Below, in pieces: positions 1-35,057 of a stretch of DNA of 35,057 nucleotides. The notes beneath the pieces were generated by a model. The model did no database searches. It had not been told where the DNA came from and was given only the letters and a program-made list of their open reading frames with translations. How positions within the stretch are numbered: the first letter of the stretch is position 1; each line of letters begins with the position of its first letter. A program made the translations under genes and the position numbers. This DNA is from an uncultured Psychroflexus sp. (GTDB lineage: Bacteria > Bacteroidota > Bacteroidia > Flavobacteriales > Flavobacteriaceae), in assembly GCA_913056525.1 (NCBI GenBank), contig CAJXLO010000015.1:1-35057 (forward strand), in the 5' to 3' direction.

Positions 1-977
1 GCAGTTGGTATTTCAATGTCAGTCGTTATCGCTGTTAGAATCCCTTTATAACCACTCATAAAATTCAGCTCCTGCGCTTTTGAAACTAACAAAACCAAAT
101 CCGGTTGAAAGATCAATGCCGCAACTGCGGCTAATAAAGTTCCGATCAGTAAAGCGATTAAAGGCGGCGTTTTCACCACGATCATGGCAATAACAATAAT
201 CGGAACGATAAATAACCAAAGCGATATATTAAATGAAGATTCTATGGAAGAAAGAATCGGTTGAATATTTGCATTTCCACTGGCATCTAAATTTAATCCG
301 ATAATGATAAAAACGATCAAAGTGATGATTATAGTTGGAACCGTAGTAAAGGTCATATAGCGAATATGAGTAAAAAGATCAGTTCCGGCCATGGCAGGTG
401 CCAGATTGGTCGTATCGCTTAGCGGTGAAAGTTTATCCCCAAAATAAGCGCCGGAAAGAATAGCGCCGGCGGTCATTCCTAAAGAAATGTCCAACGCCTT
501 TGCGATGCCGACCAATGCGATCCCAACTGTCGCCGATGTTGTCCAACTACTGCCTGTAGCGACGGATATCAATGCACAAATGATAACACAGGCCGCCAGG
601 AAAATACTAGGGTTTAATAGCTGAAGTCCGTAATAGATCATCGTAGGTATGATCCCGCTTAGAAGCCAGGTACCAGCAAGAGCTCCTACCATCAATAGGA
701 TCAATATCGCTCCTGTGGTAGATTTGATGTTCTGTGAAACCTCTTCTACCATGGATTTATAATCCACTTTATGGTAAACGCCCACGATAGCAGCCACTGC
801 TCCACCTAATAGTAAAATAAACTGATTCGAACCACCTAAGGCATTATTACCGAAGACGAAAACATTAAAAGCTAGCATCCCAACTAATGCAAAAACGGGA
901 ATAAGCGCAGATCCGATGCTCAGGTTCTGGTTGCTGATGACTTTTTCATTATTCTCATCTGAGGATTGGCTTTCCAT
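1..977 (-). CDS. nhaC: Na+/H+ antiporter, NhaC family (C-terminus truncated by window edge)
   Basis: Reverse-strand translation from ATG at 977 gives MESQSSDENNEKVISNQNLSIGSALIPVFALVGML...GAILSGAYFGDKLSPLSDTTNLAPAMAGTDLFTHIRYM, the typical NhaC SDTTNLAPA motif. No stop codon before the window edge, so it is missing from the ORF track. Confidence 0.88.
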   Translation of the reverse strand, partial: MESQSSDENNEKVISNQNLSIGSALIPVFALVGMLAFNVFVFGNNALGGSNQFILLLGGAVAAIVGVYHKVDYKSMVEEVSQNIKSTTGAILILLMVGALAGTWLLSGIIPTMIYYGLQLLNPSIFLAACVIICALISVATGSSWTTSATVGIALVGIAKALDISLGMTAGAILSGAYFGDKLSPLSDTTNLAPAMAGTDLFTHIRYMTFTTVPTIIITLIVFIIIGLNLDASGNANIQPILSSIESSFNISLWLFIVPIIVIAMIVVKTPPLIALLIGTLLAAVAALIFQPDLVLLVSKAQELNFMSGYKGILTAITTDIEIPT

Positions 978-993
978 AAGCTAAAATTGATCT

Positions 994-1019
994 GTAATGT
1001 TACAATTTTTTAACATTAC
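994..1019. repeat. Perfect 9-bp inverted repeat GTAATGTTA-N8-TAACATTAC upstream of nhaC
   Basis: Direct reading: gtaatgtta caattttt taacattac. Confidence 0.75.
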
Positions 1020-1060
1020 TAACAAACACAGGCTTACCAGGTATCTTTGTCTTGAACATA

Positions 1061-3919
1061 TCAACGTTTTAAAGTGAAATGCCCTTTAAAGACCTTACCA
1101 TCAGCTAATTCTACACGATACCAATAATCATTGGAAGGCATGGGATTTCCGTTATAAGTACCATCCCAACCTTTTGAGCGAGGTGAAAAGGTTTTGAGCA
1201 ATTTTCCGTATCTGTCAAAGACCTTGATGATGGCATCGAAATCTGAAACCTTGAACAAACCATCTAATTGCCAATAATCGTTATATCCATCTTGATTAGG
1301 GGTGAAATATTCTGGTATACCCAGCACACCGAATTCTTTAGGTCTGATGCCGCAGCCGTTCTTATCCTTTACATATATGGTATGTAAGCCCATGGGGATC
1401 CTATCAAAGGTATTGCTATCCTGATACGGTCCATTCACATTATCAATGGCATATTCATAATCGCCTAGACTTTCCGGTAGTAGAATTACTTCTGCTGTAT
1501 TATTCGCCTGGAATTCTTGCACTTCTATATCAAAAAAGGCTATGTTAGACGGTAGAACAGTGAAGGTCCTGCTTTTTTGACAACCAGTAGACTCGTCCAG
1601 AACGGTGAAAATATATTCACCTGCTTCATTGATCGCTATTTGCGGCGAAGTTTGCGCTGTAGGTTCCCAAAGGAAACTAAAGCCATTGGTCAGGCCTACG
1701 TAATTTGAGGTCAAATTGATAGGTTCTGGGAAAGTGTTCGTGCAATAAATCACCTCATCATCCTGACCCACTGGCGGTAGCTCGTCTATGTTTAATGTGA
1801 GGATACCCAGATCATCGCAGCCACCGGAGCGGACATTCCTAAAATAGATATCCTGTTGATAAGGATTGGTTATCGTAAAATCGGTCGGGTTCTGTATAGG
1901 GTTAGTCTCTTGTAACGCTTCATTCTCTGTTAGGTAAAAATCGGTCACATCCAGCGAACTTGAAGCATCGATATCCGTTAGGTCAAAACTTCTGATCCCA
2001 TCTTCGTTCGTATCACATAAGTTCAACTGCTCGTTTAGTATGTTCACATCTTCTATCTGTAGGTCCAGTTCAACGATGTCTGCACAATTGGTATTATCAT
2101 TATTTACGCTAACATACAATGTTTGCGGATTGGAAGTATTCGTGTAGTCGTTAATTCCCTGTATCGGATCCTGTTCCGCTTGTGCATCGGATAGGTTTGT
2201 GAAGTAAGTAAAACTATAATCCGCTAATTGTGCATTATCCGGGGTCAGTTCATCTTCTGCATCGGTCAGGTCGAACTGGGAAGTTTCATTCTCAAGATCG
2301 GTAACGCAATTAAAGAGATCAGCATCGTTCGCTAAGGGGATTTCCGCATAGGTAATATTGGCTATGCCTTGAAGTGGACAGCTTCCATCATTAAGGTTGA
2401 CTTCTAGCGTAAAGGTTTCTTCAAAGGGAAGTTCGATATTATCAGGAGCCTGAACCGTGATCTGCGGTCCGGACTCGTTCATAAGCTCACCTTCGTTATA
2501 CCAGGTATAGGTAGCTCCGCTGATATCATCATAAGCGAGTTCTATCGTTTCATTACCACATATCTGAGTGTCTGTAATGATCTCATCAGATACATCCTCT
2601 ATAATATCTATTCTTGAGCTGAATATGGATTGAGTAAAGGGTGGCAGACCAAAAGTGGAGGAACCAGATAGTGGAATGGCTCCCTGACCAGGGCTTTCCG
2701 TATAGTTCACATTGTCCGCATCCGCATTGGGATTATTGATGACCGCTAAAACATTGTTACCGAAGACAGTCTTGTAGATCTTTCCGTCCGGTCCCAGTTG
2801 CATGGCCGTTGGTGTTCCACCGCTCACGCCATCTATGGCACTTTGAGCGGAAGATATGTCCGCCGCTTCCAGGTCCCATTGGATCAAACTGAAAGTGCTG
2901 GGCGATGGATTTATCGTAGCATAGGCCTTAGTAGCATCTGGAGAGAATTCCACACCATAGGCATTGACATTTTGAACAAGCGGTATAGGGTTTGAGACCT
3001 GACCAGTATCGTTATTGAAATCAAACAGATATACATTACCGTCGCCAGCATCTGAAGTTCCTATCTGGTCATAGTTTGTCGTATTATTAGCGGTTATCAA
3101 TTTTCCTCCATCTGGCGATGCTTTGAGATAACCCAAAGCACTTCTCCGATAACCGGATAAAGGAACCACAGGTCCAGTTTGAGAAATCACCGGTTGCTCA
3201 TCCACGCCGTCATCATCGATCTTAAAAGCGTAGAACGTATCGATAAAATGAGTGATCAACCAGGTAGAAGAACAGTCCGATCCTCTGACGGCGGTTATCT
3301 TTTCAGAGCATTTGTATTTCACCTGCTCAACATCATTTTCATCATAAGTGATCAATTGATTGTTCCTTTCACCAGCAACGACATCTCCAAGTCCGTTCCT
3401 TAGAGACATGTCCACGATGGAAAAATTGAGGCCGTTATTAAAACCATCATCATCCTGAGGAACCGAATGGGAACTGATGTCAGAATAGTTGGATGCTGGT
3501 GAACCATCGGGATTGGCCGGACCCTGGTTCGGATAAGCATTTGCATTATCATGATGCGGTTCATCTACAGTAAATACATAATAGAGGTCATTGTCAGAAG
3601 GATGTGGAACGATGAGCCCGCTGGAAGTACTGGAAGGATCACCGTTTAGACCTGTTCCACCGAAGTAGTCCGCATTCGGCATGATGTTATGTTCGCGGTC
3701 CCAAACTGTCCTACCATCGGTGTAGAACAGAAGGTTTCCCGAGGCATCCGAGATTGAAGAGCAGCCTTCGTTCGTCGCGAGTTGCCCGTCACTTAAGGCT
3801 GAAGGTGGTGATGTACTGAAAGTGATCCCGGCGTTATTGCCAAAGTACCAGTTGTTCGCTTCGCCCTGACTAAAGTTCAAGATTGGAAATAGCAACAGGA
3901 GAAGGCTAAAGCGATACAT
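1061..3919 (-). CDS. T9SS type B sorting domain-containing (gliding motility-associated C-terminal domain) secreted protein
   Basis: Signal peptide MYRFSLLLLLFPILNFSQG; C-terminus YFTPNQDGYNDYWQLDG...IIKVFDRYGKLLKTF...GWDGTYNGNPMPSNDYWYRVELADGKVFKGHFTLKR is the type-B CTD. Confidence 0.92.
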   Translation of the reverse strand: MYRFSLLLLLFPILNFSQGEANNWYFGNNAGITFSTSPPSALSDGQLATNEGCSSISDASGNLLFYTDGRTVWDREHNIMPNADYFGGTGLNGDPSSTSSGLIVPHPSDNDLYYVFTVDEPHHDNANAYPNQGPANPDGSPASNYSDISSHSVPQDDDGFNNGLNFSIVDMSLRNGLGDVVAGERNNQLITYDENDVEQVKYKCSEKITAVRGSDCSSTWLITHFIDTFYAFKIDDDGVDEQPVISQTGPVVPLSGYRRSALGYLKASPDGGKLITANNTTNYDQIGTSDAGDGNVYLFDFNNDTGQVSNPIPLVQNVNAYGVEFSPDATKAYATINPSPSTFSLIQWDLEAADISSAQSAIDGVSGGTPTAMQLGPDGKIYKTVFGNNVLAVINNPNADADNVNYTESPGQGAIPLSGSSTFGLPPFTQSIFSSRIDIIEDVSDEIITDTQICGNETIELAYDDISGATYTWYNEGELMNESGPQITVQAPDNIELPFEETFTLEVNLNDGSCPLQGIANITYAEIPLANDADLFNCVTDLENETSQFDLTDAEDELTPDNAQLADYSFTYFTNLSDAQAEQDPIQGINDYTNTSNPQTLYVSVNNDNTNCADIVELDLQIEDVNILNEQLNLCDTNEDGIRSFDLTDIDASSSLDVTDFYLTENEALQETNPIQNPTDFTITNPYQQDIYFRNVRSGGCDDLGILTLNIDELPPVGQDDEVIYCTNTFPEPINLTSNYVGLTNGFSFLWEPTAQTSPQIAINEAGEYIFTVLDESTGCQKSRTFTVLPSNIAFFDIEVQEFQANNTAEVILLPESLGDYEYAIDNVNGPYQDSNTFDRIPMGLHTIYVKDKNGCGIRPKEFGVLGIPEYFTPNQDGYNDYWQLDGLFKVSDFDAIIKVFDRYGKLLKTFSPRSKGWDGTYNGNPMPSNDYWYRVELADGKVFKGHFTLKR

Positions 3920-3932
3920 AAATGTTTTTGCT

Positions 3933-3940
3933 CAAATATA
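3933..3940 (-). promoter_or_regulatory. Candidate Bacteroidota -7 element TATATTTG for the T9SS protein gene
   Basis: CAAATATA on + (TATATTTG on -), 13 nt upstream of the ATG. Confidence 0.5.
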
Positions 3941-3950
3941 AAAGTTTATT

Positions 3951-4775
3951 TTACAAATCGCGTTTTTGAAGTAATTTATAAGAACCCAGAACAAAAATAA
4001 CCGTCCATACCAGAACGATGATGATGGCCGTTAATGGAACGCCATAATCCTTATCAAATTCCGGATTAAGCTGATTAGCAGCAGAAGAAACGGCCTCCAA
4101 CTTGGTCACCGGCTCTACAATAAGATTGCTCATGGCCTGTAGTGGCAGGAACTGCTTTAAGAATTCAAGCGGTTTTGCCTCAAAATTGATAAAAAGACGC
4201 ACTAAGCCTTCCAGCACCCAGATGAGAAAAAGAAAACCCAGCGCGAAAGCTGAACGTTTGACCAAGATCCCCAAAAACATACATAGGGAGAAAAAACCGA
4301 GTAGTTTCACGAAATAAGCGGCGATGTATTCCATATCACTGAAAATGATGGAAGCTTCCGTAAAATCAGAAAAAACTAAGCCCAGGATAAGGCTGATGAT
4401 AAAATACGCCAGGGTTGAGGTCAGAGAAAGCACCACGACCATTGAGAACTTGGACTGAATGAACTCCCATTTGCTCAAGCCGTCTATCAAATTTTGTTTT
4501 AAGGTCCTGTTCGTATATTCACTGGACATCAGAGAAACGATAACGATAGCCAGGAAGATCTTCAAGACCGCCAGAAAATAAGCGTTAAAATGCCATACAT
4601 AAGGAAAATTGAAAATTCCCTGCTCGGCCACTCTAAAATCTACAACGCCAAAGTTGAACCTGATAGAGGAAAACAAGGCAATAAAGGCAAATAGCGCAAA
4701 GTAGATTATGCTCAAAACCTTGGCCGACCTTGAACGAATAAACTTATAGAACTCTATATTGAATAATCTTAACAT
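3951..4775 (-). CDS. ABC-2 type transporter permease
   Basis: About 6 TM segments, MLRLFNIEFYKFIRSRSAKVLSIIYF...; directly downstream of an ABC ATPase on the same strand. Confidence 0.85.
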   Translation of the reverse strand: MLRLFNIEFYKFIRSRSAKVLSIIYFALFAFIALFSSIRFNFGVVDFRVAEQGIFNFPYVWHFNAYFLAVLKIFLAIVIVSLMSSEYTNRTLKQNLIDGLSKWEFIQSKFSMVVVLSLTSTLAYFIISLILGLVFSDFTEASIIFSDMEYIAAYFVKLLGFFSLCMFLGILVKRSAFALGFLFLIWVLEGLVRLFINFEAKPLEFLKQFLPLQAMSNLIVEPVTKLEAVSSAANQLNPEFDKDYGVPLTAIIIVLVWTVIFVLGSYKLLQKRDL

Positions 4776-4782
4776 GATGAAC

Positions 4783-5682
4783 TTAATTTTTTGTAATTTC
4801 CAGAAAGCTGTCTTCCAAGCTTTCTTTTCGTTTGATCAAATGATTGAAAAAAATATTTTGTTGAGCTGCTTTCTGGTTGAGCGTTGCCGCATCGGTCGGT
4901 TGATTGAGCATGGCCTTCATCACTCCTTTTGGGAGCTCTTTAACCTTACTTACTTCTTCACAGGATTCCAGAAAGGCCTTTACCTTAGCCGGGTCATCAG
5001 CGGCGACTTCCACAAAACCATGTGTTGCGTTCATCTCATCCACTCTACCAGTATAAAGGTTTTTTCCTTCCCTTAAAATGACCACATGGGTGCAGATCTT
5101 CTCCACTTCATCCAATAAATGAGAAGCTAATAGAATGGTTGTCCCTTGATTGGCAATTCTAGTGATGATATCCCTGATCTGATGGATCCCAGCTGGGTCC
5201 AATCCGTTCGTGGGTTCGTCCAGTATCAATATCTCAGGATCATTCAGAAGTGCTGATGCGATGGCCAGACGTTGTTTCATACCTAATGAGTATTGCTTGA
5301 AATGGTCGTTCTTTCTGTCCAGAAGTCCTACTACCTCTAATTTTTCATCTATACTAAGCACGTCCAATTCCTTGATCTTGCACACCAATTTGAGGTTCTC
5401 ATAAGCTGACATATTAGGATAGAAATTAGGGTTTTCTATGATCGCACCTATTTTCTTTAAGGCATCATGCGTTGGCATGTCTGATTCGAACCATCTGAAA
5501 TTACCAGAGGATGGATTTACCACGTTGAGCACCATTCCTAGTGTGGTGGACTTCCCGCTTCCATTAGGTCCAAGGATGCCATAGATATTGCCTTTTTCTA
5601 TGGTGAATGATAAATTATCAACGGCCTTTAATTTCCCATAATTCTTAGTAAGCCGATCAAGGATAAGTATTCGTTCTGCCAA
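4783..5682 (-). CDS. ABC transporter ATP-binding protein
   Basis: Walker A GPNGSGKST, signature SLGMKQRLAIA, Walker B ILILDEPTNGLD. Confidence 0.95.
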   Translation of the reverse strand: MAERILILDRLTKNYGKLKAVDNLSFTIEKGNIYGILGPNGSGKSTTLGMVLNVVNPSSGNFRWFESDMPTHDALKKIGAIIENPNFYPNMSAYENLKLVCKIKELDVLSIDEKLEVVGLLDRKNDHFKQYSLGMKQRLAIASALLNDPEILILDEPTNGLDPAGIHQIRDIITRIANQGTTILLASHLLDEVEKICTHVVILREGKNLYTGRVDEMNATHGFVEVAADDPAKVKAFLESCEEVSKVKELPKGVMKAMLNQPTDAATLNQKAAQQNIFFNHLIKRKESLEDSFLEITKN

Positions 5683-5862
5683 AGTCTTTTTTTTAGTAGG
5701 ACGGCAAATATCCTATTTTGTTACAGATAAGTTAAAGAAATGCCTGCGAATTTCGTCGATACTGAACCAGACCTTAGCAAATGGAACAAACCAATGGTTT
5801 CGGAATACGCTTAATACGATACCGATATCAATGTTTTCTTGTGAACAACTATCTACTTTTTT

Positions 5863-6444
5863 TTAAATATCAAATTCCACCACGTTCTTATAAGCACCTG
5901 GCTGGAGTTCACCCAGGTTTTCATTACCTATTCTGGTCCTTATCAATCTTAAACAGGGAAATCCCACGGCCGCGGTCATCTTCCTGACCTGCCTGAACTT
6001 TCCTTCCCTAAGGACGACCTTTAACCAGGATGTAGGTCCATGCTTAGGATGACGCTGCTTTCTATGGGTTGGAACATCAGGAGCCTCATTGATCTGTTCG
6101 GCCTGACAAGGTAAGGTCTTATGATACTTCCCGTGAACACTGATATCCACTCCGGCCTGAAGCTGCTTCACAGCCTTCCGGTCTATAATACCATCTACCA
6201 TAACAAAATATTCCTTTTCTACTTTCCGTCCTCTTATCAACTGGCTTAGCCTGCCGTTATCGGTCAGCAGTAACAAGCCTTCAGAGGTTTCATCCAATCT
6301 GCCTATTGGCATTATCCGCTCATTCACGTCCATCAGTTCGCCCAGCAATCGCTTGTTCTTCCTCCTGTTTTGATTATTGACGAACTGAGACAGGTATCCG
6401 TAAGGTTTCCATAATTTGTAATGTGTAAAATTGCTCATCATCAA
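5863..6444 (-). CDS. RsuA/RluE-family rRNA pseudouridine synthase
   Basis: YKLWKPYGYLSQF; catalytic GRLDETSEGLLLLTDNG; FRQVRKMTAAVGFPCLRLIRTRIG. Confidence 0.92.
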   Translation of the reverse strand: MMMSNFTHYKLWKPYGYLSQFVNNQNRRKNKRLLGELMDVNERIMPIGRLDETSEGLLLLTDNGRLSQLIRGRKVEKEYFVMVDGIIDRKAVKQLQAGVDISVHGKYHKTLPCQAEQINEAPDVPTHRKQRHPKHGPTSWLKVVLREGKFRQVRKMTAAVGFPCLRLIRTRIGNENLGELQPGAYKNVVEFDI

Positions 6445-6451
6445 AATATGA

Positions 6452-7081
6452 TCAATTAGGAAATCCTAAAATATCGCCCAACCCAACAGCATAGATCCAG
6501 CATCCATACAAAGCATGCTCAAATATACTAAATCCTAAAGAACGCGTCCTTAGATAAGTATGACAGAAAATCCATCCGCCTATCAAGGTCATCAATAAGA
6601 CGAGTCCGTTATAAAAGAACAAATGCGCTAATGAAAAAAGCAGGCCGTTCACGAACAGGAAAACACTATCATTTGGAAAGATCTGTTTATATCTATGATA
6701 GAAAAAGTATCGGTAGATAAAAGATTGCGGAACAACTGACGCCAGGGTGTAAATTCCACAAATAATGATGAACTGCTGCGGATTGATCCTGATCGGTAAG
6801 AAAAGTTGCTTCGGATAGGAGATTGATACGATAGAATAGGTGACCAATGCGACGACAACGAACTTTGCCAGTAGAAAAAAAAGGTGTTGACCTTTTATTC
6901 CATCCGATGATATCCTGAACGAAAAGAACCGGTGCTTTCCACTGATAATGATGATATATATCAAACCCAGAAGCCCTAAAACGAGCCGAATGGTCAAAGG
7001 AACCGGCACGGCGAGCAGTAATGGAAGAAGTACAAAAAGCAGGAGTAGCTCGGCCAGTCTTTGCTTGTCCTTTATTCTCAT
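6452..7081 (-). CDS. CPBP-family (Abi-like) membrane protein with divergent glutamate motif
   Basis: Track ORF is 6452..7168. ATG at 7081 (MRIKDKQRLAELLLLF) is preferred because a TATATTTG element lies between the two candidate starts. CPBP-like motifs: VPQSFIYRYFFYHRY, FSLAHLFFYN, FEHALYGCW. Confidence 0.7.
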   Translation of the reverse strand: MRIKDKQRLAELLLLFVLLPLLLAVPVPLTIRLVLGLLGLIYIIIISGKHRFFSFRISSDGIKGQHLFFLLAKFVVVALVTYSIVSISYPKQLFLPIRINPQQFIIICGIYTLASVVPQSFIYRYFFYHRYKQIFPNDSVFLFVNGLLFSLAHLFFYNGLVLLMTLIGGWIFCHTYLRTRSLGFSIFEHALYGCWIYAVGLGDILGFPN

Positions 7082-7088
7082 AAAATGC

Positions 7089-7096
7089 CAAATATA
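7089..7096 (-). promoter_or_regulatory. Candidate -7 element TATATTTG for the CPBP/pseudouridine synthase operon
   Basis: CAAATATA on +, 8 nt upstream of ATG 7081. Confidence 0.5.
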
Positions 7097-7189
7097 TCCT
7101 TTTAGGGCGAAATATCGATTAAAAAAAAAACATCCCTGAATACCGCCATCTGAGCTCATCAGGAACATCGTTACTAAAAAATAAATATT

Positions 7190-7197
7190 TAGTTTTG
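7190..7197 (+). promoter_or_regulatory. Candidate -7 element TAGTTTTG
   Basis: Matches TAnnTTTG, 15 nt upstream of ATG 7213. Confidence 0.5.
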
Positions 7198-7212
7198 TTG
7201 TTTTGATATCCT

Positions 7213-7938
7213 ATGCCTGATAACAGTATTCAGACAGCGCAAAACGTGACCATAACAAGGAATACCGCCAGTATCATCAAGCGTGGCGCTGCTTTCCTCA
7301 TCGATATTTTGATCTACATCAGCTATTTTACGCTTACCTCACTCCTACTTTCCTTTTTTGATGTTAGGAACACAATTTCCCTTTCAATGCTCAGCATCAT
7401 CTATAGTTTGCCAATATTATTATACCACGTGCTGTTCGAGGTTTTTAATAACGGACAAAGTATTGGCAAGGCCAGTTTACGGATCCGTGTGGTCAAGCTG
7501 GATGGTTCACATCCCGACCTGGGAAGTCTGATGATCCGCTGGTTGTTACGGATCCTTGACATTACGCTCACCACCGGTGGACTGGCCATCGTGATGATCT
7601 TATTGAACAAGAACGGTCAGCGATTAGGAGATCTTGCGGCCAGAACATGCGTGATCGATGAAAATCCCAGGACCGGCGCTCAGAACACGCTAATCGCCCA
7701 TCTGCCAGAGGATCATCAACCTAAGTACGAGCAAGTGCGTCTATTCTCTGATGAAGATATGCAAAAGACGAAACGACTATTTACCAATGCAGAAAAGACC
7801 GGCAACCATAAGATCAAGATCGCACTGGCGCAAAAGTTGGCCAGGAAGATGAAAGTAGAACCTGAGGAAAAACCGCATTTTTTCATACAGCGCGTATTAG
7901 CGGATTACACGTACTATACTAGTCAAGACAGCATTTGA
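7213..7938 (+). CDS. RDD family membrane protein
   Basis: KRGAAFLIDILIYISYF...FEVFNNGQSIGKASLRIRVVKLDGSHP...LRILDI...GQRLGDLAARTCVI. Confidence 0.9.
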   Translation: MPDNSIQTAQNVTITRNTASIIKRGAAFLIDILIYISYFTLTSLLLSFFDVRNTISLSMLSIIYSLPILLYHVLFEVFNNGQSIGKASLRIRVVKLDGSHPDLGSLMIRWLLRILDITLTTGGLAIVMILLNKNGQRLGDLAARTCVIDENPRTGAQNTLIAHLPEDHQPKYEQVRLFSDEDMQKTKRLFTNAEKTGNHKIKIALAQKLARKMKVEPEEKPHFFIQRVLADYTYYTSQDSI

Positions 7939-7939
7939 T

Positions 7940-8536
7940 TTGATCACCTTTCTGGACATACTTGGTGTTATCGCATTTTCCATATCTGGAGTGCTGACCT
8001 CAATGCGCAAGGAGATGGATGCCTTTGGGATATTGATCATCGCTTTTGTGACGGCCATTGGCGGTGGTACGTTAAGGGATGTGCTGCTGGACCAGCCAGT
8101 AATCTGGTTACGGGACCTGACCTACGCTTATACCATTGTCATCACCGTTGTATTGGCCATCATCTTCCAGCATAAGATCGCTTACCTGAGAAGGTCGCTT
8201 TTCCTTTTTGATACCATAGGATTAGGGCTCTATACGGTAGTAGGCATTGAAAAAGCGCTTTCCGCCGATATTCCCTGGGTGATCTGTATCGCCTTTGGAA
8301 CGATGAGCGCCTGCTTTGGCGGCGTTTTACGGGATATCCTCAGCAACGAGATACCTATCATCTTTCGCCAGGAGATCTATGCGACAGCTTGTATATTAGG
8401 CGGTATGGTGTATTTTGGACTAAGCCAATTCCCTATCAATATCAATTGGATTTTCATCATCTCCCTAAGCGTCGTGATCGTAGTCCGGATCCTGGCGGTA
8501 GTGTTTAAGATCTCCCTGCCTAGCGTTTATAAGTAG
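7940..8536 (+). CDS. TRIC cation channel / UPF0126 (YicG-like) membrane protein
   Basis: LDILGVIAFSISGVLTSMRKEMDAFGILIIAFVTAIGGGTLRDVLL...CFGGVLRDILSNEIP: duplicated GGGxxRD half-repeats. TTG start next to the preceding stop. Confidence 0.9.
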   Translation: MITFLDILGVIAFSISGVLTSMRKEMDAFGILIIAFVTAIGGGTLRDVLLDQPVIWLRDLTYAYTIVITVVLAIIFQHKIAYLRRSLFLFDTIGLGLYTVVGIEKALSADIPWVICIAFGTMSACFGGVLRDILSNEIPIIFRQEIYATACILGGMVYFGLSQFPININWIFIISLSVVIVVRILAVVFKISLPSVYK

Positions 8537-8612
8537 TAATATATTAAAGAAGATCACAAAAACTACTTAGACATAATATCCTATTCTTGCACTACTTATT
8601 GAAAATGAATAC

Positions 8613-8620
8613 TATTTTTG
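8613..8620 (+). promoter_or_regulatory. Candidate -7 element TATTTTTG
   Basis: Matches TAnnTTTG, 10 nt upstream of ATG 8631. Confidence 0.5.
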
Positions 8621-8630
8621 CAACAAATAG

Positions 8631-9869
8631 ATGACAATGGCACAGGAAATGGATTGTGTGATCATAGGTGGCGGTGCCAGTGGATTTTTCTTTGCAGCTA
8701 ATTATGCTAAACGTCATCCGGCGCACAAGGTTTGCATCCTGGAAAAGTCCAGCAAAGTGTTGCAAAAGGTCAAGATCTCCGGCGGTGGTAGATGCAATGT
8801 TACGCACGCAGAGTTCTTCCCCAAGGAACTGACAACAAACTATCCGCGAGGTGAACGTGAGCTCATAGGTCCTTTCCATAAGTTTATGACCGGTGATATG
8901 ATGGCCTGGCTGGAAGAGCGAGGCGTAAAACTGAAAATAGAAGATGACGGACGAATATTCCCTGTGAGCGATGACGCACAAACCATCATTGATTGTTTCC
9001 TGGATGAAGTGCGCCAATACAACGTAAAGGTCTGCACTTCCCAGGCCGTTAAAAGCTTTGAACATCTTGATGGTGTCTGGAAGGTCCAAACGAAAAAAGA
9101 TACCCTCATCGCTAGAGAACTCGTCATTTCCACCGGTAGCAGCCTTAAAATATGGGACCAACTTAAAGAGCTGGGACACAAAATCCTGCCACCTGTTCCT
9201 TCGCTTTTCACCCTTGTTGTGAACGATCCTGAACTGACAAAACTTAAAGGGCTCAGCCTGAAAACCCGTATCGAGCTTTACGCTTCTGTAAATGACAAAA
9301 ACTGCCTACTATCATCAAGTGGCGACACGCTCATCACACATTGGGGTTTGAGCGGACCCTGTGTGTTGAAATTGTCCGCCTGGGGTGCGGCGCAACTACA
9401 TGAACTGAACTATCAATGCTGCATAAAAGTGAACTGGCTTCCTCATCTACATACCGATACCCTCAATTCCTTATTGAGAAAGGAAAAACAGCGTGCCGCC
9501 AGAAAGCAAGTGAACAAACAGGCACAGTTCCATCTTCCTAAGAGATTCTGGTCATTCCTAATAGATAGCGCAGGCATCGATCAAACAAAGCTGTGGGCCG
9601 ATCTTTCCAAATCAGAATTAAACGCTATCACAAGGTCCTTGACCGCCACCTATCTGGAGATCAATGGAAAAAGCACTTACAAAGAGGAATTCGTTACAGC
9701 TGGCGGTGTTGATCTCAAGGAAATAGACCTCAGGAACTATCGAAGTAAAAAATTACCTCAGCTCAAGATCATCGGCGAAGCATTGAATATCGATGCGATC
9801 ACTGGTGGATTCAATTTTCAAAGTGCCTGGACGAGCGCGTATATCGCAGCGACGAGCGAAAGTTCCTGA
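8631..9869 (+). CDS. HI0933-like (YhiN/BaiN family) NAD(P)/FAD-dependent flavoprotein
   Basis: CVIIGGGASGFFFAANYAKRHP; KISGGGRCNVTH; C-terminal TAGGVDLKEIDL...GEALNIDAITGGFNFQSAWTSAYIAA. Confidence 0.93.
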   Translation: MTMAQEMDCVIIGGGASGFFFAANYAKRHPAHKVCILEKSSKVLQKVKISGGGRCNVTHAEFFPKELTTNYPRGERELIGPFHKFMTGDMMAWLEERGVKLKIEDDGRIFPVSDDAQTIIDCFLDEVRQYNVKVCTSQAVKSFEHLDGVWKVQTKKDTLIARELVISTGSSLKIWDQLKELGHKILPPVPSLFTLVVNDPELTKLKGLSLKTRIELYASVNDKNCLLSSSGDTLITHWGLSGPCVLKLSAWGAAQLHELNYQCCIKVNWLPHLHTDTLNSLLRKEKQRAARKQVNKQAQFHLPKRFWSFLIDSAGIDQTKLWADLSKSELNAITRSLTATYLEINGKSTYKEEFVTAGGVDLKEIDLRNYRSKKLPQLKIIGEALNIDAITGGFNFQSAWTSAYIAATSESS

Positions 9870-9924
9870 AAGAAATGATTTGTATTTTTCCATTCATATG
9901 ATAATAAAGTAGCTATGATGACAA

Positions 9925-9970
9925 CTTGATAATAGAAGATGTTTATTTTTGAACTTCATCTATTATCAAG
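9925..9970. repeat. Perfect 11-bp inverted repeat CTTGATAATAG...CTATTATCAAG flanking a candidate -7 element
   Basis: Left arm 9925-9935, right arm 9960-9970; TATTTTTG at 9944-9951 in the spacer. Confidence 0.8.
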
Positions 9971-9973
9971 ATA

Positions 9974-10456
9974 ATGCATCAGTACAATAACCTTTTTATA
10001 ATATTGATATTCTTATATGGAAACATCGCCTGCTTGGCTCAGACCCAAGAGCAAGAAAAAATGCAAAAATTAAGTTTTATGGTAGGTGATTGGGTTGGCA
10101 CATCTACTGAGTTAAAGAATGACAGTATTATGAATAAAGTGCCAGCTTATGAAAAGATTCGTTATAAGGTGGAAAAACATATCATGACAATTGACCTTTA
10201 TTCAGAAACCTTACAACTCCATACGGTCATTTACTATGATAAAGAAGAAGGTAATTATTTTTATCAACCGTTCTATAAAACCGGGACGGCCAGCTATCCG
10301 GCTGAATTAAAAAAGGGTAAACTAATAGTAAAACCTAACAACGACAAACGATTCATCTTTAGCTTAACTCCAGAAGGTAAATTGATGGAATATGGCGAAA
10401 AACGCATTAATGATGAATGGAACCGATATTTTGAGGATGTTCTTGAAAAGTATTGA
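9974..10456 (+). CDS. Secreted hypothetical protein, possibly lipocalin/DUF1579-like beta-barrel
   Basis: N-terminal signal MHQYNNLFIILIFLYGNIACLAQ; KLSFMVGDWVGTS resembles lipocalin-like 'GxW' starts; short beta-rich protein. Confidence 0.7.
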   Translation: MHQYNNLFIILIFLYGNIACLAQTQEQEKMQKLSFMVGDWVGTSTELKNDSIMNKVPAYEKIRYKVEKHIMTIDLYSETLQLHTVIYYDKEEGNYFYQPFYKTGTASYPAELKKGKLIVKPNNDKRFIFSLTPEGKLMEYGEKRINDEWNRYFEDVLEKY

Positions 10457-10531
10457 AAGGTATCGGATAGAAGAGCATTGCCAGGTGATCCTAGAAATAA
10501 AAGCAAGTTCAAATCGTTAAATTAAACTAGA

Positions 10532-11122
10532 ATGAAGCATAAGGTCAACATTATATCGCATCGCGTATTATCCGATAACTATTATTTATTAAAGGACTAC
10601 ACACTGGAACATACGAGGGATAAGGGTAGGAAGCAAGTTAATCGTCGAGAAGTCTATGATCGCGGTAATGGTGCGGTCATCCTATTGTATAATAAAGATA
10701 AGAGAAGCATCATCCTTACCCGACAATTCAGGTTGCCTACCTATCTGAACGGAAATCCTGATGGGTTGCTGATAGAGGCTTGTGCTGGTCAACTGGATGA
10801 TGAAAACCCGGAAGACTGCATTAAAAGAGAGACTGAGGAAGAAACAGGATTTCAGGTTAAAAGCGTAAAAAAAGTATTTGAAGCCTATTCTTCACCAGGC
10901 GTTCTAACGGAAATACTGCATTTCTATACCGCAGCATATGATGATGGCATGAGAAAAAGCAAAGGTGGCGGTCTTGATGAGGAAGGTGAAGATATCGAGG
11001 TACTGGAAATCAACTTTGATAAAGCATATTCCATGATAGGTTCAGGAGGAATAAAAGACTGTAAGACGATCATGCTACTACAATATGCCATGATAAATGA
11101 ACTTGTAAACAGTAAAGGATAA
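10532..11122 (+). CDS. nudK: NUDIX hydrolase, GDP-mannose pyrophosphatase NudK-like
   Basis: Nudix box GQLDDENPEDCIKRETEEETGF; NudK-like LTRQFRLPTYLNGNPDGLLIEACAG and YSSPGVLTEILHFYTAAY. Confidence 0.85.
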   Translation: MKHKVNIISHRVLSDNYYLLKDYTLEHTRDKGRKQVNRREVYDRGNGAVILLYNKDKRSIILTRQFRLPTYLNGNPDGLLIEACAGQLDDENPEDCIKRETEEETGFQVKSVKKVFEAYSSPGVLTEILHFYTAAYDDGMRKSKGGGLDEEGEDIEVLEINFDKAYSMIGSGGIKDCKTIMLLQYAMINELVNSKG

Positions 11123-11227
11123 TTGGTTCCCAAGTATTCTAGAGCTAGAAAAATAGATGCAGTACGGTGAAAAAATTTTGGACATCAGATATAAAAGACT
11201 TTTCTTTACATTAAATAAATATTTGCT

Positions 11228-11686
11228 ATGAAAAGAGCGGTTTTCCCGGGTTCATTCGACCCGATAACCATTGGTCATTATGATATCATCGATCGCGGAC
11301 TTACCTTGTTCGATGAGTTGATATTAGCCATAGGCGTCAATGCCAATAAAGATCACATGTTCACCTTAGAACAAAGAACATCCTTTATAAAAGCTGCCTT
11401 TAAAGATAGACCACAGGTAAAGATAATGACCTATGAGGGTTTGACCGTGGATTTTTGCAGAAAACAAAATGCTGGCTTTATTCTGCGCGGTTTACGCAAT
11501 CCCGCTGATTTTGGATTTGAAAAGGCCATCGCCCATACAAACAGGAAGCTGGATAAGATTGAAACGGTCTTCCTGCTTACCTCAAGCGGAAAGAGCTATA
11601 TCTCATCTTCCATTGTCAGGGATGTCATCAGGAACAAAGGTGATTATACGCATTTTGTTCCACCCAATGTTAGAATAGAAGAATAG
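11228..11686 (+). CDS. coaD: Phosphopantetheine adenylyltransferase
   Basis: MKRAVFPGSFDPITIGHYDII, GLRNPADFGFEKAIAHTNRKL, SGKSYISSSIVRDV. Confidence 0.97.
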   Translation: MKRAVFPGSFDPITIGHYDIIDRGLTLFDELILAIGVNANKDHMFTLEQRTSFIKAAFKDRPQVKIMTYEGLTVDFCRKQNAGFILRGLRNPADFGFEKAIAHTNRKLDKIETVFLLTSSGKSYISSSIVRDVIRNKGDYTHFVPPNVRIEE

Positions 11687-12745
11687 ATGCAGCACGCTGA
11701 TCAGAAGATAATTTCCAAGAAGAAACCTAATTTTACCATACAACCCAAGTTGTATGAATATCTGCACTTCTTCAATCGGTCCACAAGGATACCGGTTTCT
11801 TATGATGACCTCCTTCGCGCTTCCGGCTCCATAAGTGTCCATGACCGAAATGATGAAGACACGCTTTGGGTAAGATGCTATTATCCGGAGTTCGAGAGAA
11901 AGGACATCGATGAAAACCTCAAAAAAGTCTATCACATCTTACATTCGGATGGAAAGAGCAAACATAGCGAATTCCTCAACATTGATGCCATAGATTATTG
12001 CACCTTTGGTAACTCTAAACCTTTTCGCATCAAGGTCAGGAACATCCTGAACGATAATTTCACACACTTTTACATCAAGAAAGCAGATGCTTCAAGAATA
12101 TATGGCCTTGAATTCGAACATATCCTATCCCCGCATCGGATCAATTTCCTGGTCTTTGGCGATACCCTGATAGAAGAACATATAGCCGGTATCCCGGGCG
12201 ATGTGTTCATTAGTCAGGAACTGCCACATTGTGATAAATTGGCCAAGAATCAGATCGCAAAACAGTTCGTTAAGTTCAATGAACGCTGTATGATCAGGCT
12301 ATTAGGCGATATGCGGTCTTACAATTATGTAGTGATCCCTACCCATGACTTTGACCACGTGGACTACAAGATCAGAGCGATAGATTTTGATCAGCAGAAC
12401 TATGAAGGTAGGCTTAACGTATACAGACCGCAGTTCTTCAAAGAGAACAAGGCAATGGTAGACCTCGTAACTTCCAGATTGGACCAGGCTTCCATCGATC
12501 AATATAAGATGGAAGAACGATCACAGGTGGCCAAAAGATTGATCACTTCTCAAAAAAGGTTCAGGAAACTGGTACGTTGTATGGCGAAGGACCAGATATC
12601 AAAGCCGGAAAAAGTAGAACAGCTCAAGAATGAACTAATAGATTTTACAAAGGACATCAAATTCAGGGACGCTGCGACTATGGGCGATATTTTAAGAACT
12701 GCCTTGGCATTCGTCAAAAGAAATTATTTAGAGATAGAGAAATGA
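11687..12745 (+). CDS. Conserved hypothetical protein with divergent APH/kinase-like motifs
   Basis: ATG abuts the coaD stop (tagATG); 3' end overlaps folP by 4 bp. Motifs: FTHFYIKKADASRIYGLEFEHIL, LIEEHIAGIPGDVF, IRLLGDMRSYNYVVIP, YKIRAIDFDQQNYEG. Confidence 0.85.
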   Translation: MQHADQKIISKKKPNFTIQPKLYEYLHFFNRSTRIPVSYDDLLRASGSISVHDRNDEDTLWVRCYYPEFERKDIDENLKKVYHILHSDGKSKHSEFLNIDAIDYCTFGNSKPFRIKVRNILNDNFTHFYIKKADASRIYGLEFEHILSPHRINFLVFGDTLIEEHIAGIPGDVFISQELPHCDKLAKNQIAKQFVKFNERCMIRLLGDMRSYNYVVIPTHDFDHVDYKIRAIDFDQQNYEGRLNVYRPQFFKENKAMVDLVTSRLDQASIDQYKMEERSQVAKRLITSQKRFRKLVRCMAKDQISKPEKVEQLKNELIDFTKDIKFRDAATMGDILRTALAFVKRNYLEIEK

Positions 12746-13569
12746 TCCAAAGTATTAATTGCAAAGGCGAGCTCATCACATTTGATAAACCTAAGGTGAT
12801 GGGCATCATCAACATAACTCCGGATTCCTTCTATGAAGGAAGTCGGCACAGAGAAATGAACGACATCTTAAAACAGGTGGATAGAATGATGGAACAAGGT
12901 GCTGATCTTATAGACATAGGTGGATACAGCTCACGTCCAGGCGCAGATGACATTCCGCTACAAGAAGAACTAGACCGCGTGATCCCGGTTATTTGTAATG
13001 TCGCTAATAAGTTCCCGCGAGTTCGTATTTCCGTCGATACTTTTAGAAGTGATGTGGCAGGACAAGCTTTAGAAAACGGCGCGGCGATGATCAACGATAT
13101 ATCTGCCGGGCTTTTGGATGATGCTATGATGGACGTGGTCAGTAGATATCAGGTTCCTTACGTGATGATGCATATGAAAGGAACACCGCAGACCATGCGA
13201 TCACTTAACCAATATAACGACCTCATCACAGAGATCATCCACTATTTTTCAGAGCGTATCCAGCGAGCCAATGAGTTAGGCATCAATGACCTGATCATCG
13301 ACCCAGGTTTTGGTTTTGCAAAGAACATCGATCAGAACTTTGAACTCCTGAAAAGGCTTTCTCATTTAGAGCATCTGGAACTGCCCTTGCTGATAGGTGT
13401 TTCCCGGAAGTCCATGGTCCATAAAACGCTGGGCATTAAGCCGGAGGAAGCGCTTAACGGGACTACCGCGCTCAATATGCTGGCGCTGGACAGAGGAGCC
13501 TCCATACTACGTGTACACGATGTGAAAGAAGCAGTAGAATGCTGTAAGCTCTATGATCGGATCAACTAA
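12742..13569 (+). CDS. folP: Dihydropteroate synthase
   Basis: VMGIINITPDSFYEGSR, DIGGYSSRPGA, RISVDTFRSDVA, MINDISAG, MMHMKGTPQTM, IIDPGFGFAKN, GVSRKSM. Confidence 0.97.
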   Translation: MIQSINCKGELITFDKPKVMGIINITPDSFYEGSRHREMNDILKQVDRMMEQGADLIDIGGYSSRPGADDIPLQEELDRVIPVICNVANKFPRVRISVDTFRSDVAGQALENGAAMINDISAGLLDDAMMDVVSRYQVPYVMMHMKGTPQTMRSLNQYNDLITEIIHYFSERIQRANELGINDLIIDPGFGFAKNIDQNFELLKRLSHLEHLELPLLIGVSRKSMVHKTLGIKPEEALNGTTALNMLALDRGASILRVHDVKEAVECCKLYDRIN

Positions 13570-13587
13570 ATTCTGTATTTTAGCTAT

Positions 13588-14367
13588 ATGAATCTAGATT
13601 TCATCGATTTTGACATCTTTAGTATCATAGATATCGTGCTGGTTGCAGCGCTTTTATATTATGTGTACAAACTGGTCAAGAATACGGTGGCAATAAAGAT
13701 ACTCGTAGGTATCCTGATCATTCTTATCATCTGGAAGGTTACCCAGGTGCTTCAAATGGAAATGCTAAGCAGCGTTCTGGGAAGGTTCTTTCAGGTAGGC
13801 ATGTTCGGGCTGATCGTGGTATTCCAGCAAGAGATCAGGAAATTCCTGCTGATGATAGGTTCCGCCAACATCACGAACAAGAACAGTCTACTCAATCAGT
13901 TCCAGTTCTTTAAACAAGAAAACACCTCACTTGACCATATAGATGTGCTGATAAAAGCCTGTGAGAAATTGAGCAAGACCAATACTGGCGGTTTGATCGT
14001 ACTCAAACGTGGAACGAACCTGGATTTCGTGACCAGTACTGGCGATCAGATGAACATAGAGCTCAATCAACCCATCGTTCAATCCATCTTTTACAAGAAC
14101 TCTCCTTTACATGATGGTGCCATGGTCGTTGATGAAGATAAGATCATCGCGACCCGAGTGATCCTTCCCGTTTCTAATTCCAGGAACATACCGCTAAGGT
14201 TCGGGCTTCGCCATAGAGCCGCGCTTGGTATTACGGAAAAAACAGATGCGCTGGCGCTGGTGGTCAGCGAAGAGAACGGACAGATCTCTTATCTCAAGGA
14301 TGGTGAGTTCGTCATTTTTGAAGATATCGATGACCTGACCACTAAGGTTAAGAACGACATGTCATAG
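13588..14367 (+). CDS. cdaA: Diadenylate cyclase CdaA (c-di-AMP synthase), three N-terminal TM helices plus DAC domain
   Basis: SPLHDGAMVVDEDKIIATRVILPVSNS...RFGLRHRAALGITEKTDALALVVSEE: DGA and RHR catalytic motifs. Confidence 0.95.
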   Translation: MNLDFIDFDIFSIIDIVLVAALLYYVYKLVKNTVAIKILVGILIILIIWKVTQVLQMEMLSSVLGRFFQVGMFGLIVVFQQEIRKFLLMIGSANITNKNSLLNQFQFFKQENTSLDHIDVLIKACEKLSKTNTGGLIVLKRGTNLDFVTSTGDQMNIELNQPIVQSIFYKNSPLHDGAMVVDEDKIIATRVILPVSNSRNIPLRFGLRHRAALGITEKTDALALVVSEENGQISYLKDGEFVIFEDIDDLTTKVKNDMS

Positions 14368-14431
14368 AAAAAGGTCTGATATTACTAACCTTCCTTCTCC
14401 TCTATGAATAGCAAGTTAAATAAAGGGACTG

Positions 14432-14896
14432 CTAGTTATTGAAAGCCTTTTTTACCTGGTCAAGCTTGCGTTTTGTTTCGCGTTCCTTTAAGGTCTGTCT
14501 TTTATCGTGGAGCTTCTTTCCTTTGGCCAGCGCGATCTTCATTTTAGCTAATCCGCGTTCGTTCAGATAAACTTTAAGCGGTATGATGGTCAATCCGGTG
14601 TTCTTCACCTTTTTGTGGAGTTTGCGTAGTTCACTCTTTTGTAGGAGTAGTTTCCTAGAATTTTTGGGATCGTGATTGAAATAATTCCCATGCGAATACT
14701 GCTGTATCGTCATATTGATTACGAACAACTCGCCTTTATTGTTGAACTCACAGAAACTCTCAGCGATCGAAGCCTTACCTGATCTGATGGATTTGATCTC
14801 CGTTCCGGCCAGCACTATACCTGCATCGAACTTTTCTAAAAGCTCGTAATTAAAGCGTGCTTTTTTATTCTGTATGTTCACGGTGTTCCTGGCCAT
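14432..14896 (-). CDS. smpB: SsrA-binding protein SmpB
   Basis: NKKARFNYELLEKFDAGIVLAGTEIKSIR...NRxxxKLLL-type motif (KNSRKLLLQKSEL), LAKGKKLHDKRQTLKERETKR. Confidence 0.97.
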   Translation of the reverse strand: MARNTVNIQNKKARFNYELLEKFDAGIVLAGTEIKSIRSGKASIAESFCEFNNKGELFVINMTIQQYSHGNYFNHDPKNSRKLLLQKSELRKLHKKVKNTGLTIIPLKVYLNERGLAKMKIALAKGKKLHDKRQTLKERETKRKLDQVKKAFNN

Positions 14897-14899
14897 TGA

Positions 14900-16030
14900 C
14901 TATGGGATTGCATTTAGCAGTTGATATACTAAAGATATATAATCTTCTCTATTCTCTACAAAGTTAAGCTTTGATAGGTCTATCACCTTTGTATTAAGAT
15001 AATTTTGTTGCCTGATGAATTGCATATAGCCTTGATGTATGGTCCTTAGATAGTCAGCATCTATGCTCTGCTCATAATCCCTACCTCTTTTCTGAATGTT
15101 CTCTAACAATCTATCTGTGGTCTGATAAAAGTAAACATAAAGGTCGGGTTTGGGCAATTCCCTGTACATCACTTCAAACAATCTTTTGAATAATTGATAT
15201 TCATCTTTTTGCAAAGTAACCTGTGCAAATATCAGTGATTTGTAGAAATCGTAGTCCGCTACGGCGAACTTTCTAAAAAGATCGAACTGACCAATATCTT
15301 CTACTAGCTGCTGATGCCTATCTGCCAGGAATGAAAGTTCCAGTGGAAAGGCATATCGTTTTTTGTCTTCATAGAACTTAGGTAGGAACGGATTGTCATG
15401 GAACCTTTCCAGGAACAATTTAGCTTTTTGATCTTCAGCTATCATCTTAGAGAACGTGGTCTTTCCTGCGCCTATATTACCTTCTATGACAAGATAGTTG
15501 ACGGGTAGCTCTGGCAATTCCGGTCTATTTAATCTAACATCCACTTTACGTATCGCAGAATCATCCGCTGTTTGTTCTAGCATTTCACTGATGGTCACTT
15601 TATCTATAGGATGGATGATATCTGACGCGATATCTGCCATAGGATACAACACGAACTTGCGATGCGCAAGTTGAGGATGTGGCACGTGAAGTTCGCGGGA
15701 TGAAATAGTGAGATCGCCATGGAAGATGATATCCAAATCTATCGCCCGGTCTGCATAACCGGTAGCATTACTTCTTTTCCTGCCGAGCTCTACTTCTATA
15801 CCCAGAAGTTTTTCCAACACTTTTTCCGCATTGTAATTGGTTCTGACCGCTATACAGGCATTGAGGAAGGCATCTCCCTTGAAGCCCCAAGCTGGCGTTT
15901 CATAAACGTCTGACAGGGAGATCACCGCTCCTATTCGTTCGAATATCCTATCAATGGATAATTGTAAATATCTTGCGCGATCGCCTTGATTGCTTCCCAA
16001 TGCGATATATGTTAGCGTTGATCGGATCAA
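14900..16030 (-). CDS. folK: Bifunctional fusion: HPPK (FolK) N-terminal domain plus deoxynucleoside kinase C-terminal domain
   Basis: HPPK: LGSNQGDRARYL, ETPAWGFKGDAFLN, ELGRKRSNATGYADRAIDLDI, VPHPQLAHRKFVLYPM. dNK: VIEGNIGAGKTTFSKM, ERFHDNPFLPKFYEDKKRYAF, KRGRDYEQSIDADYLRTIHQGY. One continuous ORF. Confidence 0.95.
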   Translation of the reverse strand: MIRSTLTYIALGSNQGDRARYLQLSIDRIFERIGAVISLSDVYETPAWGFKGDAFLNACIAVRTNYNAEKVLEKLLGIEVELGRKRSNATGYADRAIDLDIIFHGDLTISSRELHVPHPQLAHRKFVLYPMADIASDIIHPIDKVTISEMLEQTADDSAIRKVDVRLNRPELPELPVNYLVIEGNIGAGKTTFSKMIAEDQKAKLFLERFHDNPFLPKFYEDKKRYAFPLELSFLADRHQQLVEDIGQFDLFRKFAVADYDFYKSLIFAQVTLQKDEYQLFKRLFEVMYRELPKPDLYVYFYQTTDRLLENIQKRGRDYEQSIDADYLRTIHQGYMQFIRQQNYLNTKVIDLSKLNFVENREDYISLVYQLLNAIP

Positions 16031-16105
16031 ATTATAGGATGAATTAATTTGTAAATTACAGGTTAAAAACCGCTCTGTTTAAAAGCCTACAAAAATAGGA
16101 GGTAT

Positions 16106-16113
16106 TACATTTG
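16106..16113 (+). promoter_or_regulatory. Candidate -7 element TACATTTG
   Basis: Matches TAnnTTTG, 18 nt upstream of the proposed ATT start at 16132. Confidence 0.5.
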
Positions 16114-16131
16114 CAGGCAAATTAAAGCACC

Positions 16132-16851
16132 ATTTCGTTAGAAAAACATCATCATCAAAGCCTGGCCTTAAGGGTCTACCTTGTACTTTCAGCATTGTTC
16201 ATAACTTCGCTGGTGGCCTCTAATCTGATATTCAAGAAGTTCTTCCATTGGGATTTCTTTGGGTTGTACACTTTTGAGATATCCGTAGGAGTCCTGCCAT
16301 ATCCTATTACATTCCTTATTACCGACAGCATCAGCGAGATATACGGTAAGAAGCGGGCAAATCAAGTGGTTACGACCGGTATATTTGCTTCTTTGTTCTC
16401 GTTAGGTATCGTGCTTTTAGCAGATGCTGTTCCAGCGATAGCAGATTCTCCCCTGGGTGATGAGCTCTTCCACAAGGTCTTTGGTTCAACAGGAATCGCC
16501 GTAGGCGCTTCCATGACCGCTTATCTTCTAGCCCAATATGTGGACATCAGCATCTATCATTTCTGGAAAAGATTGACCCATGGGAAATATTTATGGTTGA
16601 GAAACAACTTTTCCACCTTCCTATCTCAATTTATCGACACTTTTTCCGTTATCTTCTTATTAAGCATCTTTGGTGAACTTAAATGGGAATCTTTTGGCAG
16701 CCTACTGCTAAGCGGTTTCTTATTTAAAGTGCTCATCGCCGCGATAGATACGCCTTTTTTGTATCTTATCGTTTTTTGGTTGAGGAAGGAGTTCAACCTA
16801 AAACCTAATGAGGAAATAAAATTAACACAAGCCGAAGAAAAGAGTAATTGA
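16132..16851 (+). CDS. VUT family protein / queuosine precursor transporter (YhhQ-like), proposed ATT start
   Basis: Track start is TTG 16195 but the frame stays open upstream to the stop at 16123-16125, encoding (I/M)SLEKHHHQSLALRVYLVLSA-LFITSLVASNLIFKKF, which completes TM1. Family features: DSISEIYGKKRANQVV, YHFWKRLTHGKYLWLRNNFSTFLSQFIDT. Confidence 0.85.
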   Translation: MSLEKHHHQSLALRVYLVLSALFITSLVASNLIFKKFFHWDFFGLYTFEISVGVLPYPITFLITDSISEIYGKKRANQVVTTGIFASLFSLGIVLLADAVPAIADSPLGDELFHKVFGSTGIAVGASMTAYLLAQYVDISIYHFWKRLTHGKYLWLRNNFSTFLSQFIDTFSVIFLLSIFGELKWESFGSLLLSGFLFKVLIAAIDTPFLYLIVFWLRKEFNLKPNEEIKLTQAEEKSN

Positions 16852-16873
16852 TCGTTCTTAAACAATAGTTAAA

Positions 16874-19483
16874 ATGAAAAAGATAATACGTATCGCTGGT
16901 ATCGTACTGTTAATGCTCATCGCCGCACTTTTCTTACTACCGATCATCTTTGAGGATGATCTAGAACAAATGTTACTTAAGAACGTGAACAAAGAGCTCA
17001 AAGCTGAAGTGAGCTGGAAGGAACTCGACCTGAGCCTTCTGGCCGATTTCCCAGATGCAAGATTAAATATCAAGAAGTTAAGTGTGGTCAACAATGATGG
17101 ACCTTTTCTTGGGGATACTTTATTATCCGCCGATGACATCAAGGCCGGAATGCCAATTACTAGCTTATTCGATGATAATATTAGCATAGAATATTTCAAT
17201 ATCGATAAGGCCTACATAAAATTGGCCTCTGATAAGAACGGAGAGGTCAACTATCTTATTACGAAGGAATCGACTGGAAATAACACTTCAACAGATACAA
17301 CTTCAACGGGATCAAAGCTCAGGTTCTCGCTGCACGATTACGCCATCAGCAACAGCGAGTTGCATTATATCGATTCGGCATCAGGAATGGACATCGGGAT
17401 AAAAGAATTCCAACATCAGGGAAGCGGAGACTTTACGACAGACCAGTTTACACTCAAGACCAAGACAGATGCCATGGTCTCTTATGCGCAGGATAGCATT
17501 GTATATCTAGCCGGGAACCACCTACATCTGGAGTCTGATTTTGCGGTAGACCTGAAAAAGATGAAATTTGAATTCCTGGGTAACGAGTTGCTTATCAATC
17601 AACTCCCTTTAGCATTTGATGGCTATTATCAGTTAGGCGATAATGCTGACCAGATGGACATCAGTTTTTCCACGCCTTCATCAGATTTTAAGAACTTACT
17701 AGCCTTGATACCAGAAGCTTATCAAAAGAAAATGGACGAAGTAAGAACTACAGGGGAATTTAGTGTGAATGGGGAAGTGAAAGGAGAATTATCCGATGAA
17801 AATATCCCGCGTTTCAGTATTAAGATGAAAAGTAAGGATGCTTCCTTTGATTATCCATCGTTACCCAAAAAGGCCGAACATATCAACCTGGACATCCTTA
17901 TAGAGAATACTACTGGATTGATCGAGGATACTAAAGTTATCGGAAAACAAATGGACTTTAGTATCAATAATGATCGGCTTGAAACAACTTTTGCACTTGG
18001 CGATCTCACCGATAAGGTGAAGGTCAACTTCAAAAGTAAGGGTGCTGTCAATCTTGCGAACATTGAACAAGTCTACCCGATGGAAGAAGGACTTGATGTC
18101 AAAGGGAAACTGGAAGCTGACCTTAAAGCCAGTTTTACAATGTATGACCTGGAAAATGAAAACTTTACCGCCATAAGAACAAATGGCGATATCGTTTCAA
18201 CCGATCTGGAACTAGCTACCGACCTTTTTCCTCAGCTGTTAAGCATAAAAAAAGCAAGCTTAAGCTTTACACAGGATAACGTGCAACTTGACAATTTTTC
18301 CATGACCACCGGAAGTTCGGACATCCAGGCCAATGGTAATCTTCAAAACCTATTAGGTTATGCATTACAGGATGGCGAACTGAACGGTAATCTTAATTTA
18401 AGTTCCAATAAGGTCATCATCAGCGAACTGATGAGCAAGACAGAAAATAAAACATCCACCAATGGTTCTAATACAGGTCAAAATAAGAAAAATAATGCGA
18501 CGGAAGACCTTCAATTACCTGATAGGATAAGACTAAAGGCTGATTTTGAGGCTAATGAAGTAGTTTATGATAATATGAGCTTTAAGAATATGCGTGGAAA
18601 ACTATCTTTAAGAGACCAGATCGCGAACATCACTCAAATTCATGCCAATACATTATCAGGAAGTATAAGCGGAAATGCAAGTCTGGATACGAAGCAACAA
18701 CCGCCGTTTTACGATTCTAACCTAAAATTGAACTTGATATCCATTACGGAATCGATGGCCCAAATGAACACATTACAGAAATTCGCACCCATCATGAATG
18801 TGCTCAATGGTCAGTTCTCGACAGACATCAACCTTACAGGCGTCCTAAAAGATGACCTTACTCCCGATCTTGAAAAATTACAGGGAAGTGTATTGGCGAA
18901 CATCCAGCAAGCAGGTGTAGAACCTAAAAAAATGGAGCTCGTCAACCGACTTGATGAACAATTGGATTTCATAAAAGGAAAGGACCTTAACCTGAACCCT
19001 TTAAAAGCCAGACTTGATGTGAAGAACGGAAGCGTGAGCGTAAAGCCGTTTGATTTTTCCATTGATGACATAGGCGTCAACATGAGCGGAAGTCATTCTT
19101 TTTCAAACCAGATGAACTATAAATTGGACCTTAAAGTACCGGCCAAATATTTTGGTAATGAAGTTGGTGGAAAATTAGCCCAATTAAGCAATGACCAGAA
19201 AAATAAGATAAAAGTAGACCTTCCCGTGAGCATCAGCGGTGCCATGAACAACCCTAACATAGATATTGACATGAAGCAGGCCGTAAAAAACCTGACGAAA
19301 CAGATCATTCAGGCCCAGAAGGATAAACTAAAAGATAAGGCAACGGATGTAGTCAAAGATAAGCTCAATGACCTGTTAGGTGGCGATAAAGATAAAAGTA
19401 AGAATCAACAAAAAGAAAAGGTCAAAGACAAAGCAGAAGACCTATTGAACGATCTTTTAGGTGGTGGAAAAAAGAAAAAATGA
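16874..19483 (+). CDS. AsmA-like family protein (AsmA N-terminal and C-terminal regions)
   Basis: N-terminal TM then LLKNVNKELKAEVSWKELDLSLLADFPDARLNIKKLSVVN; C-terminal LQGSVLANIQQAGV...VSVKPFDFSIDDIGVNMSGSHSF...YKLDLKVPAKYFG. Confidence 0.88.
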   Translation: MKKIIRIAGIVLLMLIAALFLLPIIFEDDLEQMLLKNVNKELKAEVSWKELDLSLLADFPDARLNIKKLSVVNNDGPFLGDTLLSADDIKAGMPITSLFDDNISIEYFNIDKAYIKLASDKNGEVNYLITKESTGNNTSTDTTSTGSKLRFSLHDYAISNSELHYIDSASGMDIGIKEFQHQGSGDFTTDQFTLKTKTDAMVSYAQDSIVYLAGNHLHLESDFAVDLKKMKFEFLGNELLINQLPLAFDGYYQLGDNADQMDISFSTPSSDFKNLLALIPEAYQKKMDEVRTTGEFSVNGEVKGELSDENIPRFSIKMKSKDASFDYPSLPKKAEHINLDILIENTTGLIEDTKVIGKQMDFSINNDRLETTFALGDLTDKVKVNFKSKGAVNLANIEQVYPMEEGLDVKGKLEADLKASFTMYDLENENFTAIRTNGDIVSTDLELATDLFPQLLSIKKASLSFTQDNVQLDNFSMTTGSSDIQANGNLQNLLGYALQDGELNGNLNLSSNKVIISELMSKTENKTSTNGSNTGQNKKNNATEDLQLPDRIRLKADFEANEVVYDNMSFKNMRGKLSLRDQIANITQIHANTLSGSISGNASLDTKQQPPFYDSNLKLNLISITESMAQMNTLQKFAPIMNVLNGQFSTDINLTGVLKDDLTPDLEKLQGSVLANIQQAGVEPKKMELVNRLDEQLDFIKGKDLNLNPLKARLDVKNGSVSVKPFDFSIDDIGVNMSGSHSFSNQMNYKLDLKVPAKYFGNEVGGKLAQLSNDQKNKIKVDLPVSISGAMNNPNIDIDMKQAVKNLTKQIIQAQKDKLKDKATDVVKDKLNDLLGGDKDKSKNQQKEKVKDKAEDLLNDLLGGGKKKK

Positions 19484-19585
19484 AATCTTGATCTATGATC
19501 TTATCAGAAAATAAAGGCAAACCTAAAAGCAATATGAACTCCGCTTTGAGGTAAATGTGGGAACTTGAACTAACTATCCTCCTAT

Positions 19586-20302
19586 ATGATGAACTTTGAG
19601 CTTATAAAGACATGTTTTAAGAACTGGTTGAAATACGGCCAATATGCTTATGATCCCAATGAGTATGTCGTACTACACGACAAGCAGTTGTTAGTCCAGA
19701 TCATCTCAAAGGTTGCTTGCACTTCGATAAAAGCTACGATAGGAAAAAGCATCGGCATTGATTTTGAGCTCCCATCAGGTCTGGATATACACAGGAATCC
19801 TAAATGGCACATACTTTACGGCGATCATATCAAGGCCTATTCCCATTACGACCTAATCTGCTTTGTAAGGAATCCGCTGGCCAGGCTGGTTTCCTGCTAT
19901 AAACAAAGAGTGCTATTCTACGAAGATGACCCTGATTTTCCAGAATATTATTTTAAAGATTATCCGTATACCATTAAAGCCAATACTCCATTCAGCGATT
20001 TTTTGAACAAAGTGGTAAAAATACCGGACCATGCAGCAGACCGGCATTTTAAAAGTCAGCATGCCAGTATATTTGGAAAAAAGTTACGAACTCCGGACTT
20101 CATCGGACGTCTGGAGAATATAGAGGATGATTGGAAGAGAGTAGCCAACAGATATGATCTACCGGAGCGATTGTTAAAGCTCAATAGTGGTCATGTTGAT
20201 AAGCAATTACCGGATAAGTGGCAGGAGTTTTATACGGATGAAGATATGGGCAAAGCACGTAAAAGATTTCGTGTGGACATAGAAAAGCTTGGTTATGAAT
20301 GA
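19586..20302 (+). CDS. Sulfotransferase family 2-like protein
   Basis: PAPS-binding-like 5'-loop IISKVACTSIKATIG and 3'-phosphate motif FVRNPLARLVSCYKQRV. Confidence 0.82.
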   Translation: MMNFELIKTCFKNWLKYGQYAYDPNEYVVLHDKQLLVQIISKVACTSIKATIGKSIGIDFELPSGLDIHRNPKWHILYGDHIKAYSHYDLICFVRNPLARLVSCYKQRVLFYEDDPDFPEYYFKDYPYTIKANTPFSDFLNKVVKIPDHAADRHFKSQHASIFGKKLRTPDFIGRLENIEDDWKRVANRYDLPERLLKLNSGHVDKQLPDKWQEFYTDEDMGKARKRFRVDIEKLGYE

Positions 20303-20412
20303 GAGGAACATTATCGGCGTTGAGATCAGAGTTGATAACAGGTCGTTTTTAGGATGATATCCAAAACCCTCAATTTTTTAATTAGATTGATTTCATCGAT
20401 CAGATAAATTAT

Positions 20413-20420
20413 TATATTTG
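20413..20420 (+). promoter_or_regulatory. Candidate -7 element TATATTTG for rpsU
   Basis: Matches TAnnTTTG, 23 nt upstream of ATG 20444. Confidence 0.6.
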
Positions 20421-20443
20421 CAAACCAATTTAAAAAATAGTGA

Positions 20444-20638
20444 ATGTTAGTTGTAAAAGTTAAGGACGGCGAAAAAATAGACAGAGCTTTAAAACGTTTG
20501 AAGCGTAAGTTCAGGGACACAAAAGTACTTCAGGAAGTTCGTGACCGAAAAGAGCACAAAAAAGATTCATTTGTCCGCCGTGAACAGCTAAAGAAAGCTC
20601 AATATAAGCAGCACATCAAGGACAAGCAAGATTTTTGA
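20444..20638 (+). CDS. rpsU: 30S ribosomal protein bS21
   Basis: MLVVKVKDGEKIDRALKRLKRKFRDTKVLQEVRDRKEHKKDSFVRREQLKKAQYK. Confidence 0.96.
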   Translation: MLVVKVKDGEKIDRALKRLKRKFRDTKVLQEVRDRKEHKKDSFVRREQLKKAQYKQHIKDKQDF

Positions 20639-20669
20639 TTTTTCATAATTATATATTTTTAGGTTAGGA

Positions 20670-20701
20670 ATCAACCTGACATGCGTCAGGTTGATTTTTT
20701 T
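20670..20701 (+). terminator. Intrinsic terminator: ATCAACCTGAC-ATGC-GTCAGGTTGAT followed by a T tract
   Basis: Perfect 11-bp stem, 4-nt loop, then TTTTTT; located 31 nt after the rpsU stop. Confidence 0.9.
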
Positions 20702-21495
20702 ATACTTACATCCCAGGTCGTTACGTAACCTTCACTATTTCTGATATTGAAAACAGTATCATCTTCAAATATCAAGTATTGACCTTTAACACCATTTAAA
20801 ACACCTTCAAAGACAGGGTTCTTTTCTAAATTCAAGCTCTTGATCTTATCAGGATAAGAATTAACTGGGAATTCTATTTGCCATAGAGCTGGCTCCTTAT
20901 TGACATGCTCCTTAACTTCGTCTGGAAGATATTGTATCATTTCTTTTGCTACTTCTATCATATCAACCTCATCCCGTTTGTTCTGAAGCATTTGTCTCCA
21001 TTTGGTCTTATCGGATAAATGTTCCTTTAAAGCCACTTCACCAATACCGGCCAAATATCTATTAGGCACTTCGGCGATGATCACGGCTTCGTGCGCACCC
21101 TGATCGATCCATCGGGTTGGAACTTGTGAGCTTCGGGTAACACCTACTTTCGGGTTACTGGAATTGGCAATATAGATGATATGTGGTTGAAGTTGTACTT
21201 TTTTCTCATAATCCAGGTCCCTATCTTCTTCGTCTAAATGTGCTTTGCTCAGCTCAGGCTTCATGATCCATTCGCCCACCTTAGGTGATGACTGAAAACA
21301 ATCGTAACAAAAACCCTGACGGAAGATCTTTTTGTTCTTATGGCAGTTCAAACATTCATATCCATCAAATTGTATCTTTATTTTCCTGCCTATCAATTGA
21401 TTCATTATCAAAAGATCATCCTTGAAATTCAGCAGATATTGAACAGGGTTCGCGTGTTCAGTTAGCATTTTCCTTAATACGCCTTCGTAGTGCAT
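20686..21495 (-). CDS. DUF2797-like protein (zinc-ribbon CxxC...CxxC plus GIY-YIG-like region)
   Basis: YECLNCHKNKKIFRQGFCYDCFQ and HIIYIANSSNPKVGVTRSSQVPTRWIDQGAHEAVIIAEVPNRYLAGIGEVALKEHLSDKTKWR. Confidence 0.82.
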   Translation of the reverse strand: MHYEGVLRKMLTEHANPVQYLLNFKDDLLIMNQLIGRKIKIQFDGYECLNCHKNKKIFRQGFCYDCFQSSPKVGEWIMKPELSKAHLDEEDRDLDYEKKVQLQPHIIYIANSSNPKVGVTRSSQVPTRWIDQGAHEAVIIAEVPNRYLAGIGEVALKEHLSDKTKWRQMLQNKRDEVDMIEVAKEMIQYLPDEVKEHVNKEPALWQIEFPVNSYPDKIKSLNLEKNPVFEGVLNGVKGQYLIFEDDTVFNIRNSEGYVTTWDVSIKKST

Positions 21496-21553
21496 TATCG
21501 TTTTAGTTTTTGAATATATTTATTTATTTTTCGCATTTGTAAATATAATATAA

Positions 21554-23074
21554 ATGCCGATACCTATTGTAAATTCCATCGCATCCTGGATGCTTAAAAA
21601 AAGAATGCACCAGATGGAATTGTTCATCAAATATCCTAACGAAGTTCAGCAAGAACTTTTAATGAACTTGTTAGATAAAGCTAAAAAAACAGAGATAGGA
21701 CAGGAATACCATTTTAATGATATCAAGAACTATGATGATTATAGAAGGCGTGTACCTATTAGGACCTATGAAGATTATGCGGAAATGATCGATCGATCGA
21801 GAAAAGGAGGGAACAATATTTTCTGGCCAACACCAGTGAAGATGTTCGCAAAGTCCAGCGGTACTACCAACGCAAAAAGCAAGTTCATCCCATTGAGCCA
21901 GGAGTCATTGGAAAATAACCACTATGCTTGTGGAAAAGACCTGCTTTGTTTGTATTTGAACAATAATGAAGATGCTTCCTTATTTACGGGAAAAAGCCTT
22001 CGCTTAGGCGGAAGTAAGAATATCCTTAAGAACAAAGGAACATCCTATGGCGACCTTTCTGCGTTAATGATAGACAATAGTCCTTTTTGGGCAAGTTTCA
22101 GCAGTACGCCAAGCAATGAGGTTTCGCTAATGAGCGACTGGGAAATGAAGTTAGAAGCCATTACAAGAGAATCCGTAGAACAGAACGTAACCAGTATGGC
22201 CGGCGTTCCTTCATGGATGCTCGTTCTGCTCAACCATATACTGGAAAAAACCGGTAAGTCCAATCTCCTGGAGATCTGGCCAGACCTCGAGGTTTATTTT
22301 CATGGAGGCGTAAGCTTTGATCCCTATCTAAAAGAGTATCAAGATATTATCCCCAGATCGGATTTTAAATATTACGAGATATTCAATGCTTCCGAAGGCT
22401 TTTTTGCCTGTCAGGACCAGAACGGATCAAAAGACCTGTTGCTCATGCTCAACTACGGTATCTTCTATGAGTTCATCCCTATGGATGTTTATGGAACGCC
22501 GGAGCAAAAGGCCATTCCATTGAGCGAGGTAGAAAAAGGAAAGAACTACGCCATAGTCATCACCACGAATTCTGGATTATGGCGCTATCAGGTAGGCGAT
22601 ACGGTAAGATTTACATCAACAGACCCTTATCGTATCAGGATCACCGGCAGGACCAAGCACTATATCAACGTATTTGGAGAAGAACTGATCATCGAAAATG
22701 CGGAAGAAGCCTTACGGGAGGTCACCCATCAGTTCAACTTACACGTTAAGGATTATACGGTAGGTCCTGTGTTCATGGAAGGCAAGGAAAAGGGTGCTCA
22801 TGAATGGATCATCGAATTTGAAAAGGACCCTGAGGATAAATATGCCTTTAAGGCAGCTTTAGACGTATGTTTACAAAAAGTCAACAGCGATTACGAAGCA
22901 AAAAGGGCTAATGATACGACGCTTAAGGAATTAAAGCTCAATGTCGCTAAAAAAGGACTATTTTACGAATGGCTAAAAAGGAATGATAAACTAGGCGGTC
23001 AACATAAGATTCCACGCTTATCGAATAAAAGAGATTATATAGAGGAACTATTAGACATCAATAATGAAATATAA
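21554..23074 (+). CDS. GH3 auxin-responsive promoter family protein (acyl-adenylase-like)
   Basis: PTPVKMFAKSSGTTNAKSKFIPLS (P-loop-like), YYEIFNASEGFFACQD, GLWRYQVGDTVRFTSTDPYRIRITGRTKHYINVFGEELI. Confidence 0.92.
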   Translation: MPIPIVNSIASWMLKKRMHQMELFIKYPNEVQQELLMNLLDKAKKTEIGQEYHFNDIKNYDDYRRRVPIRTYEDYAEMIDRSRKGGNNIFWPTPVKMFAKSSGTTNAKSKFIPLSQESLENNHYACGKDLLCLYLNNNEDASLFTGKSLRLGGSKNILKNKGTSYGDLSALMIDNSPFWASFSSTPSNEVSLMSDWEMKLEAITRESVEQNVTSMAGVPSWMLVLLNHILEKTGKSNLLEIWPDLEVYFHGGVSFDPYLKEYQDIIPRSDFKYYEIFNASEGFFACQDQNGSKDLLLMLNYGIFYEFIPMDVYGTPEQKAIPLSEVEKGKNYAIVITTNSGLWRYQVGDTVRFTSTDPYRIRITGRTKHYINVFGEELIIENAEEALREVTHQFNLHVKDYTVGPVFMEGKEKGAHEWIIEFEKDPEDKYAFKAALDVCLQKVNSDYEAKRANDTTLKELKLNVAKKGLFYEWLKRNDKLGGQHKIPRLSNKRDYIEELLDINNEI

Positions 23075-23585
23075 ATTCCTTCTTATCGGTTTACTAATCT
23101 TTATTTCCAGTTGTAAGTCGAGTTTCAAAAGTTATAAGGACGGCGTGGTTTCATTATATGATGGTCAGACGCATTTAATGAACGGTACTTATTTCATCGA
23201 TCCTTTTTATCATTCTGACGAATATAAAGAACTTCAGGAGTTATTTGGTATCAAAGATGCATATAAATACCTGGAAAAGATAGAGTTTGAATTCTTAAGT
23301 GACGAAAAGCTTAAACTCACTTACAGCAATGGACTGACCAAAAAAACGAAGCTGATCAAAGGAAAGCTCACCAAAGGCGGCTTCCAAATAGACGGCAAGT
23401 TGACCATATTCGGTATACCTTCGATACTATTCAGTTATATAGAGAAAAGAGAAATATTCTACCTAGGTAATGATGATGATCTCATCTATCAAAATTTCCA
23501 TAAAAGCGCAAATCATCTTTTTGGCCGGATACAGACTAGAGAAAAAAGCGAGATCATCAAGTTCGACCGTCAGTTACCCAAGTGA
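23064..23585 (+). CDS. Hypothetical lipoprotein
   Basis: Lipobox-like LLIFISSC; overlaps the GH3 CDS by 11 bp. Confidence 0.78.
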
Positions 23586-24863
23586 GCTCAAAGCCTTATC
23601 TAGTGCGATTGCTGTTTTGTCAAAATCTTCGTAGGTCAAGGCATCATTAAGGAAATAGCTTTCAAATGGACTTGGCGGTAAATAAATACCCTGATCCATC
23701 AAGGCATGGAAAACTTTAGGAAAATGTGCATTATTACCTTTAGTCGCCGTATCAAAATCAACGACCTCATTCTCACAAAAATGAACGGACATCATTGAAC
23801 CTATTTGATTGATCTGGTAAGGAATATCATACTGGTTGAGCACATTATCGCACGCATCCTTAAGATATTGTGTTTTCTTTTCCAGCCGTTCATATATGCC
23901 ATCATCTTCATTCAGTATTTTTAAGGTAGTATAACCAGCGGCCATGGCTATAGGATTGCCACTCAAAGTACCTGCTTGATAAACAGGTCCTTCAGGAGAT
24001 AAACAACTCATGATCTCTTTTCTAGCACCAAAAGCTCCTACCGGTAAACCGCCACCTACGACCTTACCAAAGCAAGTGATATCGGGATGTACGCCAAGCA
24101 ATTCCTGCGCACCACCTTTGGCCAGTCGAAATCCTGTCATTACTTCATCAAATACAAGAAGGATATCATGCTGATCGCATAACTTGCGCAGTCCTTTGAT
24201 GAATTCAGGTTTGGGCGGCACACAACCCATATTCCCGGCAACAGGTTCTACGATGATACAGGCTATTTCACCTTTATTTTGTTGTACGATCTGCGTAACA
24301 CTATTCAGGTCATTATAATCAGCGGCAAAGGTGTCTTTTGCCGTTCCCTGAGTGACGCCTGGTGAATTAGGGGTTCCTAAAGTGCTCGCACCACTTCCAG
24401 CCTGAATAAGGAAGGCATCGGAATGACCGTGATAATTCCCCTTGAACTTAATGATCCCATCCTTCCCGGTGTAGCCTCGCGCTAACCTTACGGCGCTCAT
24501 ACATGCTTCCGTACCGGAATTAACAAATCTTATCTTATCAATGCTTTCCACCATGCTTACCGCCAGTTCGGCGATCCTGGTCTCTAGCTCAGTAGGAATT
24601 CCATAAGAACTTCCTTTATCTGCTCTTTCCTTAATGGCATCAACTACTTCTTGTCGGGCGTGACCTAAGATCATCGGACCCCAGGAAGATATGTAATCGA
24701 TATATTTATTACCATCTTCATCATAGAGGTAAGCTCCTTTAGCCCTTTCTACAAAGAAAGGTTCGCCTCCTACTCCGGTAAAGGCTCTCACTGCTGAATT
24801 GACTCCGCCTGGAATTACTTTTTGAGCGGCTTTGAATAATTGGCTGCTGCGTTCGTAGCGCAT
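23574..24863 (-). CDS. hemL: Glutamate-1-semialdehyde 2,1-aminomutase
   Basis: [78 protein letters not shown]. Confidence 0.97.
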
Positions 24864-24871
24864 AAATGTTC

Positions 24872-25705
24872 TTATTTTAAGGGTTTCAAATAAAGCTTCT
24901 GCCCTATTTCAATATTATTGCTGTTCAGTTGGTTCAATTGCTTAAGGTCTTCAACCGATACATTGAACCTTTGGGAAATGCTGTATAAGGTGTCGCCCTT
25001 TTTTACGGTATAACGCTCCGGTCTATCTATTTTTCGGGTCTTTTTAGGGTCAAAGTTCCCTTTCATCACCTCTTTATCAAATGTATCTAAATTGTAATCC
25101 TTTATCAACTTGATCAATTTTTTCGGATATTTCCTATCGGTGGCATAACCGGCTTTTTTAAGGCCTCTAGCCCACGACCTGTAATCATCCATGTCATAAT
25201 CGAACAAGAACCTGTAACGCGATCGCTGAAAAAGGAATAGCGAGTGGTCGCGGAAGGAATAATGCGGTCTAGAATAAGCGCGGAAACATTCATCCCTGGC
25301 GTCATCATCATGATAGACCTTGTCTCCTTTCCAACCATTACATTTTATTCCAAAATGATTATTAGAACGTGTTGTCAATCGGGATTTCCCTGAATTAGAC
25401 TCCAGAATACCCTGAGCTAAGGTGATACTTGCTGGAATGCCGTACAGCCGCATCTCCTGTTGAGCGATATCTGAATATCTATGTATATAGGCTTCTACTT
25501 TGTTATTGAACTTAGAAGGCCTTATAGGATTGACCTCTAGCATATTCTCTTGCGCTGACCTGGCAAGCTCTTTTTCAGAGTCTGCCATGGCTTTTGAGCG
25601 TTCTGGTGGTTGCTGTACCGCTACCTTCTTGCCACCACAAGCGACTAATAATGCCAACAATGAACTGAAGACAACAAGCTTAGAAAAGTTGCGTATGGTA
25701 TCCAT
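24872..25705 (-). CDS. Glucosaminidase-domain lipoprotein with C-terminal LysM
   Basis: Start moved from 25738 to ATG 25705 ([25 protein letters not shown], a lipobox signal). [31 protein letters not shown] and Lys[44 protein letters not shown]. Confidence 0.92.
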
Positions 25706-25721
25706 GCCTATTTGATTTATG

Positions 25722-25729
25722 CAAATGTA
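25722..25729 (-). promoter_or_regulatory. Candidate -7 element TACATTTG
   Basis: CAAATGTA on +, 17 nt upstream of ATG 25705. Confidence 0.5.
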
Positions 25730-25761
25730 ACAATACAAGTTTTAATTGGCTCCAATTGTTT

Positions 25762-25769
25762 TATTTTTG
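25762..25769 (+). promoter_or_regulatory. Candidate -7 element TATTTTTG
   Basis: Matches TAnnTTTG, 18 nt upstream of ATG 25788. Confidence 0.5.
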
Positions 25770-25787
25770 CGGAAACTTAAACGATCG

Positions 25788-26522
25788 ATGAGACCAATAT
25801 TCATTCTATGCTTCTTAAGTCTGCTTATTTACAGTTGTGGAAAAGGTAAGGAACATAATCCTTCGCCATCAAAAGGCGTTCAGGCAATTTCAGCTATGAA
25901 GAGAGTTATGATGAAAGGAGATCTGAGCGGGAAGATAGCTATTGATACTTTACAAAAGAACAAGCGATTGCTAGGTTTAGGACCAATAGCAAAGATGAAA
26001 GGAGAAATAACCCTGCTGAGGGGAAAGACCTATAGCTCATCCTTTAATGAAAAAGATTCTAGTATAGTAACGCATATCGATACTGAAGTAAGTGCACCCT
26101 TTTTTGTTTTTAGTTATGAAAAAGACCTGGAGCCAATGGAAGTTCCTAAGAAAGTGAAGAACATCGATCAATTAGAAGATTGGATTACTGAGCATATCAG
26201 GGAAGATGCAGAAGCTTTTGGTTTTACCGTTGCTAGCCATATTAGGCAAGCAAATGTTCACATACAAAACTTACCGGACAGCGTAGATGTCAAATCTCCT
26301 CAAGACGCACATATTGGTCAATATAAAACTCGTTTAACGGATAGGGATGTTACCCTGGTAGGTTTTTTTTCTGATGATGATCATGGAATATTCACTCATC
26401 ACGGAACGAACATGCACATTCATTTAGTAGATGAGAAAAATAGCATGACCGCCCATTTAGATGCGATCGATATGGAAAGTGCAACTATTCATCTACCGTT
26501 GGATGTTCTAAAAGCTCGTTGA
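25788..26522 (+). CDS. Acetolactate decarboxylase-like lipoprotein
   Basis: Start moved from 25746 to ATG 25788 (MRPIFILCFLSLLIYSCGKG, lipobox). MKGEITLLRGKTYSS and THHGTNMHIHLVDEKNSMTAHLDAIDM (HxH-x10-H). Confidence 0.75.
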   Translation: MRPIFILCFLSLLIYSCGKGKEHNPSPSKGVQAISAMKRVMMKGDLSGKIAIDTLQKNKRLLGLGPIAKMKGEITLLRGKTYSSSFNEKDSSIVTHIDTEVSAPFFVFSYEKDLEPMEVPKKVKNIDQLEDWITEHIREDAEAFGFTVASHIRQANVHIQNLPDSVDVKSPQDAHIGQYKTRLTDRDVTLVGFFSDDDHGIFTHHGTNMHIHLVDEKNSMTAHLDAIDMESATIHLPLDVLKAR

Positions 26523-29500
26523 CAGACCAAAAGTAAACCAGAAACCATCATCGCTGTGGAATAGATTAAAAGTACCGGAAACAAGGTCTGCGGCGTTGAT
26601 CCAGGTACCCATACCATAATCGTCATGCCAAATTTCAGAATCCTGGTCATTGACCCAAACGCGACCAATATCATAACCACCCAGGATACCTATTTGTAAG
26701 GGCGTTAAAGATGTTTTGAACTGCGGAAAAGCGTAACGTAGGTCCGCACTTCCTATAAGCGACTGGTCACCGGTAAAGCGCTGACCGCGAAATCCTCTTA
26801 AACCTGAATCTGCGCCAATTTGTGCCGCCTGATAGAACTCATAGTTCGATGAGTTCCCAAAATTGACCTGTGAACTGGCCGATGTTTTCAAGGCCAATCT
26901 TTCATCAGCGCTCAAGGGATGGAAGAACGTCAATGACGGGTTCAGATAAACAAAGCTCTTATCAGTATCATCAAGGTTAGTAGTAACTCCTGTGGAAAGT
27001 TGAAAGTCAACTCCTCTGGAAGGTCGAAGTTCATCATTCAGGTTATGGAAACTGTAAGAACCGTAAAGGCTTAGGAATTGTTTATCATCAAAGAAATCTT
27101 TGTCATTGGCTAATCGTTCATCAGCATTTATATCCAATACTCTGTTATCTGTCCTTTCTAATTCCCTGTTTTCAAAACGGATGCCAAAACCGGTCTTTGC
27201 TCCATAACCCGATACCTTCTCTAATCCTACCGATGCAATGATACTTTCCAACTGGATACGATTAAAATCCCTATCCAGCTCATCATCTGGATTATCGGTT
27301 TCATTACCTATGCCAAAGAAATTCCTTACATAATTGGGGCTGGTGAACCTAAGATCAGTAACCACTTGATAATCGCTGAACAAGCCGGAGAACTTACCGA
27401 TATAGTTCAGGTCATAGCCTTGTTCAGCAAAATAATAACCGGCACTAAACTGATGTTGTTGGGTAAAAGGTTCCTGAATAAACCCATATTTGGTCCAATT
27501 GAAGTTTGCTCCTATCAAAAAGCCATCATCCGGATTAAACCCAACTTTAGGAATATTGGTCTTGGATGTATATATCTTTTTGTTCCTGAGAAAGCGGGTT
27601 TTTCCATAAGCATCTGTGCCATGATAGCTCCCTTTTTCTACTAATTTTGCTTTTTCATCTTCTTTAAAGTCATAGATATCGATCTTTTTTCCGTTTTCTA
27701 TCAGGAAATCATCATCGTCATGGCCACCTATGAGCCGTATCCTTATGGAAGAACCATGATCTCCTTTAACAGTAAAAGTATCCGTATCATCTAAGCCATA
27801 GACCCAAACTTCCTTAGTAGTCTCAGGGTCGAACTCACGTTGACTGATGCGGTCTTCTCTTTCGCCATCTTTATTGCGCCATATCTGTATCTTTGTATTC
27901 CCGTTAGCCATACGTTGGATGTCTATATAATCATCCTTGTCCGTAGCCGTAAGGATTACATGCTCAGCGATAACATCGTAATATTGATCAATGATCCGTA
28001 TAAGATTTTGCTTCCTCTTTAGCAAAGTTTCCTTTAATTTTTCATTGGCCGGACCGCTAACTTCCTCCGGCATTTTAGAAAATGCCTTTTCCAGGATCTC
28101 AGGTGTGATATTCTGTTGAACATACTTTGCCTGTTCCAGCCATTCATCCCTGCCTTTATTTCTTAATAGAGATCGATCTAAAGTGTGTGCGTTGAAAGAA
28201 TACCAATCAATATGGTCAATATCATCACCAAAGGACTGATAGATCCTTGGAAAACTGGAAAATGTCCTTAAAGTGTTAAATAGTCCGCCATCGAAATTAG
28301 CATAGACCTGATCGCGATCGCGTGGGATGGGATGAAAGACATGCAACCCATCTTCTTTCTCAGTTTCGGCCCAGCGCCATTGGTCCATATGCCTATCAAA
28401 ATCACCTATCAGAATGTCAAAAACACGTGCTCTAATGTAAGCTACTTCATCTAAACGGTATTTTTCATCCCTGCGGATATGATCGTAGAAATCCTCAGAG
28501 CTTTCTATACTATGGTTGGGACTACCAAATGAATCCAGGCCTAACCAATGTTCTTCAGGCCTTTCCTCTATCATATATAAGGAGTTGCCATGTTGTTTAT
28601 TGAATTTGCCCAGTCTTTTTTGTTTTGGCACGTAGAAGAGTTCCGGATTCGTATGTGGCACGTTGACAGCTTCAGCTAATGTAGGAACGGTCATGAAAGC
28701 AAAAGGGTGAGAAGCCGTAAGAATATCATCTACCAGAGCTTCTATGGCCGTATCTTTGAACTCATCCTCTAATAGTTGGTCTTTATAAAGATTGGTCTGT
28801 AAAAGACGGGTCGAGTTCTTCCTGATCTCCCTTAAGTTATATTCTCTCTTTTGGTCATCTATGAACCTAAGTGAATTGGTTTGGTTTCCGCCACCCAGTT
28901 GAACAGGTTTTAGTCCTCCATACAGTGTGTCTAATTCCACAACAGGAGCTTCAATAGGTTGATAATAAAGCTTGCGGTAATGATCTCCAAGGATACTTTC
29001 CCTGAACTTTGAATTGTCCGGCTCTTCTGATGGATCATAAATACTTGCCTGTATTGTTCGATCAAAACTATCCGGCAATTCTGAAGTGTCATATCCTGCA
29101 AAGGCTTCGTAGATAGGTTCGCTTGCTAATTTTGTGAGCTCTCCGTATTGTAAACTGAAAAAATCAACCGTAGAAGTACCATTATCAAACACCTTGACAC
29201 GGGCAAAACCCTGTTCTGAGCTAGCCAACTTTCCGTTCTTCCCTAAGGTCACGTAACTGCTCTTTGAACCTGATCCTGAAACGATCTGCTTTACACCATT
29301 ATCTTCTATATACTGTAATGTATGCTCGTGACCTGAAGCGAATATCACGTGGTCCCATTTCTTTGAAATAGCTGACATACGTTCTTTCATTTGCTGATAT
29401 TTGGCATTATGGACTTCCTGAACTGATGCTCCACCCAGGGATCGCAAGAATACGCCCAAAGTACCGATAACAGGCATTGGTAGTGGTAGACTTACAGGGA

Positions 29501-30206
29501 ATATGTGCTTCCTCAAAGGAAACTTGCCTCCGTGGATGCCATTAGAGTACAATGGATGGTGCAAGGCGATGATAACCGTCTTGTTCTGGTTTTTTTTGAT
29601 CTCCGTGCCAAATTCAATGAAAAACTCTTCGCGGGTCTGAAGTTCGTGGCAATCCTTATTGATCTTAGGATGTTTATCCCAATCAGTAAGGAACCACTGG
29701 GAGTCAACGGTGATCAAATAGACATCATCCCCGATGTTCTTGCCGTCAATAGCGCATCCGGGTTCAGGTAACCATTCGTCTTTTTGATCAAAATGATCAT
29801 CTATATAAGCTTCCTGTCTTTTTACCGCTGGAAGTCCATCTGCATAATAGTCATGATTCCCTGGAATGAACGTAATGTTCCCACCAAACTTTCTGGCGAT
29901 GTCCAATTGATGGTCGATACGTATTTCCGCATCAAATCTTAGTTTATCACTCGCAGGTGGCATTCCCTTCGGATAGATATTATCGCCCAGGAATACCAAA
30001 TGTGCATTTCGGGTATCGTTTTTATCAATATATGCTTCTAAGGCTTGTAAACCTTTCGCTTTCATCTTAGCTGGTGAATATCCGGTATCGCCTATTAAAA
30101 ATATTTCCTGAACGATTTTTGATGAACTTTCAGTTTTCTGGGCATATAAATTTAAGGTCATCAAAAGAATGAAGACTACTATGAAGTGGTTATTCGCTCG
30201 GCACAT
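26508..30206 (-). CDS. Calcineurin-like metallophosphoesterase / kinase-like region / Omp85-type C-terminal barrel fusion
   Basis: MPE motifs LIGDTGY, FLGDNIYPKGMP, FIPGNHDYY, IIALHHPLYS, ASGHEHTLQY; central QLGGGNQTNSLRF, DILIGDFDRHMDQWRW, IPRDRDQVYANFDGG; C-terminal surface-antigen-like GLRGFRGQRFTGDQSLIGSADLRYAF ending FTFGLSTSF. Confidence 0.88.
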   Translation of the reverse strand: MCRANNHFIVVFILLMTLNLYAQKTESSSKIVQEIFLIGDTGYSPAKMKAKGLQALEAYIDKNDTRNAHLVFLGDNIYPKGMPPASDKLRFDAEIRIDHQLDIARKFGGNITFIPGNHDYYADGLPAVKRQEAYIDDHFDQKDEWLPEPGCAIDGKNIGDDVYLITVDSQWFLTDWDKHPKINKDCHELQTREEFFIEFGTEIKKNQNKTVIIALHHPLYSNGIHGGKFPLRKHIFPVSLPLPMPVIGTLGVFLRSLGGASVQEVHNAKYQQMKERMSAISKKWDHVIFASGHEHTLQYIEDNGVKQIVSGSGSKSSYVTLGKNGKLASSEQGFARVKVFDNGTSTVDFFSLQYGELTKLASEPIYEAFAGYDTSELPDSFDRTIQASIYDPSEEPDNSKFRESILGDHYRKLYYQPIEAPVVELDTLYGGLKPVQLGGGNQTNSLRFIDDQKREYNLREIRKNSTRLLQTNLYKDQLLEDEFKDTAIEALVDDILTASHPFAFMTVPTLAEAVNVPHTNPELFYVPKQKRLGKFNKQHGNSLYMIEERPEEHWLGLDSFGSPNHSIESSEDFYDHIRRDEKYRLDEVAYIRARVFDILIGDFDRHMDQWRWAETEKEDGLHVFHPIPRDRDQVYANFDGGLFNTLRTFSSFPRIYQSFGDDIDHIDWYSFNAHTLDRSLLRNKGRDEWLEQAKYVQQNITPEILEKAFSKMPEEVSGPANEKLKETLLKRKQNLIRIIDQYYDVIAEHVILTATDKDDYIDIQRMANGNTKIQIWRNKDGEREDRISQREFDPETTKEVWVYGLDDTDTFTVKGDHGSSIRIRLIGGHDDDDFLIENGKKIDIYDFKEDEKAKLVEKGSYHGTDAYGKTRFLRNKKIYTSKTNIPKVGFNPDDGFLIGANFNWTKYGFIQEPFTQQHQFSAGYYFAEQGYDLNYIGKFSGLFSDYQVVTDLRFTSPNYVRNFFGIGNETDNPDDELDRDFNRIQLESIIASVGLEKVSGYGAKTGFGIRFENRELERTDNRVLDINADERLANDKDFFDDKQFLSLYGSYSFHNLNDELRPSRGVDFQLSTGVTTNLDDTDKSFVYLNPSLTFFHPLSADERLALKTSASSQVNFGNSSNYEFYQAAQIGADSGLRGFRGQRFTGDQSLIGSADLRYAFPQFKTSLTPLQIGILGGYDIGRVWVNDQDSEIWHDDYGMGTWINAADLVSGTFNLFHSDDGFWFTFGLSTSF

Positions 30207-30258
30207 ATGGGTTTCTTTAAATTGGTTGAATGATCAAGAACGTTATCTAAATTTTTCT

Positions 30259-30969
30259 CTATCGATATTCGGGATTTTCAAAACTCCATCTGCTTCCCTG
30301 GTCCCACTCTGTCCGTGAATTACCATAAGTAGCATAACCGTGATTGTCCTTTAGCATTTTTGCCAGATGAAGTAGATTATAGGTCATGAAAGTGGTGTTC
30401 CTGTTGGTGAAGTCATTATCAGCGGCTCCGGATTCCCTGTCCAGGTAACTAGGGCCGGGACCAACTTCTCCTATCCATCCAGCATCGGCTTGAGGAGGAA
30501 TGCTGTACCCTATATGTTGCATGGCATACATCAATCCCATCGCGCAATGTTTTACGCCATCTTCATTCCCGGTGATGATACATCCGCCGGCCTTGCCATA
30601 ATAAAGATATTGTCCTTTTTCATTAGTTTCGCCACTCATACTGTATAGGCGTTCTATCAATAACTGAGCGACAGAAGATTTCTCACCAAGCCAAATTGGG
30701 GTTCCTATGATCAGAATATCAGCAGATAAGATACGCTGAAAAAGGTCTGGCCATTCATCCTTTTCCCAGTTATGTTCTTTCATATCAGGATAAACACCAA
30801 AGGCAATAGCATGGTCTACTAATCTCATCTCATCTACTTGCACATCTTCCTTTTTCATAATGTTCTTAGAAACCTGCATCAGACCTTCGGTATGGCTTGT
30901 TTCAGGTGATCGTTTAAGCGTGCAATTGACGAATATGGCCTTTAACTTTGAAAAATCGGGTTTTGACAT
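30259..30969 (-). CDS. Flavodoxin family / NAD(P)H-dependent oxidoreductase
   Basis: AIFVNCTLKRSPETSHTEGLM...ILIIGTPIWLGEKSSVAQLLIERLYSMSGE...GGCIITGNEDGVKH. Confidence 0.85.
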   Translation of the reverse strand: MSKPDFSKLKAIFVNCTLKRSPETSHTEGLMQVSKNIMKKEDVQVDEMRLVDHAIAFGVYPDMKEHNWEKDEWPDLFQRILSADILIIGTPIWLGEKSSVAQLLIERLYSMSGETNEKGQYLYYGKAGGCIITGNEDGVKHCAMGLMYAMQHIGYSIPPQADAGWIGEVGPGPSYLDRESGAADNDFTNRNTTFMTYNLLHLAKMLKDNHGYATYGNSRTEWDQGSRWSFENPEYR

Positions 30970-31008
30970 GATATCTTGTTTTAATATAAGAGTTAAGTCG
31001 ATGCATTA

Positions 31009-31043
31009 TGTTAAGGATTACAATATCATCAATATTCTTAACA
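31009..31043. repeat. Imperfect inverted repeat TGTTAAGGAT...ATTCTTAACA (9/10 paired) upstream of the flavodoxin-family gene
   Basis: Direct reading; an extra GTTAAG half-site lies at 30992-30997. Confidence 0.65.
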
Positions 31044-31103
31044 GATAAAAAACCCCTACCGTAAATTATTAATTTGTTTCCCCTCGATCCGATGAAGATT
31101 CGT

Positions 31104-31334
31104 TCATCCTTCCATCCCATCTTTCTTTGAATCATCAGTCTGCTTCATTTCTTTAAGGATCTGTTCTACATCTTCTTCTGTGCTTGCTAATTTCTTTTGA
31201 CAGATATCTATCAATAGAGACGCCCGTTTTACTTTTGCTGATAGCTCATCAACCGATATTTCACCTTCCTCCAGGTCGCTCACTATCCCTGACAATTCCT
31301 GGAAAGCTTCCGTGTAACTTAATTCTTCACTCAT
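31104..31334 (-). CDS. xseB: Exodeoxyribonuclease VII small subunit
   Basis: Start moved to ATG 31334: MSEELSYTEAFQELSGIVSDLEEGEISVDELSAKVKRASLLIDICQKKLASTEEDVEQIL. Confidence 0.93.
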   Translation of the reverse strand: MSEELSYTEAFQELSGIVSDLEEGEISVDELSAKVKRASLLIDICQKKLASTEEDVEQILKEMKQTDDSKKDGMEG

Positions 31335-32742
31335 CCTTATTATTTTTCTTATTGACTGTACTTTTAAGCTTTCCCTCAAATAAAACCGTTTCCAACTGAT
31401 CGCCCGGCTTAACCTCACTGGAATGTTTTATAGACCTTCCGTTCATTCGCGTAATGCTGTAGCCGCGTTTTAATACCTGGTCCGGATGTAAATATCTGAC
31501 CGCCTTCCTGAAATTTTCAAGTTCTTCCTGATCTTTTTCTAACGATCGACCAGTATATTTTCTCAATAGCATTTTTTGTTCCCTAACCAGGTCCGATGCT
31601 TTTGCTGTTAACTTTGATGTTTGATAGCCCAATTGATGCCGAGAGTGCTCCAAATGATGACCTTCGTTCTTGATCCGGAACATCGAGTGGACATGGACCT
31701 TTTGTAAGAGCTGTTCTTGCTGGTTAGTCTGCTTGCGCAATTGGTTCTTACTATGATTATGCATCCATTTCTTGAGATGATACAATTGTTGCATTTGTTC
31801 ATTCAGTTGATACTGGGACGAATTGAACACCTTTTCCTGAAGTTCAACCAGATCGAGTTTTTGTTCTTTAAGCGGAGCTATCAAATATTCGGCGATCTTT
31901 GTCGGTGTAATCGCATTATAATAAGATACCATCTCTGCTACCGTTCTATTCGTAGAGTGCCCGATTCCTGTAAATACGGGCAAGGGAAAGGTAGCGATGC
32001 TTTTAGCCAATTGATGATCATTAAAACAGGAAAGCCCCACTTCTCCGCCGCCTCCACGAATGATAGCAACAAGATCGAAGTGATGTTGTAGCTTTTTTAT
32101 CCTATTCAATTGCCTGAGGATGGACCTTATGGCACGATCGCCCTGGAGGATAGCCGGAAAAAGAAATCTAAAAAAACCGATGTTCTGTTCCTTTTCCGCG
32201 TGTTCCAGTATATTGATGAAATCCGCATAACCTTTACTGGTTTCAACGGATATGATCGCTATACGCTGCGGAAGAACAGGTAACCGTAACTCTTTGTTCC
32301 TATCCATTAATGATGCTGCCTTTAATTTTTCCAGGCACTTTTGTTTAGCCTGCATAAGGTCGCCTACCGTATAATTTGGATCTATATCCCTGATCTTTAA
32401 AGATAACCCGTATTGCGGATGATAATCCACATAAGCGAACAGTAGTATCTTAATATCATCTTTCAGGGGTTCGCCCGCTACCGCTTTGAACTTTTTTTCA
32501 ATGCGTTCAAAATCCGTCTTCCATATAACAGCTCGAATTTGCGCTACGATCCTGTTAGACCGCTTTTCTACTAGCTCAGGATAACAATGACCTGAGCGTG
32601 TATAATGGTTAAGCTTATTGATCTCTGCTTTGATCCAGTAACCATATTTGTAGCGTTTATCAAGGGTTTTTTCAATGTCCTTACAAACCTGGTATAAACT
32701 AAAGATGTGCTTAGAATTATCTGGCATTGATAAAAGATGCAA
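31327..32742 (-). CDS. xseA: Exodeoxyribonuclease VII large subunit
   Basis: VCKDIEKTL...YWIKAEINKLNHYTRSGHCYPEL, IAIISVETSKGYADFINIL, LVAIIRGGGGEVGLSCFND, LPVFTGIGHSTNRTVAEMV. Confidence 0.95.
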   Translation of the reverse strand: MHLLSMPDNSKHIFSLYQVCKDIEKTLDKRYKYGYWIKAEINKLNHYTRSGHCYPELVEKRSNRIVAQIRAVIWKTDFERIEKKFKAVAGEPLKDDIKILLFAYVDYHPQYGLSLKIRDIDPNYTVGDLMQAKQKCLEKLKAASLMDRNKELRLPVLPQRIAIISVETSKGYADFINILEHAEKEQNIGFFRFLFPAILQGDRAIRSILRQLNRIKKLQHHFDLVAIIRGGGGEVGLSCFNDHQLAKSIATFPLPVFTGIGHSTNRTVAEMVSYYNAITPTKIAEYLIAPLKEQKLDLVELQEKVFNSSQYQLNEQMQQLYHLKKWMHNHSKNQLRKQTNQQEQLLQKVHVHSMFRIKNEGHHLEHSRHQLGYQTSKLTAKASDLVREQKMLLRKYTGRSLEKDQEELENFRKAVRYLHPDQVLKRGYSITRMNGRSIKHSSEVKPGDQLETVLFEGKLKSTVNKKNNKDE

Positions 32743-32802
32743 GAATTAAATTTTTAAAAATAGTGAATTCAAATCACTTAAACGCACAGTTCACCCTCAA
32801 AT

Positions 32803-33495
32803 TCATGCTATCCGCTGATTCCAGATTTCATGATCGCTGCTATCGCCCGACGGTGATGGAAATTTGATAGACCTCAGCTCCAAGCGGTCAAAATCGACCG
32901 GATTCCTAAATAAAGGACCATCATAACAAAAAGTATGGAATTCACCATTTTCTCCGCAAGGGTCAACTTCATCAGGAAGATCTTTTAAGAATTCGTGATC
33001 AAATGCTCGTCCACAAAATGAACTATCCAATTTAGATGCCTCGCATGAGACAACGATAGCTTTAAAACCAAGATCGATAAAATCTGTTGCCAACTTTTCC
33101 GTAGGTCTTTTCCAAAGCGGAAAAATAGGCTTTAACCCAGTACTCTTAACCTGTTCCTCTTTAAAAGAACGAACATCTTCAAGGAATATATCGCCATGGA
33201 CCGATGATCGATATCCAGCTTCAAAAAACTGTTCGCATTTATCCTGAATGATCTTTTGATAAGTTCTATTATCTATTTTATCCGGAACTTTAGCAAAGGT
33301 GATCCCAAGGCCTAAAACTTTAGCCTGAGCTTTTAAAAGCTTGGAGGGCACTTCGTGAAGTGCGCCATTTCCTGAGGCTTCATTGATGACGCTAAAAAGA
33401 AGGTCTACAATATGATCAGCCTCATACGCACTATGATAAAGTGCCAATAAGGCATCTTTGCCACCGCTCCAATTTACAAATGCCTTTGTTTTCAT
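32803..33495 (-). CDS. Dph6-related ATP-pyrophosphatase (DUF71/COG2102-like, 'diphthine--ammonia ligase' family)
   Basis: PP-loop KAFVNWSGGKDALLALYHS; VHGDIFLEDVRSFKEEQ; IFPLWKRPTEKL; DPCGENGEFHTFCYDGPLF. Confidence 0.9.
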   Translation of the reverse strand: MKTKAFVNWSGGKDALLALYHSAYEADHIVDLLFSVINEASGNGALHEVPSKLLKAQAKVLGLGITFAKVPDKIDNRTYQKIIQDKCEQFFEAGYRSSVHGDIFLEDVRSFKEEQVKSTGLKPIFPLWKRPTEKLATDFIDLGFKAIVVSCEASKLDSSFCGRAFDHEFLKDLPDEVDPCGENGEFHTFCYDGPLFRNPVDFDRLELRSIKFPSPSGDSSDHEIWNQRIA

Positions 33496-33657
33496 AAGTT
33501 TCCACCTCTACACAGAATATTCATGATAACAAAAATATCAAAAACGCTTTATAATGAGATGATTTTAAAATTATTTACCTATACAAAAACGGTATTTCTT
33601 TAAAATAATTATTACAATTAGAAAATAAGTCATTACATTAGTCCATTGATTTATTTT

Positions 33658-35049
33658 ATGAACAAAAAACTATATCTTCTTCTAATTACGATAGTATCTG
33701 CTTTAGGAGGTCTACTTTTCGGCTATGACACTGGTGTTATCAATGGTGCTCAGTTCTTTTTAAGCAAGTATTTCGATCTGGACCCTGGAATGAAAGGCTG
33801 GGTCGTAGGTAGCGCATTATTGGGCTGTTTAGTCGGGGCACTTGCCTCTGGTAAATTGAGTATGGCCTTAGGTAGGAAAGGTTCATTGATATTATCAGCC
33901 TTATTGTTCAGTATATCAGCATGGGGATCCGGGATTCCTTCATTCTTACCGGAATCAGTTGATCTTCTTGTGGTCTTTAGAATTATAGGTGGTTTAGGAA
34001 TAGGAATCGCATCCATGTGTGCTCCCATGTATATTGCGGAAGTTTCACCACCTCAAAGAAGAGGTTCATTAGTGACCTTCTATCAATTGGGTATCGTCGT
34101 TGGTTTTTTTATCGTCTTTTTGGTCACTTATTATATTGGGAAGAACTTGAGCGAAGCGCAAAACATTCAACTCGGCTGGCGAAGGATGTTCTGGAGCGAG
34201 CTGGGTCCCAGTTTGCTTTTCCTCATCTTATTGTTCTTTGTGCCAAAAAGTCCGCGGTGGCTTCATCTTATGGGACGAAAAGAAGAAGCATTTGAAGTAT
34301 TGAAAAAGATCAATGAACCGGTAGAAGCTAAAAAGGTCAATGCTGAAATATTAGAATCTATCGATAAAGATAAAAAGAAGGTATTAAAAGTAAATCATTG
34401 GAAACAGCCTGTTATTGGAATCATTTTAATAGGAGTTGTCTTTTCAATGCTTCAACAGTTTACAGGTATCAATGCAGTACTTTATTACGGCTCTGATATT
34501 TTTGAAAAGTCATTAGGATATGGCAAAGATGATGTTTTACAACAGCAAGTTTTATTGGCATTCATCAATCTTGTTTTCACGTTAGTCGCCATGTTTACTA
34601 TTGATAAATTAGGGAGAAAAAAACTCGTAAGTATAGGTTGTATAGGGATGTTAACCGGCTTTTTATTTTTAGCCATCTCATTACAGATCGATCAAATTGG
34701 ACTAATATCACTGATAGGTGTCTTGTTATTTATCGCATCTTTTGCCATGTCGATGGGTCCGGTCGTTTGGGTAGTTCTTTCAGAAATGTATCCAAATAAT
34801 ATCAGAAGTGTTGCTATGTCATTTGCAGTCGCTGCTCAATGGGCGGCAAATTATATGGTATCTCAATCTTTCCCTATCATAACAGAGAGCCAGATCAACG
34901 AGAGCGAACTTTGGAATGGCTCATTACCATATTATGTATTTATATTTTTTATCATATTTATTTTATTTTTTACTAACAAAATGATCCCGGAAACTAAAAA
35001 CAAATCTTTAGAAGAAATTGAAAGTATTTGGGATGATAGATTTTCTTAA
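33658..35049 (+). CDS. MFS sugar porter family transporter
   Basis: Start moved from TTG 33646 to ATG 33658. GGLLFGYDTGVINGAQ, LGRKGSL, RIIGGLGIGIASMCAPMYIAEVSPPQRRGSLVTFYQLGIVVGF, PKSPRWL, QQFTGINAVLYYG, PETKNKSLEEIE. Confidence 0.95.
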   Translation: MNKKLYLLLITIVSALGGLLFGYDTGVINGAQFFLSKYFDLDPGMKGWVVGSALLGCLVGALASGKLSMALGRKGSLILSALLFSISAWGSGIPSFLPESVDLLVVFRIIGGLGIGIASMCAPMYIAEVSPPQRRGSLVTFYQLGIVVGFFIVFLVTYYIGKNLSEAQNIQLGWRRMFWSELGPSLLFLILLFFVPKSPRWLHLMGRKEEAFEVLKKINEPVEAKKVNAEILESIDKDKKKVLKVNHWKQPVIGIILIGVVFSMLQQFTGINAVLYYGSDIFEKSLGYGKDDVLQQQVLLAFINLVFTLVAMFTIDKLGRKKLVSIGCIGMLTGFLFLAISLQIDQIGLISLIGVLLFIASFAMSMGPVVWVVLSEMYPNNIRSVAMSFAVAAQWAANYMVSQSFPIITESQINESELWNGSLPYYVFIFFIIFILFFTNKMIPETKNKSLEEIESIWDDRFS

Positions 35050-35057
35050 TTATGTTC

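Follow-up and report, generated by a model that had tools for sequence, protein, structure and literature searches.

The Omp85 proteins catalogued by Heinz and Lithgow (2014; PMC4104836) include, in the sections of that text we consulted, a 'Metallo' subfamily carrying PF00149, a family those authors call a metalloprotease, and a 'noNterm' subfamily without N-terminal domains, so POTRA domains are usual but not universal in Omp85; phosphoesterases and kinases go unmentioned in the same sections. PlpD, the patatin-Omp85 prototype of type-Vd proteins, was given an early model in which the barrel exports the N-terminal enzyme domain (PMC4104836, consulted sections), and this domain was later placed in the periplasm (PMC11116518). 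The consulted sections of a survey of kinase-like families (PMC9758233) contain no Omp85 fusion, and in the open-licence literature we searched, no kinase-like Omp85 protein has been described.

The gene described here lies in a window of 35,057 nucleotides (the whole stretch of DNA analyzed, from an uncultured Psychroflexus sp.) and encodes a PF00149 domain and an Omp85 barrel in one protein, the combination that marks the 'Metallo' subfamily; the two are very likely the same proteins. Relative to that catalogue we identify the centre and add centre-barrel, split and centre-only forms. The fusion itself was already catalogued in 2014, while its kinase-like centre is newly recognized, and these proteins are mostly unannotated in Bacteroidota, with two plasmid-borne homologues labeled 'hypothetical protein'. 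Like PlpD, the protein has enzyme domains N-terminal to an Omp85 barrel, but PlpD combines a lipase with POTRA, whereas here there are two predicted phosphate-active domains and no recognizable POTRA. Its features, in window coordinates, are as follows.

26508..30206, minus strand: whole gene, 1232 aa (open reading frame call with ATG start; full-length homologues share the architecture)
30141..30206, minus strand: signal peptide, about residues 1-22 (judged by eye from the sequence)
29112..30119, minus strand: TRAP/purple-acid-phosphatase-like phosphoesterase, residues 30-365 (PF00149, TRAP5 profile match, conserved metal ligands)
27957..29018, minus strand: kinase-like centre, about residues 397-750 (conserved motifs, fold recognition, profile comparison)
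28863..28901, minus strand: Gly-rich loop QLGGGNQTNSLRF, residues 436-448 (G438 in 82/87, G439 in 81/87 and Q442 in 81/87 central domains)
28377..28406, minus strand: catalytic-loop-like GDFDRHMDQW, residues 601-610 (D602 86/87, D604 73/87, H606 77/87; aligns with the catalytic loops of HipA and CotH)
28284..28325, minus strand: metal-site-like PRDRDQVYANFDGG, residues 628-641 (D630 85/87, D632 81/87; aligns with CotH IPxDxD)
27597..27956, minus strand: beta-rich linker from centre to barrel, about residues 751-870 (strands in a low-confidence model)
26511..27584, minus strand: Omp85-type barrel, about residues 875-1232, with LRGF at 1136-1139 (PF01103, BamA profile match, LRG near-invariant)

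The original prediction had proposed a tripartite fusion over exactly this reading frame, and both the frame and the architecture are borne out, the latter by Pfam matches above cut-off at the two ends (Metallophos and Omp85) and by motifs and predicted fold in between. The domain order, which we observe directly, runs from signal peptide through a purple-acid-phosphatase-like phosphoesterase and the kinase-like centre to the barrel. The N-terminal match is to PF00149 (Metallophos; residues 35-232, E 1.9e-7), a phosphoesterase family despite the metalloprotease label of the 2014 catalogue. All five motifs of the calcineurin-like metal-binding set that had been read from the sequence are in place (GDTGY 39-43, GDN 74-76, GNHD 116-119, HHP 216-218 and GHEH 292-295), each of their metal ligands is retained in 40-43 of 43 full-length homologues, and a profile from an alignment of 15 relatives matches structures of TRAP5, the tartrate-resistant purple acid phosphatase, at an E value of 7.6e-11. 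The C-terminal region, likewise correctly recognized as an Omp85-type barrel, matches PF01103 over residues 939-1193 (E 2.3e-9; 37.7 bits against a cut-off of 24) and carries the Omp85 L6 RGF-type motif as LRGF, with LRG near-invariant among homologues. A barrel profile from 24 relatives matches BamA structures at an E value of about 1e-10 and finds its best match in a POTRA-domain protein (E 4e-13). Pfam recognized neither a patatin domain nor a POTRA domain anywhere in the 1232-aa protein, the linker included, and returned no match between the Metallophos and Omp85 regions. The fold assignments of barrel and phosphoesterase are almost certainly correct.

Within the fusion protein, conservation is highest in the centre. 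Near-invariant in an alignment of 34 sequences are GGL, GGGxQTxSL, R...K, a D, the E of IEERP, GDWDRHxDQWRW and PxPRDRDQ(A/V)F. Conservation was counted over 87 homologous central domains, which are non-identical sequences that include some partial views of one gene; 14 predicted catalytic positions chosen from the GGGxQ loop, R..K, E, GDWDRHxDQ and PRDRD are all present in 68 of the 87, and K463 is retained in 81. The nucleotide loop, basic residue, catalytic Asp and metal Asp of the protein-kinase-like superfamily are thus conserved, with the 68 domains complete for all of them. The Gly-rich loop, GDFDRHMDQW and acidic site lie where they had been noted, and the conservation of the DRH and DRD positions, on which the original prediction had staked its kinase reading, is high (D604, H606, D630 and D632, with the counts listed above). 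As judged from the alignments, this motif conservation is more than chance.

We modeled the centre with AlphaFold2 in two versions, a 466-aa sequence from the window and, as a replicate, a shorter sequence from another species (locus L017). Scans of viral contigs for extra relatives found none, leaving three sequences as the basis of the models. Confidence was low for both (window and L017 pLDDT of 49.9 and 52.2, pTM of 0.52 and 0.54), and both have the same order of elements: three strands, helices, strands, two helices, the catalytic loop, two strands and helices, an order that in our own reading of the models appears to match kinases. In Foldseek searches against PDB the window model matched HipA with a probability of 0.97, and its top 50 matches contained one clearly non-kinase entry (YeaZ) and three of the ADP-binding MSMEG_1954, whose titles do not give a family. 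The top five matches of the L017 model were all to the HipA-type kinase CtkA, the best with an E value of 6e-4 and a probability of 1.00; the top 50 of this model held one clearly unrelated GPCR complex, one MSMEG_1954 entry and three pre-ribosome entries with no chain named in the title. Nearly all top-50 matches of these low-confidence models (pLDDT 50-52) have a kinase fold; kinases are common in PDB, but they come nowhere near nine tenths of its entries. TM-scores of the matches were below 0.4 for both models, which makes the result one of fold recognition rather than a structure to be trusted. Taken together, we consider a kinase fold for the centre likely.

In profile comparisons the catalytic loops align and the scores exceed nearly all shuffled controls, but the P values are marginal (0.001-0.02). 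With hhalign the centre matched members of HipA_C at P 0.0014 (0.0055 when trimmed, 0.0095 with a broader set) and CotH at P 0.017, 0.011 and 0.0094. In controls with shuffled columns the real score was reached 0/150 and 1/120 times for HipA and 0/150 and 0/120 times for CotH; the broader alignment gave no stronger HipA score, and it was there that one of the 120 shuffles reached the real one. HipA and CotH match each other more strongly (P 3.2e-6) than the centre matches either. Scans of 34 centre members against Pfam and NCBIfam returned no significant family, kinase families included: HipA_C (PF07804) matched 0/34, FAM20C (PF06702) is absent from the Pfam matches listed, and CotH (PF08757), the sole family weakly matched in two members (2/34), stayed below its family cut-off (best E 0.015). 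The centre profile retrieved nothing credible from PDB sequences. By these comparisons the centre would be at best a distant relative of HipA and CotH and a member of neither.

Its resemblance to HipA/CtkA lies in the best fold matches, a marginal profile match and LIGDxDRHxDQ, of which hhalign places GDWDRHxDQ onto the N.D.H..N loop of HipA. It differs from them in being exported and linked to the outer membrane, in extra insertions, in having Q for N in most members, in lacking a Pfam HipA_C match and in having no HipB partner that we could see. With CotH it shares aligned catalytic loops and PIPRDRDQ, which falls on IPxDxD, alongside the weak Pfam match, but it stays below the family cut-off, has a different Gly-rich region and is fused to a barrel. 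FAM20C-type kinases of the secretory pathway carry a DRH catalytic motif, and FAM20A/C are among the Foldseek matches of the L017 model with weak fold scores, a likeness compared by fold alone. The idea of an atypical kinase finds support in the motifs and in a predicted fold of HipA/CotH/FAM20 type, with kinase activity a prediction.

Six relatives among the 87 domains have lost the N-lobe and C-lobe motif sets together, and no case of loss of the N-lobe set alone occurs; we read this as a pattern alone, as a Fisher test ignores relatedness. The degenerate domains sit in at least two separate regions of the tree, and one clade of them (L050, L054 and L157), nested inside the tripartite group, has additionally lost the phosphoesterase. 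Going by the sequences, the joint loss looks like decay from kinase to pseudokinase. Eight further domain rows have G or S at D604 and retain PRDRD and the Gly loop (GGG, replaced by GGS in four cases), and these may be inactive or perform a different chemistry. We lean modestly toward most members of the family being catalytically competent.

Whole-protein matches were found in 196 of 392 sampled genomes and central-domain matches in 151 of 392. Named relatives come from Taibaiella, Flavipsychrobacter, Hymenobacter, Persicobacter and Parabacteroides, from which we infer that the sampled phylum is Bacteroidota. The centre occurs in three architectures, namely phosphoesterase-centre-barrel (about 1240 aa), centre-barrel (about 860-950 aa) and centre alone. 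At two loci (L062/L063) the modules are three consecutive genes for a kinase-like protein (545/518 aa), a phosphoesterase (403 aa) and a barrel (395/394 aa); at L045 the second gene upstream of the centre-barrel gene encodes a separate phosphoesterase belonging to the same family (E 2e-80), and at L059 another phosphoesterase likewise sits two genes upstream. When the 86 central domains are placed on a maximum-likelihood tree, the tripartite label changes about six times, with at least five changes forced by well-supported branches. The modules have repeatedly been fused or split, yet are often kept together, and the pairing of a phosphatase with a kinase-like module, which had been proposed from one gene, recurs in fused, split and operonic forms.

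The neighborhood of the centre gene is also recurrent. Across 43 loci the linked genes encode an HD-domain and PycTM protein (26), an unknown protein of about 800 aa (16), an SdiA-regulated/phytase-like protein (10), polyphosphate kinase (PPK1; 10) and a SixA-type phosphatase (5). Within 10 kb of the centre gene in 80 centre-carrying genomes, HD-PycTM is found in 64 and PPK1 in 23, where random positions would give roughly 1%, an estimate that ignores relatedness. Two loci (L016 and L017) have a tight five-gene run of SdiA-like protein, tripartite protein, HD-PycTM, PPK1 and class III cyclase, of which the cyclase at L017 has matches to PycC models; by eye, among the matches listed, cyclases adjoin the gene in several other genomes. 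This linkage points to phosphate or nucleotide signaling without defining a substrate. An anti-phage Pycsar system was considered from the PycTM and PycC matches and set aside: HD-PycTM is present in 77 of the 80 genomes, so it looks like a housekeeping gene, and PADLOC gave no match for the fusion protein itself.

The reading we prefer, at a probability of roughly one half, is a one-chain, periplasm-facing enzyme pair of the outer membrane that acts on phosphates of an envelope substrate. The Omp85-type barrel would anchor the chain in the outer membrane, the kinase-fold domain (of HipA/CotH/FAM20 type) would add phosphate to the substrate, and the TRAP/purple-acid-phosphatase-like domain would remove it; activity, location and substrate are here what we infer. 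That the two domains oppose each other on one substrate is a tentative addition. We know of no ATP supply in the periplasm, and polyphosphate is an obvious candidate donor because PPK1 is linked to the centre gene. Decidedly doubtful is the fullest version, an active kinase-phosphatase that cycles an envelope substrate from the periplasm with a donor other than cytoplasmic ATP (e.g., polyphosphate), within a conserved module that also includes PPK1, HD-PycTM and a nucleotide cyclase.

The kinase fold can also serve other chemistry, as in SelO and SidJ, and the centre might be a sensor of nucleotides or polyphosphate, or an enzyme of another kind, and no phosphotransferase. SidJ is among the Foldseek matches of the window model, and the domains with a replaced D604 and otherwise intact loops, the lack of a periplasmic ATP supply known to us and the linked cyclase, HD-PycTM and PPK1 genes, which suggest signaling by nucleotides or polyphosphate, all fit this explanation, but the full catalytic set in 68 of 87 domains would be needless for mere binding, and we judge it rather unlikely.

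A surface location had been part of the original prediction, with the barrel exporting its own phosphatase and kinase domains in a type-Vd-like manner, and is the part that finds no support, whereas the tripartite fusion, kinase-type centre and phosphatase pairing do. N-terminal enzyme domains ahead of a C-terminal Omp85 barrel do recall the early PlpD model, but the later periplasmic placement of the PlpD domain, the lack of a Pfam-recognized POTRA and the lipoprotein-like signal sequences of barrel-less copies make surface exposure very unlikely. Since the PlpD enzyme domain is periplasmic and the kinase-like protein and phosphoesterase of the split form begin with lipoprotein-like sequences (LAGC and ALSC, by eye), a periplasmic location is better inferred, and by this analogy the enzyme domains are probably periplasmic. 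That the centre is a structural, non-enzymatic substitute for a periplasmic POTRA with a convergent resemblance to kinases would suit the low model confidence, the weak profile scores and the retention of the barrel in degenerate versions, but is just as improbable, as conservation falls on kinase-type polar motifs rather than core hydrophobics and these motifs vanish together in degenerate relatives.

The centre would add a kinase-like family that current libraries leave unnamed, one linked to the outer membrane and in many cases accompanied by a phosphatase, and the fusion hints at on/off phosphorylation in the envelope, where ATP is not known to be present. Activity would imply that phosphorylation in the periplasm can be reversed and would turn the choice of phosphate donor into a testable question; the linked HD-PycTM and PPK1 genes offer a concrete place to look, and the natural degenerate copies, one of them in gut Parabacteroides, offer built-in controls. 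A virulence metallophosphoesterase of Riemerella was set aside as a relative because a review places it among the effectors of type IX secretion. In the genome that contains the window, the tripartite, HD-PycTM and PPK1 genes are unlinked and lie on separate contigs (C15, C27 and C22), and the neighbors of the fusion gene in the window are acetolactate-decarboxylase-like and FMN-reductase-like genes.

Across 80 genomes, the kinase-like Omp85 gene was linked (within 10 kb) to a gene for an HD-domain and PycTM membrane protein in 64, and to PPK1, the polyphosphate kinase gene, in 23. Examples of the former linkage are found at two of the loci that carry homologues in other genomes (L numbers):

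L163:9382-10710, HD-PycTM gene
L017:9600-10838, HD-PycTM gene

At some loci the same cluster also includes a class III nucleotide cyclase gene, and the cyclases tested, those of L017 and L173, match PycC models:

L016:10386-11489, class III nucleotide cyclase
L017:12896-13999, class III nucleotide cyclase
L173:9277-10605, class III nucleotide cyclase
L059:4608-5780, class III nucleotide cyclase

Further linked genes include one for a protein of ∼790 to 812 amino acids with no Pfam matches, found in 16 of 43 loci (e.g., L178:702-3140 and L045:8559-10925). At L061, a CotH-family gene (G038:C15:16534-17403) lies near the centre-barrel gene on the opposite strand, and on a Hymenobacter plasmid an undecaprenyl-diphosphate phosphatase gene (L158:1837-2625) is immediately upstream of the tripartite homologue. 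The fusion gene of the window has a convergent neighbor that overlaps its 3' end by 15 bases and has a lipoprotein-like start:

Window 25746-26522, + strand, acetolactate-decarboxylase-domain gene (domain match E 3e-14)

L153 to L156 hold barrel-less, lipoprotein-like copies in divergent pairs, with GDWDRHEGQW in one copy and GDWSRREDQW in the other:

G184:C1 ∼1087765-1090495, divergent pair
G384:C1 ∼4611821-4614544, divergent pair

Of the tandem copies at L057, the first (3276-5915) has lost the catalytic motifs and the second (5923-8490) retains them. The L014 paralogue, from the same genus, is split into two overlapping open reading frames (1489-3321 and 3318-4709); the break comes after the DRH loop and before the PRDRD site.
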